Shown here: positions 1 to 64,000 of the stretch, piece after piece | Layout of the letters: each line of letters opens with the position of its first letter | Position numbering within the stretch: the first letter of the stretch is position 1 | Program-made: the position numbers and the translations under genes | The notes under the pieces: model-generated | Told to the model about the DNA's origin: nothing | The model's input: the letters and a program-made list of their open reading frames with translations, nothing else | The model's database searches: none | NCBI RefSeq assembly: GCF_024449025.1 | Contig: NZ_JAHLKM010000013.1 | Coordinates: 1 to 64,000 of the forward strand | Length of the DNA stretch: 64,000 nucleotides | Direction of reading: 5' to 3' | DNA from: Natronomonas aquatica | GTDB lineage: Archaea > Halobacteriota > Halobacteria > Halobacteriales > Haloarculaceae

Positions 1-189
1 CTGATGTGTGCAGTATACAACATGAAGAAGGCCGCAAAACAGGAGATACCACTTCCTTCATGCGATTAAACATAGGCAAAAATAGAGACGCTAGCATTGT
101 TTAAGTATCTCTCCTTCGAACTTTTTTAAGAGTTCAACGTATTCCTCTCGGCGGAGACGAGGTAGACACGAGACGAACCATTATAACTG

Positions 190-857
190 ATGCGCGGCTT
201 CCTCCATTGCTACTATCGGGATATCTACGGTATTCGACCAGTTGAACGAGGGCTCCGGAACATGGTTGTCTGGCTCAGCTGTGGCTTCGATTTGCCCGAC
301 TGGGCGAAAAGTCTCGATTGCAACCGAGTTCACCGAAAGCAAACAGGTACTAGAAGAGACAGCGATGCGGATCACACATGATACGCTCGCCGTCAAGCAA
401 TTGATCTGGGAGATCGGTGGCAACATCTACGTCACGCTTGGCTGGCACTACCACCTCTTAGCCAGGGATCGTGCCAGTCCTTCCGTACAACGCACGAAAC
501 ACTACGACCCGAAAGACATCAATACAAGGTCGAAGATCGTATCGAAAAACACAGCAAGGACGTACGGCTGAAGCAAGCACCTCTAGCCGAGACGTACAAC
601 CGTCGGAGTGGAGTCGAACGAACCAACGACGCAGGCAACCACTGTGGCCTTGGGCGTGGTTCGTCCGAGGCCGCGTCCCATATACGGGTGCAAGTCTCCC
701 TATAGTAGAATCCGGAATTCTTTGCATCGCGAAAAGACGTAACCGGTCGCTATCTGCCGATATTGATCGGCCCATCAAAAAATGTGAGCAAACGCTTCTG
801 GGGATTACTATAGCTCTGTGTCTTTATCTCATCGTTGCTATCACCAACTACGGGTGA
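190..857 (+). pseudogene. Decayed IS transposase (copy 1)
   Basis: Fragments of one DDE transposase can be followed through three frames. An N-terminal block contains RDIYGIRPVERGLRN and VVWLSCGFD. A middle block contains ATEFTESKQ, EETAMRITHDTLAV and GWHYHLL. A C-terminal block contains PYNARNT, the sequence TYNRRSGVERTND in a shifted frame, and ALCLYLIVAITNYG just before the stop near 857. The segment that should carry the first catalytic Asp (between the WLSCGFD and ATEFTESKQ blocks) is deleted, so the element cannot be active. The family is an IS4/IS5-like haloarchaeal DDE type; I cannot name the exact element. It points toward the oxygenase gene, and a second remnant of the same family lies at 2900-3974 in opposite orientation. 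Confidence 0.72.
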
Positions 858-962
858 GGAGACAATCTGGGGAGTACCGTCATCACGGTGTGAGAACCCA
901 TATATAACACTCTCAAAGAAGAAAATTAATACACCGGCCAGCAGTATACAGATGAGAAAACG

Positions 963-1907
963 ATGTCACCAGAAATATCGGATATCAGAAAAACAGCCAA
1001 GCAAGCTCAGAAGAATCCAAAAGCAGGTGTCCGCCACGTTGCAGAGCGAGTTATAGCGAGATGTGATCCATTAACCGAACGGATCACCGGAAATCGAGTC
1101 AAAACGACTAGAAATATCCAAGGAGCGTACGAAATAAAACGAGCACAGCGTAAATCAACGGTTAAACAAAAAAACACTCCAGAAGTAAACCAACTTCGAA
1201 AGAATCAGTGTCTTGCGCTCGGAAATCCGTACGATACCTCTCTCATCAAGTCGATAGAAGATAAATTTGATCAAATCGTCGAAAATCCTGATAAATCGCT
1301 CGTCCGATCTGAGTACGATGAAACAGTGTACAGCCGAATGGTAGTGAATTTGTGGAAGCAGATTCCAGAAGTACGTGACCTGCTGACCCCAGAAATACAA
1401 CATCTCATAAGGCAGTATTACGGAGCCAACTTCCAGGTTCGCCATCTGGTTGGGTGGCGTAACTATCATGTCCCTGAGTCAGTTATTGAAGAAGCAGGGG
1501 ATGTATTTTCAGACTTTTGGCACAACGATGGAAAGCCGACATCATGGTTCAAGTTGTTCATAGTGCTACGGGAAACGACCGACGGACATGGACCGCTTCA
1601 CATTCTTCCAAAGCCGGCGACAGAAGCACTCGTTCGATCGGGTTCTGATTTCGAGAATTACGACAAGATCAGAGAGCAGTTGCGCGGAAACCCGGCGGTC
1701 GTTAAACTCACTGGAAAACCAGGCTCAGCAATCCTCGGCAACACTGAGCAGTGCCTACACAGAGCAGGATTCCCGGATGAGGGAAATATTCGGGATATAA
1801 TTCAGTTCCAGTTCACACCTGCAAGTGAACCGTTGCGGGATGACTGGGAATCTGAAATTCATCCGAAACCAGCCGAGGAAGAGTGGCTCTCATCAAACAC
1901 GCTGTAG
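963..1907 (+). CDS. 2-oxoglutarate/Fe(II) oxygenase-like protein (phytanoyl-CoA dioxygenase fold)
   Basis: This is a 314-residue protein. The basic N-terminal ~85 residues are not recognised. The C-terminal half looks like a double-stranded beta-helix oxygenase of the PhyH type. It has an HxD iron motif in FWHNDG (His187, Asp189), a strand rich in LFIVLRE, the LHILP segment, a distal iron-ligand candidate His266 in CLHRAG, and Arg277 placed where the 2-oxoglutarate-binding Arg would sit. Such oxygenases hydroxylate small molecules or sugars and occur in surface-polysaccharide clusters; the substrate here is unknown. The gene is AT-rich compared with the rest of the window. Its stop lies 21 bases before the sulfotransferase gene, so the two are probably co-transcribed. 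The assignment rests on motifs only. Confidence 0.6.
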   Translation: MSPEISDIRKTAKQAQKNPKAGVRHVAERVIARCDPLTERITGNRVKTTRNIQGAYEIKRAQRKSTVKQKNTPEVNQLRKNQCLALGNPYDTSLIKSIEDKFDQIVENPDKSLVRSEYDETVYSRMVVNLWKQIPEVRDLLTPEIQHLIRQYYGANFQVRHLVGWRNYHVPESVIEEAGDVFSDFWHNDGKPTSWFKLFIVLRETTDGHGPLHILPKPATEALVRSGSDFENYDKIREQLRGNPAVVKLTGKPGSAILGNTEQCLHRAGFPDEGNIRDIIQFQFTPASEPLRDDWESEIHPKPAEEEWLSSNTL

Positions 1908-1928
1908 CAATAGTTAGTAATATTAATT

Positions 1929-2876
1929 ATGTTACTACACATTGGTTACGCCAAGGCAGCGAGTACATGGACACAGGGGATCTTTGCCCAGGATGGGTCC
2001 GGATTCTACTATCTGTACGACGATGATCCCGGGTTCGTAAACGAGACTGTCGTGTTTCCAAATCAGTTCCAATTTGATGCGGATGAAGCTCGGACAGCCT
2101 TAATGGATGGAGTGAATCAAAATAAAGCAGAGAGCCAAGAGCTGGTTATAGCCAACGAGCGACTGTCCGGTCACTGGTACACGGGAGGTTACGATCAAAA
2201 AACCATTGCGGATCGGCTGTCGGAAGTCCTTCCTAAAGCGAAAGTTCTTATTGTAATTCGTGAACAGGGATCAATGTTAAACTCAGTGTATCGGCAGTAT
2301 ATTAAAAAAGGCGGGTTCAGATCTCCGGCGGAATTCTTTCTCCCGAACGAGAGTTATTCAGAAGACAAACGATACGTATCCGGTTTCAATAGGGGCCCAA
2401 GTTTCTCATTTGAGATGTTTAAATATCACAACATTATCGAATATTATTATAAGCAGTTCGGTCCAGAAAACGTCTGTACGATCCCGTTAGAAGTATTGAA
2501 ACGGGATGCGCACCGATATGCAGACGAGATATTCGAGTTCGCAGATGTAACTCCAGACCGAAGTTTCGATCTCGATACCAAGCAGGCAAACGTCGGAATT
2601 GAGGCGTTCCAAACCCCGATTCGGCGGTACCTGAACGTATGCAGAAAGAAAGATTACATCAATGATTACAGTCCGTACAGTACATCAAAAACAAGGTGGA
2701 TCGCCGGCAGTATCGTGCGACGTCTTGAGTTGTTGCCGACCAAAATTAAACAAAAATTGGGAACAAGGGTAGACGAAGCGATAAGTGAGATCGCAGCCGA
2801 GAGGTTTGCTGAGAGCAATCAGAAGACAAACAAACTAGTCAGTTACAATTTAGAAGACCTTGGCTACGAGCTGTGA
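1929..2876 (+). CDS. Sulfotransferase family protein
   Basis: This 315-residue protein looks like a PAPS-dependent sulfotransferase. The 5'-phosphosulfate loop is at residues 5-14 (IGYAKAASTWTQ, compare PKSGTTW). The 3'-phosphate-binding strand-helix is in the VLIVIREQ...SVYRQY segment (conserved Arg and Ser). Members move sulfate from PAPS to sugar or protein hydroxyls. Haloarchaeal N-glycans often carry sulfated uronic acids, so a surface-glycan acceptor is likely, but this is inference. The gene follows the oxygenase by 21 bases and is equally AT-rich, which suggests joint acquisition. Downstream lies the inverted transposase remnant. Confidence 0.8.
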   Translation: MLLHIGYAKAASTWTQGIFAQDGSGFYYLYDDDPGFVNETVVFPNQFQFDADEARTALMDGVNQNKAESQELVIANERLSGHWYTGGYDQKTIADRLSEVLPKAKVLIVIREQGSMLNSVYRQYIKKGGFRSPAEFFLPNESYSEDKRYVSGFNRGPSFSFEMFKYHNIIEYYYKQFGPENVCTIPLEVLKRDAHRYADEIFEFADVTPDRSFDLDTKQANVGIEAFQTPIRRYLNVCRKKDYINDYSPYSTSKTRWIAGSIVRRLELLPTKIKQKLGTRVDEAISEIAAERFAESNQKTNKLVSYNLEDLGYEL

Positions 2877-2899
2877 TATTTTATTCTGTAGGGCGGTGA

Positions 2900-3974
2900 T
2901 GCAGAACTGTTCTCATATTGCGATGGTTGGGCTGGCGGCATCGTTCCCTCGGTGATGATTGGAAATTGCAACGACTAATCGAAGGTAAAGAGCGGTGAAG
3001 ACGGGTGATTTGACGCGTACTCTGCCTCGGGACCACGGATCCGAGGCCGAGATCATTGCAGACGCTAATCGGTGTTTCACCCGTGAGCGTTCTGCATACG
3101 TCTCGTCGAGTTGATGCTGCCAGAAACGAACAGTGTCGCTGTGTTCTTTGATCCGCTCTTCGACGCAGTATTTTATCTCTGGAGAATCTCGGTACGACTG
3201 ACTACTCTACCAGCCAGTCGTGCCACTCCAGTATATCGAATTCCGGATCACCGAGGAACCAGCGTTGAGTTTCGATGGTAACGCGTCACGCGTGACGCGT
3301 CTCGCCGTTTCCACATCGATCTGTTTTCCCTGTGTAAACGCCGCTTCAACCGGAATTTTCGAACCCGTTGAGACAATCCTACAGCCATATCGGTAGTAAC
3401 CCTTGTCGTCTTCATCCTGATTGTCTTCGTTTTCCGTGTCGCTCTCTTGATTTTCCTCGCTCTCTTCGTTTTCCGTGTCGTCTGACTCAGCTGTTGAGTC
3501 GTAATTTCACGTGGCGTCATCAGCAGGATCAACTTGGATGTCTATCGAATCGATTCGGAAGATGTTGTCGAGCAGGTCGCGGTCGGTGACCTGCTCTACG
3601 AGGTGGTGGAACGCCTCCTCCTCAACAATCGAAAAGTCGGTGAAAAACCGACGAATCAACTGATGAGACAGTGTATTGTCAGAGCCACATTGTCGCCAAA
3701 TGATCTCATCTTGGAGTTCTTTGGCGACTTACTTGATTCCGTAGATGTCGCGGCCGAAACAGTAGAGGACTCCCTTGAACAGTTCAGGTGCTTCATGCTT
3801 CCGTTTTTGCCTCAACGGATTGGGGACGAAAACGGGGGACTCCTTCAGAAACGAGAAGTCAAGATGTTCAAACAATGCCTGGGGGACTGTATCCACGTGT
3901 TTGAATAGCCCTGCGAACAAAGGATGACTCTGCGAGACGTAGCAGTCATAACCCGTCTGCTACTCCTCGCTCAT
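2900..3974 (-). pseudogene. Decayed IS transposase (copy 2)
   Basis: Read on the minus strand from an ATG at 3974, the sequence begins MSEE followed at once by a TAG. It then continues through QTGYDCYVSQSHP, LFAGLFKHVD, FGRDIYGIK, a block with IVEEEAFHHLVEQ, the catalytic-Asp motif IDSIDI, RYGCRIVSTGSK, EAAFTQGKQ, ARRVTRDAL, a shifted EERIKEHSDTV, TYAERSRVKHR and LYLRLVVAISNH. Several stops and frameshifts and an Asp/Glu-rich insertion (around 3395-3500) show it is dead. The RDIYGI, TRDAL, LRLVVAI and similar blocks match copy 1, so this is a relative of the remnant at 190-857. The two copies are in opposite orientation, transcribed toward each other. Confidence 0.72.
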
Positions 3975-4205
3975 AGGAGTGTTATCTTTCCTGTGCTATC
4001 CTCTACTACCTTAATCTATTGGATGCCTCAAACTTACAGCGGCCGATTCACAATACGACTTTCTCATACTCTAAGCGTTGTGAAAGACTAGTTTGCCTGA
4101 AGTATTACTATCATTTGAGAATGTGAATGAGTGAGTCTCTTGGTCTTCTATTAACAGTGCGTGATTTAGAGCCTCCAATGCCTAGTGATGATTAAGCATT
4201 TCGAC

Positions 4206-5576
4206 TCAATCTTGATCTGAAGATGCGGATGAACCATCTATCCAGAAAACATTGTCTGTATGTGTGACTCTACTTATGACTATATTATTCGCATTTATAT
4301 TCATTTTATCCAAGTTTGATTTGACTTCCTCTATAGTTAGATCCGGGACTTTTTGTTTCCCCTTCCCAGTTCTTTCTTTATTCATTCGTTTGTCTAGGCC
4401 ACTTATACCAAGAATATGTGGAGTTATCGGCTGCTGTTTCACTATAGATTTCATTTTTTGTGAAATTGACAGGGGCGGATATTTGGCTGATCCCCCACTT
4501 TTCGTTAGTCTATGTATAACCTTTGCCATTTTCGGGGCAGCCATTTCATCTACATTCGCGAGCCACATCTTCAATTCCGACTTTTGCTTATCAGTGAGTT
4601 TGTATTCAATTTTGTTTTCGGATGCATTAATGTATTGCAGCACTTCGTTGAGGGTCTTTGCGGAGTAGCTTACGAAATTCGGAAGAGAAAATTCCTTAGC
4701 TTTCATTCCTACGTCCGGCTCGAACGCAATTACTTTTTTATTCAGGAGGGCACTTTCGACTCCGGTGGTGCAGTTGTTGTGGATGACCGCATCTGCACCC
4801 ATTATCCAGTGTCGAACATCACCTGAGAACTCTACGTGTATACCGGACGGGTCATCAAACTCTGACTGATATGTTTCGTGATCTTCACCAGGATGCGGCC
4901 GTACAATAATCTCTTTTTCAACAGCGTTGCTCAGATCACCGGTGACCGACAGAAACTCGTCAAAAATCCTTGATCGATATTCCAATCTGTGCTCACTTAT
5001 ATTAATTTCTCTTTCATCAAATACTTGATTTATATTTTCTTCGCTGTAAGAGTTGGTCACTCCGAAGTTCGTATTTATTAAAATATAGTTGCCAAACTCT
5101 TCTTTTAGTTTTTTTGCTTGTTCCGAATAGAACTCTCGAAGTTCAGGGCGAAGAAGGTCAAATCTCGGATTTCCAGTCACATGGATATTTTCCGGAGAAT
5201 ATGTCGTTTCCTCCAAGGCACTTGCTTGAATTTCTCCCCAGGCAAAGATCGCGTCAACATATTCTAATAACTCTTCTGTGACCCGCATCTCTAACCACTT
5301 ATTTTTAGAACTACCCAAACCGCCCTCAGAATCCAGTACAGTAACACTCGCCCCATACTGTTTTAACTGCTCAAATATCTTTTCCGTTCCCCCACCTTTA
5401 CACATTGATTTTGAGATATAAATGTCTGGCTTCACTTCTTCGAATAGGGTTGCTCTCAGGTGAGATTTATCACCCAAAGCTACTTTATGACCTGCTCTCG
5501 CCAACTTTGCTGCTAGCCAGAGTTTACCGTGGAACTCCCTTGCTTTAATCTCAATAGGTATACCGATAACAGACAT
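4206..5576 (-). CDS. Surface carbohydrate biosynthesis protein (GT-B-like)
   Basis: This 456-residue protein resembles the 'surface carbohydrate biosynthesis protein' group related to CDP-glycerol glycerophosphotransferases and other GT-B folds. An N-terminal Rossmann-like half (VIGIPIEIKAREF, ARAGHKVALGD) is followed by the typical IHVTGNPRFDLLRP segment near residues 135-150. A C-terminal nucleotide-binding half has IIVRPHPGED and the block GADAVIHNNCTTGVESALL. This group often accompanies nonulosonic-acid genes and may transfer such a sugar; I infer that role, it is not shown. The gene is AT-rich and transcribed away from the four-gene set starting at 5747. The last ~110 residues are a less conserved charged tail. 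The ATG at 5576 gives a normal N terminus. Confidence 0.7.
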   Translation of the reverse strand: MSVIGIPIEIKAREFHGKLWLAAKLARAGHKVALGDKSHLRATLFEEVKPDIYISKSMCKGGGTEKIFEQLKQYGASVTVLDSEGGLGSSKNKWLEMRVTEELLEYVDAIFAWGEIQASALEETTYSPENIHVTGNPRFDLLRPELREFYSEQAKKLKEEFGNYILINTNFGVTNSYSEENINQVFDEREINISEHRLEYRSRIFDEFLSVTGDLSNAVEKEIIVRPHPGEDHETYQSEFDDPSGIHVEFSGDVRHWIMGADAVIHNNCTTGVESALLNKKVIAFEPDVGMKAKEFSLPNFVSYSAKTLNEVLQYINASENKIEYKLTDKQKSELKMWLANVDEMAAPKMAKVIHRLTKSGGSAKYPPLSISQKMKSIVKQQPITPHILGISGLDKRMNKERTGKGKQKVPDLTIEEVKSNLDKMNINANNIVISRVTHTDNVFWIDGSSASSDQD

Positions 5577-5746
5577 CTCATTCTACTTTCCGGCTACATG
5601 CGTATTTTTTTATCGCTTCATCTGACGACTATGGTTTCTTATCACCGTAGTTCCCACCATTATAAATGATTAAATTAAATGTATAATACTTTGGTGGACT
5701 GAATGCCTGAAATTACGTTTAATACGCAGCAGGTACAGAGTTAACC

Positions 5747-6397
5747 ATGCATGTCGTTGCGAGTGTTCAGGCGAGACTCGGGTCGACTCGGCTCCCCGGG
5801 AAGGTTCTATTCCATCTCGGTGACCGTCGGTTACTGCAGTGGCCAATTGACCGAGCAAAAGCTTCTGAGACTGTTGATGAAACGGTGGCTGCTATCGGCA
5901 ATCAGTCCGAAAATGACGCAGTCAGGGAGTACTGCAAGCGTGCAGGGATTGATTATATTGTAGGACCAGAAAATAATCTTCTGACACGGCACCTCACTGT
6001 CATAGATCAAACCGACTGCGATTTGCTTGTCCGTATCACTGCCGATTGTCCGTTCGTCCCAAGCGAAGAGATCGACAGAGTTGTCAAAGAACACTTGTCA
6101 AACGATTCTCGATACACCACAAATGTTGTAGATGAGATGCCGATCGGAATCGGTGTAGATGCTATTGATCCTAGTCTTCTTGCCGAATTCAAGTCTCTTG
6201 GGGAAACCCATCCGGTGAAGCGGGCACGTACAAACCCTGAAGGTTGGGATATCGCTTGGAGCAAAAATACATCATGGAGTGCGGTCTCAGATGCTCATAT
6301 TGCTGTTGACACTCCAAGAGATTATTGGTCGCTAGTCGACGCGCTAGATGCTGTTGGAGATGACCCGCGTTCGATCGCCGAATGGATTTCCCAGTAG
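5747..6397 (+). CDS. SpsF/PseF-like sugar cytidylyltransferase
   Basis: This 216-residue nucleotidyltransferase has the N-terminal loop ASVQARLGSTRLPGK (residues 5-19), the CTP-binding signature of CMP-sugar synthetases of the SpsF/PseF group. The metal-binding region LVRITADCPFV is around residues 95-105, and the C terminus has HIAVDTPRDYW. The expected reaction is activation of a nonulosonic acid with CTP to a CMP-sugar, the last soluble step of the pseudaminic/legionaminic pathway. It is slightly short for the family. It is the first gene of a rightward set with the FAH-like gene (36-base gap), the PseG-like gene and a formyltransferase. AT-rich, TATA-like sequence lies in the divergent region 5577-5746. 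Confidence 0.78.
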   Translation: MHVVASVQARLGSTRLPGKVLFHLGDRRLLQWPIDRAKASETVDETVAAIGNQSENDAVREYCKRAGIDYIVGPENNLLTRHLTVIDQTDCDLLVRITADCPFVPSEEIDRVVKEHLSNDSRYTTNVVDEMPIGIGVDAIDPSLLAEFKSLGETHPVKRARTNPEGWDIAWSKNTSWSAVSDAHIAVDTPRDYWSLVDALDAVGDDPRSIAEWISQ

Positions 6398-6433
6398 AAG
6401 GACTTATATTGTTTTCTTTATCAGGTATTAATA

Positions 6434-7087
6434 ATGGAACTTCCGAAAGAAGACATTGGAAAGTTCGTAGCCCTTGGTGGGACCTTTCGGTCGCATCTTG
6501 ACGAGAAAGATCGAACATATCGATGGCCGGATCTCTGGATTGTCCCTTCCGAGGGAGTAATCAATGAACAGGAGACAATTAAGATACCAGAGCGCGTCGA
6601 AAAAGTAAAGCCAGGATCCGAAATAACGGCAGTCATTGGAGAGGAAATCTACGAGGCCGACGAAACAGAAGCCTGGGACGCAATCAAGGGATTTACTATT
6701 TCCAACGATGTGACTGCATCGGGTGACTGGCCCGGTTGGTCTGATCCTGATCACGGTATGATCACAGGAGTCGGATACAAACTGCTCCCAACGTTCTCCC
6801 CGATATTCAGTGAATACGTTGAAAAAAGTGAGGAAGCAGACTACAATAACCTCTCCGTTGAGGTTCGCGTTGACGGCGATATCACTGTCTCAGGATCGAC
6901 TGCTCAAATGGCGTTTTCAATCCCTGAAATGGTATCGTTTGCAAGCAACATCTGCGAACTTCACGAAAATGACGTCATCGCCCTTGGTGATCCTGGCAAT
7001 CCAACGAACTTCCTTGATAACGCCGACTCTGTAACCTGCAAAATAGAAGGGATCGGTGAGTTGACAAACCCAATCGAACGCGTATAA
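6434..7087 (+). CDS. Fumarylacetoacetate-hydrolase-fold protein in a nonulosonate cluster
   Basis: This 217-residue protein matches the FAH-family core by motif order: EITAVIG (residues 63-69), GFTISNDVTA with Asp92, the YKLLPTFSP segment with Lys116, LSVEVRVDG, a terminal ALGDPGNPTN turn, and IEGIGELTNPIE. FAH proteins are metal-dependent C-C hydrolases, isomerases or decarboxylases acting on 2-oxo-type acids. In FAHD1-type enzymes the metal is held by Glu-x-Glu and an Asp 29 residues later. Here the second Glu (63) and the Asp (92) are kept at exactly that spacing, but the first Glu position is Gly61, so metal binding or activity may be altered. The gene lies 36 bases after the cytidylyltransferase gene and 6 bases before the PseG-like gene. 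The role in the sugar pathway is unknown. Confidence 0.72.
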   Translation: MELPKEDIGKFVALGGTFRSHLDEKDRTYRWPDLWIVPSEGVINEQETIKIPERVEKVKPGSEITAVIGEEIYEADETEAWDAIKGFTISNDVTASGDWPGWSDPDHGMITGVGYKLLPTFSPIFSEYVEKSEEADYNNLSVEVRVDGDITVSGSTAQMAFSIPEMVSFASNICELHENDVIALGDPGNPTNFLDNADSVTCKIEGIGELTNPIERV

Positions 7088-7093
7088 TGATAG

Positions 7094-8101
7094 ATGCATG
7101 TTGTAATTCGTGCTGATGGTGGGCCAAAAATCGGTTATGGCCATCTAGTTCGTTCAGAGGCTCTCGCTGAAGAGCTACTCAGCCGAGGATATGAAGTTAC
7201 GGTCGCAACGACAACTCCTCAACCGGCCGAAACAGTATTCGCCGCCGATATAGAGACAATCAAACTCCCGTCTAGAAATGATCCCACACCATTCGTCAAG
7301 GAGCTTGAAACTCTTTTGCCGGACATTGTTTTCACGGATGCATATCCAATAGACACGAAGTATCAGCGTACGATACGAGGTCACGTCTCACTTGCTGTTT
7401 TTCAGGATGACGCCCGCCATGCCATCTGTACGGATCTATTCGTGAACGGCAACCTACATGCGGCAGATCTTAATTACAAGTTCGTGGAGCAAATCCCCAA
7501 AACCTGCCTTGGGACCGACTACGTACTCCTTCGACGCGAGATTCAGGGACGTAGAAATGATGATCCACCATGGCGAAAACGTCCCCAGCGTGCTATCGTC
7601 ACGATGGGAGGAAGCGATATAGCTCGTTTAACTCCAACGATCGTCAAAGCGTTTGATGGCGTTGATCTCCACGTAGATGCGATTATCGGCCCAGGATGCT
7701 CTGTAGAGCACGAGCGAAATGTTCGCCAAGCAGCGAATGATTGTTCCACGGATATACATGTTATCCGTGATCCAAATGATCTGGCTGAACGCATGTTCCA
7801 AGCCGATTTCGCGGTGAGTACGGCCAGTAGCACCACCTATGAACTTCTCGCCCTTGGAACACCCATCGTGAGTATTCCAGTGGCAGAAAACCAACAGCCG
7901 ATTGCTACAGCACTCCGGAGCCGAGACATTGCAACTGTGCTGGAAAGCGAGGACGGCGAAGAAGCGTTCACTAATGCGATTGAGGAGTATATTAATAACA
8001 CTCAGCTACGTCGGGCACGACGTATATCTGGACGTAAGTTGGTGGATGGCAAAGGCGCAAAACGAATAGCAGATGCTATGATCGACGTGGCTAATCGATA
8101 A
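7094..8101 (+). CDS. pseG: PseG-like UDP-diacetamido-trideoxy-sugar hydrolase
   Basis: This 335-residue GT-B-like protein starts with RADGGPKIGYGHLVR, the nucleotide-sugar loop of PseG/SpsG. His17 falls at the position of the catalytic His of PseG. The C-terminal half has VTMGGSD, the FAVSTASSTTYELLALGTP block and PIVSIPVAENQ, the UDP-binding part. PseG releases UDP from UDP-2,4-diacetamido-2,4,6-trideoxy-altrose and leaves the free hexose for the synthase. In this cluster the 4-acyl group may be formyl rather than acetyl. The start ATG at 7094 is 6 bases after the FAH-like stop, so the two are tightly coupled. Gene-family confidence is high; exact substrate is inferred. Confidence 0.8.
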   Translation: MHVVIRADGGPKIGYGHLVRSEALAEELLSRGYEVTVATTTPQPAETVFAADIETIKLPSRNDPTPFVKELETLLPDIVFTDAYPIDTKYQRTIRGHVSLAVFQDDARHAICTDLFVNGNLHAADLNYKFVEQIPKTCLGTDYVLLRREIQGRRNDDPPWRKRPQRAIVTMGGSDIARLTPTIVKAFDGVDLHVDAIIGPGCSVEHERNVRQAANDCSTDIHVIRDPNDLAERMFQADFAVSTASSTTYELLALGTPIVSIPVAENQQPIATALRSRDIATVLESEDGEEAFTNAIEEYINNTQLRRARRISGRKLVDGKGAKRIADAMIDVANR

Positions 8102-8104
8102 TCC

Positions 8105-8173
8105 ATGGATGATGAATTAGACTTTTCAATCGTACGACGTTACAATCTCATCCGTCAGCTTCCGGGGATGTAA
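8105..8173 (+). CDS. 22-codon ORF between the PseG-like and formyltransferase genes
   Basis: An ATG at 8105 begins a 22-residue frame (MDDELDFSIVRRYNLIRQ...) ending at TAA 8171-8173, five bases before the formyltransferase ATG. It starts three bases after the pseG-like stop. It may be a leader for translational coupling, a relic of a lost gene, or chance. Nothing in the sequence identifies it. Confidence 0.2.
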   Translation: MDDELDFSIVRRYNLIRQLPGM

Positions 8174-8178
8174 TCATA

Positions 8179-9426
8179 ATGCGAACAGTTATCGTTGGAA
8201 ATCGTAAGATGGCTTGGCATCTCCTTCGACATACGCTCGATGAAGGCTGGAATATCGTTGGAGCTATCGTTCCAAAAGGTGATTTAGCGGCAAAGCAAGC
8301 GAACTTTGTGCCGTTCTCAGAGCTTGTTGCTGGTACGGATTGTCAATTACACAAGGTGGAAGATATCAATAATGCAGAAACCTTGAGTTGGCTACAAGGG
8401 ATTGACCCGGATATTTGCCTCAGTGGCGGTTGGTCCCAGATCATTAAAAAACGTATATTGAATATACCCGAGCGTGGTTTTTTAGGGTTACATTCCAGTT
8501 GCCTGCCTGCGGGTCGTGGGGGCGCACCAGTAAACTGGAGCATTATTAGCGGAGCAGATAAAGTGGGTATCTCTCTATTCTACTACGAGCCAGGTGTGGA
8601 TGCTGGTGATATAGTTGCACAAGGTTCAGTACCAGTTGAGTACCGTGATGACATCGCGACCGTGTTTGATGAACTGGCAAATGAGGCATGTCAGCTCATT
8701 TCTTCAGTTCAAGAAGAACTAAGAGCAGCGAACATAGACACCGCCCCTCAGTCCCTTTCGGATGCCACGTATCGGCCCCGTCGACAACCTCAAGACGGAA
8801 TAATAAACTGGAATCACAACCCAACAGAACAATACAATTGGATCCGCGCACAGACTGAACCGTATCCCGGCGCGTATACGTTCTATCAGGGCGAGCAGCT
8901 AACGGTATGGGAGGGAAAACCGGTTGATATATCACCACGGGATACAGCAACCGGCGAAGTACTTGCGGTGGGCGCTGAAGAGGGTATAGATGTTCGAACT
9001 GGCGATGGAGCGTTTCGGATCACACGTATCAAAGCTAGTGATCGCCCATCTCGCTGGGCTGACCGCTATGCCCGTGGAATAGAGTTGTCACCGGGGGATC
9101 GCCTCGGTCGTCATCATGCGCCGGATACGTGGCGATATACTGGGATCCGAGGAACAGAAAATACGATATCGTTTGATACGAACCTCAAGCTCGGGAAGTC
9201 CGGTGAAATAACAGTTGTCTCCTTCGCCAAATCGAACTATAATCTCGATGTTTTCGTTTCTCTAAATGGCAATCGAATATTCGAAGACTCAGTTACCGTT
9301 TCAAACGAATATCGCGAGAACGTCAGATATAGACCTACAGAGACAGGTACTCACTCGATAAAGGTTCGGTTCGAGGAAGATGGAGAGTTACTGGACACTC
9401 GATATCTCAAAGTATTCGTCCACTAA
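8179..9426 (+). CDS. Formyltransferase-fold protein with C-terminal beta domain
   Basis: This 415-residue protein has the formyltransferase signature GLHSSCLPAGRGGAPVNW (His105) and GVDAGDIVAQ (Asp141), which would use N10-formyl-tetrahydrofolate. A methionyl-tRNA-formyltransferase-like C-terminal (OB-type) region runs around residues 205-320. In the classic Asn-x-His...Asp triad the Asn position is Gly103, as in some sugar-cluster relatives with GFH/GLH motifs. Residues ~325-415 add a beta-sandwich-like domain (GEITVVSFAK, VSLNGNRIFED, THSIKVRFEEDG) not usual for the family. It is the last gene of the rightward set from 5747. A likely substrate is the 4-amino sugar of the nonulosonate pathway, in place of PseH acetylation (inferred). 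Confidence 0.72.
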   Translation: MRTVIVGNRKMAWHLLRHTLDEGWNIVGAIVPKGDLAAKQANFVPFSELVAGTDCQLHKVEDINNAETLSWLQGIDPDICLSGGWSQIIKKRILNIPERGFLGLHSSCLPAGRGGAPVNWSIISGADKVGISLFYYEPGVDAGDIVAQGSVPVEYRDDIATVFDELANEACQLISSVQEELRAANIDTAPQSLSDATYRPRRQPQDGIINWNHNPTEQYNWIRAQTEPYPGAYTFYQGEQLTVWEGKPVDISPRDTATGEVLAVGAEEGIDVRTGDGAFRITRIKASDRPSRWADRYARGIELSPGDRLGRHHAPDTWRYTGIRGTENTISFDTNLKLGKSGEITVVSFAKSNYNLDVFVSLNGNRIFEDSVTVSNEYRENVRYRPTETGTHSIKVRFEEDGELLDTRYLKVFVH

Positions 9427-9448
9427 TACAGAGTGCACCAAAAAGGGG

Positions 9449-10126
9449 TCACCGTCGTACTTCACGAAGTATTTCAAACGGTTCGGCAGCCGGAACGCCT
9501 GCTTTACTACCCCATACCTCTGTATTCTGTCGAACAGTAGCAATAGTCCTCGGATGTGGCGAATCCCGAAGTTCAGCCTCGTAGACAGAGAGTGCGTCAA
9601 TTTTGGTGTCGAGATGTTGGTTCACGTTAACAAAAGATGTTGGTTGAAATGCATTATCCGGCTTTGGAACAGACCATTCTGTAGCTGAAAGTGTCTCAAA
9701 GGCAAGTACTCGATCGACACTACTGTCAGCAAGTGGCCGTGTCGCAGTAACCGTAGCTTGACAAGCTAGTTCATGATCCACATTGAGGTCTCCGTAATGG
9801 TGTGTGTAGACGATATCGGGGTTGTGTTCAGTAATCTCCGCTTCGATTGTCTGAACGATATCAAGTAGCGGCGCCGTGTCAAAACGGTTGTCTGGGAAAT
9901 CGTGCAAGCTCACGGTTGCACCGAGGATCCTAGCAGCTCGTTCGGCTCTTTCACGACGTCGTTCGATTTCTGCGTCAGCGGCGTCTGTGTCTTCATACCG
10001 TGATGTCACCCCATCTGAAAGAATACAGATGTGTACGTCGTCTCCCTCGGCTGTATGGCGGGCTAGCGTCCCACCGACACCGAGGACCTCGTCATCAGGG
10101 TGAGCGACAATACAGAGAACGGACAT
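9449..10126 (-). CDS. PIG-L/LmbE-type N-deacetylase
   Basis: The protein is 225 residues from the ATG at 10126. A longer frame begins at 10150, but the shorter start puts MSVLCIVAHPDDEVLG at the N terminus, as is usual. The zinc motif AHPDDE (residues ~7-12) and the distal HHYGDLNVDH block (third metal ligand His) are both present. Family members remove acetyl groups from N-acetylhexosamine derivatives such as GlcNAc-PI or bacillithiol/mycothiol precursors. Its place between two formyltransferase genes suggests it frees an amine that is then formylated, but the substrate is not visible. It is convergent with the upstream formyltransferase (22-base gap) and divergent from the second one. Confidence 0.82.
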   Translation of the reverse strand: MSVLCIVAHPDDEVLGVGGTLARHTAEGDDVHICILSDGVTSRYEDTDAADAEIERRRERAERAARILGATVSLHDFPDNRFDTAPLLDIVQTIEAEITEHNPDIVYTHHYGDLNVDHELACQATVTATRPLADSSVDRVLAFETLSATEWSVPKPDNAFQPTSFVNVNQHLDTKIDALSVYEAELRDSPHPRTIATVRQNTEVWGSKAGVPAAEPFEILREVRR

Positions 10127-10206
10127 GAGTCTATTATCAGAAGCAACCATATAGAACGTACCGGTTCGTCATCATTATGTTGCTAAGTCTCATCTACTCT
10201 GGCAAT

Positions 10207-10917
10207 ATGGACGTGATCTTTCTCGGTGTCAACGACATAGGGTTTCGGATATACGAATGGCTGTGTCAGCGCGATCGTGTCGAAATGATTGCCATGCTTA
10301 CGGAGCAAAATCAGCTTGATTTAATCCAGAAACAAGAACCAGATCTTGTCGTCTCTATCGGCTTTAGCTATCTTGTTCCTCCAGAAATTCTTGACGTGCC
10401 GTCCGAAGGCGCACTTAATCTTCATCCGTCTTTCCTCCCATACAACCGCGGAATGAATCCGAACGTTTGGCCGCTCATCGAAGGAACACCAGCTGGCGTG
10501 ACGCTTCACTATATGGATACAAAGTTCGACACGGGGGATATCATCGCACAACGAAAAGTAGAAACAGATTTTTCCGATACTGGGAAAGACCTTCACGAAC
10601 GTCTCGAAGAGGCGCAGTTTGATTTACTCACCGAGGTATGGCCGGAGATTGAAGACGGTGAAATAGAAAGAACCCCACAAGGAGACAGAGCCGAGAGTTA
10701 TCACTCCAAAGCTGATTTCATCGATCTCTGCGAACTTGATCCCCAAAATGAGGTCCGAATTAAAGCGTTTCTGGACCGACTCCGGGCGTTGACGTTCCCT
10801 CCCTTCGACAACGCCTATATCGAGATTGATGGTGAAAAATACTACGTAGATATTGATATAAGAAAGGCGGTGAACGAGTCAGAAGACAAGAACGATGGGT
10901 TGTTGTCGTCCTATTGA
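10207..10917 (+). CDS. Formyltransferase, canonical active site
   Basis: The protein is 236 residues from the ATG at 10207; an alternative in-frame start at 10177 adds ten residues. The fold starts MDVIFLGVNDIG. The catalytic set is complete: Asn71 and His73 in NLHPSFLPYNRG, and Asp108 in KFDTGDIIAQ. It lacks the full tRNA-binding C domain of methionyl-tRNA formyltransferase, which fits a sugar N-formyltransferase like those making formamido-hexoses. Its end overlaps the end of the NeuB/PseI-like gene by 7 bases on the opposite strand. I infer that it formylates an amino group on the nonulosonate or its precursor. Substrate and position are open. Confidence 0.78.
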   Translation: MDVIFLGVNDIGFRIYEWLCQRDRVEMIAMLTEQNQLDLIQKQEPDLVVSIGFSYLVPPEILDVPSEGALNLHPSFLPYNRGMNPNVWPLIEGTPAGVTLHYMDTKFDTGDIIAQRKVETDFSDTGKDLHERLEEAQFDLLTEVWPEIEDGEIERTPQGDRAESYHSKADFIDLCELDPQNEVRIKAFLDRLRALTFPPFDNAYIEIDGEKYYVDIDIRKAVNESEDKNDGLLSSY

Positions 10918-11963
10918 TCTTTCACATCGCTCCACCGTATTCCAGCACTTTGTTCGACATTACGCGTTGCAATCTTTCCGAGGATTTCTTCGTAATACTT
11001 TGGATGAAGTCCAGCCTCGCGTTCGCCAGGGCGAAGAATTTTCACGTTCTTCGAAGTGAATGACTCGCCGGCGGAGATATCTTCGACAGCGTGAATAGCA
11101 CGCCGAGCCTTCCTGTAAAGTTCATCTTCGGCATCAAGGACGAATTTCTCTCCCGTCCCGAGCGCGGATTCGGTGTCCCGAATTGCCGTTATCATTTCAG
11201 ATAGCTCCTCGGGTTCAAGCGCAAACTGGTGGTCGGGACCCTCCATCGTCTTATCAAGCGTAAAGTGTTTTTCAACGATGCTCGCCCCGAGTGCGACCGC
11301 GGCCGAAGGAGCAGTAACTGGATCAAGCGTGTGGTCGGAAAGACCAGCAGGTACCTCGAACTCGTCGACAAGTGTTTCGACAACCTTCACGTTAATTTCC
11401 TCAATGGGAGTCGGATAGGAGGCGACACACTGAAGCAATGCGAAATCTTCCGCTCCCGTGTCTTTTAACAAATCGACAGATTCCCGAATTTCGTCAAGTT
11501 CGTGGGCACCAGTCGACATGATAATTGGTTTTTCCGACGCTGCGAGCGAGCGGAGAAATGGATGATGGCTGCTCGTGTAGCTTGCGACCTTCCACGCGGG
11601 TACGTACTCTTTGAGTACCTCCGCGGACTCCTCATCGAATGGGGTAGATAGGAAGTGAATATCTTGCTCATCACAATATCCATGAAGCTCCGGAATCCAC
11701 TCGTAGGGCATCTCCATCGATTCAATAATATCGTAAATTGAGCGATCGTCATCGAGATATTCCACCTCCCCGCTGTCTTCGACGTACATGTCCTCGGCCC
11801 GGAACGTCTGAAACTTCACCGCGTCAGCTCCCGCGTCAACAGAGACGTCAATAAGTTTCTTCGCCATCTCCAGATCGCCGTTGTGGTTCGATCCAGCCTC
11901 CGCGATAACAAACGTGGGCTCTCCCGGCCCAACAGTACGATCGCCGATCTCAAACGTGTCCAT
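10911..11963 (-). CDS. pseI: NeuB/PseI-like nonulosonic acid synthase
   Basis: The protein is 350 residues from the ATG at 11963; the frame is open nine codons further up. The TIM-barrel synthase begins with FVIAEAGSNHNGD (residues ~18-30), DAVKFQTF, FLSTPFDE, IMSTGAHEL, LSDHTLD and EKHFTLDK. A C-terminal SAF/antifreeze-like domain follows from ~290 (RRAIHAVEDISAGE, LRPGE, ILGKIATR). The enzyme condenses a 2,4-diacylamino-trideoxyhexose with phosphoenolpyruvate to give a nine-carbon nonulosonic acid. The overall pattern is closer to PseI/LegI than to MaoC-like or DAHP proteins. It is last in the leftward set 15161-10911 and lies 35 bases downstream of the aminotransferase gene. Confidence 0.87.
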   Translation of the reverse strand: MDTFEIGDRTVGPGEPTFVIAEAGSNHNGDLEMAKKLIDVSVDAGADAVKFQTFRAEDMYVEDSGEVEYLDDDRSIYDIIESMEMPYEWIPELHGYCDEQDIHFLSTPFDEESAEVLKEYVPAWKVASYTSSHHPFLRSLAASEKPIIMSTGAHELDEIRESVDLLKDTGAEDFALLQCVASYPTPIEEINVKVVETLVDEFEVPAGLSDHTLDPVTAPSAAVALGASIVEKHFTLDKTMEGPDHQFALEPEELSEMITAIRDTESALGTGEKFVLDAEDELYRKARRAIHAVEDISAGESFTSKNVKILRPGEREAGLHPKYYEEILGKIATRNVEQSAGIRWSDVKDQ

Positions 11964-11998
11964 ACTGCCGTAAGAGAAACCACGAGGCAAAAACCCAC

Positions 11999-13186
11999 CT
12001 ACTCAGCGTGGAAATCGTATAGCCGACACACTGCATCAATCACATCTCCGATATCGCTCGGACTCATCTCCGGATGCAGCGGCAAGCTTACGAGACGCTC
12101 ATACACACGCTCTGTTTCGGGGAATATCCCCTGTTCGTAACCGTATTCTTCTTGAAAAAACGGGTGATAATGAAGTGGGACGTAGTGCACCTGTACACCG
12201 ATATTTTCCGCGTGCATTGCGTTGACGAACTCCTCGCGGCCACAGCCGAACGCTTCGCTGATCTCAGCCGCGTAAAGATGGTACATCGGATCGGATTCGA
12301 CTGGATCGGGAGGTGTACGAATCCCATCAATTGTCGCAAACGCCTCGTCATACCGATCAATGATCTCATCACGACACCGCTTGAACTCCTCAAGCCGATC
12401 GAGTTGTGCGAGTCCTAGTGCGGCCTGGATATCCGTTACATTATAGTTGTACCCCACCCCTTCAGTTACCTGATACCACGGTTCGTTCTCGTGACCGGCA
12501 GGATCGTACTCCATATCGAACGACCGGAGTCGACGGAGTCGCTCCGCGAGCTCGTTGTCATCCGTGACAACCATTCCGCCCTCGCCAGTCGTGATGTTCT
12601 TGACCGGATGGAAGCTGAACATCGCCATATCACGCTGGGCGCCGATCGCTTCGTCGCGCCACGTCCCACCGAAAGCGTGGCAGGCATCCCAAATAACTGT
12701 CAGATCGTGGTCGTCAGCGACATCTAGCAATCCCTCAATATCTGCCGGATGTCCGGCGTAATGCATCGGAACGAGACCGACAGTATCCTCAGACACTTGC
12801 TCCCGAACAGCGTCGGGATCGAGCGCCCGGCGATGCGGATCGATATCCGCGAACACAGGCGTTGCATCGTTATACGTCGCTACGTGGGCAGTCGAAGTAA
12901 ACGTCAGCGGTGTGGTAATCACCTCGTCACCGGAACCAAACCCAGCAGCGTCACCGGCGAGATGTAACGCTGTCGTCCCTGAAGTCGTCGCGACGGCATG
13001 TTCGACACCAACCATCTCTGCAACTCGTTCCTCAAACTCATCGACCGTCGGGCCTCGCGTAATATAGTCGCCTTCGAGCGCCTCCAGAACAGCCTCCTTT
13101 TCGTGCTCTGTGATACTTTGGCTACCATATCCCAATACACTCTCTCGAACCGGTTCGCCACCATAGTACGCAGGTTTGTTTGACAT
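11999..13186 (-). CDS. pseC: PseC-like PLP aminotransferase (DegT/DnrJ/EryC1)
   Basis: The protein is 395 residues from ATG 13186, preferred over a non-ATG start at 13195, which would overlap the upstream stop. Sugar aminotransferase motifs are GDYITRGPTVDEFE, the PLP phosphate loop ATTSGTTALHLA (residues ~66-77), DACHAFGG with the ring-binding Asp167, and the Schiff-base Lys196 in FHPVKNITTGEGG. A GYNYNVTDIQAALGL segment follows. PseC-type enzymes convert the 4-keto-6-deoxy product of PseB into the 4-amino sugar using glutamate. It starts 6 bases after the SDR stop. The family is certain; PseC versus LegC or another 4-aminotransferase cannot be decided by eye. Confidence 0.87.
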   Translation of the reverse strand: MSNKPAYYGGEPVRESVLGYGSQSITEHEKEAVLEALEGDYITRGPTVDEFEERVAEMVGVEHAVATTSGTTALHLAGDAAGFGSGDEVITTPLTFTSTAHVATYNDATPVFADIDPHRRALDPDAVREQVSEDTVGLVPMHYAGHPADIEGLLDVADDHDLTVIWDACHAFGGTWRDEAIGAQRDMAMFSFHPVKNITTGEGGMVVTDDNELAERLRRLRSFDMEYDPAGHENEPWYQVTEGVGYNYNVTDIQAALGLAQLDRLEEFKRCRDEIIDRYDEAFATIDGIRTPPDPVESDPMYHLYAAEISEAFGCGREEFVNAMHAENIGVQVHYVPLHYHPFFQEEYGYEQGIFPETERVYERLVSLPLHPEMSPSDIGDVIDAVCRLYDFHAE

Positions 13187-13191
13187 ACCGA

Positions 13192-14136
13192 TCACTCCTG
13201 TTCGGCGAGCCAGTCACGGAGCCGATCGATCCCCTCCTCAAGAGAGACCTTAGGCTCCCAATCAAGCATTTCCTTCGCCTTGGTCGGATCACAGAGTAAT
13301 TTCTGAACCTCGCTCTGTGGATGGTGGTGTTCGACGTGGGTAATCTCAGTTCCCTCCGTCGCGATCGTCTCTGCGAGTTCGTTAATCGAGATATCCGAAC
13401 CGGTACCAGCATTGAGAACCTCACCGACAGCGTCGTCAGAAAACGTTCCATCGACAATAAACCTCGCACAATCGGTCACGTACATGAGATCTCGGGTCTG
13501 TGTCCCGTCGCCGAAAATCTTCAACGGCTCACCCTGCAGATCTCGGCTTGTAAAGATCGACACCACGCCGCCGGCCATCCCCGTCTTCTGGAAGGGCCCA
13601 TAGGTATTGAACGGACGCAGGATCGTCACCGGAAGATCGTAGCCGTGATAGTAACTCTCCGCGATATTCTCCGCAGCCAGTTTCGTCCCGGCGTACGGAG
13701 AGGCCGGTTTCACCGGATGTGACTCATCAATCCCAGCTTCGGAATCAACCATATCGTACACCATGCAGGTTCCGACGAGTCCGAGGCGAGTATCTGTCGT
13801 CCGACACGCTTCCAAAACGTGTTCAGTCCCGACGACGTTCGTCTCAAAGTGAGATTGGGGATCGTCAAGACTCTCCTGAACATCGATTTCGGCCGCGAGG
13901 TGGATACAGGCGTCTACGTCGTCATCCAGCAGTTCCTCAACAACCCCGGACTCGGAAACATCCCCAACAGTAAGATCAAACCGTTCGGTAGACTCGAACG
14001 AAGCAACGTTTCGTCGAGAACCGTTCGAGAGATCGTCGAGTCCACGGACACTGAATCCACGATCGAGCAGCTCCTTGACCACCCAGCGGCCAATAAACCC
14101 GGCTGCTCCGGTTACTACGACGGTACCACGTGTCAT
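13192..14136 (-). CDS. Extended SDR: NAD-dependent sugar epimerase/dehydratase
   Basis: This 314-residue extended SDR has the NAD-binding motif VVVTGAAGFIGRW (GxxGxxG, residues 6-18), DVDACIHLAA, catalytic Tyr/Lys in SPYAGTKLAAE, RPFNTYGP and the C-terminal GDGTQTRDLMYV. It could be a GalE-type 4-epimerase or a LegB-like 4,6-dehydratase; the sequence alone does not separate them. Its stop codon lies six bases before the aminotransferase ATG, and its start overlaps the PseB-like stop by 4 bases (ATGA arrangement). The three genes are therefore one translationally coupled unit. Having both this SDR and a PseB-like enzyme suggests either two sugar precursors or a switch between pseudaminic- and legionaminic-type stereochemistry (inferred). 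Confidence 0.78.
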   Translation of the reverse strand: MTRGTVVVTGAAGFIGRWVVKELLDRGFSVRGLDDLSNGSRRNVASFESTERFDLTVGDVSESGVVEELLDDDVDACIHLAAEIDVQESLDDPQSHFETNVVGTEHVLEACRTTDTRLGLVGTCMVYDMVDSEAGIDESHPVKPASPYAGTKLAAENIAESYYHGYDLPVTILRPFNTYGPFQKTGMAGGVVSIFTSRDLQGEPLKIFGDGTQTRDLMYVTDCARFIVDGTFSDDAVGEVLNAGTGSDISINELAETIATEGTEITHVEHHHPQSEVQKLLCDPTKAKEMLDWEPKVSLEEGIDRLRDWLAEQE

Positions 14137-15161
14137 CGGGCGATCCCCTCCTCGAATTCGGTTCGAAGTAGCTCGAATATCTCCTCTCGCACCAGCTTAT
14201 CGGCGTTTTCGGAGGATCGAACGACGCTATCGACGGGTTCGAACCCATCGATTCCGTCGTGAGTAAGATAGCCGTTTTCCCCGGTTTGTTCCGGTAGAAC
14301 GGCATACAGCGACTCGTTTTCGATCGTCCGCGACACTTCTCGCTCGGTTAGTATCTTCTCGTCGAACGTTTCCCCGACGCGTCGACCGGTCTCCGTAATC
14401 TCGATTGCTGCGGGATCGTGTCCGTACTTCGGCGCGAACGCGTCGATCATCGCCCTCGCAAGATCTTCGATCTGGATGGCGTCCATCTTTTGTATGAATA
14501 GCTCTCCACCCTGGGTGTGCTTTATGGCTCCGGTCACTAGTTCGGCGACATCGTCGTAGGTAAGAAAGAATCGGCTCATCCGTGGATCAGTCAACGTCAC
14601 CGGCCCACCCTTCTGTATCTGTTCTCTGAATACCGGAATCACCGACTGTGAGGAGTTTATGACGTTTCCGAAACGAACCGATGCCAGTCGGATATCGTGT
14701 CCCCCGCTGTACTTATTTGCAGCTGTCACAAGCTTTTCTCCGAGGAGCTTTGTGGTTCCCATCGTGTTGGCGGGATGAGCGGCCTTGTCACTACTCGTGA
14801 AAACGAACCGGTTGACCCCGGAATCTATCGAGACGTCGATCAGGCTCTGTAATCCCATCACGTTCGTTTTGACCGCTTCGAACGGATTGTATTCGCTAAC
14901 ATCGACGTGTTTCATCGCCGCCGTATGAACGACGATATCGATTCCATCGACGGCTCTGGCTAACCGATCCTTGTCCCGGATATTCCCAGCTAAAAATCGA
15001 CAGCGTTCATCATCAAGCTCTGTTTTCAGCGCCGCTAATCCGGGTTCACTCTGATCGAGAATTCGAATTACGTTTGGGTCTCGTTCGAGAAAACGACGAA
15101 CCAGAATCCGACCCACCGAACCGGCACCCCCCGTCACGAGAATATTTTTGTTCGTTATCAT
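14133..15161 (-). CDS. pseB: PseB-like UDP-GlcNAc 4,6-dehydratase (inverting)
   Basis: The protein is 342 residues from ATG 15161; the frame is open nine codons upstream. It has NILVTGGAGSVGR, the HTAAMKHVDVSEYNP block, FTSSDKAAHPANTMGTTK, in which the usual catalytic Tyr of YxxxK is Met, then RFGNVINSSQSVIPVF and DPRMSRFFLT. These are the marks of the FlaA1/PseB/CapD C5-inverting 4,6-dehydratase subgroup. It would convert UDP-GlcNAc to the 4-keto-6-deoxy-L-arabino product that PseC aminates. It is the first gene of the leftward nonulosonate set. The long non-coding region 15162-16647 lies upstream and must hold its promoter. The C-terminal ~50 residues look typical for archaeal members. Confidence 0.85.
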   Translation of the reverse strand: MITNKNILVTGGAGSVGRILVRRFLERDPNVIRILDQSEPGLAALKTELDDERCRFLAGNIRDKDRLARAVDGIDIVVHTAAMKHVDVSEYNPFEAVKTNVMGLQSLIDVSIDSGVNRFVFTSSDKAAHPANTMGTTKLLGEKLVTAANKYSGGHDIRLASVRFGNVINSSQSVIPVFREQIQKGGPVTLTDPRMSRFFLTYDDVAELVTGAIKHTQGGELFIQKMDAIQIEDLARAMIDAFAPKYGHDPAAIEITETGRRVGETFDEKILTEREVSRTIENESLYAVLPEQTGENGYLTHDGIDGFEPVDSVVRSSENADKLVREEIFELLRTEFEEGIAR

Positions 15162-15683
15162 TAATTGGAACACGGACTCCTCTGACAAAGTTGTTTTAGT
15201 TTGGCGCCGTTACGATCTTCCGAAGTTCAGTCAGTCATCTTTTGCGGCTGAGAGATCACGCAAGCCTGCGCCTCGTACTCAAACAGTTGAAAGATTGGGA
15301 ATAGCCGCTCGCTGGCTGTGTCTTCTACGATTCCACACCCGACACCGAGACCGGCATCTAGCTACGGGCTTCAGGTGGACTCCGTCGTGGGGACAAAGAA
15401 GTCTCATTTGCGGATGGCGATCCCGACGATCTCGATCCGTCGCTGGAGAGATACCCATCCGCGAGTCGTGCCGGTTTCGCGAATCCGACAGTCGCCAACG
15501 CGAAACTTCCATCGGGAGCGTCGATCAGCCATCTTATCAGATTTAGATCATGATTTTCAGTCCACCAACAGAATCCCTGGATCGCGCTCCGTTGGCGATT
15601 TCGGTCGGCGGCTTCGGTCGAGATGGACTCGATATTGAGTTTTAATTCCGTTTTATTGTCTGAAACAAATATCCCTGTGGATC

Positions 15684-15706
15684 AGGTCGTACACCCCTTC
15701 GAAACG
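15684..15706 (-). promoter_or_regulatory. ORB-like element 1
   Basis: The minus strand reads CGTTTCGAAGGGGTGTACG. It shares the core CGAAGGGGTGTA with the stronger element at 15837-15871 and has the same orientation. It is a weaker match to the archaeal origin recognition box than that element. Confidence 0.3.
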
Positions 15707-15836
15707 CAAAATCGGACGTGTACACAGAATGAACGGAGTGTTATCGAGTGTATACAGCCATCGCAGCCCCCGCAACGTGGCCAGTTTCCCGGCTGTTTTC
15801 TACTCAACCGACGATTCCGGCCGGTCTACGCTCGCT

Positions 15837-15871
15837 GAAACACCCCCTTCCGTTTCCCATGGAACACAAAT
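15837..15871 (-). promoter_or_regulatory. ORB-like element 2 (best match)
   Basis: The minus strand contains TTCCATGGGAAACGGAAGGG followed by GGTGT. Archaeal Orc1/Cdc6-binding ORBs have a short dyad (TTCCA..GGAAAC) followed by a G-run; this element shows both in the right order and spacing. It lies upstream of the PseB-like gene. The match is to a remembered consensus and has not been searched. Confidence 0.42.
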
Positions 15872-15969
15872 ATCGGCACTAAACTGGCTGAAATCGGGCG
15901 AAATAGCCGATCGACAGCCCCGTGTCCGTGTCTCGTCGCGAGGCCCATATTCGGGCCCACTCAAACGGC

Positions 15970-15997
15970 GATACACCCGTTCTACATGGGGTGTATC
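15970..15997. repeat. 9-bp perfect inverted repeat
   Basis: GATACACCC (15970-15978) and GGGTGTATC (15989-15997) form a perfect inverted repeat with a ten-base loop. It lies between the left-pointing and right-pointing ORB-like elements. The arms carry the same TGTA-G-run theme as the neighbouring elements. Confidence 0.7.
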
Positions 15998-16201
15998 AGT
16001 CAAATCCTGTCTTTGAAACGGCCGTCTGTTTGGTGCCAGTTTCGACCGTTGTGATCCCGGGGATTTCGAATATCAAGAGTAGAACTGCTAAAACGTCCGA
16101 ATTTTCAGCCTCTCGATCGGCCAGCAAGAGTGATTTCAACTCGAAACAGAGATGTGAGATGCCACGACCTCACGCAGGGGAGTTACTGCGGGGATCTTCC
16201 T

Positions 16202-16233
16202 GGGTGTACACCAGTGTTTTCGGGGGCGTAGAC
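16202..16233 (+). promoter_or_regulatory. ORB-like element 3
   Basis: The plus strand has GTGTACACCAGTG followed by TTTTCGGGGGCGTAGAC. The TTCGGGGG tail is shared with the next element. It points right, opposite to the elements on the left side of the region. Confidence 0.3.
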
Positions 16234-16263
16234 CTGATAACCCCCTGAATTCGGAGCAATAAA

Positions 16264-16287
16264 CGGGTGTATTCGGGGGTGTACACT
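16264..16287 (+). promoter_or_regulatory. ORB-like element 4
   Basis: The plus strand has CGGGTGTATTCGGGGGTGTA and then CAC. It repeats the TATTCGGGGG(T/C)GTA core of the element at 16202 and includes the third GTGTACAC octamer of the region. Confidence 0.3.
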
Positions 16288-16647
16288 CGTCAGAGCATTC
16301 GAGACGACGGAACGAGGAGGACCACACAACCGAGAGAAAACAAGCCAGTATCTCAAACTCAAATTGGAGTACTTGGGTAGTCGGTTTTTGAGTGACGAAC
16401 CGAGCGATCACATGGATCAGTACCAGCCATCAATCGAGAATATATTTTCATTCTGATACGATAATCTGAGGAAATTCTTTACTCCGGAACGGCGTGAATG
16501 CCTCCAATACGTTCCTCCGATTATCGTTGGGCTTCGAGTGGAAATCGAGTATCAAGTCCGAATCCAAGAGAATAAGTAACATAGTTTTATTTCTGCGAAT
16601 TTCATTTCTGCGAAATGAGATTCTACTACTCGTAGCACTTACAGTAG

Positions 16648-16791
16648 AGGGCACCGGATCTCAGCTACGCGCTGTTCGCCAAGAACGGCTTTGCACGCTC
16701 CGTTCGTGAAGCGGCATCCGATCGCTCCGATCTCTCCCTCTTCGATCTCGAGGACGTGATCGATGCCCTCCACAGCGCGGATCGTAAGTAA
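16648..16791 (+). pseudogene. C-terminal fragment of a DUF234-type ATPase
   Basis: An open stretch directly after a TAG reads LSYALFAKNGFARSVREAA, then DRSDLSLFDLEDVIDAL, and ends at TAA 16789-16791. This matches the very end of the intact DUF234 ATPase of this window (26464-27849: VKYALFTRSGATQSV and RDDLRLFPLEEI). Only about 48 codons remain and there is no start. It is a relic of a second ATPase gene of that family, lying in the same direction as the non-coding repeats. Confidence 0.6.
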
Positions 16792-16912
16792 TACCTTTCG
16801 CTCGTGGGCGACGGGAAAATCATCACTCTCTGAGAGTCGGGACGGTCTCGACGGCGATGGCAGCAAGTCCCTGTCCGTCGTGGGGTGAGCGGTCCCGATT
16901 GGTGTCCCCAGA

Positions 16913-18049
16913 TCACCCGAGCTTTGAATCCCGTAGATACGTGAACATGTGGATCTCAGTCAGTCCATCGGTATCAATGCTGAATCGCTGGGGTGGTGAA
17001 CTCCGACTATACGTTTTCTCGACGCGTACCTTCCCTTCCGCCGGCTCGTTTAACGCTTCCAAGATGTCGTGTGCTCCGTCACGGTTTTTGACGATCCAGA
17101 TCGCCTCGTCTGGCTCCTGTGCGGCCATCTTGTCATAATCCTCCGGGACGGCCTGTAACGTATCGTGATTCGATCGTTCGGCCTCGAGGGCGACGACGAC
17201 ATCGCCGTTGGCGTCGAGCCCCGCCAGATCCAACCGGCCTTCCTCGGTCTCGTGATAGGGACGCACCTCGACGACCGCCGAGTCGGGGTCCTCGAGGAAC
17301 GTCTCCTCGAGATACTGTTCGCCGAGTGCGACCATCGCGACGTGGAAACTCGATTCGCTCAGATCGCCCACACCGTCGCCGTGAGCGACGCCTTCCCGAT
17401 GGCGGATCTTCGCCTCCGATCGACCCTCCGGCGTCACTGTGTACAGCACGTGCGGGTACTGACAGTCCTTCCGTAACAGCCCAGCCTCCAGCAGTTCGTC
17501 GACGGCGGGCTTCTCGATGCCGACGTACTCGCGCAACCGGATCATGCTATCAGTAAGAAGGTCATACTCTAACTCCGGATCGAACCGCCGCTGGTGGGCG
17601 GCATAGACTGCGTGTAAAAATCGCAACTGAGCGTCGGTACACCGGCTCTGAATCCGCTCGTCACGGGAGAGCTTCAGGTTCACCCCACACACCGGGATGT
17701 CGTCCCGATCGACCGACTCAAAATCGTGACAGCACTCGATCGCCCGCTCGATGCCCTCCCGGGTGGGATCGTATCGGGACTCACACTCCGAACAAAGGAG
17801 CGCGTGGCGATCCCCGTCGTACTCCAACATCTTCGGCAGCCGCTTCGTGTACGGCAACAGCGAATCCGCAGGTGCGGTCGGTTCGGACGACGGATCGTCC
17901 GTGTGGTCATCTTGTTCCGCCGCCGATGTCGTGGATACAGTTCCCCGCTGTGTCGGCGCGAGGTCGATCCCGTGCTCAAGACGCGAGCGATCCCGGACCA
18001 CGTCGAAGGCGGCTTCGAACGCCGTCTCCTTGGCGGCCGACCGTGACAA
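16913..18049 (-). CDS. Zinc-ribbon/winged-helix protein of mobile-element type, probably N-terminally truncated
   Basis: The frame has 378 residues from a TTG at 18049; an in-frame TGA lies a little upstream and the first ATG is only at residue ~74. Visible parts are an Asp/Ser/Thr-rich linker (~35-60), a CSEC...CC zinc-ribbon-like patch around residues 85-105 (ALLCSECESRYDP), a helical winged-helix-like stretch (YVGIEKPAVDELLEAGLL, LYTVTPEGRSEA), and a C-terminal nuclease-like alpha/beta region (VVEVRPYHETEEGRLDLAGLD, VVVALEAERSNHDT). I recall similar C-terminal modules on large haloarchaeal plasmid proteins, so this may be the tail of a bigger ATPase gene cut by rearrangement. Function unknown. 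Confidence 0.5.
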   Translation of the reverse strand: MSRSAAKETAFEAAFDVVRDRSRLEHGIDLAPTQRGTVSTTSAAEQDDHTDDPSSEPTAPADSLLPYTKRLPKMLEYDGDRHALLCSECESRYDPTREGIERAIECCHDFESVDRDDIPVCGVNLKLSRDERIQSRCTDAQLRFLHAVYAAHQRRFDPELEYDLLTDSMIRLREYVGIEKPAVDELLEAGLLRKDCQYPHVLYTVTPEGRSEAKIRHREGVAHGDGVGDLSESSFHVAMVALGEQYLEETFLEDPDSAVVEVRPYHETEEGRLDLAGLDANGDVVVALEAERSNHDTLQAVPEDYDKMAAQEPDEAIWIVKNRDGAHDILEALNEPAEGKVRVEKTYSRSSPPQRFSIDTDGLTEIHMFTYLRDSKLG

Positions 18050-18125
18050 TCTGATTAACCAACAGGGCTCTCAAGACCGCGCTTGCGTTTGTTAATTCAG
18101 GCAGTATCGATCGTCCCACCCGTTG

Positions 18126-18384
18126 TTACGGCAACTCGCCAGTCACGTCAACGAGGTCCTCCTCGGTTCGCCAGCAATATAGCCGCCCTTCCTGGTCAAA
18201 TAGGTCGAAGACACCGTCCTGCATCCAGCCGAACGGGTGCTTTTCGTCCTCGTACTTCCGCTTGAGGACGTGACTTTTCGTGAAGAACTTCCTCGTTGTC
18301 GGCCAGCGTTATGTCCTCCTCGTCAAGTTGGTCTTTGGCACTTTTGAGAACGTCATCATGAACAGGCGACTCCTCATCAGGCAT
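18126..18384 (-). pseudogene. Small acidic protein gene broken by a frameshift
   Basis: From ATG 18384 the minus strand reads MPDEESPVHDDVLKSAKDQL and continues to LADNEEV. The following codons then make sense only in the next frame: TKSHVLKRKYEDEKHPFGW, MQDGVFDLFDQEGRLYCW and RTEEDLVDVTGELP, then TAA at 18126. A one-base indel near 18285-18292 explains this. The second half, with its FGWMQDGVFDLFD and YCW residues, looks like a conserved haloarchaeal small protein. Either the gene is dead or the base is a sequencing error. Confidence 0.6.
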
Positions 18385-18511
18385 AATGCGAGCTTCTTGT
18401 GGCGGAGAGGTATAATGTATGAAGTAAATCACTTGCTCAGGTGGTTATGGTTCACCACAGAGTTTTTTACTCAAGAGTAAACTACTTGCCACTGCGTCGT
18501 GTACGTACGGT

Positions 18512-18928
18512 ATGAGCACCGAACTTGGGACTGCTGAGAAGATGGGGTCTCGCGAACTGATCCACTTTGTCACCCAGCAGACGCGATTCTCCCTCATCAA
18601 TAACATCCTCCAACACCCCAAGCAGCTGCCCTCGATGTACGAGCTCGAGGAGCCCAACCCCAGCGTGAGTGATGCCACCGTCTACAAGCATATCCAGAAG
18701 CTGATCGACGCCGGCATCGTCAAGGAGGCCGCCCTGGATGACGACCAGCGCCGGCAGGGGTACCCCCGAAAGTTCTACGGGCTTACCGAAGAGGGTCGCG
18801 AGTTCCTGGAGAAGCACAATCTGCTCGCCGCCGAGGAGACGCTCCAGCAGATCTACGAGACCATCTCCGATAAGCCCGAGAAGATGGTTAAATACGAGAA
18901 CGCGCCGCGTCCAAGTGATAACGGGTGA
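18512..18928 (+). CDS. Winged-helix transcriptional regulator (PadR-like)
   Basis: This 138-residue protein has a winged-helix core: LIHFVTQQTRFSLINNIL, SMYELEEPNPSVSDATVYKH as recognition region, LIDAGIVKEAAL, and a wing with RKFYGLTEEGREFLEKHNL. A C-terminal helix (EETLQQIYETI) would dimerise. This is a common haloarchaeal single-domain regulator. It stands alone, 43 bases before the NmrA-like gene in the same direction, which it may control or accompany. Targets and ligand are not visible. Confidence 0.75.
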   Translation: MSTELGTAEKMGSRELIHFVTQQTRFSLINNILQHPKQLPSMYELEEPNPSVSDATVYKHIQKLIDAGIVKEAALDDDQRRQGYPRKFYGLTEEGREFLEKHNLLAAEETLQQIYETISDKPEKMVKYENAPRPSDNG

Positions 18929-18970
18929 ACCAACCGAACACCCTTGCCGTAGCGGTCCGTGTATTCGGTA

Positions 18971-19855
18971 ATGCGCGTACTCGTCGTTGGAGCGACCGGA
19001 TTCGTCGGCAGCCGACTCGTTGGGTCGCTGCGATCGGCCGGCCACGACGTCGTCGCCTTCTCCAGAAGCGCGAGCGGGACGGAATTTTCTGACGACGTCG
19101 AGATATTCGAAGGCGATCTCGGCGATCCGGCCTCATTAGAGGGGCTCTGTGAAGGGATCGATGTAGCCTACTATCTGATCCACTCGCTGACGGCCGAGAA
19201 CTTTGCGGAGCTGGACCGGACCTACGCCCGCCGGTTCCGGGAGCTGGCGTCGGCAGCCGGCGTCGACAGAGTGGTCTACTTGAGCGGTATCAGCAGCGGC
19301 GAGCGGAACCTCTCGCCACATCTCGCCTCCCGCCGGGAGGTCGAGTCGGTGCTCGAGGCCGGGAGCTTCGATCTGACCGTCCTCCGGGCGGCGATCATCA
19401 TCGGTGCGGAAAGTGCGAGCTTCCGCATCGTCGACGATCTCACCGACCGGCTTCCCGTGATGACGGTCCCGAAGTGGGTTCGGACGCCGTGTCAGCCGAT
19501 CGGCATCGACGACGCCGTCGCCTACCTGATCGGCGTCCTCGACGTCGAAGAAACCCGGGGCGGCGTCTACGACATCGGCGCGCCGACCGTGTGGTCCTAC
19601 GAGTCGCTGCTGAAGCTGACCGCCAAAGAGAAGGGAAGGCGTCTCCTGATCGTACCGGTGCCGGTGATGTCTCCGGCCCTCTCTTCGCACTGGCTCCGGC
19701 TGACGACGGACGTCCAGTACGCCATCGCCCGGCCGCTGGTCGAGAGTATGCGAAACCCCGTGACGGTCGACCCCGAACGGGACCTGCAGTCGGTCGTTCC
19801 CATCGAGCAGACACCGGTCGAGGTCGCGATCCGGCGGGCGCTCGCAGAAGGCTGA
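18971..19855 (+). CDS. NmrA/NDUFA9-like NAD(P)-binding protein
   Basis: The protein is 294 residues from ATG 18971; a longer frame starts at 18959, but this start gives MRVLVVGATGFVGSRL at once. It is an atypical SDR with the GATGFVG dinucleotide loop, a DVAYYLIHSL segment, VYLSGIS in place of the usual catalytic Tyr-x3-Lys, and a VLRAAIIIG strand. The Tyr/Lys pair is not obvious, so it may bind NAD(P)H without redox catalysis, as in the NDUFA9 group. It is convergent with the DCC-like gene and shares no overlap with it. Substrate unknown. Confidence 0.72.
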   Translation: MRVLVVGATGFVGSRLVGSLRSAGHDVVAFSRSASGTEFSDDVEIFEGDLGDPASLEGLCEGIDVAYYLIHSLTAENFAELDRTYARRFRELASAAGVDRVVYLSGISSGERNLSPHLASRREVESVLEAGSFDLTVLRAAIIIGAESASFRIVDDLTDRLPVMTVPKWVRTPCQPIGIDDAVAYLIGVLDVEETRGGVYDIGAPTVWSYESLLKLTAKEKGRRLLIVPVPVMSPALSSHWLRLTTDVQYAIARPLVESMRNPVTVDPERDLQSVVPIEQTPVEVAIRRALAEG

Positions 19856-20272
19856 TCAGCGGTCTTCCTCGACTGGGATTTCCCGAACCCCACGGAGATC
19901 CGTGAGGTGGGCTGCGGCCTCCGCGGACAGCGGAAACGTCCCATCGAGATCCGCCACCGTTCGCCCGTGGAGCAGCCGGCCGAAGGGAGCGCCCCCGACC
20001 GCGTAGGTTCGCTTCAGTGCGTCGACAATCGAGTCGGCGAGGCCCGCCCGACAGAGGATCCGCTCGACCGTCTCTTCGCCGACGTGGACGGAGTCGCCCT
20101 CGATGAGGATGAACGCGAAGGGACGGGCGTCGAACTGCGCCTCGAGGAACGCCTGTATCGGCTCGGAACTCCAGCGGACGGCCACGATCTCCTCGGACCG
20201 TCGGGTCGCCGCCGTCACGACCGCGCGGAACAGCGGATTGCTACCGTCGTAGACGAGAAGCGACTGTTTCAC
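19856..20272 (-). CDS. DCC-like (DUF393) thioredoxin-fold protein lacking the cysteines
   Basis: The protein is 138 residues from a GTG at 20272, which follows an AGAGGG ribosome-binding site; the same frame is open to 20344 but that part has no conserved look. The N terminus VKQSLLVYDGSNPLFRAVV resembles the YDGxCxxC start of DCC proteins with both Cys replaced (Ser/Asn and Phe). Later segments are DSVHVGEETVERILCRAG and FGRLLHGR. The fold call is by resemblance only. If right, it cannot do thiol-disulfide exchange through the usual site. Confidence 0.5.
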   Translation of the reverse strand: MKQSLLVYDGSNPLFRAVVTAATRRSEEIVAVRWSSEPIQAFLEAQFDARPFAFILIEGDSVHVGEETVERILCRAGLADSIVDALKRTYAVGGAPFGRLLHGRTVADLDGTFPLSAEAAAHLTDLRGVREIPVEEDR

Positions 20273-20542
20273 GTGCCCTCTAGGTGCGTCGGGGATTTGA
20301 GTGTTTGCGAGCGGCGGTGTTGTTATACTGGAATGCACGCACAACCGGTCGCGATCAGCAGCTGAGACGGGGAATCACAGGAAATATCTCATTTTGACAC
20401 CAGACGATACGTGCCCCCGTGGATATCACGCTCTCGAGAGTGCGCTATCGTTAAATAGTACCGTATATAGTAACATTACTCTATTCCGTGCATAATTAAG
20501 CTAGACCATCCAGAGTAATATGTATCGGTGGGAAACACGGAT

Positions 20543-20692
20543 ATGGCAGAGCACGGACTCCTAACGGACCGTCAACAACCCCAGGCCTACTTCGCTCGGG
20601 CAGATGAACTGCCGCTCGCTCGTGGAGGCTGGGGCTTGTCGATGGACACCCACTCATGCTCGGCAAACTCGCCGGCTAGTGACGAAGAATGA
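20543..20692 (+). CDS. 49-residue hypothetical ORF
   Basis: An ATG at 20543 opens a 49-codon frame (MAEHGLLTDRQQPQAYFARA ... ANSPASDEE) whose TGA overlaps the ATG of the next gene by 4 bases (ATGA). That coupling is the main reason to report it. No clear ribosome-binding site, domain or membrane segment is seen. The stretch 20345-20542 upstream shows no gene. Confidence 0.4.
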   Translation: MAEHGLLTDRQQPQAYFARADELPLARGGWGLSMDTHSCSANSPASDEE

Positions 20693-21063
20693 CTGACTAC
20701 GAGGTAACGCCCCCGCCCGAGCGACTGGCCGACCGCGTGCAGTTGCGCACAGCATTCTCCACAGAACGCGGCGAGGTCACGAAGTTCATGATCCAGTTAG
20801 AGTACTGGCTCGACGGCGACTGGCACGAAGTCGTTCGGTACGATCACGACCGGGACGCACCCGGTGGGCACGACGTGACCGAAGAGGGGGTGCATCGGGA
20901 CGTGTACCGCGACGGCGAGAAATACGACACGGAAGAAGTCTCCCCGCCGATCCCGGCGAATGAGGCCTTCGATCACGCCGAAGAAGATTTACGCGAGAAC
21001 ATCGAACGATTGATCAAGAGGTTTGAAAAATGGCACGGAGTGAAAGACAGGAGCGACCCGTGA
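20689..21063 (+). CDS. DUF7718-like haloarchaeal protein
   Basis: This 124-residue protein is acidic. It has the pattern TKFMIQLEYWLDGDWHEVVR followed by YDHDRDAPGGHDV and HRDVYRDG, then a helical tail (AFDHAEEDLRENIERLIKRF). The core 'W-H-VVRYD...H-D-Y-dG' looks like small proteins encoded beside DNA-binding partners, in the style of toxin-antitoxin or addiction pairs, but I cannot confirm a function. It overlaps the upstream small ORF by 4 bases (ATGA) and the downstream one by 4 bases (GTGA), so the three are translationally coupled. Confidence 0.6.
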   Translation: MTDYEVTPPPERLADRVQLRTAFSTERGEVTKFMIQLEYWLDGDWHEVVRYDHDRDAPGGHDVTEEGVHRDVYRDGEKYDTEEVSPPIPANEAFDHAEEDLRENIERLIKRFEKWHGVKDRSDP

Positions 21064-21161
21064 GCGACGACGAGTTCGAGTCGATGCCTGAGCGCATCAG
21101 CAGTCACTTCGACCGAGTACGTGACCTGCTGGCCGAAGAAACCGAAGACTCCGACGCCTAA
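21060..21161 (+). CDS. 33-residue ORF coupled to the DUF7718-like gene
   Basis: A GTG at 21060 overlaps the stop of the preceding gene (GTGA). The frame reads MSDDEFESMPERISSHFDRV and RDLLAEETEDSDA. An ATG at 21030 in the same frame would give 43 residues. It is acidic and helical, of the size of a small antitoxin or accessory protein. The tight overlap supports real translation. Confidence 0.45.
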   Translation: MSDDEFESMPERISSHFDRVRDLLAEETEDSDA

Positions 21162-21180
21162 CGCCGGTCGCCGCAGCAGA

Positions 21181-22974
21181 TCAATTCCGGGACTGGATCG
21201 CATACAGCTCCGCGTACTCCCCGTCATCGGACAGCAACTCGTCGTGGGTCCCTTCTTCGATGATCTCGCCCTGATCGACGGTATAGATCCGATCGGCGTT
21301 CTTGACCGTCGAGAGCCGATGAGCGATCGCGATCATCCCGTAATCGCGGTCCATCGACTCGATCGCGTCCTGTACCTCCCGTTCGAGGCTCGAATCCAGA
21401 TCGCTGGTAGCCTCATCGAGCACGAGAAAGTCGGCGTCCTTCAGCAGCGCCCGCGCTAACGCCACCCGCTGGCGCTGTCCCCCGGAGAGTCGAACTCCGT
21501 CATCACCGAGCTGTGACTCGTAGCCGTTCGGCAACTCGTCGAGGAACTCATCGACCTTCGCGATTTCACACACCCGTTCGACGTCCGATCGAGTCGCCTC
21601 GCGGTTCCCGATCGTCACGTTGTTCTCCAGCGTATCGCTGAAAATGAAGGGCTGCTGGCGGACGACCGCGATCCGTTCGCGCCACTCCTCAATATCGTAT
21701 TCCTCGATCGACACGCCGTCGCCTCGGATCTCGCCGCGATCGGGGTCGTACATCCGCGCGAGCAGCGAGACGATCGTCGATTTCCCCGCGCCGGACTGGC
21801 CGACGAAGGCGACGAACTCCCCGCGTTCGACGTCGAAGGAGATCCCGTCGAGAACCGTCTCCTCCTCGTTGTACGAGAAGTGAACGTCCTCGAAATCGAC
21901 CCGGTCGACTGAGTCGACGGATCGATCCCCGTCCGTCTCGATCCGCCCGTCGAGGTCGTCAAGGAACTGCTGTGTGCGGACGAGATGGGCGACGTTCCCC
22001 TCTACCGAGTAGAGCTGGCTGTTCAGCCGACTCACCCGCGGCGCCAGCTGGAACATCGCGATCAGGAACACGCCCAATTCGCCGAGCGACAATTCGGTGA
22101 ACACGAACCCGACGTAGATCAACGCGAAGATCGTCATCGCTGCAGACAACTGATAGAAGTTCTGTACCGCCTCTTGGTTGCGCGTGAGATCGACCGACGA
22201 GCTAGCGTATTGTTCAACCGAGTCCCGAAAGTCCGAGAAGATCTCCTTGCCAAGTCCGAATAGCTTCACATCCCGTATCCCCTGCGTCCCCGCTTGCACC
22301 GATTCCTGTACCCGTTCGTTCGCTTCAGCAACGCGTGTTCCGACGGTCACGGCGGGTTCGATCACTTTCCGCAAAACGATGGTGATCACACCGAGGATCC
22401 CGATTGCGAGCAGCGTCATCGTTGACGCGATGTAGAACATGACACCGAGATACATGACCACGAGGAAGGTCGTCTCCATGAGGGTCACACCCTTTGAGAT
22501 GACCTGAGCCGAATATCCCGTTTCCGTGATGATCGCGTTCAACACGTCGTCGGAGCCCTCCTCGTCGAAGTAGCCCACCTCGGCGTCGAGCGCCCCTCGG
22601 AAGGCACGTGTTCGGAGGTCTCTCTCGTACTGTTTCGCGAGGATGGCCTTCAGCCACGCCACGAGAAACGACATCGTGAACCGTCCGGCCATCACCGCTG
22701 CGACGCCGAGAATCAGATAGCCGAGTTCGAACGGGATGCCGAGAATCTCGTAGGTCGCAAGGAAGGCGTTCAAGACGGGGCCACCGCTTTCGACGGCGCC
22801 GTCGGTCTGGGCGACCTGGATGATCGGGTAGATGAACCCCAGGCCGACGCCCTCGAGGAAGGCCACGAAACCGCCGAACACGACGAGCCCGAGGGTGAAG
22901 GTTGGGCGGTATCGGGCGACCCGCTTCAGGGCGTCGAACTTCTGTTGCCACGTGAGATCGTCTGCGTCTGCCAT
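21181..22974 (-). CDS. ABC transporter, fused permease and ATPase (MsbA/PglK-like)
   Basis: This 597-residue half-transporter has an N-terminal exporter domain with about six membrane segments (for example FTLGLVVFGGFVAFLEGVGL, TMTLLAIGILGVITIVL, FALIYVGFVFTELSL) and a C-terminal ATPase: Walker A GQSGAGKST, Q-loop VVRQQPFIF, signature LSGGQRQR, Walker B FLVLDEATSDLDSS and switch His in IAHRLSTVKNAD. Homodimers of this type flip lipid-linked glycans or lipids. Nearby sugar genes suggest glycan-lipid flipping, as for PglK, but lipid or drug export cannot be excluded. It is convergent with the small-ORF set. Confidence 0.85.
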   Translation of the reverse strand: MADADDLTWQQKFDALKRVARYRPTFTLGLVVFGGFVAFLEGVGLGFIYPIIQVAQTDGAVESGGPVLNAFLATYEILGIPFELGYLILGVAAVMAGRFTMSFLVAWLKAILAKQYERDLRTRAFRGALDAEVGYFDEEGSDDVLNAIITETGYSAQVISKGVTLMETTFLVVMYLGVMFYIASTMTLLAIGILGVITIVLRKVIEPAVTVGTRVAEANERVQESVQAGTQGIRDVKLFGLGKEIFSDFRDSVEQYASSSVDLTRNQEAVQNFYQLSAAMTIFALIYVGFVFTELSLGELGVFLIAMFQLAPRVSRLNSQLYSVEGNVAHLVRTQQFLDDLDGRIETDGDRSVDSVDRVDFEDVHFSYNEEETVLDGISFDVERGEFVAFVGQSGAGKSTIVSLLARMYDPDRGEIRGDGVSIEEYDIEEWRERIAVVRQQPFIFSDTLENNVTIGNREATRSDVERVCEIAKVDEFLDELPNGYESQLGDDGVRLSGGQRQRVALARALLKDADFLVLDEATSDLDSSLEREVQDAIESMDRDYGMIAIAHRLSTVKNADRIYTVDQGEIIEEGTHDELLSDDGEYAELYAIQSRN

Positions 22975-23080
22975 TCAGTTACTACTGGTATCCTTGCTCG
23001 ATTGAAAAGGGTGACTGTTCGGCGTCGTATCGTCGTGGAGAGACACAAACGGGCGATCCAAACATACGTCCCGAAGAACG

Positions 23081-24253
23081 CTACTCTTCAGTCAACACGC
23101 CCGGCAGGAACCGGTCCTCGTGGGCTTCGATCGTCCCTCGATGCTCGACGAGCGAACCCAGGATCTCCCGGACGCCCTCCTCGAACGTGGTCGATTGGCC
23201 GCCGATCAGCTCGGCGTAGCGGTCGTTTTCGATCTCCATCTTGTGCGTTTCGTCCTCGTCACGGGGGTTCTCGAAGTGCTCGACGTCGACGTCGAGATCG
23301 AACTCCCCCGAGACGTCCGCGATCGTCTCGGCGATCTCGACGATGCTGATCGGGCGCGTCACCTGATTGTAGACGACGTGAGCGTCGGGGCGATCCTCCA
23401 CATCGCCGAGGGCCAACCGTGCCAGGCCCTCGACGGCGTCCTCGAGCGCGATGAAGGGCTTGCGCTGTTCGCCTTTCCCGTAGACGGTCATCGGGTAGCC
23501 GGCGACCGCCTGTGCACAGAAGCGGTGGGCGACGACGCCGAAGTAGTAATCGAAGTCGAAACGGGTCGCGAGCCGGGGGTCGGCCGCCGTCTCCTCGGTT
23601 TCGGTCCCGTAGGTGATCGCCGTCCGGACGTCCGAAATCGGAATATCGAACTGCTCGTGGGCGAGGCGCATGTTCGCTGCGTCGTGCGATTTTGTCATAT
23701 GATACCAGCTCCCACTCATTGCCGGGAACGGCACCTCGTCGCGTTCGCCTTGGCTCTCCATCGTGGCGCCACCCTCGGGGATCGGGAACTCGGGCGCGCC
23801 GTAGACGCCCGTGGTGGTCGTCTCGATGAAGTGCGTATCGCCCAGCCCGTTTTCGTGAAGGCCCCACAGGAGGTTCCGCGTCGCCTGGAGGTTGTTGTGT
23901 TGGGTGTAGTTCGCCCGCTCGCCGTTGATCTGCGAATAGGGGGCGGAGGGCTGGGCGGCGGCGTGGACGACGACGGACGGTTCGTGGACCGACAACAATC
24001 GATCGACAGTCGCCCGATCGGTCAGATCGCCTTCCACGAAAGAGAGGTTCGAACAGCCGTGAACGTCTTCGGCGGCGTCGATGCGCTCGTCGATGCTCGC
24101 GATCGGGACGGCGCTCGTCGAGCCGACCGACTCGACCCACTCCCGCCGCGCGAAGTTATCGACGAGGACGATTCGTTCGTCGGTCCGAGACGCGATCCGA
24201 AGTGCCGTCGGCCAGCCGATGTACCCGTCCGCACCCGTAAGAAGGATGGACAT
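23081..24253 (-). CDS. UDP-sulfoquinovose synthase-like SDR (SQD1/Agl3 family)
   Basis: This 390-residue extended SDR begins ILLTGADGYIGWPTALRIA. The GYxGW..A loop is typical of UDP-sulfoquinovose synthase. DNFARR follows, then VVHAAAQPSAPYSQ, TTTTGVYGAPEFPIPEGG, and catalytic WYHMTKSHDAANM (YxxxK). The long insertion and C-terminal blocks (GKGEQRKPFIALEDAV, NQVTRPISIVEIA) also fit. SQD1 uses UDP-glucose, NAD and sulfite to make UDP-sulfoquinovose. In Archaea the sugar is known in Sulfolobus N-glycans (Agl3). Here it may feed a surface glycan carrying a sulfonate. The gene lies about 100 bases downstream of the collapsed epimerase copy and reads left. Confidence 0.78.
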   Translation of the reverse strand: MSILLTGADGYIGWPTALRIASRTDERIVLVDNFARREWVESVGSTSAVPIASIDERIDAAEDVHGCSNLSFVEGDLTDRATVDRLLSVHEPSVVVHAAAQPSAPYSQINGERANYTQHNNLQATRNLLWGLHENGLGDTHFIETTTTGVYGAPEFPIPEGGATMESQGERDEVPFPAMSGSWYHMTKSHDAANMRLAHEQFDIPISDVRTAITYGTETEETAADPRLATRFDFDYYFGVVAHRFCAQAVAGYPMTVYGKGEQRKPFIALEDAVEGLARLALGDVEDRPDAHVVYNQVTRPISIVEIAETIADVSGEFDLDVDVEHFENPRDEDETHKMEIENDRYAELIGGQSTTFEEGVREILGSLVEHRGTIEAHEDRFLPGVLTEE

Positions 24254-24325
24254 ACGTTACTCGGCACGTGCGCGAGTGTCGATAAAACCTTTCTCCTTGC
24301 GTCCGTACCCCGTCGCGCCCCGACG

Positions 24326-24475
24326 CTACGACGCCCGCACCAGCGGCTCGTATCACTCCTGGTTCTCCCGAGACCATTCGATGAACGCCGGGATCGTCAC
24401 GTTTGGGCACATCTGTGGACCGTACGAGATGAAATATTGTAGTGCAACGGCCGAGATTGGCGTGCTCGATTCCGA
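24326..24475 (-). pseudogene. Collapsed relic of a UDP-sugar 4-epimerase gene
   Basis: On the minus strand the sequence reads AVALQYFISYGPQMCPN, then TIPAFIEWSRENQE, a TGA, YEPLVRAS, and a stop at 24326. The intact epimerase (25301-26287) has AVALRYFTVYGPRMRPN and, about 110 codons later, AEFVEWYRENREWYEPLV. So a second copy has lost the middle between NF-V and EF-V and then decayed. The nucleotide match is visible too (for example ggctcgta.cactcc.ggttctc in both). The rest of 24254-24592 shows no gene. Confidence 0.7.
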
Positions 24476-24592
24476 AGATGTTGGTCGCAAGATCTGTGCA
24501 TTCGCCGACACGGCTATGAATTCACGTGCAACGTCCCACACGAGAAGAACGGCTGCGTAACGCTCTTAAAACCATATATCCCAATATATTCT

Positions 24593-24841
24593 ATGGTCAA
24601 AACCATCCGGGTCTCGGAGGAGTATCACGAGTGGCTGCACGCCCACAAGGAGAGTGACGAGACGATGGAGGAGACGTTACGCCGGATGACGCGAGGGCCA
24701 CATCCCGACGACGTGGCAGGGCTTCTATCGGAAGAAGAGGCAGCGGACGCCAAGGAGGCGATAGACCGTCTTCGCGGGCGTGACCGCGACCGCCTCGATA
24801 CCGCCCGCAGCGCGTTCGAACGCGAGAGCGAGGACGAATGA
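24593..24841 (+). CDS. vapB: VapB-like antitoxin
   Basis: This 82-residue protein has an N-terminal ribbon-helix-like part (KTIRVSEEYHEWLHAHKES) and a helical, charged C-terminal tail that would embrace the toxin (EEAADAKEAIDRLRG). It is directly followed by a PIN toxin gene with ATGA overlap at 24838-24841, the standard VapBC layout. The promoter region is AT-rich (CATATATCCC...ATATTC just upstream). Such pairs autoregulate through the VapB DNA-binding half. Confidence 0.8.
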   Translation: MVKTIRVSEEYHEWLHAHKESDETMEETLRRMTRGPHPDDVAGLLSEEEAADAKEAIDRLRGRDRDRLDTARSAFERESEDE

Positions 24842-25233
24842 TCATCGACTCGTCGTACCTGTTCGATCTGATGGCGGGGGATCCGGACGCGTTCTCGAAG
24901 GGCGCGGAACTCGTCGAGAGAGGGGAAATGCAGTGGTTACCGACGCCGGTGGTTTCCGAGACATATTACGGCGTCGCCACGGTTCGCAGCGATACCACCG
25001 TACAGGAGGTTCGCAATCGCCTTCTCGGATACCCACGCATTGATGTCGACGAAGAGATCGCGCGGACAGCTGGTGAACTCCTCGCAGCGGCAGACGATTA
25101 CGCGGGAGGGAACGCCGGTGTCGGACCGAACGACGCATATATCGCTGCGATGGCCGATGTTCTCGGCGATGCCGTCCTGACGGACAACGTCGAAGACTTC
25201 GAAGCGTTGGGCGTGTCTGTCGAGGTCTACTGA
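24838..25233 (+). CDS. vapC: VapC-like PIN-domain ribonuclease toxin
   Basis: This 131-residue PIN protein has MIIDSSYLFDLM with Asp4, TPVVSETYYG with the conserved Glu at ~41, GPNDAYIAAMA with the third acidic residue and LTDNVEDFEAL with the fourth. The four acidic residues would bind Mg/Mn for RNA cleavage. It overlaps the antitoxin by 4 bases. VapC toxins usually cut tRNA or rRNA; the target here is unknown. All catalytic residues are intact, so the pair looks functional. Confidence 0.85.
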   Translation: MIIDSSYLFDLMAGDPDAFSKGAELVERGEMQWLPTPVVSETYYGVATVRSDTTVQEVRNRLLGYPRIDVDEEIARTAGELLAAADDYAGGNAGVGPNDAYIAAMADVLGDAVLTDNVEDFEALGVSVEVY

Positions 25234-25300
25234 CTCGTATCGAACGGTCCGAACAGACCATCAATTCCGGGCCGAAACAGCACCGGAGTTCGAAACGACA

Positions 25301-26287
25301 CTATGAGGCCCGCACTAACGGCTCGTACCACTCCCGGTTCTCTCTGTACCACTCGACGAACTCCGCGACGCCCTCCCTAATCGTCCGGGTCGGCTCATAC
25401 CCCAACAACTCCCTCGCCTTCGAACTGTCGGCGTGGGTATGCTCGGCGTCGGCGTCGTGGCGCTCTGCGAACTCGAGTTCTAACTCGGGCGCGAGCTGAT
25501 CGCGGATCTCTTCGGCCAGCGTCAGAATTTCGATGTTGTCGGTGCTCCCGATGTTGAGCGCCGCCCCGTCCGCTGCGTCCGCCGAGAGCAGCGTCACGTT
25601 CGCGCCCACCACGTCATCAATATACGTGAAATCCCGCGTCTGGGTGCCGTCGCCGTAGACGACCGGCGGCTCGTCGTTGAGACACCGCGAGACGAAATTC
25701 GAGATCGCCATGTTCGGACGCATCCGTGGCCCGTACACCGTGAAGTACCGCAGTGCGACCGCCGGCAGGTCGTACACCTCGCTGTAGGCGCAGGCGTACC
25801 GTTCGGCCGAAAGCTTCGAGGCCCCGTACGGCGAGACGGGCGTCGTCGGATGGGCTTCGTCATACGGGAGGTACTGCGGTTTGCCGTACACCGACGACGA
25901 GGAGGCGAGGACGACCCGCTCGATGCCGGTGTCGCGGGCGGCATCCAGCACGTTCAGCGTGCCGTCGACGTTGACCGCGTCGTACGTGCGTGGATCCTCA
26001 ACGCTCGGGCGGACGCCCGCCTGGGCGGCCTGATGATAGACGAACTCGACATCGTCGATGAGCTCGGCGACCAACTCGGCGTCTCGAACGTCGCCTTCGA
26101 CGAGCCGATAGGTCCCCTCACCTGCCTCGGCGCGGTCCCGACAGATCTCGACGGTGTGATCCTTGATCCGGGTATCGTAGAAGGGATCGAAGTTGTCCAG
26201 CACGGTGACGTCGTGGCCGTCGCGAACGAACCGCTCGGCAAGATGCCCACCGATAAAGCCCGCGCCGCCGGTGACGAGAATTCGCAT
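25301..26287 (-). CDS. UDP-glucose/UDP-glucuronate 4-epimerase-type SDR
   Basis: The protein is 328 residues from ATG 26287; a longer frame to 26383 has no conserved content. It begins MRILVTGGAGFIGGHLAERF, followed by VTVLDNFDPFYD, EFVYHQAAQAGVR, VLASSSSVYGKP, catalytic YGASKLSAERY and RPNMAISNF, and ends EWYRENREWYEPLV. This is the GalE/Gla pattern with the QAAQAGVR block common in UDP-glucuronate 4-epimerases. It would supply a hexose or hexuronic acid for N-glycan assembly. A collapsed copy lies at 24326-24475, with the VapBC pair between them. Confidence 0.82.
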   Translation of the reverse strand: MRILVTGGAGFIGGHLAERFVRDGHDVTVLDNFDPFYDTRIKDHTVEICRDRAEAGEGTYRLVEGDVRDAELVAELIDDVEFVYHQAAQAGVRPSVEDPRTYDAVNVDGTLNVLDAARDTGIERVVLASSSSVYGKPQYLPYDEAHPTTPVSPYGASKLSAERYACAYSEVYDLPAVALRYFTVYGPRMRPNMAISNFVSRCLNDEPPVVYGDGTQTRDFTYIDDVVGANVTLLSADAADGAALNIGSTDNIEILTLAEEIRDQLAPELELEFAERHDADAEHTHADSSKARELLGYEPTRTIREGVAEFVEWYRENREWYEPLVRAS

Positions 26288-26463
26288 TATCGGGACGAGT
26301 CGGGCATCCGTGAAAAGTCTCTCGCGTTCGTGGTGGTTCGATGGCTGCGAATTGCGTCTGGCCGACCTCAAGATAGGCGACATTTCGATGCACGAACGAC
26401 GGGTGTCGAGTGACCCCTACTATCCCAACAGAGGAATCTTCTCCCTTCAGGGCGGAGAGGATG

Positions 26464-27849
26464 TCAAGCGTGTTGAGTGATCTCCTCGAGGGGAAACAGC
26501 CGAAGATCATCCCGCTCGGAAACGGCGTTCTGTACTGATTGCGTCGCCCCACTCCGGGTGAATAAGGCATACTTCACGTCGATTTCAGCTCCGCTACTGG
26601 GTGACCAGCGAATCTCTGCAGCGTGCTCTTCGAGTGAAGCGAGCGCGCTATAATCGAGCGGCGATGCCGTGAATTTACACTCGCCGACGATCATCGTGCC
26701 GTCCGCTGTGAATCCGACGACATCAACCTCGTGATCATGATACCACCAGCGACCGATATCGAGAAGTGTCGCGTCCGGATACAACCCCGGGAGCGCGTCT
26801 TGACACAGGGTTTCGAACGCCTGACTGACGAAATCGGGGAGTTCGGGTTCGATCACGGCCGCGTAGGCGTCTTCGCCGAGGCGTTCGTACCGATCTTCGT
26901 TTCCGTAGACGAACCGGAACCAAAATCGGAAAAGCGGGTCGAGAATGCGATATCGGCCACGGCGTGATTTAGCTTTCTCTTCGGTGATCGGGACTTCGCG
27001 TTCGATGAGGCGTAATCGCTCTAATTTCTGGGTGTAGGTCGAAATTTGCTTGCCGTCAATCCCGATCGATTGGGCGATCTCGTTCGATGTCGTCTTGCCT
27101 GCGGCGATCGCAGTGAGGATCGCGAAATATCGATTCGGATCCGTGAGTTCGGTCCGGAGTACGTACTCGGGTTCGTTGTGGAGATAGCCGTTCTGTGAGA
27201 GCACCTCGTCGGTGAGGACGGTGCCGAGATCCCGATCGAGATCGATCCCATCGAGATAGTACGGAACACCGCCGAAGATGCCCCAGGTGAAGATACGCTC
27301 TTCGGGAGTGTAATCATCCGGAACGAATACCTGTGTGGCCGAAAAGTCGAGCGGGCGGACATCGAGCTTCGTCGTAAACCGACCATACAAGGGACTGTTT
27401 CCGAGTAGCGTTGCGTCTTCCATCATGCTAATCGAGGACCCAACGAGAACCAGTGTGCCAGAGGTGTTCTGAAACCGGTGATCCCAGAGCCGTTGAATCA
27501 CTGAGGGAAGACTCTCGTCGGCGTCGATAAGGTACGGGAACTCGTCAAGGACGACGATCGCGTCTTGCTCTCCGAGGTAGCCAAGGAGTGCTTCCCAGTT
27601 CTGTTTGATCTCCGTGATTCCGGGAAAGGATTCGGCAGCAACGTCGACGAACTCGTCGAGTTGGAGCTGTGGTGTCGTCTCGGTCGCCTGATAGACGACA
27701 GCGTCGTCGCGGTTCGCGAGAGCGTGTTGGACAAGTTGTGTTTTCCCGAGCCGCCGTCGACCGAAAATAACTGCCATCGCTGCCTCGTCGGACTCATAAC
27801 TTTCACGTAACCGTGAGAGCTCCGTTTCGCGGTTGACAAACTCGTCCAT
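26464..27849 (-). CDS. Archaeal AAA ATPase with DUF234 C-terminal domain
   Basis: This 461-residue protein has an N-terminal STAND-like ATPase part: NRETELSRLRE, Walker A VIFGRRRLGKTQL (residues ~28-40), Walker B AIVVLDEFPYLI and sensor LVLVGSSISMM. A winged-helix follows around residue 255 (TTSNEIAQSIGIDGKQISTY). The C-terminal restriction-endonuclease-like DUF234 domain has HDHEVDVVGFT and IVGECKF (D...ExK motif). These are common archaeal ATPases of unknown role, often on mobile elements. A C-terminal scrap of a second copy lies at 16648-16791. Confidence 0.8.
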   Translation of the reverse strand: MDEFVNRETELSRLRESYESDEAAMAVIFGRRRLGKTQLVQHALANRDDAVVYQATETTPQLQLDEFVDVAAESFPGITEIKQNWEALLGYLGEQDAIVVLDEFPYLIDADESLPSVIQRLWDHRFQNTSGTLVLVGSSISMMEDATLLGNSPLYGRFTTKLDVRPLDFSATQVFVPDDYTPEERIFTWGIFGGVPYYLDGIDLDRDLGTVLTDEVLSQNGYLHNEPEYVLRTELTDPNRYFAILTAIAAGKTTSNEIAQSIGIDGKQISTYTQKLERLRLIEREVPITEEKAKSRRGRYRILDPLFRFWFRFVYGNEDRYERLGEDAYAAVIEPELPDFVSQAFETLCQDALPGLYPDATLLDIGRWWYHDHEVDVVGFTADGTMIVGECKFTASPLDYSALASLEEHAAEIRWSPSSGAEIDVKYALFTRSGATQSVQNAVSERDDLRLFPLEEITQHA

Positions 27850-27896
27850 ACGTTCCCAACCCGTCGAACCAAATTAATACTTCTGGATAAGCAGAT

Positions 27897-27934
27897 TCAA
27901 AATAGGCTAACATAGAATAGGCTAATATAGAATA
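27897..27934. repeat. Short AT-rich tandem repeat
   Basis: The unit AATAGGCTAA(C/T)ATAG occurs twice in a row at about 27900-27929, followed by a partial AATAT. It lies between the start of the DUF234 ATPase gene and the small ORF at 27948, where promoters for both would sit. Confidence 0.7.
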
Positions 27935-27947
27935 TACAAATGAAACT

Positions 27948-28109
27948 ATGACCTCGTCTCGTGGACTTCCGGTCGCCCGTGCCCTCTACGAGAACACGCG
28001 CAAGACCGAGAAGGTCGAACGGCATGAGTCGGCACCGCGCCCGGAGTTGCCAGAGGCAGTTGTGGAGGCACTCGAGTTCGACGAACCCGATCTTGATGCC
28101 GGAAGTTGA
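27948..28109 (+). CDS. 53-residue hypothetical ORF
   Basis: An ATG at 27948 opens a 53-codon frame reading MTSSRGLPVARALYENTRKT, then a basic-to-acidic run that ends EFDEPDLDAGS, TGA at 28107-28109. The strong acidic C terminus and haloarchaeal codon use favour a real gene. It is divergent from the ATPase gene. No domain is recognised. Confidence 0.35.
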   Translation: MTSSRGLPVARALYENTRKTEKVERHESAPRPELPEAVVEALEFDEPDLDAGS

Positions 28110-28172
28110 ATCTCCGGAGCCACACCCGACGAGCACAGCGTTCAAGTCGAATCACGCTGTACCTGCCGGGAG

Positions 28173-29309
28173 ATGAGGTTGACGCGCCGGGGATTGCTGG
28201 CGGCGGGGGGCTCGACGCTGGCGGGCTGTTCGAGCCTATCCGAGACGGGGACGGAGGGCCGAAGCGATAACGAAACGGACGGAACAGCCGCCGAGACGGA
28301 CGGGACGGACCGGAAAGACACCGACACCAGGATCGGGTTCGTCGGCGACGTCATGCTGGGACGCAGCGTGAACGACCGCTGGAGCGACGGCGACCCGGCG
28401 GGCGTGTGGGGATCGACGCTGGATCGGCTCCGGGAACTCGATGGGCTCGTGTTGAACCTAGAGTGTTGTATCTCCGAGCGCGGAGAAAAGTGGCCGGGAA
28501 AGGTCTACTACTTCCGTGCGGATCCGGGGTTCGCGGTGCCGGCGCTCCGGGCGGCGGACGCCTCCGTCGCCTCGCTCGCGAACAACCATATCCTCGATTT
28601 CGGCGAGACGGCGCTGGAGGACACGCGCACGCACCTCGCGGATACGGGTGTCGCACACGCGGGCGCCGGCCCCGACCGGGAGAAAGCGTTCGAGCCGGCG
28701 ATCACCGAATTCGGCGAACTAACGGTCGCGACGATCGCACTGACCAGCCGGTACGAGACGTACGCCTCGACCGAAACCGAGCCAGGTACCGCCCACGTGA
28801 CGCTCGATTCGTCCGCGTCCGAGACCCGCGAGCTGATCGACGGCGCGCTTGAACGCGCCCGCGAGCGGGACCCCGATCTCGTCGTCGCCTCGCTGCACTG
28901 GGGGCCGAACTGGGAGACGGCGCCCGGAGAGAAACAGCAGAACTTCGCCCGGTGGCTCGTCGAGCGCGGCGTCGACGTGGTCCACGGCCACAGCGCGCAC
29001 GTCCTGCAGGGCATCGAAGTCCACCAGGGCCGCCCGATCATCTACGATGCGGGCGATTTCGTGGACGACTACGTCGACAAGGAGGGACTCCACAACAAGC
29101 GCGGCGCGCTGTTCGAGTTGGTCGTCTCCAAGAGGTCGCTCAAAGAACTCCGGGTCGTCCCCACCGAGATCGAGGACGAAACGGCGACGCTGGCCGACGA
29201 GACGACGACCGAGTGGGCTCGTGAAACGATACAGGAACGCTCCGAGCCGTTCGGGACGACCATCGAACGCACCGACGAGAGGCTCTCCGTTCCGCTTGGT
29301 GGGGAGTAG
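28173..29309 (+). CDS. CapA-family metallophosphatase-like lipoprotein
   Basis: This 378-residue protein begins MRLTRRGLLAAGGSTLAGCS, a twin-arginine signal with lipobox LAGC (Cys19), so it is exported folded and lipid-anchored. A Thr/Asp-rich linker follows. The CapA/PgsA-type domain has GFVGDVMLGR, LDGLVLNLECCIS, ASLANNHILDFG, VASLHWGPNWE and DVVHGHSAHVLQG. These metal-ligand blocks match the calcineurin-like CapA group linked with poly-gamma-glutamate or capsule retention. The actual substrate in haloarchaea is unknown. It is convergent with the PQQ-propeller lipoprotein gene, 4 bases away. Confidence 0.83.
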   Translation: MRLTRRGLLAAGGSTLAGCSSLSETGTEGRSDNETDGTAAETDGTDRKDTDTRIGFVGDVMLGRSVNDRWSDGDPAGVWGSTLDRLRELDGLVLNLECCISERGEKWPGKVYYFRADPGFAVPALRAADASVASLANNHILDFGETALEDTRTHLADTGVAHAGAGPDREKAFEPAITEFGELTVATIALTSRYETYASTETEPGTAHVTLDSSASETRELIDGALERARERDPDLVVASLHWGPNWETAPGEKQQNFARWLVERGVDVVHGHSAHVLQGIEVHQGRPIIYDAGDFVDDYVDKEGLHNKRGALFELVVSKRSLKELRVVPTEIEDETATLADETTTEWARETIQERSEPFGTTIERTDERLSVPLGGE

Positions 29310-29313
29310 CGTC

Positions 29314-30654
29314 TTACTCGCTGGCCACCAGCTTGTACGCACCGCCGTCGATCTCTCCGTTTTCGGGGTCCGGGGCCCGCTCGGCGAAGTAGATCGCGCC
29401 GTCGTGGACGCGCGGCGTGCTCGTCACGACGCCGTCGGTGTCGACGTGCCAGACCTCCTCGGCCGTCTCCGTTTCGACGGCGTAGAGCGTCTGGTCCTTC
29501 GAGCCGAAGACGATCCGATCCGCACAGACGGTCGGACAGCCGGTCAGCGGCCGGTCCGTCCCGAACCGCCACCGTTCTTCGCCCGTCTGAGCGTCCAGCG
29601 CATAGAGGTTGCCGTCGTGGCTCCCCGCGTAGATCTCGTCGCGGGTGGGGTCGACTCCCGGCCCTACCATCGAGAGCCCGCCCGTCTCGAAGGACCAGTC
29701 CTCGGTGCCGCTCTCGAGATCGACCCGGTAGATGTGCTCGTCCCAGGAGCCGAAGAAAGCTGCGCCGTCGTAGGCGGTGATCGGCGCCTTGATCTCCCCG
29801 TCCGTGTCGTTCTGTGGGTCGGTCTCGAAGGACCACTTGAACTCCAGTTCGGGATACTCCCAGGCGTAGAGGGTGCCGTCGTTCGATCCGAGCGTCATCG
29901 TTCCGGTCACCGGGTCGATCGCCGGCGTGGAGTGGGGATGGTCCGTCGGCCGGCTCTCGCTGTCCTCCCAGAGTACGTCCCCGGAGTCGGGATCGACGGC
30001 GAAGGTGCTCCCCTCGGGGTCCGGATACTCGACCCCGACGTAGATCCGGTCGCCGTCGTACGCCGGGCTGCCGCCGATCGAGCCGCCGAGTTCGTTCTCC
30101 CACTGTTTTTCGCCCGACTGGGCGTCGAACGCATAGAGGATCCCGTCGTAGGCGCCGATGTACACCGTCCCCTCCGTGACGACCGGCGTCCCGTGGATGC
30201 CCCGACCGTCCATGTCGGTCTCCTGTTGCCAGCGGACCTCGCCGTCCGGCGAGAGCGCGGTCAGATAGCCCGTGTCTCCGGGGAAGACGACCCCGCCGTC
30301 GGGAAGCGGGACCGCGCTCGCTTTCGGCGCCGAGTGGTCGTCCGTGTTGTGTTCGGAGATCCGCCACTCGATGTCGACGGCGTCCGGGACCGTCTGCTCG
30401 GGGAAGTACCCCCAGTTCTCCAGCGACCGCCGGAACTGTCTGACGCCCTCGATGACGGTCTGTTCCGCCGGATCCTCGACCGTCTCGGCGGGCTCCGGCA
30501 GATCGGGATTTCCGCCAGTCTCTCCGGACCCGTCCTCGTTTCCGCCGCCGTCGCCGTTACCGGAATCGGAACTCGGGGCCTGACAGCCGGCGGCGGCCGC
30601 GAACGTACCGACGCTGGCCGCCAACACCGCACGGCGTGATAGTCCGCGCTTCAT
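29314..30654 (-). CDS. PQQ-type beta-propeller lipoprotein
   Basis: The protein is 446 residues from ATG 30654; the frame continues 29 codons upstream without signal-peptide character. The start MKRGLSRRAVLAASVG has a twin-arginine motif and lipobox AAAGC. After a Gly/Asp/Asn-rich linker, the propeller shows repeated 'G-x-LYALDAQTGEERWRF' type blades (for example ILYAFDAQSGEKQW, VDPDSGDVLWED, NLYALDAQTGEERW, LYAVETETAEEVW), about seven in all. The PQQ-binding residues are not evident, so it is likely a structural, BamB/YxaL-like scaffold on the cell surface. Partner unknown. Confidence 0.82.
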   Translation of the reverse strand: MKRGLSRRAVLAASVGTFAAAAGCQAPSSDSGNGDGGGNEDGSGETGGNPDLPEPAETVEDPAEQTVIEGVRQFRRSLENWGYFPEQTVPDAVDIEWRISEHNTDDHSAPKASAVPLPDGGVVFPGDTGYLTALSPDGEVRWQQETDMDGRGIHGTPVVTEGTVYIGAYDGILYAFDAQSGEKQWENELGGSIGGSPAYDGDRIYVGVEYPDPEGSTFAVDPDSGDVLWEDSESRPTDHPHSTPAIDPVTGTMTLGSNDGTLYAWEYPELEFKWSFETDPQNDTDGEIKAPITAYDGAAFFGSWDEHIYRVDLESGTEDWSFETGGLSMVGPGVDPTRDEIYAGSHDGNLYALDAQTGEERWRFGTDRPLTGCPTVCADRIVFGSKDQTLYAVETETAEEVWHVDTDGVVTSTPRVHDGAIYFAERAPDPENGEIDGGAYKLVASE

Positions 30655-30784
30655 GTTCTTCCCCGTCATAGCCGTGGACCGCTTATATAACCCCTGAAAA
30701 GTCGGTCGCCGGCCGGACCGCGTCGATGCGATGTCAGTCACTCGTGCGCGATCAACTGGGCTGACTACTGTAGAATAGAAGTTC

Positions 30785-30822
30785 TAATTTCAGAAATCGC
30801 GAGTTCCGAAATTACGATTTCT
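30785..30822. promoter_or_regulatory. Overlapping inverted repeats upstream of the acyl-CoA dehydrogenase gene
   Basis: AGAAATCG (30792-30799) and CGATTTCT (30815-30822) form a perfect 8-bp inverted repeat. A second pair, TAATTTC and GAAATTA, sits within the same stretch. This AT-rich stretch is about 100 bases before the start at 30921 and may be an operator; no regulator gene is adjacent. Confidence 0.4.
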
Positions 30823-30920
30823 TTCTCGAGTTCTCGTGTGCCGCTCCCTCGGTTACACCGTACAGGGGAGGATATCTCCTGATCAATAAGGTAAAGTTCC
30901 CGAGCGCCGCAGAACAAGGT

Positions 30921-32063
30921 ATGGATTTCAGCCTCACGGCCGAACAGAAGCAGATCACCGAGATGGTCTCGGAGTTCGTCGACGAGGAGGTCGTCCCGAT
31001 CGCCGCCGAGATCGACAAAAAAGACGAGTTCCCCCACGAATTGGTCGATCAGCTCGCCGAACTCGGGCTGATGGGCATGCCCTTCCCCGAAGAGTACGGC
31101 GGCGCCGGGCTGGATTATCACGCCTATCCGGCGGCCCTAGAGGAGATCTCGCGAGGGTCGGGCGGGCTCGGGACGATCGTCGCCGCCCACATCTCGCTTG
31201 CGGGCAACATGGTCTACGCCTTCGGCAACGAGGCACAGAAAGAGGAGTACCTCACGCCGCTGGCGGAAGGCGAAGAGATCGGCGCCTTCGCGCTCTCGGA
31301 GGCCGGCGCGGGCAGCGACGTGCCCGCGATGGTGACGACCGCCGAGAAGGACGGCGACGAGTACGTGATCAACGGCGGCAAGCTGTGGATCTCCAACGGC
31401 TCGGTCGCCGACACGGTGACGCTCTTCGCCAAGACCGACCCCGACGCCGGCAACAAGGGTATCTCCTCGTTCATCGTCCGGCCCGAGGAGGACGACGGCT
31501 TCATCGTCGAGGGAACCGAGGAGAAACTCGGCGACAAGGGCTGTCCGACTGCCGAGTTGCGCTTCGATGACCTCCGGGTTCCGGAATCGAGGCGGCTCGG
31601 CGAGGAGGGCGAGGGGTTCGTGCAGGCGCTGAAGACGCTCAACGGCGGACGGATCACGATCGCGGCCCGGTCGGTCGGGATCGCCCAGGCCGCCCTCGAC
31701 GAGGCACGCGAGTACGCCCAACAGCGCGAGCAGTTCGGCGATCCGATCTCGGAGTTCCAGGCGATCCAGCACAAACTCGCCGACATGGACACGAAGACGC
31801 GGGCCGCCCGCCTGCTCATGCACTCGGCGGCCGACAAGAAGATGGCCGGCGAGAAGTTCGTCAAGGAGGCCGCCCAGGCCAAACTCTACGCGTCGGAAGT
31901 GAGCCGGGAGGTCGCAAACGAGGGCATCCAGATCCACGGCGGCTACGGCTACACGAAGGACTTCCCTGCCGAGCGCTTCTACCGGGACGCCAAGCTCAAC
32001 GAGATCTACGAGGGCACAAGCGAGGTGCTGCGGAACACGATCGCGAGCGAACTGCTGGAGTGA
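30921..32063 (+). CDS. Acyl-CoA dehydrogenase
   Basis: This 380-residue flavoprotein is of full family length. Motifs are [17 protein letters not shown], the FAD/substrate signature [11 protein letters not shown] (residues ~116-126), the second signature around [18 protein letters not shown], and the C-terminal [19 protein letters not shown] with the EIYEGTSEV block, where the catalytic Glu of the short-chain class lies. It oxidises an acyl-CoA to the 2-enoyl-CoA and passes electrons to ETF. Chain length is not predictable by eye. It is a single gene with no beta-oxidation neighbours in this window. Confidence 0.93.
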
Positions 32064-32148
32064 ACGACAGGTCGTGTATCTGCCGAGAAAGGGTCGGTTC
32101 GTGGCGGCCGACGACAGTGTTTTATTTGCTGGCTCACGATGTACACAT

Positions 32149-32472
32149 ATGAGTTCCGGATCGAAGGACAAGCGGCGAGTCCAGTTCCGTGCACCGGAGG
32201 GGCTCGTCGAACGAACGGACGTGTTAGCGACCGTGCTCGAAACCGATCGGACGGACGTCATCATCTCGGCGCTCCGTAAGTACCTCCGGGACGCTGCTCA
32301 CAACGACGAGCTCAAACAGGAGATCGCGGAGGCCTACTACGGGGAGGAGATCTCGTTCGGACAACTGAAAGACCTCGTCGGTCACGAGGAGGCTGCCAAC
32401 TTCCGCGTCCTCAAAACGCAACTGAGCGAGGAGTTCCTCGAAGATGCCGGGGAGGAGCTCGTCGATTCGTAG
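32149..32472 (+). CDS. Antitoxin-like small protein
   Basis: The protein is 107 residues from ATG 32149; the open frame runs back to 32074. The N-terminal part (RRVQFRAPEGLVERTDVLAT, TDRTDVIISALRKYL) looks like a ribbon-helix-helix DNA-binding domain. The C-terminal part is helical and charged (GEEISFGQLKDLVGHEEA), related to UPF0175-like antitoxins. Its TAG is followed with no gap by the ATG of a PIN-like gene, so the pair is a toxin-antitoxin module distinct from the VapBC at 24593. Confidence 0.72.
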   Translation: MSSGSKDKRRVQFRAPEGLVERTDVLATVLETDRTDVIISALRKYLRDAAHNDELKQEIAEAYYGEEISFGQLKDLVGHEEAANFRVLKTQLSEEFLEDAGEELVDS

Positions 32473-32982
32473 ATGCAGGTCGTCGCCGATACCTCGGCAC
32501 TCGTGAGTTTAGGGATAGTAGCTGACAGGGATCATTCCCCTCTCGATTACGTACTCAGCGACCACACCTTGTCCGTTCCCGAACAGGTCATCGATGAATT
32601 AGAGGAGACGGCTGTCTACGACGACCCCTCCGGCCGAGGAGCCCGAAACACGCTCGACCGATGTGAAACGTTCGAGATCCACTCGGTCGAGCTGGACGAG
32701 ACCTTCCCGCTAGACGACGGGGAGAACGCTGCCGTCACGCTGGCAAACGAGATCGGAGCCACTCAGTTCTTCTGTGACGAATTCAATCAGCTCGCGCTCG
32801 TACACGCTTCCTTGACGACTGCTCGGCTGGTAACGACACCGACACTGCTCGTGTTGCTCGCCAGACGCGAGAAGCTTTCCGGTGCGGACACAGAGGCTAT
32901 TCTCACAGCCATAAGCGAGGCGCGGAGCTGGTCTGAGAACGCCTACGTGAACAGAGCACGGACCACGCTGGCCCAGCAGTGA
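32473..32982 (+). CDS. PIN-like nuclease, probable toxin
   Basis: This 169-residue protein starts VVADTSALVSLG (first acidic residue Asp5). It has a middle ELEETAVYDD, the acidic DDGENAAVTLANE and CDEFNQLALVHA blocks, as in archaeal PIN-like COG2405 proteins. The acidic positions needed for metal binding are plausible. The start codon touches the stop of the antitoxin-like gene (TAGATG). Target unknown. Confidence 0.7.
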   Translation: MQVVADTSALVSLGIVADRDHSPLDYVLSDHTLSVPEQVIDELEETAVYDDPSGRGARNTLDRCETFEIHSVELDETFPLDDGENAAVTLANEIGATQFFCDEFNQLALVHASLTTARLVTTPTLLVLLARREKLSGADTEAILTAISEARSWSENAYVNRARTTLAQQ

Positions 32983-33080
32983 CTTCCGCTCATCCGACTC
33001 GCGCCCGGTAGATCGAGCTTCCCAACGCAATAGATCAGGGTTCGACCGGGGACGAACCGACCTCAAGTCGGCCCTCCCGA

Positions 33081-33377
33081 TCAGTCGCTCCCCCCGGAGT
33101 GTTCCGATTCGTTCAGCCGTTCGTCCATCCACTCGAACTGCGCCTCGACGGCGTCCTTCCCTGCCTCGGTCAGCGAGTAGACGTCCTCGAGGCCTTCGAC
33201 GTGCTTTTCGACGAATCCGGCCGATTCGAGGGCATCCAGCGCCCCGTAGAACCGGTCGGGGGTCACTCGGCGATCGTACCGCGACTCGAGGGCCGACTTC
33301 AGCGCCTGGGCGCGCCGCTCCTCCCCGTACAGAAGGATACAGACGTCGCGGCGGAGCCCGCTCGTGAGCCATTCCAT
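33081..33377 (-). CDS. PadR-like winged-helix regulator
   Basis: The protein is 98 residues from ATG 33377; the upstream frame lacks conserved content. The sequence shows MEWLTSGLRRDVCILLYGEE, a recognition helix region RVTPDRFYGALDALESAGFV, the wing VEGLEDVYSLTEAGKDAV, and a C-terminal acidic tail. It is the common haloarchaeal PadR form with a short dimer helix. It is divergent from the small gene at 33469 with a ~90-base shared upstream region. Target unknown. Confidence 0.75.
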   Translation of the reverse strand: MEWLTSGLRRDVCILLYGEERRAQALKSALESRYDRRVTPDRFYGALDALESAGFVEKHVEGLEDVYSLTEAGKDAVEAQFEWMDERLNESEHSGGSD

Positions 33378-33468
33378 ACTACCGTTCGGGGCACCGACCC
33401 CCAAAGGCGCTCCGGATGCCACGGCCGGAACCGGTAGTTTTCCGGTCCGTCGGTTCCTATCGTTGGCC

Positions 33469-33738
33469 ATGGTCACGGCCGAATCGGGGGCGATCACCGC
33501 CCGCTACCGCGAGACCGACGGCGAACGACTGTTAGAGTTCGAGGCCGACGGCGAAAGCGCCGCGATCGCCCAGAACATCGAGGGGTACGCGATGTTGAAG
33601 GTGCGGCCGACAGCCGACGGCGACGAACTCGAACGCTACTACGGCTTCGAGATGGCGCTGGATCACGCCGCGGAGTTGCTCGGCGTCGCACCCAAGGAGT
33701 TGCCGGTGCCGGAGGAAGCCGCTGACATGGGCATGTAG
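33469..33738 (+). CDS. Small conserved haloarchaeal protein (DUF7111-like)
   Basis: The protein is 89 residues from ATG 33469, chosen because the upstream part of the frame overlaps the divergent regulator gene. It reads MVTAESGAITARYRETDGER and contains IAQNIEGYAMLKVRP, ERYYGFEMALDHAAELLGVA and a final PVPEEAADMGM. I recall it as a conserved acidic protein of Halobacteria with no known function. The short beta-strand start and helical end suggest a compact alpha/beta fold. Confidence 0.65.
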   Translation: MVTAESGAITARYRETDGERLLEFEADGESAAIAQNIEGYAMLKVRPTADGDELERYYGFEMALDHAAELLGVAPKELPVPEEAADMGM

Positions 33739-33818
33739 ACGAGCGCGTTTCTGTTCGGACGCGGGTTCGGCGGGGATCGGTCGGTAGCTATTTCACCGTC
33801 GTGTGGCTTTTCGTGTGT

Positions 33819-36140
33819 ATGAACGCCCACTCCGTGCTCGAAGACTGGGAAGTCACCCCCTTCGACGGAGGGTTCGACGGGCTCGCCGATCTCGGCTCTC
33901 GCGGGTTCGACGGCGCGGTCGAGGCCGCCGACAAGTGGCTGTTTCTCCGCGACGGCGAGCCGGTCGCCGTCCTCGCGGATCTCGACGCGAATCCCCGTTC
34001 CGGCGATATCGACGCCTTCGAGGACGCTTCAGGACAGAAGCACGAGGCGCCGAACCCCGCGGCCGTAACCCTCGCGGCGATGTTCGCCCTCGACGGCGAG
34101 GTCCGGGGCCGGTATTTCACCGACGACACGCCGCTTTCGGCGGTCCACGACACGCTCTCGGGCGGCAGCTTCACCGGCTACGTCGAACTCTCCGAGAACG
34201 TCCTCAGCGGCGATTATTACTACGTCTACGTCGACGGCGCGGTCGATCACGTCGGGGTCGTCGGCTCGGGCCAGCGGCTCTACGGCGAGGAGGCCCGGAC
34301 GAAAGCCGAAAACGAGGTCGGCATCTACGCGGTGACGGCTGTCTCGCTTCCGGAACTGGAGCTTCCGGAGCCCGAAGAGACGGAATCGGATGCCGCCACT
34401 GGTCCGGGAACGAACGCAGGGGCAGAGCCGGAAACGAAACCGGACACCGACGCAGGAATCGCCCCGACAGCCGGTTCCGACGACGCGTCGGACGCCGAAC
34501 CGGCCGCCTCCCCGACCGACGACACGTCGGCGGACACGACAACCGCCGCTGACGCTGACGCCGACGCCGACGGGGAGTCCGGTCCGGTCGTAGCGCAGAC
34601 GACCTCCGAAGACGAAGCCGAAGCCGAGGACGAGGAGGGAGTCGAGAGCGAAGACGACAGTGAAACCGAAGACGAAGCCGAAGGCGAAGGTAGAGACGGG
34701 GACGAAAACGGCGACAGAGACGACGGGGACAACGACACGCGAGGCGTAGACACCGATCGGGACCGGCCGGATCGTTCGGACGATCCGACCGACGAGGGCG
34801 GGACCGGACAGTCCGAAACGGAGGCCGACGAACCGACGCGGGAGCCCGCCCAGGACCCGTACCCCTCGGCTGGCGGCGAGGCAGGATCGACCGACCGGAG
34901 CGACAGCACACGACAGTCTGGACCCGGAACCGGCGAAACCGACCGACAGCCGGCCGAGGAGCCGAACGGGAGCGAGCCGACCGAGACCGCCTCGGGGATT
35001 GGCGGGCTCGCAACCCGATCGGTCCCGTCGCTTGACCCCGAACGGAGCAGAGAGGAAAGTGCGGAACCGCCCGGGACCGATCGGACCGGATCGACCGCCA
35101 GCCGTGGCCGGACCGCCGACGCCTCCCGTTCGGCTGACGTGTCGAGCGCCGATCCGGGGGCGCCCGGCGCCGCCGGGCGATCCTCGAGCGGGAAACTCGA
35201 GGAGTACGAAGCGCGGATCGAAGACCTCGAAGCCGAACTCGCCGAGCACGAATCGACGATCGAGGAGTACGAGGGCCGGATCGAGGCGTACGAGGCGCGA
35301 ACCGACGAGTACGAAGCGCGGATCGAGGACCTCGAAGCCGAACTCGAGACGGTACGGTCCGAGCGTGACGACCTGGAATCCCGGCTCGAAGCGATGGACG
35401 ACGGTCCCGCGACCGGGACATCCTACGCTCCCGAGGAGGCGCTCGCGGAGACGAGCCTGTTCGTCCGCGAGCGAACGCGCGGCGAGGCGACCCTCGAGGA
35501 CGCCCACGACGGAACTGAGGATCGAGAGACGGTCGTCTCGAACCTCCGGATCGACTACCACACGACGTTCGATTCGGCGGACGTGACCGTCGAAAACGAT
35601 CCCTTCGAGACGTGGCTCCGGTCGTCACCGCCCTACGAGTTCGCCGAGTGGCTCGTCACCGAACTGCTCTTCGAGATCCGATCGACGGGCGCACAGGGCG
35701 GCCTCCGGCCGCTGTACGACGCGCTCCCGGCGATTGATCGCATCGGGTTCGGCGAAGAGCTCCCGACCGTGCCGGGAGAATCAGACGATCCCGAGACGAA
35801 ACAGTTCGACATCGTCGCCCGCGATAAGAAGGGCAATCCCCTCGTGGTCGCCCACTTCGATCAGCAGCGCGACCCGACCCACGCGGACACGATCGGCCCG
35901 TTTGTCGCCGACAGCTCCGATATCTGTGAGGCTCACGGGACGCTCGCGGCAGCTATCGCGGTCACCTCGAGTTACTTCGAGGCCGACGCGATGAGCGCGA
36001 CCGAGGAGGCGACCAGTTCCAGCCTCCTCTCGCGGAGCAAACACCGGAGCTACGTGAAGCTCTCCCGGTCGAACGGCTATCACCTCTGTCTGGTCGAGGC
36101 CCGCGAGGGCTCGTTCAACCTGACGGAGCCGGATCTATAG
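33819..36140 (+). CDS. Large haloarchaeal protein with acidic linker and coiled coil (DUF7527-like)
   Basis: The protein is 773 residues from ATG 33819. It has three parts. An N-terminal globular domain of ~190 residues starts MNAHSVLEDWEVTPFDGG and includes GYVELSENVLSGDYYYVYVD. A disordered Asp/Glu/Thr/Ser/Gly-rich linker runs over about 200-440. A coiled coil follows at about 445-520 with a heptad-like repeat (EYEARIEDLEAELAE recurring). Residues ~525-773 form a conserved alpha/beta domain (FVRERTRGEATLEDAHDG, QFDIVARDKKGNPLVVAHFD), which has a nuclease-like D...K feel, but this is not firm. Function unknown. It stands alone on its strand. Confidence 0.72.
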   Translation: MNAHSVLEDWEVTPFDGGFDGLADLGSRGFDGAVEAADKWLFLRDGEPVAVLADLDANPRSGDIDAFEDASGQKHEAPNPAAVTLAAMFALDGEVRGRYFTDDTPLSAVHDTLSGGSFTGYVELSENVLSGDYYYVYVDGAVDHVGVVGSGQRLYGEEARTKAENEVGIYAVTAVSLPELELPEPEETESDAATGPGTNAGAEPETKPDTDAGIAPTAGSDDASDAEPAASPTDDTSADTTTAADADADADGESGPVVAQTTSEDEAEAEDEEGVESEDDSETEDEAEGEGRDGDENGDRDDGDNDTRGVDTDRDRPDRSDDPTDEGGTGQSETEADEPTREPAQDPYPSAGGEAGSTDRSDSTRQSGPGTGETDRQPAEEPNGSEPTETASGIGGLATRSVPSLDPERSREESAEPPGTDRTGSTASRGRTADASRSADVSSADPGAPGAAGRSSSGKLEEYEARIEDLEAELAEHESTIEEYEGRIEAYEARTDEYEARIEDLEAELETVRSERDDLESRLEAMDDGPATGTSYAPEEALAETSLFVRERTRGEATLEDAHDGTEDRETVVSNLRIDYHTTFDSADVTVENDPFETWLRSSPPYEFAEWLVTELLFEIRSTGAQGGLRPLYDALPAIDRIGFGEELPTVPGESDDPETKQFDIVARDKKGNPLVVAHFDQQRDPTHADTIGPFVADSSDICEAHGTLAAAIAVTSSYFEADAMSATEEATSSSLLSRSKHRSYVKLSRSNGYHLCLVEAREGSFNLTEPDL

Positions 36141-36190
36141 CCGACGCCGCCGCTTTTGGACCAAAGAGACGAGACAGAAACAGAGCCGCG

Positions 36191-36496
36191 TTAGCCTTCG
36201 ATCTCCGGGACGTCGTCGATCTTCATCCCTTCGAGCTTGTCGATGATGTCGTCGATCTTCGAGTCGAGATCGTCGACGAACCCGGCGGTGTCCTCCGTCG
36301 TGATGGCACCCTGGCTCGAGGGCTCGATGAGGTTCTCTTCCTCGAGGACGCGCAGCGAGTACCGGACCTTGTGGTGGGGGTACCCCGTCTCGTTGGACAT
36401 CTTGACGATCCCGATCGGCTCGTTCTCGATGACCATCCGGAGAACACGGAGGTGACGTTCCAGCATGTCTACTTCCTTCTCAAGCCTATCTATCAT
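36191..36496 (-). CDS. Winged-helix regulator, conserved in Halobacteria
   Basis: The protein is 101 residues from ATG 36496; a second ATG lies ten codons in. An N-terminal coiled stretch (DRLEKEVDMLERHLRVL) leads into a winged helix (IGIVKMSNETGYPHHKVR, YSLRVLEEENLIEPS) and a C-terminal helix pair (FVDDLDSKIDDIIDKLEG) for dimerisation. It lies upstream of purA on the other strand, with ~310 bases between them. That gap (36497-36804) holds an AT-rich promoter for this gene and no further gene that I can see. Confidence 0.75.
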   Translation of the reverse strand: MIDRLEKEVDMLERHLRVLRMVIENEPIGIVKMSNETGYPHHKVRYSLRVLEEENLIEPSSQGAITTEDTAGFVDDLDSKIDDIIDKLEGMKIDDVPEIEG

Positions 36497-36804
36497 GGCA
36501 TTTGTTAACTTGTGTTTACAGGTTTTAAATGTTGCTGTCCGTTCGGACTGCTCTCGGGGGGGTTCGACCCGTCGTACGTCAGCGTTTTCGTGTAATATAT
36601 AAATGCCTTGTGACTGTTACACGTGTGCGAACGGTTCTGCGTTCGGTCGCCGGGGCAGGTGTTGAGAACGGCCCAGCGGCCGCACCGATCGCCGCTTGCG
36701 GGATCGCTTCCGGTTTGATTCCGTTTCGGTGCTCGGCGGCCGAGCCCCCGGGTGTGTCCCACAGACCGTAATCTGTTTACCCGATAGACCGGAAGGTAGG
36801 TCCG

Positions 36805-38175
36805 ATGACCGTAACCATCGTCGGTTCGCAGCTCGGCGACGAGGGGAAGGGCGGCATCGTCGACGTCTACGGCGATGCCGCGGACGTCGTCGTGCGCTAT
36901 CAGGGCGGCGACAACGCCGGCCACACCGTCGTCTACGAGGGCGAGGAGTACAAGCTCTCGCTCGTGCCCTCCGGTGCCGTCCGCGGCAAGGTCGGCGTGT
37001 TGGGCAACGGCTGTGTCGTCAACCCCTCGACGCTGTTCGAGGAGATCGACACGCTCGAAGAGCGGGGGCTCTCCCCGGACGTCCGGGTCGCCGAACGCGC
37101 CCACGCGATCTTGCCCTATCACCGCGTCCTCGATGGGCTCGAGGAGGACGTCAAATCGGACGACGATCTGGCGGCCGGCACGACCGGCCGCGGGATCGGC
37201 CCCACCTACGAGGACAAGGCCGGCCGCCGGGGGATCCGGATCGGCGATCTCCTGGATCCCGACACGCTCCGCGAACGGCTCGAGTACGTCGTCCCGCAGA
37301 AGCGCGCGCTCGTCGAGGAGGTCTACGACCTTTCGATCGGCGAGGACGTCGACCGGGCGGCCTTCGATACCGAGACGCTCTTCGAGACCTATCGCGCGTT
37401 CGGCGAACGGCTCGAACGCGAGGGGATGGCGATAAACTGCGGGGCCTTCCTCGATCGCCGGCTGGAGACGGGCGATGAGATCATGTTCGAGGGCGCCCAG
37501 GGCACCTCGATCGACATCGACCACGGGATCTACCCGTACGTCACCTCCTCGAACCCGACCGCGGGCGGGGCGGCGGTCGGCACCGGTCTCGGCCCGACCG
37601 TCGTCGGGAGCGGCGAGGTGATCGGGATCGTCAAGGCGTACCTCTCGCGGGTCGGCACGGGACCGCTGCCGACCGAACTCGGATCGGTCGACGGTCAGAC
37701 TCCCGCCGAGGGCGGCCGACCGTCGGCGGCCGATCTGGCCACGTACATCCGCGACGAGGGCGGCGAGTACGGCACCGTCACCGGCCGGCCGCGCCGGGTC
37801 GGCTGGCTCGACATGCCGATGCTTCGGCACGCCGCCCGCGTCAACGGCTTCACCGGCCTCGCCGTCAATCACCTCGACGTCCTTGCCGGGCTCGAGGAAG
37901 TCGAGGTCGGGCACGCCTACACGCTCGCGGGCGAGGAACTGTTGACGATGCCGCCGACCACCGAACAGTGGGGCGACTGTGAGGCCCAGTTTCGGACCTT
38001 CGAGGGCTGGCCCGACGTCGAGTGGGACGCCGTCGCCAGATCCGGGTACGACGCGCTTCCCGAGAACGCCCGCACGTATCTCGAATACATCGCCGAGGAA
38101 CTCGACACGCCGATCTACGCGGTGGGCGTCGGCCCCGGCCGCGAGGAAACGATCGTCGTCGAGTCGCCCTATTAA
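36805..38175 (+). CDS. purA: Adenylosuccinate synthetase
   Basis: This 456-residue protein has the GTP-binding start VGSQLGDEGKGGIVD, catalytic His in NAGHTVV, TTGRGIGPTYEDKAGRRGI, the IMP-binding region and FEGAQGTSIDIDHGIYPYVT. It joins IMP and aspartate with GTP, the first step from IMP to AMP. There is an insertion of 30-40 residues relative to the shorter archaeal enzymes, and the C-terminal GTP-base loop (VGVGPGREETI) is present. The ATG at 36805 follows a purine-rich leader. Its stop overlaps the convergent membrane-protein gene by 4 bases. Confidence 0.95.
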   Translation: MTVTIVGSQLGDEGKGGIVDVYGDAADVVVRYQGGDNAGHTVVYEGEEYKLSLVPSGAVRGKVGVLGNGCVVNPSTLFEEIDTLEERGLSPDVRVAERAHAILPYHRVLDGLEEDVKSDDDLAAGTTGRGIGPTYEDKAGRRGIRIGDLLDPDTLRERLEYVVPQKRALVEEVYDLSIGEDVDRAAFDTETLFETYRAFGERLEREGMAINCGAFLDRRLETGDEIMFEGAQGTSIDIDHGIYPYVTSSNPTAGGAAVGTGLGPTVVGSGEVIGIVKAYLSRVGTGPLPTELGSVDGQTPAEGGRPSAADLATYIRDEGGEYGTVTGRPRRVGWLDMPMLRHAARVNGFTGLAVNHLDVLAGLEEVEVGHAYTLAGEELLTMPPTTEQWGDCEAQFRTFEGWPDVEWDAVARSGYDALPENARTYLEYIAEELDTPIYAVGVGPGREETIVVESPY

Positions 38176-38576
38176 TTCCCGTCGTCCGCGTCCGATCGCT
38201 TCCGGTAGGCCCGCACCGACAGCACGAGAAATACCGCCCCGAGGACGCGTGCGGCAGTGACGAATTCCTCGCGCCACGCCAGCGAGTCGGCGTCCTCGTA
38301 GACCAGACGGCCGCCCGTTTCAAGGTACCGCCGCGGGAAACACAGCGCGAGCGCGGCGAAGACCCCGACGACGTCCAGCAGTCGGTCGTAGACCCGTCCG
38401 CCGACGACGGCGACGAGGACGTAGGCGATTCCCTCGGCCCTGACGGTGGGACCGAGCCACCCTTTCGGCGTCGCTTCCTCGGGATTCTCGAAGGCGAGCG
38501 TCTCATAGAGGTCTACCGTGCGATCCGGGAACGCTGCGAGGAAAGTACCCAGGATGCCGAACAGTGCTCTAGACAT
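38172..38576 (-). CDS. Small membrane protein
   Basis: This 134-residue protein has an amphipathic N terminus (MSRALFGILGTFLAAFPDRT), a membrane segment AYVLVAVVGGRVYDRLLDVV with GVFAALALCFP next to it, and a last segment AARVLGAVFLVLSVRAY, i.e. about three membrane-associated helices. The tail is charged. No family is recognised. It overlaps the end of purA by four bases on the opposite strand. Confidence 0.6.
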   Translation of the reverse strand: MSRALFGILGTFLAAFPDRTVDLYETLAFENPEEATPKGWLGPTVRAEGIAYVLVAVVGGRVYDRLLDVVGVFAALALCFPRRYLETGGRLVYEDADSLAWREEFVTAARVLGAVFLVLSVRAYRKRSDADDGN

Positions 38577-38626
38577 ACTCCGGAGGACGAACAGCGGCGG
38601 TTTAATTCTGTCCTCGATAGCGAGGT

Positions 38627-40537
38627 CTATTCGTCCCGTTCGCCGCCGTCGGCCCGCGTCGCGGGCGAGGGCTCCGATTCGGCCTGCGGTGCTGGCGTGG
38701 ACGCCGGGTCCGCCGAGTCGTCGGTCTCGTCCCGGCCCCCCGTCGTGAACGCGGCGACCTGCTCCGAGAGATCGGTCGCCATGTCGGCGAGTTCCTGGAC
38801 GTCGGTGACCGTGTCCTCAAGCGAGTCGACCTGCGCAGCGGTCCGCTCGGCGGCGTCCGCCGAGTCGCGGGCGGTGGACTCCCCGGTCGACGAGACGTCC
38901 TCGACCATGGACGCGATCTCCTCGGCCGAGGCGGCCTGTTCGTCGGTCGCGTCGCTGATCTCGGTGATCCCGTCCTCGGCCTCCTCGATCGCGGCGGCGA
39001 TGTCGTCGAACATGGCGATCGTCTCGTCGATCGTTTCGGCGCCGGTCGTTACGCGGTCGCTCATCTCCTCGATGCTGGCGACGGTTTCGTCGGTCGCGCT
39101 CCGCGCCGTCTCGATGCGGCTCTCGATCTCGTCGGTGGCCGAGGCGGCTTCCTCAGCCAGGGATTTGACCTCGCTCGCGACGACCGCGAACCCGTCGCCG
39201 TCGCCGTCGGCGCTGGCGGCCTCGATGGAGGCGTTCAGCGCCAGGATGTTGGTCTGGGCGGCGATCTCGCCGATCATATCGGCTATCTCGCCGATCTCGT
39301 TCATCTGCTCGTTCAGTGCCGTGATCTCCTTGGCGACTTCTTCGGCCTGTGCCTCGATCGCTGCGATCTCCTCGGTCGCGTCGTTCGCGTACTCGCGGCC
39401 CGCTTCGCCGCGCTCGACGGCGGTGTTGGCCGTGGCTGCGACTTCCTGTGAGGAGGACGCGATCTCCTCGACCGTCGCCGACATGTCGCTGATCTCGTCC
39501 GCCGCGGTTCGGAGCTGGTCGTTCTGTTCTTCGGCGCGAGCCGCGACCTCCGAGACCGATCGCTCGACGTCGGCGCTCGACTCCTTGATCTCCGTCGATC
39601 GATCGGCGATGTCGGTGCTGTTTGTCGAGACCGTGTCGGCGAACGATTGGATATCGAGCACCGTTTGCTCGAAATCAGCGATCATATCGTTGAACGCCCG
39701 GGCGATCGCGGCCATCGCGTCGTTCTCCACGGCGTCGTCGAGTCGTTGTGTGAGATCGCCGTCGGCACACGCCGTCATGGTGGTCTGATACCGCTCGGCC
39801 GTAGACTCAAGTTCCTCGTGTAACGCCGTGATCTCTTCCTTTTGACGGTCGGCTTCCCGCTGTTTCCGCTCGGCAACCTCCTTCGCCTCCTCGATCTCGT
39901 CGACCTTCTCTTGGATCCGTTCGCGGGTCCGTTGCCGTTGGATCGCGATCGACTGCCAGAGGAACGTGATCGCCGTCGCGAGCATCAGGACGCCGATCGC
40001 GTGGATCCCACCCCAGACGACGGGATTCGCCATGGCTGCCGGGTGATTGTACACCATGAACCACTCGATGAGCCCGAAGACGCTGTGCTGGATCGCGACG
40101 TATCCGATCGTGATACCGAACGGAACCCAGTCCTCGTACAGCGCGACGACGCCGACGCCGACGAAGTACAGAAAGTGCGCCTCGATGAAGCCCCCAGTGA
40201 AGTACGCGAGGGTCGACGCGGTTGTCATAAATCCCATCGCCGCCAGCGCCGACCGGGCGCGACGCGGCAACTGCGGCAGCGCGGCCGCGATCAGGAGGCC
40301 GACGACGAGTCCGCTCCCGGCGAGCGAGTGCGTCATCGGGATGGCCGGCAGTTCGGCACCGGTGACCGATTGGACGCCGGTCATCCGACTGATGCCGAAC
40401 ACCAACGGGACGAGCGCGGCGGTAAATCCGATGATACCACGGTGGCGCTTTCCGAACGATTCCTCGGGGATTTCAGTCCCGTTCGGTGTGTTTTCGATGT
40501 ACTGGCCGATCGCGGACTGTGAGTGACCCGTGGTCAT
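38627..40537 (-). CDS. Methyl-accepting chemotaxis protein with multi-pass N terminus
   Basis: This 636-residue transducer has about six or seven membrane helices in residues 30-200 (for example FTAALVPLVFGI, AGSGLVVGLLIAAALP, FLYFVGVGVVALYEDW, VLMLATAITFLW). A long coiled coil and a classic signalling tip follow in IGEIAAQTNILALNASIEAA (residues ~428-447), with methylation-helix repeats either side. There is no extracellular sensor domain, so the sensor is the membrane part itself. Output would go through CheA/CheW to the archaellum switch. The short C-terminal tail is Pro/Asp-rich. A TATA-like box lies at 40561-40569. Confidence 0.9.
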   Translation of the reverse strand: MTTGHSQSAIGQYIENTPNGTEIPEESFGKRHRGIIGFTAALVPLVFGISRMTGVQSVTGAELPAIPMTHSLAGSGLVVGLLIAAALPQLPRRARSALAAMGFMTTASTLAYFTGGFIEAHFLYFVGVGVVALYEDWVPFGITIGYVAIQHSVFGLIEWFMVYNHPAAMANPVVWGGIHAIGVLMLATAITFLWQSIAIQRQRTRERIQEKVDEIEEAKEVAERKQREADRQKEEITALHEELESTAERYQTTMTACADGDLTQRLDDAVENDAMAAIARAFNDMIADFEQTVLDIQSFADTVSTNSTDIADRSTEIKESSADVERSVSEVAARAEEQNDQLRTAADEISDMSATVEEIASSSQEVAATANTAVERGEAGREYANDATEEIAAIEAQAEEVAKEITALNEQMNEIGEIADMIGEIAAQTNILALNASIEAASADGDGDGFAVVASEVKSLAEEAASATDEIESRIETARSATDETVASIEEMSDRVTTGAETIDETIAMFDDIAAAIEEAEDGITEISDATDEQAASAEEIASMVEDVSSTGESTARDSADAAERTAAQVDSLEDTVTDVQELADMATDLSEQVAAFTTGGRDETDDSADPASTPAPQAESEPSPATRADGGERDE

Positions 40538-40885
40538 TGGTCTCCTCTTTTTGCCAGTGACTATAAGTACCGTAACAAAAACGAGGTATAAATGAGCCGT
40601 TAGGCTTATACTGAGGATTCGATCGAAACCGACGGTTTCAGCTTGTTATTGTCAGTTTCTCGATGATCTGATACTCTCTTCGATGGACGGTACATCGGAG
40701 ACGGCGACGAGAACAGTTACACTCAGCGTCGTCTACGTGTCAAAAATCTAAAATCGAGATCGGATCGCTGCCCGTGTCGCCACCGGCGAGACCGCGAGTG
40801 ACCGAGACAAGACTTTCCGGCCCGGGCAAGCGTTGTCCGCCTCCCGCCGAACTGTCGGTCCGACCGCCGAAACCGATCCCCCCGA
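40538..40885. other. Intergenic stretch between the chemoreceptor and TFB genes
   Basis: About 350 bases with no gene seen. It holds the leftward promoter of the chemoreceptor (TATA-like box at 40561-40569) and the 3' flank of the tfb gene. An AT-rich patch (40640-40760) gives no ORF or clear dyad. Confidence 0.5.
40561..40569 (-). promoter_or_regulatory. TATA-like box of the chemoreceptor gene
   Basis: The minus strand reads TACTTATAG about 27 bases before the ATG at 40537, with a GAGGAG Shine-Dalgarno between them. Spacing fits a short-leader archaeal transcript. Confidence 0.5.
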
Positions 40886-41842
40886 TCAGTGGATCCCGAG
40901 CGCTTCGATCTGCTCTTGATACCGGTTGCGGATCGTCACTTCGGTCACCTGAGCGACCTCGGCGACCTCCCGCTGTGTTTTCTTCTCGTTACAGAGAAGC
41001 GAGGCGGCGTAAATGGCGGCCGCGGCATAGCCCGTCGGGGATTTCCCCGAGAGCATCCCCTTCTCGGCGGTGACCTCGATGATCTCCCGTGTCTTCTGTT
41101 CGACCTCCTCGCTGAGGCCGAGTTCCGAACAGAAGCGAGGGACGTACTGGACGGGATCGACCGGTTCGAGTCCCAAGGAGAGTTCCTGTGCGATATAGCG
41201 GTACGTGCGGCCGATCTCTTTTTGCTCGACGCGGGCGACTTCGGCGACCTCGTCGAGGCTTCGCGGAATCCCTTCCTGTCGGCAGGCCGCATACAGCGCG
41301 GCGGTGGCGACGCCCTCGATCGAACGGCCCCGGATGAGGTCGTCGTCGAGCGCCCGCCGGTAGATGACCGAGGCGACCTCCCGGACGGAGCGGGGGACGC
41401 CCAGCGCCGAGGACATCCGGTCGATCTCCGAGAGCGCGAACTGGAGGTTCCGCTCGCCGGCGTCCTTGGTCCGGATCCGCTCTTGCCACTTCCGGAGCCG
41501 GTGCATCTGGGAGCGTTTTTCCGAAGAGATGGATCGCCCGTAAGCGTCTTTATCCTTCCAGTCGATCTGGGTCGTCAGCCCCTTGTCGTGCATCGTCTGG
41601 GTCGTCGGTGCCCCGACGCGGGATTTCGACTGACGCTCGGAGTGGTTGAACGCCCGCCACTCGGGCCCCCGATCGATGTTTTCCTCCTCGATTACGAGCC
41701 CACAGTCCTCACAGACCAACTCGCCGCCCCCATCGGCGCTGCGTACCAGCGAGTCCGAATCGCACTCGGGACAGCCGGTCTCTTCTTCCGTCTCCGTCTC
41801 GTCCTCGCTGGTGCGCTCTCTCTGACGGGTAGGCCCTGGCAT
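40886..41842 (-). CDS. tfb: Transcription initiation factor TFB (TFIIB)
   Basis: This 318-residue protein has an N-terminal zinc ribbon ([10 protein letters not shown]...CEDCG, four Cys in residues ~25-48), a B-finger region ([20 protein letters not shown]) and two cyclin-like repeats, e.g. [18 protein letters not shown] and AYGRSI...EKRSQMHRL before it, then [18 protein letters not shown] brings RNA polymerase to TBP-bound promoters and reads the BRE. Haloarchaea carry many tfb copies; which one this is cannot be told. A strong TATA box lies 31 bases upstream. Confidence 0.95.
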
Positions 41843-41868
41843 TATACTTATATGATTTGCCTACTCTA

Positions 41869-41878
41869 CATATAAATG
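41869..41878 (-). promoter_or_regulatory. TATA box of the tfb gene
   Basis: The minus strand reads CATTTATATG centred about 31 bases before the ATG at 41842. With the usual ~25-base distance to the start site, the transcript would be almost leaderless. Confidence 0.6.
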
Positions 41879-41966
41879 CTTTGCACACCCGGCTTTTTGC
41901 CCCGTTTGTTTTCGACCAAAAAGAGACAACACAAAAGGGCTTTTCCGGCCGCCCCGACGCAAGGGC

Positions 41967-42237
41967 ATGGGTCCGACGCCGGGTTCACGACGACGGCTCG
42001 CCTCGATTGACTGTGCTGTGGTGGTTCTTTCGCTCCTTTTGACGTTCGTGGCGACAGCGGCCGCCGTCACGACGGTCCCCGTGACGGAGCCGCCGGTCGA
42101 GACCGAAGACCAAGGACCGATCGTCTCGCCGGCCGCTCTCTTCGCGCTCGCGGCCTGTGTCCTCCTCGGGCGCCGGGTTCATTTCGCTGGCCGCCGAAGG
42201 TCCGGCAGTGGCAGAGACCGAGCGCAAGCGGGTCGAC
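41967..42237 (+). other. Open frames upstream of the MATE gene, possible frameshifted N terminus
   Basis: From ATG 41967 one frame reads SIDCAVVVLSLLLTFVATAA and then FALAACVLLG, like two membrane helices. Exactly there the helix continues naturally in the frame of the MATE gene as GAGFISLAAEGPAVAETERK. One extra G near 42170 would explain this. Either a separate small membrane protein gene or an extended MATE N terminus has been frameshifted, or the likeness is chance. Confidence 0.4.
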
Positions 42238-43680
42238 ATGACGAGTGGCGCGATCGCGCCGCGGCTGGCGCGACTCGCGTGGCCGCTCGTCGTCGGCAAC
42301 CTGCTCCAGACGTTCTACAACCTCGCCGATATGTTCTGGGTCGGCCGCGTGAGCCCCGACGCCGTCGCCGCCGTCTCGCTCATGTTCCCGCTGTCGTGGA
42401 TGTTCGTCTCGACGGCGATCGGGATCACGGCGGCGACGATCGCGCTCGTCTCCCAGCACGTCGGCGCCGGCGAGGATCGCCGTGCAGACCACGTCGTCGC
42501 CCAGACGCTGCTTTTGACGCTGGCCGTCTCGGTCGCCCTCGCCGCGGCCGGGTACGCTGCCCGCCGACAACTGCTTGCCTTTATCGGCGCCGAGGGGGCC
42601 GTCTTCGTGGCGTCGCTGGCCTACATCGAGATCATCTTCCTCTCGTTGCCATTTACGTTCCTGTTTTTCGCCTTCCGTGCCTCGCTGCAGGGAGCCGGCG
42701 ACACCCGGACCGCGATGTGGCTGATGCTGCTCTCGGCCGGGCTCAACGTCGTGATCGATCCCGTCTTCATCCTCGGGTGGGGGCCGTTCCCCGCGATGGG
42801 CACCCGCGGCGCGGCGTGGGCGACGTTTCTCGCCCGCGGGGTCGCCGTCGTCGCCGGGATTTACGTCCTGTTGGTCGGCGGGTTCGGCGTCCGGCTCCGG
42901 GTGGGGGATCTCCGGCCCGACCTGCCCGTCCTCCGCCGGCTCGTCTCGATCGGCTACCCCTCGACGATCGACGGCTGGGCCCGAAGCTTCGCGGCGGTGG
43001 TCATGGCCGCCCTCGTGGCGCCCTTCGGGACGGCCGCCATCGCCGCCTACGGGATCGGCGTCCGGCTGATGTCGGTCTCCTGGACCGTCGCCGGGGCGGC
43101 CGGACAGGCGACGGCGACCGGCGTCGGCCAGAACCTCGGCGCGGGGACGCCGGACCGGGCGGCGCGTGTCACGGGCGTCGCGACCGGCGGGACGATGGCC
43201 GTCCTCTTTGCCGTCGCGGCCGCCTGCGTGTTCGCCCCCGAGTTTTTCCTCGGCGTCTTCGTCGACGACCCCGACGTGATCGCCGAGGGCGTGGTCTTTC
43301 TGCGGGTCACCGCCCCCTTCTGGGCCTTCTTCGGCGGGACGATGGTGATCCAGGGCGCCTTCCGCGGGGCCGGCCGGACCGAGGTGGCGATGGTGCTGTC
43401 GTTTCTCTCGCGGTGGGTGTTCCGCGTGCCGATCGCGCTCGTGCTCGCGTTCGGCGCCGTCACGGTCCCGGGGACGGCGCTCGTCCTCGATGTCGGCCCG
43501 AACGTCGGCGTCGTCGGCGTCTGGGTCGCCTACGCCGCCGGCTCGTTCGTCAGCTTTCTCGTTGCCGTCGGTTGGTTCCGGCGTGGCGGCTGGACCGAGG
43601 GGGTCCTCGAGTCGGCCGGCGAGGACGGGGACGATCCGAAGCCCGTTCCCCCGGAGGACCTCGACGCGGGGAACGACTGA
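42238..43680 (+). CDS. MATE-family efflux transporter
   Basis: The protein is 480 residues from ATG 42238; the frame is open back to 42157. It has about twelve membrane helices in two bundles. The start TSGAIAPRLARLAWPLVVGN is the typical MATE beginning, with LADMFWVGRVSPDAVAAVS in helix 1-2. The second half has the matching FAAVVMAALVAPFGTAAIAA and AGQATATGVGQNLGAGTPD blocks. MATE proteins export cationic drugs, or oligosaccharide-lipids in the related MurJ/Wzx groups, using H+ or Na+. The Asp-rich C terminus is typical of halophiles. It is convergent with the E1 beta gene. Confidence 0.88.
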   Translation: MTSGAIAPRLARLAWPLVVGNLLQTFYNLADMFWVGRVSPDAVAAVSLMFPLSWMFVSTAIGITAATIALVSQHVGAGEDRRADHVVAQTLLLTLAVSVALAAAGYAARRQLLAFIGAEGAVFVASLAYIEIIFLSLPFTFLFFAFRASLQGAGDTRTAMWLMLLSAGLNVVIDPVFILGWGPFPAMGTRGAAWATFLARGVAVVAGIYVLLVGGFGVRLRVGDLRPDLPVLRRLVSIGYPSTIDGWARSFAAVVMAALVAPFGTAAIAAYGIGVRLMSVSWTVAGAAGQATATGVGQNLGAGTPDRAARVTGVATGGTMAVLFAVAAACVFAPEFFLGVFVDDPDVIAEGVVFLRVTAPFWAFFGGTMVIQGAFRGAGRTEVAMVLSFLSRWVFRVPIALVLAFGAVTVPGTALVLDVGPNVGVVGVWVAYAAGSFVSFLVAVGWFRRGGWTEGVLESAGEDGDDPKPVPPEDLDAGND

Positions 43681-43710
43681 CGGGATCCGGCTCGAACACC
43701 CCCGTCGCCG

Positions 43711-44694
43711 TCATACCTCGACGACGCTTCGGATCGCCTCCTCGATCCGGGCGGCGTTCGGCAACTGGAAGTCCTCCAGTTCGTACAGCGGATAGACGGC
43801 GTCCCAGCCGGTGACGCGCTCGATCGGCGCCTCCTGGTAGTACAGCGCCTCCTCCTGTAGCAGGGCGGTGATCTCGCCGGCGAGCCCGCCCGTCCTGGGC
43901 GCCTCGTGGACGACGACTGCCCGGCCGGTCTTCTTGAAGGACTCGACGATCGTCCCGGTATCCATCGGCGACAGCGTCCGGAGGTCGACGACCTCGGGGT
44001 CGATCCCCTCGCCGGCGACCGCCTCGGCGGCCTCCTGTGTCGGCCGGGTCGACGCGCCCCAGGTGAACACCGAGACGTCCGAGCCCTCGCGCCGGACCGC
44101 GGCCTCGCCGATCGGCGTCTCGTAGGTCCCCTCGGGGACGTCCTCGCGGAAGGAGCGGTAGATCTTCTTCGGTTCGAAGAACATCACGGGGTCGGGATCC
44201 CGGATCGCCGCCGTCAGCAGCCCTTTCGCGTCGTGTGGTGTACTCGGGGCGACGACCTTGAAGCCGGGGTGGTGGACGAAGATCGCCTCCATCGACTCGC
44301 CGTGGAGATCCGGCGCGCGGACGCCGCCGCCGAAGGGCGCCCGCAGCACCATCCGACAGGGGAACTGCCCGCGCGAGCGGGCGTTCATGCGGGCGGCGCG
44401 GGTGAAGAGTTGCTCCAGGGCGGCGTAGGTAAAGCCCATGAACTGGATCTCCGCGATCGGGCGCATCCCCGAGGCCGCCAGCCCGATCGCCGCGCCGGCG
44501 ATACCGGTCTCCGAAAGCGGCGTGTCGATCACCCGCTCGGGGCCGAACGCGTCGTAGACGCCCTCGGTCGCCCGGAAGACGCCGCCGGAACGGCCGACGT
44601 CCTCGCCCAGAAGGACGACCGACTCGTCTTCGGCCATCTCGTCGTGGATCGCCTCGGCGACCGCCTCGACCAGGGTGAGTTTTTCGGCCGCCAT
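43711..44694 (-). CDS. 2-oxoacid dehydrogenase E1 component, beta subunit
   Basis: The protein is 327 residues from ATG 44694, two bases after the E1 alpha stop (a GTG at 44703 would overlap it). It starts LTLVEAVAEAIHDEMAEDES and has VVLLGEDVGRSGGVF, the PLSETGIAGAAIGLAASGMR region, PHDAKGLLTAAIRDPDPVMF and the C-terminal transketolase-like domain (VVDLRTLSPMDT, VVVHEAPRTGGLAGEI). With E1 alpha it forms the heterotetrameric ThDP-dependent decarboxylase of pyruvate or branched-chain 2-oxoacids. The matching E2 (lipoyl acyltransferase) and E3 genes are not in this window. Confidence 0.92.
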   Translation of the reverse strand: MAAEKLTLVEAVAEAIHDEMAEDESVVLLGEDVGRSGGVFRATEGVYDAFGPERVIDTPLSETGIAGAAIGLAASGMRPIAEIQFMGFTYAALEQLFTRAARMNARSRGQFPCRMVLRAPFGGGVRAPDLHGESMEAIFVHHPGFKVVAPSTPHDAKGLLTAAIRDPDPVMFFEPKKIYRSFREDVPEGTYETPIGEAAVRREGSDVSVFTWGASTRPTQEAAEAVAGEGIDPEVVDLRTLSPMDTGTIVESFKKTGRAVVVHEAPRTGGLAGEITALLQEEALYYQEAPIERVTGWDAVYPLYELEDFQLPNAARIEEAIRSVVEV

Positions 44695-44696
44695 GG

Positions 44697-45809
44697 TTAC
44701 CACCTGAAGGCCGCCTCGCCGTGGCGATCGACGAGATCGAGCAGTTCCTCGCGCTGGTCGTCGACGTAGTCGGGCGGGTTCGCGAACACCTCGTCGAACA
44801 CCTCCTCGGGGGACTGGGTTTCGGCGATCTCGAGGGCGCTCTCGGCGGCCTCCCGCGCCCGCTCTTCGGCCGCCTCCCGGATCGATTCGAAATCGTCCGG
44901 ACCGAGGAGCCCCCGATCTTCGAGGAACGTCTCGTAGCGGTCGATCGGGTCCCGCTCCCGCCAGGCCTCGATGTCGACGTTTTCGCGGTAGTCGTCGGCG
45001 TCACTGGAGGAGTGGGCGCCGCGGCGGTAGGTCAGAACCTCCAGGAGATGCGGCTCGCCCGCCCGTGCGGCCTCGACGGCCCGCTTGGTCGCCCGGTAGG
45101 TCGCCAGCACGTCGTTGCCGTCGACGAGCGTCCCCTCGAACCCGTAGCCGGCCGCCCGGTCCGCGTACGTGTCGGCCGCGGTCTGTCGCTCGACCGGCGT
45201 CGAGATCGCCCACTGGTTGTTGAGTAACAAGAAGACGACCGGTAACTCGAGGGCGCCGGCGAAGTTCAACCCGGCGTGGAAATCGCCCTTGCTGGCGCCG
45301 CCGTCGCCGACGCTGACGAGGCCGACCTCGTCTTTGCCCTGCAGTTTCCGCCCCCACATGAGCCCGGCGGTCTGGGGGAGTTGGGTCCCGACGGCGACGA
45401 TGTGTGGCATCCGCCGTTCGTACGGTTCCATCTCCGCGATGGAGTCAGCCGCCCACTCCTCGTATCCGCGGAGCCAAAACAGCAGGATGTCCTCGAGCGG
45501 CCGGCCGCGCTGGATCTGGGCGCCGTACTGGCGCCACTCGGTGTTCATCCAGTCGCGATCCGACAGCGCCGCCGCGGGGCCGACGTGGGACGCCTCCAGC
45601 CCGCGACACTCCATCCAGAAGTGGAACTCGCCCTGTCGCTGGAGCGTCAGCCCGCGCTCTTCGAGGGCGCGCGCCTGTATCATCGACCCGTACATCCCCC
45701 GCAGTTCCTCGTCGGTCAGATCGAGCGCCGCCACCGCCTCGGCGTCGTAGGATCCGTCGGGGGCGAGGATCCGCTCGCAGTCGTCGTACTCCTCCGGGAA
45801 GCGTGCCAT
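44697..45809 (-). CDS. 2-oxoacid dehydrogenase E1 component, alpha subunit
   Basis: The protein is 370 residues from ATG 45809; the upstream frame to 45953 is not protein-like. The ThDP motif runs SVGDGGASKGDFHAGLNFAG ... LLNNQWAIS (GDG to NN, residues ~170-205). The phosphorylation-loop analogue YRRGAHSSSDADDYR is as in branched-chain E1 alpha enzymes. It decarboxylates the 2-oxoacid and passes the acyl group to lipoyl-E2. The presence of HSSSDA suggests a branched-chain or broad substrate, but haloarchaeal complexes of this family have proved hard to assign. It overlaps the E1 beta region by spacing only. Confidence 0.92.
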   Translation of the reverse strand: MARFPEEYDDCERILAPDGSYDAEAVAALDLTDEELRGMYGSMIQARALEERGLTLQRQGEFHFWMECRGLEASHVGPAAALSDRDWMNTEWRQYGAQIQRGRPLEDILLFWLRGYEEWAADSIAEMEPYERRMPHIVAVGTQLPQTAGLMWGRKLQGKDEVGLVSVGDGGASKGDFHAGLNFAGALELPVVFLLLNNQWAISTPVERQTAADTYADRAAGYGFEGTLVDGNDVLATYRATKRAVEAARAGEPHLLEVLTYRRGAHSSSDADDYRENVDIEAWRERDPIDRYETFLEDRGLLGPDDFESIREAAEERAREAAESALEIAETQSPEEVFDEVFANPPDYVDDQREELLDLVDRHGEAAFRW

Positions 45810-45985
45810 GGGGGAGCCGTCGGGCGTCCGGGATATATATGTTAACGTGTGTCTGCGGAAGCCACGGACGGTCGGTTCCCGGTCCCGCCAGCGCGGAGGA
45901 AACCCGCCAGCGAAGGCCCGGGAGGTTCCACCGCCCGGGACGGAGCCTAACAATATTTACCGCTACACGGGAGATACAGTCACGC

Positions 45986-46417
45986 ATGTTCGATCGCATA
46001 CTCATTCCGGTCGACGGAAGCGACCCGGCCCGAGACGCCGCACAGCTCGGTATCGACCTGGCGGCCGAACACGACGCAACGGTACACGGACTGTACGTCG
46101 TCGAACCCGTCGCGGTGGCCGAGGGCGGGGCCGGCCAGGTGCTCGACGCGATGGAGGCGGCGGGCGAGGAGATCGTCTCGGAACTGGCCGAACAGGCCGA
46201 AGCGGAGGGATTGACGGCAGTCACGGCCGTCGAAACGGGGGTCGCCCACCGGAAGATCCTCGAGTACACCGACGCGAACGACATCGATCTCATGGTGGTC
46301 GGCACCCACGGCCGGACCGGGCTCGGCCGCTATCTCCTCGGGAGCGTCACCGAAAAGCTCGTCCGGATCTCGGACGTGCCCGTGCTGACGGTCCGGCCGG
46401 ACGACGAGGAGGAATGA
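45986..46417 (+). CDS. Universal stress protein (UspA family)
   Basis: The protein is 143 residues from ATG 45986. It begins MFDRILIPVDGSDPARDAAQ, has LMVVGTHGRTGLGRYLLGSV with the G-x2-G-x9-G(S/T) ATP-binding pattern, and ends in VPVLTVRPDDEEE. UspA proteins bind ATP/AMP and help in stress survival. It is alone in front of the amphi-Trp gene, which is convergent with a 9-base gap. AT-rich sequence (CAATATTTACC) lies 25-30 bases upstream as a promoter. Confidence 0.92.
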   Translation: MFDRILIPVDGSDPARDAAQLGIDLAAEHDATVHGLYVVEPVAVAEGGAGQVLDAMEAAGEEIVSELAEQAEAEGLTAVTAVETGVAHRKILEYTDANDIDLMVVGTHGRTGLGRYLLGSVTEKLVRISDVPVLTVRPDDEEE

Positions 46418-46426
46418 GCGCGTCCG

Positions 46427-46711
46427 TCACTGGATTTCGAGGTCGCCGTCGTCGCCGTCGTCGCCGCCGTCCTCGTCCCACTCGAGTTCGAACTCCACGC
46501 TCAACTCCCCGGGGGCGTCGGCGGGGCCTTCCCGTTCGGCTTTGACCTCGAAGGTCGGGCGTGCCGGCGGCGCCATCGTCACGGACTGTTCGCCCGCCGA
46601 GAGCGTGATCGGATCGCCGGCTTCGAGGTTGTCGGCGACGCGTCGGAGGTAGGTCGCGATATCGGCTCTGGACTGTCGGCTTTCGGACTCGAAGAGGACT
46701 TCCTCGGGCAT
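46427..46711 (-). CDS. Amphi-Trp domain protein
   Basis: This 94-residue protein begins MPEEVLFESESRQSRADIAT, then YLRRVADNLEAGDPITLSAG and a beta-rich end with alternating hydrophobic residues (LSVEFELEWD). The final ELEW with an amphipathic strand is the amphi-Trp mark. The Asp/Gly-rich tail (EDGGDDGDDGDLE) is halophile-like. Its function is not known in any organism I recall. Confidence 0.78.
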   Translation of the reverse strand: MPEEVLFESESRQSRADIATYLRRVADNLEAGDPITLSAGEQSVTMAPPARPTFEVKAEREGPADAPGELSVEFELEWDEDGGDDGDDGDLEIQ

Positions 46712-46817
46712 ACCGTCCCTTGGAGACGTAGCGTCTTAAATACGGTCGCCTCGGGGGGGCCGCGGTCGTCGTCCCCCGTACTGACCCTTTTTGCCGACGG
46801 AGACCACACACCGATAT

Positions 46818-48026
46818 ATGAGCGATCTGCAGGAGGCGGGGTTCAAAGACCGGACCCGGATCGAAGACGCCCGGGACCGACTGCTCGATACCCCGCCGAT
46901 CGACCGCACCGAACGACTGTCGCTTTCGGTCGCCGACGGCCGGACCGTCGCCGAACCGATCGAGGCGGTCCGGAACGTCCCTCACTACGCCCGCGCGGCG
47001 ATGGACGGGTGGGCGCTCAAAGCCGAGGACACCTTCGGGGCGTCGGACCGCTCGCCGGCCGTCCTCCGGCCGGGCGAGACCGTCGGTCCCGATCGGGCCG
47101 TCCGGGTGCATACGGGCAGCGAACTCCCCGAGGATGCCGACGCGGTCGTCATGATCGAGGACGTCGACCGGATCGGCGAGGAACTCGAGGTCTTCGACGC
47201 CGTCGCGGCCGGCGAGAACGTCGCCCCGGTCGGCGAGGACGTCGAGGCCGGCCAGCGGCTCTACGACCCCGGCCACCGGCTCCGGCCCTCGGATCTCGGA
47301 TTGCTGAAGGGGACCGGCATCGACACCGTCGAGATCGTCGAGAAGCCCGAGGTCGCCGTGATCCCGACCGGCGAGGAACTCGTCCAGGCCGACCCCGAGC
47401 CCGGCGAGGTCGTCGAGACCAACCGGTTTACCATATCGCGGCTCGCCGAGCGGTGGGGCGCCGATGTGACCCGCAGAGAGATCGTCACCGACGACCACGA
47501 AACGCTCCGGGCGGCCGTCCAGCGCGATCTCACCCGCGACGTCGTCGTCACGACCGGCGGCTCCTCGGTCGGCGAGCGGGACCTCATCCCCGAGGTCGTC
47601 GCCGACCTCGGCGAGGTGTTCGTCCACGGCGTCGCCCTGAAGCCCGGCCACCCGGTCGCCTTGGGTCGCATCGAGGGCGTGACGGTCGTCATGCTCCCGG
47701 GGTACCCGGTCGCGTGCATCGTCAACGCCGTCCAGTTCCTCCGGCCGCTCGTCAAACACCTCGGCCGGATGCCGATCGAACCACTCCCGAGCCGGGAGGC
47801 GACGCTCACTCGAAAGCTCAAGAGCGAACCCGGCGTCCGGACGTTCGCCCGGGTGAAACTCGAAGAAAGCGAGGCTGGCCTCGAGGCGACGCCGACGCGG
47901 GCGGGCGGCTCCGGCGTCCTCTCGAGCGTCGCGTTGGCCGACGGCTGGGTCGCCGTCCCCGAATCGGCGGAGGGGATCGCGGCCGGCGAGACAGTGACGG
48001 TCGAAAACTGGGAGTACAATGGATAG
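46818..48026 (+). CDS. moeA: Molybdopterin molybdenumtransferase MoeA
   Basis: The protein is 402 residues from ATG 46818. It has the domain order of MoeA: ARAAMDGWALKAEDT, HTGSELPEDADAVVMIEDVD, the MPT-binding middle domain VAVIPTGEELVQADPEPGEV and TTGGSSVGERD, MLPGYPVACIVN, and the C-terminal beta-barrel. MoeA inserts molybdate (or tungstate) into adenylated molybdopterin. The second MoeA gene overlaps it by 8 bases, so the two are co-translated. All motifs are intact. Confidence 0.92.
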   Translation: MSDLQEAGFKDRTRIEDARDRLLDTPPIDRTERLSLSVADGRTVAEPIEAVRNVPHYARAAMDGWALKAEDTFGASDRSPAVLRPGETVGPDRAVRVHTGSELPEDADAVVMIEDVDRIGEELEVFDAVAAGENVAPVGEDVEAGQRLYDPGHRLRPSDLGLLKGTGIDTVEIVEKPEVAVIPTGEELVQADPEPGEVVETNRFTISRLAERWGADVTRREIVTDDHETLRAAVQRDLTRDVVVTTGGSSVGERDLIPEVVADLGEVFVHGVALKPGHPVALGRIEGVTVVMLPGYPVACIVNAVQFLRPLVKHLGRMPIEPLPSREATLTRKLKSEPGVRTFARVKLEESEAGLEATPTRAGGSGVLSSVALADGWVAVPESAEGIAAGETVTVENWEYNG

Positions 48027-49896
48027 AAAACAGTTCCGCGAGCTGGCCGATCCCGAAACGGCCCGCGAGACGATCCGATCGCTCGATCTCACGCCCGACC
48101 CCGAGACCGTTTCGCTCCGGGAGGCGCGGGGGCGCGCCCTCGCCGAGCGGCTCGACGCCGGCCTCGACGTGCCGGGGTTCGATCGGGCGAGCGTCGACGG
48201 CTACGCGGTGCGGGCCGCCGATACCTTCGGCGCCGACGAGGCCGATCCGGCCCGGCTGACCCACGCCGGGACGGTCCACGCCGGAGCCGAGCCGGACGTC
48301 GAGATCGGTTCGGGCGAGTGTGCGGAAATATCGACGGGCGCGGTGGTTCCGCCGGGCGCCGACGCGGTCGTCATGGTCGAGCGGACCGACCGCGACGGCG
48401 GGGACGTGCTGGTCCGGACCTCGCTGGCGCCCGGCGACAGCGTGATGTTTTCCGGGGCCGACATCGCGGCCGGCGAGCGAGCGCTCGGTCCGGGGACCGT
48501 CGTCACCGCCAGGGAGATCGGGCTGCTGTCGGCGATCGGCGTCGAGTCGGTTCCGGTCCGCGGCGAGCTGACCGTCGGAATCATCTCGACGGGTGACGAG
48601 CTGGTCCGACCCGGCGAGGACCTCGACAGCGACGCCGGGGAGATCTACGACGTCAACAGCTACACGGTCGCGAGCGCCGTCGAGGAGGCCGGCGGCGAGG
48701 CGAAGCTGTATCCCCACGCCGGCGACGACTACGACGCGATGGAGTCGGCGCTGCGGACGGCGGCTGAGGAATGCGATCTCGTTCTCTCGTCGGGATCGAC
48801 GTCGGCCTCGGCAGTGGACGTGATCTACCGGGTCGTCGAGGAGACCGGCGAACTCCTGTTGCACGGCGTCGCGGTCAAACCGGGCAAGCCGATGCTCGTC
48901 GGCCGGCTGAAGGAAAGCGCCTACGTCGGGCTCCCCGGCTACCCCGTCTCGGCGTTGACCATCTTCCGTGTGTTCGTCGCGCCCGCGATCCGGCGGGCGG
49001 CCGGCCGCCCCGAACCGGAGACAGCGACCGTCGAGGGGACGATGGCACGGCGGGAACGGTACAGCGAGGGTCGGCTTCGGTACATGCCCGTCGGCCTCGT
49101 CACCGACGGCGACGGCAAGACGCTCGTCTATCCGGTCGACAAGGGCAGCGGCGCGACGACGAGCCTCGTCGAGGCCGACGGGATCGTCGCCGTCCCGCCG
49201 GACGTGGAGTATCTCGATGCGGGCGAGCGCGTCGAGGTCCAGCTCTTCTCGCCGGAGGTCCGACCGCCGACGGCCTTCGGGGCCGGCGAGGACGACCCGG
49301 CGCTCTCGCGGCTGCTCGATCGGCTCGATCGCCCCCGATATCTCGGCGTCGGGGCCAGACAGGGCCGCCGCCGGCTCCGGGACGGCGTGACCGACTTCGC
49401 CGTCCTGACAGGGGAGTCGGCCCCCGAGGAGACGGTCGAACTCGGCGCGTGGCGCCGCGAGTGGGGATTGATCGTCCCGGCGGGCAACCCCCAGGGGATC
49501 GAAGGGCTCGCCGACCTCGTCGACGGCGAGATCGCCTTCGTCAACCGGACGACCGACTCGGGGCTGCGATCGACGCTCGAGGACGCCCTCGAGGAACTGG
49601 CAGCCGATCGCGGCGTCGATCGGCGCGAACTCGCCGAGTCGATCGAGGGCTTCGAACTCGCCGTCCGGGCCCACGAATCGCCCGCAAGGAAGGTGCTCGC
49701 TGGTGACGCCGACGCCGGCCTCGGACTCGAGGCGACCGCCGACGCGCTCGGGACGGGCTTTGTCCACTGCGGGACCGAACGCGTCGTCGCCGTCGCCGAT
49801 CCCGACCGGGCCGACAAGGCCGGGGTTCGACGGCTCGCCGAAGCGATCGAGGACGACGAGGAGATCTTCGCATCGCTGTCCGGCTACCGGCGGTGA
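48019..49896 (+). CDS. MoeA fused to a periplasmic-binding-protein-like domain
   Basis: This 625-residue protein has residues 1-405 in MoeA form (RASVDGYAVRAADT, STGAVVPPGADAVVMVERTD, VGIISTGDELV, SSGSTSASAVDVIYR, VGLPGYPVSALTIF). The MPT-loop TTGGSSVG of MoeA1 is SSGSTSAS here. Residues ~420-625 form a PBP-like (LysR-substrate type) domain (LGVGARQGRRRLRDGVTDFA, EIAFVNRTTDSGLRST, DAGLGLEATADALGTGFVHC) that probably binds molybdate/tungstate or pterin. This MoeA-PBP fusion is known in archaea. It overlaps moeA1 by 8 bases. Confidence 0.9.
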   Translation: MDRKQFRELADPETARETIRSLDLTPDPETVSLREARGRALAERLDAGLDVPGFDRASVDGYAVRAADTFGADEADPARLTHAGTVHAGAEPDVEIGSGECAEISTGAVVPPGADAVVMVERTDRDGGDVLVRTSLAPGDSVMFSGADIAAGERALGPGTVVTAREIGLLSAIGVESVPVRGELTVGIISTGDELVRPGEDLDSDAGEIYDVNSYTVASAVEEAGGEAKLYPHAGDDYDAMESALRTAAEECDLVLSSGSTSASAVDVIYRVVEETGELLLHGVAVKPGKPMLVGRLKESAYVGLPGYPVSALTIFRVFVAPAIRRAAGRPEPETATVEGTMARRERYSEGRLRYMPVGLVTDGDGKTLVYPVDKGSGATTSLVEADGIVAVPPDVEYLDAGERVEVQLFSPEVRPPTAFGAGEDDPALSRLLDRLDRPRYLGVGARQGRRRLRDGVTDFAVLTGESAPEETVELGAWRREWGLIVPAGNPQGIEGLADLVDGEIAFVNRTTDSGLRSTLEDALEELAADRGVDRRELAESIEGFELAVRAHESPARKVLAGDADAGLGLEATADALGTGFVHCGTERVVAVADPDRADKAGVRRLAEAIEDDEEIFASLSGYRR

Positions 49897-49980
49897 CGGC
49901 TTGTCGCGCCCGCCGGCGCGGTGTCGACGGCCGCCGACGGACCGGAAACTGATATCCGGTCGGGCCGCCAGAGGAACGTA

Positions 49981-50715
49981 ATGACCACGCTCGCCGAATT
50001 GGACGTCCCCGTCGCCGATATCGGGGCGATCACCGAGCGCCGCGAGGAGATCCTCGAGGCGATCAGGAGCCACGCCGGGCGGATCGCCTACGACCTCGCC
50101 CGCGTCGACGGCGGCGACTACGGCCGTCGGTCGTTTTCGACCGACCGCGGGGAGTGGACGGTCAAACACGAGGCTGGCGACCTGGAGTTCCTCAAGTACG
50201 ATCCGACGCGCGGCGAGGAGACCTACGTCGTCTCGACGAAGGGGCCGGCCGAACCGGCGGCGCTTTCGCGTGCGCTCGAGGACTATCCGGCGTTCGTCGA
50301 GGCGTACAACGAACACGTCGAAACGGTCGACGGGATCCTCGACGGCGTCGACGCCGAGGCGTCGTTTCCGGCGGTCGCCTCGACGGATTCGGTCGTCGCC
50401 GAGCGCGACCGGATCGTGGAGGCGATCGAGGACTGCTGTGAGCGGATCGCGGGCCAGCTCTACCGCTACGAGGGGACCGATTACGGGACCTTCTCGGTCC
50501 GGGTCGGCTCGATGCGCTGGAAGCTGAAACGCGACGGCGGCGGCGTCTCCTATCTCCGGGTCGGCGGCTCCGACGGCACCTACCTCCTCTCGCAGTACGG
50601 GCCGCCGTCGGCGAGCGACGTCCGGGAGTACGCCCCGCGGTTCGGCGGGTTCGTCGGCGCCTACAACGAACACGCCGCGGAACTCGAAGCCGACCTCCGG
50701 GGGATCGAGCCCTGA
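49981..50715 (+). CDS. Haloarchaeal protein with two tandem domain copies
   Basis: The protein is 244 residues from ATG 49981. Two similar halves of ~105 residues are visible. The first runs from EILEAIRSHAGRIAYDL through DYGRRSFSTDRGEWTVK to EAYNEHVETVDGILDG. The second runs from RIVEAIEDCCERIAGQL through DYGTFSVRVGSMRWKLK to GAYNEHAAELEADLRG. The repeat of I-EAI...D-YG-FS...W-VK...AYNEH is clear. The fold is alpha-beta-alpha by eye. Function unknown. The gene follows the moeA pair in the same direction. Confidence 0.68.
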   Translation: MTTLAELDVPVADIGAITERREEILEAIRSHAGRIAYDLARVDGGDYGRRSFSTDRGEWTVKHEAGDLEFLKYDPTRGEETYVVSTKGPAEPAALSRALEDYPAFVEAYNEHVETVDGILDGVDAEASFPAVASTDSVVAERDRIVEAIEDCCERIAGQLYRYEGTDYGTFSVRVGSMRWKLKRDGGGVSYLRVGGSDGTYLLSQYGPPSASDVREYAPRFGGFVGAYNEHAAELEADLRGIEP

Positions 50716-50777
50716 CCGGCCGTCGGCCGGCGCTTTCCGGTCGAACCGTTCTTTAGCCCCGGCGCCGTTCGGACGGT

Positions 50778-51203
50778 ATGCGATCGTTCTCCCGCCCCCG
50801 GTTCCGGATCGCCGACTCCACCCAGCAGGTGGTCGGCGGCTTCCTTCTGGCCGGACCCTTCGTCGTCACCGAGGAGGTGTGGGTCCTCGCCACCGACATG
50901 TCGCTTCTCCAGTCGCTTTCGACGGTCGTAATCGTCTTCGCCATCGGGTACGCGACGCTGTACAAGGCGGCCGACCGGGACCCCGAAGACGAGGTCGAGG
51001 TCGGCGGCATCCCGGCACGGTTCATCTCGCTGATGCTCGTCTCGTATGGGGCCGTCGCCATCCTGACGCTCGCGTTCGGCGCGCCGGGTACGTTCCTCGC
51101 GGACCTCTCCGGGCTCGATCGGCTCGTCGTCACGCTGAAGGCGATCAGCGTCGGCGCGGTGTTCAGCGTCGTCGGCGCCGCGACCGCCGACTCAGTCTTC
51201 TGA
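50778..51203 (+). CDS. DUF2391-like membrane protein
   Basis: This 141-residue protein has four membrane segments: VVGGFLLAGPFVVTEEVWVL, STVVIVFAIGYATLY, FISLMLVSYGAVAILTLAF and AISVGAVFSVVGAATADS. Such small inner-membrane proteins (DUF2391/TIGR02587 type) are often found singly; the role is unknown. It is followed in the same direction by the TrkA-TrkH group after 88 bases. Confidence 0.65.
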   Translation: MRSFSRPRFRIADSTQQVVGGFLLAGPFVVTEEVWVLATDMSLLQSLSTVVIVFAIGYATLYKAADRDPEDEVEVGGIPARFISLMLVSYGAVAILTLAFGAPGTFLADLSGLDRLVVTLKAISVGAVFSVVGAATADSVF

Positions 51204-51291
51204 CCGGCGTCGGTTCGAAGCCTTCCGGCACCAGCCGATTTCGGCCGTTCGGATAGTAACCGACTTGAGGCACGCCCGAGACAGAGACGGT

Positions 51292-52629
51292 ATGCACGTC
51301 GTCGTCGTCGGCGCCGGCGAGGTCGGAACCTCAATCGCGGCGAACCTGGCGGCCGACCACAACGTCGTCGTCATCGACATCGACCCCGACCGCGCCGAGC
51401 AACTCAAGTACGAACTCGACGTGATGACGCTGGCGGGCGATGGCGCTTCACTGGCGACACTCGAAGACGCGGAGGTCGGAGCGGCGGACATGTTCATCGC
51501 CAGCACCGACGACGACCGGACGAACCTCGTCGCCTGCGGGACGGCGAAAACGGTGGGCGACCCCTTCACGATCGCCCGGACGAAAAGCGTCGAGTACCTC
51601 CGAACGTGGGAGCTGACCGAATCCGCCTTCGGCGTCGATTTTATGGTCTGTTCGGACCTTCTGAGCGCCGAAAGCATCGTCGACGTCGTCGGGCTACCCG
51701 CCGCGGTCGACGTCGACCCCTTCGCGGGCGGGCTCGTCCAGATGGCCGAATTCGAGATCGACGCCGACAGCCCGGTAGCCGGCCAGACCGTCGCCGAGGC
51801 CGACCGCTTCGAGTCGCTGACCTTCGCGGGGCTGTTCCGCGACGGGGAGATCATCCTGCCCCGCGGAGACACCGCCATCGAGACGGGCGATAGGGCGGTC
51901 GTCATCGGGAGCCCCGAGAGCGTCCAGGCGTTCGCGAACGACCTCGCGCCCGAGGAGACACCCGACGAGGCCGACGAGATCGTCATCATCGGCGGCTCGG
52001 AGATCGGTTATCAGACCGCCAGACTGCTCGAGAAACGGGGGCTCTCCCCGCGGCTCATCGAACAGGATCACGACCGCGCCCGGTGGCTGGCCGAGGAGCT
52101 GCCGGGGACGCTCGTGATGGAACACGACGCGACCGATACCGACTTTCTGGCGCGCGAACACGTCGACGAGTCCGATTTCGTCGTCGCGACGCTCGACAGT
52201 GACGAGCGGAACCTGCTGGCGTCGGTGCTGGCCAAACGGCTCGGGACGGACCGGGTCGTCGCTGTCGTCGATAACGGCGAGTACGTGACGCTCTTCGAGG
52301 AGATCGGCATCGACGTGGCGGTCAACCCCCGGCAGGTCACCGCCGAGGAGATCATCCGCTTTACCTACGGCGGCGTCGCCGAGAACATCGCCGTCTTGGA
52401 GAACGACCAGGCCGAGGTGCTGGAGCTCCAGTTGACCGAAGACAGCGAGCTGGTCGGCTGCTCGATCGAGGAAGCCGCAGCCGGAATCGACACGAACCTG
52501 GTGTTCGGCGCGATCACCCGGGACCGGGAACTGATTACCCCACGCGGGGACACCGAACTGGCGGCGGGCGATCACATCGTCGTCTTCGTCGAGTCCTCGT
52601 TCGTCGAAGCGCTCGCCTCGATGGCATAG
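51292..52629 (+). CDS. trkA: Trk potassium uptake regulator TrkA
   Basis: The protein is 445 residues from ATG 51292. It has a double RCK layout: VVVVGAGEVGTSIAANLA (first NAD-binding loop), VIDIDPDRAEQ, a first TrkA-C domain around residues 145-215 (VAGQTVAEADRFESLTFAG), a second Rossmann domain (IVIIGGSEIGYQTARLLE) and a second TrkA-C. It gates TrkH by NAD(H)/ATP-dependent conformational change. It is followed after one base by trkH (52631), so the regulator and channel are one operon. Confidence 0.92.
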   Translation: MHVVVVGAGEVGTSIAANLAADHNVVVIDIDPDRAEQLKYELDVMTLAGDGASLATLEDAEVGAADMFIASTDDDRTNLVACGTAKTVGDPFTIARTKSVEYLRTWELTESAFGVDFMVCSDLLSAESIVDVVGLPAAVDVDPFAGGLVQMAEFEIDADSPVAGQTVAEADRFESLTFAGLFRDGEIILPRGDTAIETGDRAVVIGSPESVQAFANDLAPEETPDEADEIVIIGGSEIGYQTARLLEKRGLSPRLIEQDHDRARWLAEELPGTLVMEHDATDTDFLAREHVDESDFVVATLDSDERNLLASVLAKRLGTDRVVAVVDNGEYVTLFEEIGIDVAVNPRQVTAEEIIRFTYGGVAENIAVLENDQAEVLELQLTEDSELVGCSIEEAAAGIDTNLVFGAITRDRELITPRGDTELAAGDHIVVFVESSFVEALASMA

Positions 52630-52630
52630 T

Positions 52631-54133
52631 ATGGGACTGATCCGGGTGGACTGGCGGGCGAGCTTCGATCTCACCGGCCGAGTGCTCCTGTATCTCGCCG
52701 GGCCGCTTTCGTTTCCTCTTTTTTTGGCGATGCTCTACGGTGAGTCGACCCTTCCGTTCCTCGCGGCGATCGGGGCGACGCTCGTACTGGGCGGGCTCCT
52801 CCGGGGGCTTCCAGGCGATCCCGGGGACCTGGGGCCGCGGGAGGCGTTTCTGGCGGTCGCCTCGATCTGGCTGCTCGTCGCCGTCGTCGGGTCGATCCCG
52901 TTCGCCGTCGCCGCGACGGGGACGCTCGCACACCCGATCAACGCCGTCTTCGAGTCGATGAGCGGGCTGACGACGACCGGCGCGACCGTCCTCGAGGACT
53001 TCTCAGTCCACGGCCGATCGATCCTGATGTGGCGACAGCTCATCCAGTGGCTCGGCGGGCTCGGCATTTTGGTGTTGGCGACGGCGATCCTCTCGGAGCT
53101 GGGGGTCGGCGGCGCACAGCTGATGGACACCGAAACCCAAAGCAAGAACGTCAGCAAGCTGACCCCACGCATCTCCGAGACCGCACGGCTCATCTGGGGG
53201 CTATATCTGGGGTTGACGGCGCTTGCGGCGGTCGTTTACTATACGCTCCATCTCACCGGGCTCGCACCGCAGATGGACCTGTACAACGCCGTCGCCCACG
53301 CGTTCACGTCGGTCGCGACGGCCGGCTTCTCGCCGGAGCCCGCGAGCGTCGGCGCCTTCGCGCCGATCGTCCAGTGGGCGGTCGTTCCCTTCATGATCGC
53401 GGGGTCGACGAGTTTCGTGCTGATGTACTTCGCACTCAAGGGCGATCCGATGCGACTGCTGAAAAACGAGGAGTTTCACTTCTATCTCGGCAGCATCGCC
53501 GTCTTCGCCGCGGTCGTCGCGGGGGCGCTTTTCATCGATCCGACCGTCGGCTTCGGCGGCGAGGCGACGATCCGGCACGCCGTTTTCAACGTCGCCTCGA
53601 TGGTGACGACGACCGGGTACGCGAGCACCGACTTCGATCTGTGGTCCTCGGCGGCCAAGCACATGCTCTTTTTGTGTATGTTCCTCGGCGGCATGGTCGG
53701 GTCGACGACCTGTTCGATCAAGTCGCTTCGGTGGCTGGTCGCGCTGAAGGCGTTCAAACGGAACCTCTTTACGAGCGTTCACCCCGAGGCGGTCCGGCCG
53801 GTCCGGCTTTCAGGAAAACCGATCGAGGAGGAGGCGATCCGGGATATCTACGCGTATCTCCTTTTGAGCATCATCATCTTCACGCTGCTCACCGTCTTCA
53901 TCGTCGTCGACTCGGCCCGGGTCGGCGCGAACGTCTCGGAGTTCGAGGCGATGGGCGCGGCCGCCTCGACGTTTCTCAACATCGGCCCGGCGTTCGGCGA
54001 CGCCGGACCGTACGGAACCTACAACGGCTTTCCGATGACGACGAAGACGGCGATGATTCTCCTGATGTGGATCGGCCGCATCGAGATCATCCCGGTGCTC
54101 GTGTTGTTCACCGCGGCTTTCTGGCGGTCCTGA
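52631..54133 (+). CDS. trkH: Trk potassium uptake channel TrkH (copy 1)
   Basis: This 500-residue membrane protein has the four selectivity-loop blocks of TrkH: SGLTTTGATVLED, TSVATAGFSPEP, TTTGYASTDFD and LNIGPAFGDAGP. The Gly in each loop lines the K+ filter. The ends WIGRIEIIPVLVLFTAAFW and EAIRDIYAYLLLSIIIF are typical. It begins one base after the trkA stop. It imports K+ with TrkA, essential for the salt-in strategy of haloarchaea. The second TrkH follows after 99 bases. Confidence 0.93.
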   Translation: MGLIRVDWRASFDLTGRVLLYLAGPLSFPLFLAMLYGESTLPFLAAIGATLVLGGLLRGLPGDPGDLGPREAFLAVASIWLLVAVVGSIPFAVAATGTLAHPINAVFESMSGLTTTGATVLEDFSVHGRSILMWRQLIQWLGGLGILVLATAILSELGVGGAQLMDTETQSKNVSKLTPRISETARLIWGLYLGLTALAAVVYYTLHLTGLAPQMDLYNAVAHAFTSVATAGFSPEPASVGAFAPIVQWAVVPFMIAGSTSFVLMYFALKGDPMRLLKNEEFHFYLGSIAVFAAVVAGALFIDPTVGFGGEATIRHAVFNVASMVTTTGYASTDFDLWSSAAKHMLFLCMFLGGMVGSTTCSIKSLRWLVALKAFKRNLFTSVHPEAVRPVRLSGKPIEEEAIRDIYAYLLLSIIIFTLLTVFIVVDSARVGANVSEFEAMGAAASTFLNIGPAFGDAGPYGTYNGFPMTTKTAMILLMWIGRIEIIPVLVLFTAAFWRS

Positions 54134-54232
54134 AGACGACCGAGCGCCCGCCCGGATCGGGTCCCGGCTGCCCCGGTGATGTGTCGAATCGATGGGTTCA
54201 TACCTCATCCGTGAATCCCTCCGGTATCCCAT

Positions 54233-55825
54233 ATGAGATGGCGAGTCGATCTCCGGGCGAGCGTCAGCCTTCTGGGGACGATCATCAAGTATCTCGCCGC
54301 CACGATGGTGATCCCGCTGGCCGTCGCCGTCGTATACATGGAAGACGTCTGGGTGTTCGTCGTCTCGATCGCGATCGCGGTCGCGATCGGGGTCGGGCTC
54401 GAACGACTCGATCCCGAGCCGGACCTCGGCCCGCGGGAGGCGCTGGTGCTCGTCTCGATATCCTGGTTCGGCGTGGCGGTCGTCGGGACGATCCCGTATC
54501 TGCTCGCCGGGTACGGGACCCAATCGACCGTCGGCCTGCAGCTACCGCTCGGTGACGGGGCGGCGGTGATCCTGGGCGCGCTCGGCAGTTCGATCGTCAA
54601 CGCGCTGTTCGAGTCGATGAGCGGGTTCACCACGACCGGTGCGACGGTGTTAGGCGAGATCAGTTTCGACCGACACTCCCACGCCCTCTTGATGTGGCGA
54701 CAGCTCACCCAGTGGCTCGGCGGGATGGGGATAATCGTCCTCATGATCGCCATTCTGCCCGAACTCGCGGTCAACGGCGCACAGCTCATGAGTTCGGAGG
54801 CCCCCGGCCCGGAGTTACAGAAGCTCACCCCGAAGATCGCCGAGACGGCCCGCGCGCTCTGGCTCATCTACCTCGGATTCACCGTGCTGCTCGTGATACT
54901 TCTGTATACGCTTTCGGTGGTCGGGCTGGCCCCGGAGATGGACCTGTACAACGCCGTCGCCCACGGGTTCACCACGCTCCCGACCGGAGGGTTCTCGCCG
55001 CAGGCCGACAGCATCGCCGCCTTCGGCGCCGTCGTCCAGTGGGTCATCATCCCGTTCATGATCGTCGCCGGCGTCAACTTCGCGCTGTTTTGGCATCTCC
55101 TTCGGGGCGAGGTCGACGTCATGCTCAAAAACGCCGAGTTCCGGACTTACGCCGGCGCGATCGCCGTCATCACCGCCGTGCTTTCGGTGCTCCTGTTCCG
55201 CGGCGGGGCACCACCGCTGGAACTCGGGGGGACGACGGAGGGAGTAACCGAAAACGCGCTCCGGCAGGCGGCGTTTCAGATCGGATCGCTGTTGAACTCG
55301 ACCGGGTACGCGACGGCGGATTTCGCCCAGTGGGATGGCCACACGCAGTTCTTTTTGTTGTTCGCCATGTTCATCGGCGGCTCTGCGGGATCGACCGGCG
55401 GCGGCGTCAAAGTCATCCGCTGGCTCGTCGTGTTCCGGGCGATCAGACGCGAACTCTACACGACGGCACGCCCGGACGTCGTCCGACCGGTCCGTCTCGG
55501 CGGCCAGGTCGTCGACGAGGATGCCGTCCGGGGGATCGTCGTGTTCACGCTGCTTTATTTCATCCTCCTGATCTTCGGCGCCGTGTTCATCATGATTGAC
55601 TCGGCCCGGATCGGCGTCGAACTCTCCGCGCTCGAGGCGGTCAGCGCATCGCTCGCGACCATCGGGAACATCGGCCCGGGGTTCGGAAAGCTCGGGCCGT
55701 TCGGTAGCTATCTGTTCTTTCCGGATAGCTCGAAGCTTCTGATGGTCGTTCTGATGTGGCTCGGCAGGCTGGAGATCGTCCCCGTCCTCGCGGTGCTGGT
55801 CGCCGGGGTCGAGGACGTAGGTTGA
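54233..55825 (+). CDS. trkH: Trk potassium uptake channel TrkH (copy 2)
   Basis: This 530-residue protein is related to copy 1 but clearly diverged. The loops are SGFTTTGATVLGE, TTLPTGGFSPQA (TLPTGG in place of SVATAG), NSTGYATADFAQ and GNIGPGFGKLGP. It has one extra cytoplasmic loop with QLPLGDGAAVILGALGSS. Two TrkH genes behind one TrkA suggest different K+ affinity or salinity response. The start ATG at 54233 follows a short gap that shows no separate regulatory gene. Confidence 0.92.
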   Translation: MRWRVDLRASVSLLGTIIKYLAATMVIPLAVAVVYMEDVWVFVVSIAIAVAIGVGLERLDPEPDLGPREALVLVSISWFGVAVVGTIPYLLAGYGTQSTVGLQLPLGDGAAVILGALGSSIVNALFESMSGFTTTGATVLGEISFDRHSHALLMWRQLTQWLGGMGIIVLMIAILPELAVNGAQLMSSEAPGPELQKLTPKIAETARALWLIYLGFTVLLVILLYTLSVVGLAPEMDLYNAVAHGFTTLPTGGFSPQADSIAAFGAVVQWVIIPFMIVAGVNFALFWHLLRGEVDVMLKNAEFRTYAGAIAVITAVLSVLLFRGGAPPLELGGTTEGVTENALRQAAFQIGSLLNSTGYATADFAQWDGHTQFFLLFAMFIGGSAGSTGGGVKVIRWLVVFRAIRRELYTTARPDVVRPVRLGGQVVDEDAVRGIVVFTLLYFILLIFGAVFIMIDSARIGVELSALEAVSASLATIGNIGPGFGKLGPFGSYLFFPDSSKLLMVVLMWLGRLEIVPVLAVLVAGVEDVG

Positions 55826-55921
55826 CGCGGTCGGTTCCCGCCGGTCGTGGGGAGGATAACCCAGGAGTACCGTCGACGGAGAACGCTCATGTTCCAGCAG
55901 GGAGTGGTATGATCCACAGCT

Positions 55922-57580
55922 ATGCAAGGATGGAAACGGCGGGCCATCGGATACTTCGTCTTCGTTGGTCTGGCACTCGTGGTAACCGCACGCGGGTATC
56001 AGTGGGGGATGGCCGTATACGAGGGACGGCCCCGAACGTTCCTCGATTCGCTCCAGTTCGCCGTCGAGATGTTCACGACCACCGGGTTCGGGGGGGACTC
56101 GCCGTGGGAGAGCCCCCAGATGCAAGCCTTCATTACCGTCGCCGATCTGGTCGGGATGGCGATACTCGTCGGCGCGTTGCCGGTGTTCGTGGGGCCGCTC
56201 GTGGAGAACACGCTCTCGCCGTCGGCTCCCGAGGAACTGGAGCGGTCCCTCACGGATCACGTCGTCATCTGTTCGGATACGACCCGAGCGGAGGAACTCA
56301 TCAAGGAACTCGACGCGAACGCCGTCCCCTACGTGATCGTCGAATCCGACGGCGGGCGGGCGAACGAACTGCACGACGACGGCCAGCGTGTGATCAACGC
56401 CGATCCCAAATCGACCGAGGGGCTGGCCGCTGCCGGGCTGTCGTCGGCCCGGGCCCTGTTCGCGGACGTGTCCGATCAGGTCGACGCGAGCATCGTCCTC
56501 GCCGCCAAAGAAATCGCCGGGGATGTGCCCGTCGTGAGCGTCGTCGAGGACCCGGACGCCGAGACGTATCACCGACTCGCCGGGGCCGATCACGTCCTCT
56601 CGCCGCGCTCGTTGCTCGGAGAGAGCCTGGCGGCGAAGGTGACGGCCGCCACCCGCACCGAAATCGACGAGACGATCTCGGTCGGCGACGAGCTACAGCT
56701 CGCGGAGATATCGATCCGCCACGGCAGCGACCTGGCGGGCTCGACGCTGGCCGACAGCGGCATCCGGGAGCGGTCGGGGGTCAACGTGATCGGGGCGTGG
56801 CTCCACGGCGAGTTCACGCCGGCTCCCGCTCCTGACATCCGGCTGGCCGAAGGGACCGTGCTGCTCGTTTCCGGCCACAGAGACCAGCTAGACCGGTTCG
56901 TCGATCTGACGCAGTCACCGATCCGGAAGTTTCAGGCCGGGCACACGGTGGTCGTCGGCTACGGACAGGTCGGACGGGCCGTCGCGGCGGCACTCAACGA
57001 CGCCGGGGTTCCCTACACGGTCGTCGATCGGGCCGAGATGGACGCCGTGGACATCGTCGGCGACGGGAGCGATCCCGACACGCTCAGACGGGCCGGGATC
57101 GAGGACGCCGAAACGGTGATCCTCGCGCTGCCGGACGACACCATGACCGAGTTCGCCACGCTCGTCGTCCGCGACGTGGCGCCGAACATACAGATCATCG
57201 CCAGGGTCGAAGGGAAATCGAACATCACGAAGACGTATCGCGCCGGCGGCGACTACGTGCTCTCGCTGGCGATGGTGACGGGGCGAATGTCCGCGTCACG
57301 CCTGCTGGAAGGGCGGGAGGTAATGTCCTTGAACCGACAGGTAGAGGTAATCCGGAAGCGGGTGCCGGAACTGGCCGACCGGACGATCGCCGAGGCGAAC
57401 ATCCGCGACGAAACCGGCTGTACGGTGGTGGCGATCGGGCGCGACGATGGGATGTACACCGACATCAGCCCGGAATCGAGGATAGAGCAGGGGGACGAAC
57501 TCGTCATCGTCGGGACCGACGAGGGGATCCGTACTTTCGAGCGCGTCTTCGATGGCGAGGCCGGCGCGGGCGAGGACTGA
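55922..57580 (+). CDS. RCK-type potassium channel-like protein
   Basis: This 552-residue protein has a two-helix ion channel at the N terminus (YFVFVGLALVVTARGYQWG, VADLVGMAILVGALPVFVG) with the pore block FTTTGFGGDSPW, a TTTGFGG filter instead of the usual TVGYG. Two RCK/TrkA-N domains follow (HVVICSDTTRAEELIKEL; TVVVGYGQVGRAVAAAL with GxGxxG), each with a TrkA-C domain (VGDELQLAEISIRHGSDLAG; ADRTIAEANIRDETGCTVVA). The first RCK has lost the classic GxGxxG. It completes the K+ module that starts at 51292. Confidence 0.88.
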   Translation: MQGWKRRAIGYFVFVGLALVVTARGYQWGMAVYEGRPRTFLDSLQFAVEMFTTTGFGGDSPWESPQMQAFITVADLVGMAILVGALPVFVGPLVENTLSPSAPEELERSLTDHVVICSDTTRAEELIKELDANAVPYVIVESDGGRANELHDDGQRVINADPKSTEGLAAAGLSSARALFADVSDQVDASIVLAAKEIAGDVPVVSVVEDPDAETYHRLAGADHVLSPRSLLGESLAAKVTAATRTEIDETISVGDELQLAEISIRHGSDLAGSTLADSGIRERSGVNVIGAWLHGEFTPAPAPDIRLAEGTVLLVSGHRDQLDRFVDLTQSPIRKFQAGHTVVVGYGQVGRAVAAALNDAGVPYTVVDRAEMDAVDIVGDGSDPDTLRRAGIEDAETVILALPDDTMTEFATLVVRDVAPNIQIIARVEGKSNITKTYRAGGDYVLSLAMVTGRMSASRLLEGREVMSLNRQVEVIRKRVPELADRTIAEANIRDETGCTVVAIGRDDGMYTDISPESRIEQGDELVIVGTDEGIRTFERVFDGEAGAGED

Positions 57581-57603
57581 GAGGGATCGTCGTATCTCCC
57601 CGA

Positions 57604-57945
57604 TCACGTTTGCAGTTCGTAGTGCTCCTCGAACCCATAGACCTCCCGGAACAGCGCCTCGAGGAAGTCGGCGGCGTGTTTCGCGTCGGTGACGGCCGAC
57701 AGATAGACGACGCCGTCGTCGGCCTTTCGCGTCGCGGGCTGTTCGATCTTGAAGACGTGATACGCCTCGAGGAGCGCCTCCAGTCGGTCGCGTTCCCCGG
57801 CAGTGAGTTCGAGTCGGAGGCTCCGGTCGTCGTACTCGATCGCCGCGTCGCGGGCCTCGAAGATCACGGGCTCTTCGGTCCGTCTCGCCTCGAGGATCCG
57901 GCGGACGAACGATCGCTTTCGGTCGCCCGGTGAATCATCTGTCAT
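57604..57945 (-). CDS. Small conserved haloarchaeal protein
   Basis: The protein is 113 residues from ATG 57945 (MTDDSPGDRKRSF); the frame is open twelve codons further up. It contains VRRILEARRTEEPVIFEARD, LTAGERDRLEALLEAYHVFK and FLEALFREVYGFEEHYELQT. It looks like a compact alpha/beta protein with no known motif. It is convergent with the RCK-channel gene (23-base gap) and divergent from adk. Confidence 0.6.
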   Translation of the reverse strand: MTDDSPGDRKRSFVRRILEARRTEEPVIFEARDAAIEYDDRSLRLELTAGERDRLEALLEAYHVFKIEQPATRKADDGVVYLSAVTDAKHAADFLEALFREVYGFEEHYELQT

Positions 57946-58030
57946 TATCTGACCTGGGAAACCGAGACGCATCAAACCCACGTCGGCGCGTTTCAGACAA
58001 CTCTTTTAGTCGGCGTTCTGAAGAGCGTGT

Positions 58031-58660
58031 ATGAGCCAGCCGAAGATCCTGTTGCTCGGGGCGCCGGGTGCCGGGAAAGGGACACAGTCGAAAAACATCG
58101 TCGAAGGGTACGGCGTCGCACACGTCACGACGGGCGATGCGCTACGGGCCAACAAGGACATGGAGACCGAACACGGCACGCCGCGGGAGTACATGGAAGC
58201 CGGCGAACTCGTTCCCGATCCGGTCGTCAACGAGATCGTCGAGGCCGCCCTCGCCGAAGCCGGGGGGTTCGTCCTCGACGGCTACCCGCGGAACCTCTCG
58301 CAGGCGGAGTACCTCGAGGACATCACCGAGCTGGATCTGGTCGTCCTCCTCGATGTCGACAGGGAGGAACTCGTCCGCCGGCTCACCGGCCGCCGGGTTT
58401 GTTCGGAGTGTGGCAGGAACTTCCACGTGGAGTTCGACCAGCCCGAAGAGGAGGGCGTCTGCGACGAGTGCGGCGGCGAACTTATCCAGCGCGACGACGA
58501 CAACGAGGAGACGGTCAAAGAGCGCCTCGAGGTCTTCGAGGAGAACACCCAGCCGGTGATCGACCACTACGAGGCGGCCGGACAACTCGTCCGCATCGAC
58601 GGCGAACAGCCCCCAGGGGAGGTCTGGACGGACCTCGAGGACGCGATCGAGAACGCCTAG
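58031..58660 (+). CDS. adk: Adenylate kinase
   Basis: This 209-residue protein has the P-loop [15 protein letters not shown], the AMP site [12 protein letters not shown] and [14 protein letters not shown], and the zinc-finger [16 protein letters not shown]...CDECGGEL with all four Cys. It converts ATP + AMP to 2 ADP. The four-Cys LID is the zinc type. It is the first gene of the adk, EMC3-like, cmk, cbf5 group, an arrangement common in Halobacteria next to ribosomal and Sec genes. Confidence 0.95.
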
Positions 58661-58801
58661 ACCGGAACAGGGCCGAACGCCCCGGCTCCGTCGGATCCGG
58701 GGGGAACCTGACACATCGTTGCAGCACTGACGACGCCGACGTCCGTTTCGGCGTCGGTCCGGAGTAAAAGGTTGATTACCCACCGCCGATAACGGAGCAT
58801 A

Positions 58802-59692
58802 ATGGCACGTACAGCCTCGAAGGTACAGGAGCTCGTCAAGGAGGACCCGGAGATGGAGGCAGCCCTCGAGTACGTCCTCGAGCGGGCCGACGAAGGCACC
58901 GTCTCCTGGGGTGACGTCTCGGATGAGCTCTCGAGCGGACAGTGGGGCCGGCTCATCGAGACGGGAATTCTGGCCGACTCCGACGGCGAGGGGTTCGACG
59001 TCGCCGATCCCGAGGGGGTCCGCGACGCCCTCGAGGACGACGACCTCGAGTTCCCCGACGCCCCCGACACCGACTCCTCGTGGTCGAAGTGGGACAAGCT
59101 GGCCGCGGCCGGGTCGGTCTCGATGTTCGCCGGGTACACGTTCAGCGCCGTCCGGGACCCGCTTGCGAGCACGCTCGATATCCTGCTCGGGCCGCTGCTC
59201 GAGTTGCTCCCGTTCTTCGCCGTCGTGATGGTGCTTTCGCTTTTCACCGGGATGTACTCGACGCTCCTCCAGTCGAACCTCATGGACATGGAGGTGATGG
59301 GCGCCTACCAGAACCGGATGAAAGAGATCCAACAGCGCCGCAAGGATGCCAAAGAGCGCGGCGACGACGAGGAGCTCGAGCGGATCCAGGAAGAACAGAT
59401 GAGCGCGATGGCGGACAATCTCGGGATGTTCAAAGAGCAGTTCCGTCCGATGGTGTGGATCATGGTGCTCACCATCCCGGTCTTTCTGTGGATGTACTGG
59501 GCGGTCGGGTTCCGCGGCGGGACGGCCCACTACGAACTCACCACCATCGTTTTGCCGATGGCCGGCGAGATCGGCTGGACCGAGTCGATCCTGGGTCCGA
59601 TCCAGACGTGGATCGTCTGGTATTTCGTCTGCTCGATGTGCTTTACCCAGATCATCCGGAAGGCGCTGAACATCCAGACGACGCCGACCTGA
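58802..59692 (+). CDS. EMC3/TMCO1-like membrane insertase (DUF106)
   Basis: This 296-residue protein has a soluble N-terminal winged-helix-like part of ~95 residues (VQELVKEDPEMEAALEYVLE, TVSWGDVSDELSSGQWGRLI). About three membrane helices follow (LLELLPFFAVVMVLSLFTGM, PMVWIMVLTIPVFLWMYWAV, WIVWYFVCSMCFTQII) with a cytoplasmic coiled region between helix 1 and 2 (YQNRMKEIQQRRKDAKERGD). This is the archaeal YidC/EMC3/TMCO1 group, which inserts membrane proteins. It sits between adk and cmk as in other Halobacteria. Confidence 0.9.
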   Translation: MARTASKVQELVKEDPEMEAALEYVLERADEGTVSWGDVSDELSSGQWGRLIETGILADSDGEGFDVADPEGVRDALEDDDLEFPDAPDTDSSWSKWDKLAAAGSVSMFAGYTFSAVRDPLASTLDILLGPLLELLPFFAVVMVLSLFTGMYSTLLQSNLMDMEVMGAYQNRMKEIQQRRKDAKERGDDEELERIQEEQMSAMADNLGMFKEQFRPMVWIMVLTIPVFLWMYWAVGFRGGTAHYELTTIVLPMAGEIGWTESILGPIQTWIVWYFVCSMCFTQIIRKALNIQTTPT

Positions 59693-59800
59693 TGGGTCAC
59701 CGTCGTTCGGTCCCGACGGCGTCGGAACTCCGGACGCCGGTCGTCGGTCGCCGCTCGCTCGAAGGGCAACGTCTTTTAGATACGCCGACGGAATACTGAT

Positions 59801-60379
59801 ATGTTGATAACGATCTCCGGCCCCGCCGGCAGCGGCAAGAGCACCGTCGCGGGCGGGCTGGCGGAGACCCTCGGATACGAACACGTAAGCGGTGGTGATC
59901 TCTTCAGGGGGCTGGCCGACGAACGGGGCCTGACGCCGCTGGAGCTGAACCGGCTCGCCGAGGAGGACGAGGCGATCGATCGCGATCTCGACCGGCGACA
60001 GCGCGAACTGGCGGCGGACGCCGACGATCTCGTCTTGGAATCCAGGCTCGCCGGCTGGATGGCCGGCGAGTACGCCGATTTCCGCGTCTGGCTCGACGCC
60101 CCACTCGAGGTTCGGGTCGACCGGATCGCCGACCGAGAGGACAAACCGACCGCGACCGCCCGGGAGGAAACCGTCGCGCGCGCCGAAAGCGAGACCCGCC
60201 GCTACGAGGAGTACTACGACATCGACATCGGGACGCTCGATATCTACGATCTCTCGATCAATACCGCCCGCTTTTCCCCGGGGGCCGTCCTCGAGGTGGT
60301 CGAAACGGCGATCGGAGCGTACGACCCGGCCGACGACGAGGGGAAGATCCCGATCGACGGCGTCAACTACGAGTTTTGA
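59801..60379 (+). CDS. cmk: Cytidylate kinase
   Basis: This 192-residue P-loop kinase starts [20 protein letters not shown]. The CMP site is [20 protein letters not shown], and the LID follows the DRIADRED block. This is the short archaeal (AK-like) Cmk that phosphorylates CMP/dCMP. The next gene starts three bases after its stop, so translation is likely coupled. Confidence 0.93.
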
Positions 60380-60381
60380 CC

Positions 60382-61266
60382 ATGCGTGCCCGCGGGTCAC
60401 CCGACGACCGCGATCCCGAGACGCTCCTGGAGTTCGGCGTCGTCAATCTCGATAAGCCGCCCGGCCCCTCGGCCCACCAGGTCGCCGCCTGGGTCCGCGA
60501 TATGGCCGGCGTCGAACGGGCGGCCCACGCGGGGACCCTCGATCCGAAGGTCACGGGCTGTCTGCCGGTGTTGACCGGGACGGCGACGCGGCTCGCCCAG
60601 GTGTTCGACGACAGCCGGAAGCGATACGTGGCCGTCCTCGAGTTGCACTCGTCGGCGCCGGCCGACTTCGAGGCGACGCTCTCGGAGTTCGAGGGACCGC
60701 TCTATCAGAAGCCCCCCCGGAAGTCCGCCGTCGCCCGCCGGCTCCGGGTCCGGGAGATACACCGTCTCGACGTCCTCGAACGCGAGGATCGTCGCGTCCT
60801 GCTCAATATCGAGTGCGAGAGCGGGACCTACATCAGAAAGCTCTGTCACGATATCGGGCTCGCGCTCGGGACCGGCGCCCACATGGGCGATCTCAGGCGG
60901 ACCGAGACCGGCGGCTTCGACGACCGGACGCTGTCGACGATGGAAGATCTGGCCGACGGCCTGGCCTTCTACCGCGAGAACGACGACGCGGGACTCCTCC
61001 GGGACGTCGTCTCGCCGGCCGAGCGGGCGCTGGAGGGACTACCGGGGCTGACCGTCGCCCCCTCTGCCGCCGCCGAGATCGCCGAGGGCGCGCCGGTGTA
61101 CGCCCCGGGCGTGATCGACGCCGGCTTCGATCCCGACGACGTGGCGCCGGACACGCTAATCGCCTGCTACACGCCGGATGGGGCTGCGGTCTGTCTCGGC
61201 CACCTGGTCGGCGATCCCGGCGCCGGGGCGGGCGTCGTCGTCGAACTGGAACGCGTTCTCGTGTAG
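60382..61266 (+). CDS. Archaeal TruB/Cbf5 pseudouridine synthase
   Basis: The protein is 294 residues from ATG 60382; a TTG at 60376 would overlap cmk. It has GVVNLDKPPGPSAHQVA, catalytic Asp in HAGTLDPKVTGCLPV (residues ~49-63), RKSAVARRLRVREI, YIRKLCHDIGLALG and a C-terminal PUA domain (LPGLTVAPSAAAEIAEGAPV, YAPGVIDA). It is the catalytic core of H/ACA ribonucleoprotein and also can modify tRNA U55. It is last in the adk group, about 50 bases before tRNA-Pro. Confidence 0.93.
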   Translation: MRARGSPDDRDPETLLEFGVVNLDKPPGPSAHQVAAWVRDMAGVERAAHAGTLDPKVTGCLPVLTGTATRLAQVFDDSRKRYVAVLELHSSAPADFEATLSEFEGPLYQKPPRKSAVARRLRVREIHRLDVLEREDRRVLLNIECESGTYIRKLCHDIGLALGTGAHMGDLRRTETGGFDDRTLSTMEDLADGLAFYRENDDAGLLRDVVSPAERALEGLPGLTVAPSAAAEIAEGAPVYAPGVIDAGFDPDDVAPDTLIACYTPDGAAVCLGHLVGDPGAGAGVVVELERVLV

Positions 61267-61318
61267 TGGGGTCGAAACGAAGACATTAAACGTCCGACTG
61301 TCGTCTCTCGGAACGTAA

Positions 61319-61389
61319 GGGACCGTGGGGTAGTGGTATCCTCTGCGCATGGGGTGCGTTGGACCCGTGTTCGAATCACGGCGGTCCCA
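61319..61389 (+). tRNA. tRNA-Pro (anticodon GGG)
   Basis: Acceptor GGGACCG at 61319-61325 pairs with CGGTCCC at 61382-61388, and the discriminator is A. The T arm is CCGTG-TTCGAAT-CACGG. The anticodon loop reads ATGGGGT, giving anticodon GGG for Pro (CCC/CCU). The D arm has GGGTAGTGGTATCC. The anticodon stem is four good pairs with one T-T at its end. CCA is not encoded. No intron is seen. Confidence 0.9.
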
Positions 61390-61473
61390 TCCTCGAAACC
61401 GCTTCTAAAGCGTCCTATAACCCAACAGACGCATCTCATCCGATAACTGCTTCACCCCGAGGGGGTGTCAGCC

Positions 61474-61722
61474 GTGACGCCGATCGTCCTCGATTTCGAG
61501 GCCGAACGCGACCGGGATTCGACCAGTTTCGACCGTGCCGATCCCCCCGCTGCTCTCATCGAGCAGCAACACCAGCACGCTTGGACGGTCTCGCTTCCCG
61601 ATGTCTACGGAACGCCCGTCGAGATCCAACCCGTCGATCGCGATCCCGAGGCTGCCGAGGCTGATCACTACGACGATCCCGAACGAGCCTGCGCAGACGG
61701 CGGCCAGGGGGCGCGGCGATGA
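61474..61722 (+). CDS. 82-residue hypothetical ORF after tRNA-Pro
   Basis: A GTG at 61474 follows a GAGGGGG ribosome-binding site by 8 bases (an earlier GTG at 61465 is inside that site). The frame reads MTPIVLDFEAERDRDSTSF ... LIEQQHQHAWTVSLPDVYGT and ends in an acidic stretch. Its TGA overlaps the ATG of the next small ORF by four bases. It lies directly behind a tRNA gene, a common integration site. No domain is known. Confidence 0.5.
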   Translation: MTPIVLDFEAERDRDSTSFDRADPPAALIEQQHQHAWTVSLPDVYGTPVEIQPVDRDPEAAEADHYDDPERACADGGQGARR

Positions 61723-61853
61723 CCAGTATCGCGCACGCGCCCACCTTCGGAGGCTCACGGGGGGTGGCGACTACGTATTGCCTGCCCCGACGTCGTCCCC
61801 GTAGTCGCCACGTAATCACGGACGTAATCATGCCATCTCCCCTCGATCGATAG
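61719..61853 (+). CDS. 44-residue hypothetical ORF containing a hairpin
   Basis: The ATG at 61719 overlaps the stop of the preceding ORF (ATGA). The frame reads MTSIAHAPTFGGSRGVATTY ... HVITDVIMPSPLDR. It includes the 12-bp inverted repeat at 61764-61811 and then two copies of CGTAATCA. The DNA signals may matter more than the peptide. Confidence 0.3.
   Translation: MTSIAHAPTFGGSRGVATTYCLPRRRPRSRHVITDVIMPSPLDR
61764..61811. repeat. 12-bp perfect inverted repeat
   Basis: GTGGCGACTACG (61764-61775) and CGTAGTCGCCAC (61800-61811) are perfect complements with a 24-base loop. Just after it, CGTAATCA occurs twice with a four-base spacer. It could be an element end, a recombinase site or a strong RNA hairpin behind tRNA-Pro. 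Confidence 0.8.
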
Positions 61854-61969
61854 TAATTTGTACACAGTCCCACGGTCGCATATCAATCTCGGCCCCGATT
61901 CGATCGGCGTATCCCCTTTTCGTTGCCCGGACAGAGTTTAAATAAAATAGCGACAGCAGTTCGAAACAA

Positions 61970-64000
61970 ATGGACGGTGACGTGCCGACGGTCCCGCCGC
62001 CGGAGCCGCCGGATAGCGGCGCGGCGTGGTACGCCCCGGCGGTCCGCGACCAGTACGAGATCGTCCCCGGCGTCGTCGCGACCGTCGCCGAGAACGACGG
62101 TGCGTTCGAGTACCGGATCCGGACGCCGGCGCTTTCGGCCGCCGCCGCGGCCGATCTGGAGGCGATCTCGGCGCACTTCTCGGGGGCCTCGTTGCGCCGG
62201 CCGCGGACGCGCGAGGGTGCGGCCGAGCGGTTCCGCGAGGGGTTCGACCGGAAATACGAGCGGGTGGTCGACCGGCTAACCGACCGAACGGCGAGCGCCC
62301 GCCGGCGGCTCGCCTACCACCTCCTTGCGGAGCTTCGGTGTCTCGGGCGGCTGACGCCACACGCGCTGGACGATCGGATCGAGGTCGCCGACCACAGCGA
62401 CGGCGAGTTGTCGGTCCATCTGACCGATTACGCGCCCGCCCGGACCGGGATCGAGGATCCGGACTTCCTCGGACACTTCAGCGCCGAGCGGGTCGAGCGA
62501 TACACCGTCACGTTCGCCGGCTACGAGATCCCGGTCGTTCGGTACCGCGAACGGCTGCTCGGGACCGACCCGTTCGAACACAAATACGCGGTACTCGAAC
62601 CCGAGTTGCTCCCCGGTGACGAGCGGCTCATCGAGGAATGTAAGGCCCGGATCTGGGAGGCCGGACTCGACGAGGGTGCGACGGCCGAAGACCGGACAGC
62701 TCTCGTCCGAAAGCGCGGCCGGCGGGTACTCTCGAGACGGTTCGCGGCCAGAAATACCCGCGAGTGGGTCGGGACCGTCCGGCACGTTCTCCGGCGCGTC
62801 CTCGCCGAGTACGGGCAGGGCGTTCCGCCGGTCGACCGCCGGGTCGACGGCGATCGGCTCGATGATCTCCTCTACTACGTGCTCCGTGATCTCGTCGGCT
62901 ACGGGCAGTTGACCGTCCCCATCCGGGACCCGAACCTGGAGGACATCGAGGCCAACCGCGTCGGCGAACGCATCAAGGTCGTCCCGAACGGCGGCGACCG
63001 GGAGCCGACGAACCTGCGGTTCGAGTCCGAAACGGCCTTTATAAACGTCGCCACGCAACTGGCGGCCGACGACGGCGTCGAACTCTCCTCGAGCCGGCCG
63101 TCGGCGAAGGTAAATCTCGAACCGGCCGGGATCGATCAGACGATCAGGTGTGCCGTCGCCCTGCCGACGATCTCCGAGGACGGGCCGCACGTCTCGATCC
63201 GGAAGCAGGCCTCCGACGTGCTCACGCCGGTCGATCTGGTCGACTCGGGCTCGCTTCCGACGGAACTGGTGACGCTTCTGTGGCTCCTCTACGAACACCG
63301 GGGGGTCGTCCTGTTTTCGGGACCGACTGCCGCCGGCAAAACGACGCTTTTGAACGCCCACATGCCGTTTATCGCCTACGACGCCCGCCCGGTGAGCATC
63401 GACGAGGGTGCTCGGGAGGTGTTCGTGCCCCACGAGACCGGCGTCTCGCTGACGACGCGGGCACACAGAGACGAGTTCAAGAACGTCTCGATGGCCGACC
63501 TGATGACGGAGACGAACTATCTCAACCCCGATACGGAGGTCATCGGCGAGATCAACACGGCCGAATCGTTCGAGACGTTCAGCGAAGTGCTCCAGACCGG
63601 TCACGGCGTCCTCGGGACGACCCACGCCGACGGGATCGAGAAGCTCCTCAACCGGGTCATCGAGAAGGGCCTGCCGCCGTATCTCCTCTTGGAGATCGAC
63701 CTCGTCGTCTTCCCCCGACACGTCGACGGCGAGCGGTACGTCGGGGCGGCCGTCGAGTTGCTATCCGAGCGGGAGGCGGGAGACGCCGACTACCCGACGG
63801 AGACGATCGAGAAGGACGGGACGACCATCCACTACAGCCGGATCCTCGAACGGACGCCGGCGGGAGAGTGGACGTTCGCCTACCGCCACCCCGAACTCGG
63901 GGACCCGACCGAACGGATCGAACTGCGGGCCTTCGACCGACTCGCCGAACGGACGAACCGAACGCCGGAGGACGTCGAATCGGAGTTCCGCCGCAAACAC
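61970..64000 (+). CDS. Type IV pilus/archaellum-type secretion ATPase (PilB/TadA-like), cut by the window end
   Basis: An ATG at 61970 opens a frame of 677 codons with no stop before the window ends. The N-terminal ~380 residues are a variable domain beginning MDGDVPTVPPPEPP. The ATPase core has Walker A FSGPTAAGKTTLLN, an Asp box (PVSIDEGAREVFVPHETG), Walker B/His boxes (TEVIGEINTAESFETFSEVL, TGHGVLGTTHADGIEKLLNR) as in GspE/VirB11/FlaI. Such ATPases power archaeal pili or related systems. A TadC-like membrane gene would be expected just downstream, outside the window. Upstream is an AT-rich leader with TTTAAATAA about 35 bases before the start. Confidence 0.9.
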   Translation, partial: MDGDVPTVPPPEPPDSGAAWYAPAVRDQYEIVPGVVATVAENDGAFEYRIRTPALSAAAAADLEAISAHFSGASLRRPRTREGAAERFREGFDRKYERVVDRLTDRTASARRRLAYHLLAELRCLGRLTPHALDDRIEVADHSDGELSVHLTDYAPARTGIEDPDFLGHFSAERVERYTVTFAGYEIPVVRYRERLLGTDPFEHKYAVLEPELLPGDERLIEECKARIWEAGLDEGATAEDRTALVRKRGRRVLSRRFAARNTREWVGTVRHVLRRVLAEYGQGVPPVDRRVDGDRLDDLLYYVLRDLVGYGQLTVPIRDPNLEDIEANRVGERIKVVPNGGDREPTNLRFESETAFINVATQLAADDGVELSSSRPSAKVNLEPAGIDQTIRCAVALPTISEDGPHVSIRKQASDVLTPVDLVDSGSLPTELVTLLWLLYEHRGVVLFSGPTAAGKTTLLNAHMPFIAYDARPVSIDEGAREVFVPHETGVSLTTRAHRDEFKNVSMADLMTETNYLNPDTEVIGEINTAESFETFSEVLQTGHGVLGTTHADGIEKLLNRVIEKGLPPYLLLEIDLVVFPRHVDGERYVGAAVELLSEREAGDADYPTETIEKDGTTIHYSRILERTPAGEWTFAYRHPELGDPTERIELRAFDRLAERTNRTPEDVESEFRRKH

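Follow-up and report, generated by a model that had tools for sequence, protein, structure and literature searches.

The 64,000-nucleotide stretch of Natronomonas aquatica DNA analyzed here (the window) carries, at positions 6434–7087 on the + strand, a gene for a 217-amino-acid FAH-fold protein. It lies within a cluster for nonulosonate (NulO) biosynthesis, and all six haloarchaeal NulO clusters in which we found the gene also contain a short cytidylyltransferase of a single clade. This placement and pairing suggest that synthesis of the surface sugar includes an additional step not yet described. The fold family and the type of pathway are both known, and the gene is not part of a new kind of system. 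In the searchable literature, a scope that excludes most subscription journals, we found no description of an FAH-family enzyme in a sialic-acid-like (NulO) pathway.

The open reading frame starts with ATG, 36 bases downstream of the cytidylyltransferase gene and 6 bases upstream of the PseG gene. By profile, its product belongs to the FAH superfamily (PF01557, E 4.3e-34, 118.5 bits against a cut-off of 23.9). A first structure model based on 8 sequences was poor (pLDDT 74), and a second AlphaFold model based on 28 aligned haloarchaeal sequences was adopted (pLDDT 89.5, pTM 0.88). Compared via this model, solved FAH structures gave Z scores of 27.2 (3qdf), 26.9 (FAHD1, 6fog) and 26.5 (L-2,4-diketo-3-deoxyrhamnonate hydrolase, 8gsr). 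The first-pass annotation of the window had assigned the FAH fold and named the lack of a structural match as a result that would speak against it. With the PF01557 profile and model Z scores of about 27 the match is clear: the open reading frame at 6434–7087 encodes a true FAH-fold protein.

The surrounding genes identify the locus as a NulO biosynthesis cluster, based on the presence of both a NeuB synthase and a PseG hydrolase. On the + strand, the FAH gene is preceded by the gene for its constant partner, a 216-amino-acid cytidylyltransferase of the SpsF/CTP_transf_3 type (5747–6397, PF02348), and followed by those for a PseG-type UDP-sugar hydrolase (7094–8101; TIGR03590, 167.7 bits against an equivalog cut-off of 153.55) and two formyltransferases recognized by profile matches, the ArnA/Fmt-like FmtA (8179–9426) and the N-formyltransferase FmtB (10177–10917). 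The – strand encodes a NeuB-family nonulosonate synthase with a SAF domain (10911–11990, PF03102, E 7e-84) and three proteins assigned by NCBIfam profile search: a PseC/LegC-like aminotransferase (11999–13195), a LegB-like NAD-dependent sugar dehydratase (13192–14136) and a PseB-like UDP-GlcNAc 4,6-dehydratase (14133–15188). Also on the – strand, and identified by profile matches, is a PIG-L family deacetylase gene (9449–10150), which together with FmtA forms an optional insertion (8179–10150) separating PseG from FmtB; three clusters lacking the FAH gene (G232, L064; G363, L069; G261, L071) contain this pair as well. The legionaminic acid of Halorubrum sp. PV6 is reported to carry a 5-N-formyl group (PMC6137143), and deacetylation by the PIG-L protein followed by formylation could yield such a group here. 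FmtB seems to replace a PseH-like acetyltransferase; clusters without the FAH gene often have a gene for 170–190 amino acids at that place. Next to the cytidylyltransferase gene, positions 4206–5576 encode a 456-amino-acid protein without a Pfam match; in relatives with the FAH gene this place is occupied by Capsule_synth-like proteins (PF05159), possibly a NulO transferase. The G+C content between 4000 and 12000 is about 47%, compared to 61% window-wide, as expected of an exchanged glycosylation island.

In FAHD1, the metal ligands are E71, E73 and D102, water is activated by H30/E33 and K123 serves as proton donor; E71 forms a network with R106 and Q109, and K43 is close to D102 (PMC8398924, PMC7116474). 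The residues Gly61, Glu63 and Asp92, which the first-pass annotation had singled out as an altered metal site, indeed align with Glu71, Glu73 and Asp102 of FAHD1 (6fog). The window protein thus has two of the three residues of the Glu-x-Glu...Asp triad usual in catalytic FAH members (Gly61-x-Glu63...Asp92). According to the alignment, it retains E73 (as E63), D102 (D92), H30 (H21), E33 (E24) and K123 (K116), whereas E71, R106, Q109 and K43 are replaced by G61, S96, W99 and V37, respectively. In addition, the Thr of the TGTP loop is changed to Asp186, and seven extra residues lengthen the loop that follows D92 relative to FAHD1. Because E71, R106, Q109 and K43 are all replaced, metal binding is unproved and the FAHD1 mechanism is not transferable as a whole. 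Among the roles suggested by the first-pass annotation (tailoring, editing, lactone handling or binding), which the sequence alone does not distinguish, pure binding is less likely, since the protein retains K116, two metal ligands and the H21/E24 dyad.

Among the six orthologs from NulO clusters, position 61 is Gly, or Ala in one case, while H21, E24, E63, D92 and K116 are invariant. The H21/E24 dyad was scored by a separate alignment together with the His+3 spacing, as a gap shifts the Glu24 column in the main alignment (A2). The first Glu and the Thr are present in 17 of 18 other aligned haloarchaeal FAHs, and all ten members of the subfamily are changed at the positions altered in the window protein, including four outside NulO clusters (L043, L044, L050, L051). 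The one exception among the 18 is encoded in the window's own genome (L005, G000:C29:150286-150852): it has Ala for the first Glu, no His corresponding to H30, and the non-acidic Ser at the position of Thr/Asp186. Because this FAH also lacks the first Glu, such a loss is no reason to exclude a protein from the superfamily. In all ten subfamily members, loss of the first Glu coincides with an acidic residue at position 186. Judged from this alignment, the metal-site change is part of a concerted remodelling with linked changes rather than a lone substitution, and the acidic residue may substitute for the lost Glu ligand in a ligand swap. Other FAHs have Thr at this position, which in FAH holds the substrate carboxylate; as it is Asp186 here, the orientation of the substrate may differ.

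The four proteins outside NulO clusters form a sister clade with the same Gly61, Glu63, Asp92, Lys116 and acidic residue 186, but they are only 41–49% identical to the window protein, and three of them have Gln in place of Glu24. The neighbors of L050 encode a gamma-glutamyltransferase, an enolase-superfamily protein, a DASS transporter and a 2-hydroxyacid dehydrogenase. L043, L044 and L050 share a conserved, catabolic-looking locus that also includes an IclR-like regulator, an M29-like peptidase and an SDR. Since the remodelled site is common to this clade, it provides no evidence for a NulO substrate, and we rejected a NulO role as the origin of the Gly61 change. The earlier interpretation therefore stands in part: membership of the pathway is well supported, the metal-site change as an adaptation to NulOs less so.

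A search of 391 haloarchaeal genomes identified five more orthologs (68–81% identity) and two relatives of about 50% identity, below which a gap extends to the zone of generic FAHs at 37% or less. Recurrence beside pseG in other haloarchaea had been named beforehand as a test of pathway membership, and this was indeed observed for all five orthologs: each belongs to a NulO cluster and is separated from the adjacent pseG by no more than 7 bases. Together with the window they represent three families and include genomes of Halorubrum persicum, Halolamina pelagica and Halomicroarcula sp. SYNS111. Full searches of two families did not yield an additional copy in a NulO cluster, and no relative was found in the viral contigs searched. 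Scanning the contigs of 84,980 species with strict patterns returned haloarchaeal loci only. Besides the window itself, a sample of the phylum contained nothing but generic FAHs, none of which exceeded 103 bits (compared to 420), and plasmid records contained one sister-clade copy (Halorussus halophilus, matching G273) and otherwise generic FAHs.

To describe how the gene is distributed, we refer to NulO clusters with or without an FAH ortholog as FAH+ and FAH–. Our comparison set consisted of 25 genomes with a NeuB protein of at least 58% identity, of which 6 are FAH+ and 19 FAH–. The gene does not track the NulO pathway as a whole, a possibility we rejected because 19 of these 25 genomes lack it. 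PseB, LegB, DegT and NeuB are mostly similar between both sets. The cytidylyltransferase is the enzyme that differs. In FAH+ clusters it is short (216–221 amino acids) and 51–71% identical to that of the window, whereas FAH– clusters usually encode a protein of about 250–275 amino acids, some 30 residues longer in most cases, that is at most 40% identical, chiefly over the first ~140 residues. The two types diverge in the acceptor half, presumably the one that binds the sugar acid (GLDVE...REHVT against G-(T/I)-(A/G)-VD...THPVK).

In the cytidylyltransferase tree, all six FAH+ clusters fall into one clade with 100/100 support and no FAH– cluster inside. In contrast, they are scattered in the trees of PseG (6 changes) and NeuB (5 changes), in each case the maximum possible, indicating that the FAH and cytidylyltransferase genes move as one cassette. 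Disregarding descent, the chance of such a perfect match, 6 among the 23 cytidylyltransferases compared, is 1 in 100,947. In five of six clusters the two genes are direct neighbors with about 25–190 bases between them; only in H. persicum (G248) are they separated by a gene for a 386-amino-acid polysaccharide pyruvyl transferase-like protein (PF04230, L038:1928-3088). In the window genome, G248 and G090, PF02348 has the short cytidylyltransferase as its sole member, and hence no other protein of that family is available for the CMP step in these organisms. FmtB shows a weaker association (5 of 5 intact FAH+ clusters, 6 of 19 FAH– clusters), which may reflect descent. This strict coupling to a single cytidylyltransferase clade adds strength to the first-pass view of the FAH protein as a pathway member.

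The FAH proteins are more conserved (68–81% identity among orthologs) than the cytidylyltransferases (51–71%), PseG (47–55%) and also FmtB. A dN of 0.12–0.28, with dS above 1.3 or saturated, demonstrates strong purifying selection. Taken together with the higher conservation compared to the neighbors on the same strand, this favors a working enzyme over a passenger.

Free NulO, the product of NeuB, is a 3-deoxy-2-oxo acid whose C4 bears a hydroxyl group, and it thus offers a suitable handle for FAH chemistry. We place the FAH protein at this free-acid stage because it is the only one between NeuB and the cytidylyltransferase, the sole enzyme whose type changes with FAH. As a general role, we propose that the protein tailors the sugar after NeuB and before CMP transfer, as a metal-dependent FAH enzyme acting on the free NulO, a reading to which we give nearly even chances. 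In such a mechanism, the enzyme would take up the free acid ahead of CMP activation. The metal would hold the 2-oxo carboxylate, with Asp186 assisting as a stand-in for the missing Glu ligand, and would stabilize a C2–C3 enolate. Elimination at C4, re-addition there or both would be the likeliest outcome, by analogy with FAH-fold enzymes that dehydrate or hydrate 2-keto-3-deoxy acids, and the product would then be accepted by the dedicated short cytidylyltransferase. The analysis demonstrates the fold, the placement, the pairing, the conserved residues and the selection, and from these we infer metal binding, substrate and reaction of the protein. FAH-superfamily enzymes dehydrate 2-keto-3-deoxypentonates (PMC6336799), and the fold also includes hydratases, C–C hydrolases and tautomerases that handle 2-oxo acids via a metal-bound enolate (PMC10825186). 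A reaction at C4 is favored because it best matches these precedents, but the particular outcome, a C4-epimerized or C4-deoxygenated NulO, is a proposal of low probability. Slightly more probable, although still doubtful, is the wider formulation that a swapped-ligand FAH enzyme alters C4 (or C3) of the free NulO and that the co-evolved cytidylyltransferase activates only the altered sugar, giving rise to an undescribed NulO. The sister-clade locus L051, which adjoins genes for a UxuA mannonate dehydratase and an RraA-like aldolase, provides supportive context, whereas the lack of the gene in most surveyed NulO clusters counts against a tailoring role.

Instead of tailoring the sugar, the protein could repair or edit metabolites, hydrolyzing or tautomerizing pathway 2-oxo acids that are damaged or incorrect (e.g., 2,4-dioxo or 2,3-enol forms) and thereby shielding a sensitive cytidylyltransferase. 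The hydrolase dyad His21/Glu24 is found in all six NulO copies, whereas three of the four sister-clade proteins, none of them from a NulO cluster, have lost its Glu. FAHD proteins are known as oxaloacetate tautomerases and repair enzymes (PMC10825186), and members of the superfamily cleave 2,4-diketo-3-deoxy acids (PMC6336799), with 8gsr among the close structural matches. However, a repair enzyme would be expected to follow the pathway in general rather than in a minority of NulO genomes, and the strict pairing with one activating enzyme suggests a matched substrate, which makes repair an unlikely explanation. The same pairing would be accounted for by a mutarotase or ring-opening tautomerase that speeds the exchange between open-chain and ring forms and supplies a cytidylyltransferase of special needs with the required anomer. 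We know of no FAH-fold mutarotase, and the conserved water-activating dyad would have no obvious role. The FAH fold has been suggested to have started out as a tautomerase (PMC10825186); even so, we consider this reading decidedly improbable.

Two further explanations do without catalysis on the sugar. As a partner subunit, the FAH protein could complete or stabilize the shortened acceptor half of the short cytidylyltransferase. The strict pairing, the neighboring positions in five of the six clusters and the ~30 missing residues are all consistent with this, but a scaffold would not need invariant H21, E24, E63, D92 and K116, and we regard it as improbable. Direct neighbors at such short distance might also be linked and move together without any shared function. 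Yet the FAH gene has been under long-term purifying selection, the pair survived jointly across three families and was retained in G248 despite the intervening gene, and the cassette was not followed by PseG, although this gene flanks FAH on the opposite side at a distance of no more than 7 bases. A mere passenger is therefore very unlikely, and the tailoring of free NulO remains our preferred reading.

NulOs coat S-layer glycoproteins of archaea and, in one archaeal virus, a structural glycoprotein (PMC6137143). If the proposed role is true, FAH chemistry would reach beyond catabolism into the biosynthesis of sugars, and one more NulO variant would matter for the diversity of archaeal surfaces and for virus–host contact. 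The gene pair comes and goes within a pathway that is otherwise shared, a clean natural experiment in which differences between the surface sugars of FAH+ and FAH– haloarchaea should directly reveal the action of the enzyme.

The closest known pathway is that for legionaminic acid in Halorubrum sp. PV6 (PMC6137143), likewise haloarchaeal, which includes a NeuB homolog, a cytidylyltransferase and a formyltransferase and leads to an N-formyl product. It differs in that no FAH gene is named and in that NeuA- and NeuC-type enzymes take the place of the PseG and short SpsF-type cytidylyltransferase of the window. Of the characterized FAH proteins, the acylpyruvase/oxaloacetate tautomerase FAHD1 shares the fold (6fog, rmsd 2.5 over 209 residues) and the equivalents of the H30–E33 dyad and K123, but at 24% identity its E71-R106-Q109 network and K43 are not preserved. 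The best sequence match among solved structures is the 4-hydroxyphenylacetate isomerase/decarboxylase HpaG/HpcE (1gtt, E 1.5e-25). However, the score of 88.8 bits is well below the NCBIfam equivalog cut-off of 276.4, and the window gene is surrounded by sugar-nucleotide genes instead of genes for aromatic degradation. The 2-keto-3-deoxy sugar acid dehydratases of the KdaD type are more distant (2q19, Z 22.3, rmsd 2.8 over 196 residues, 18% identity; a weak profile match to 2q18, E 0.048, over residues 82–216) and work in a catabolic rather than a biosynthetic setting, but they share the FAH fold and their substrates, 2-keto-3-deoxy sugar acids, resemble NulOs.
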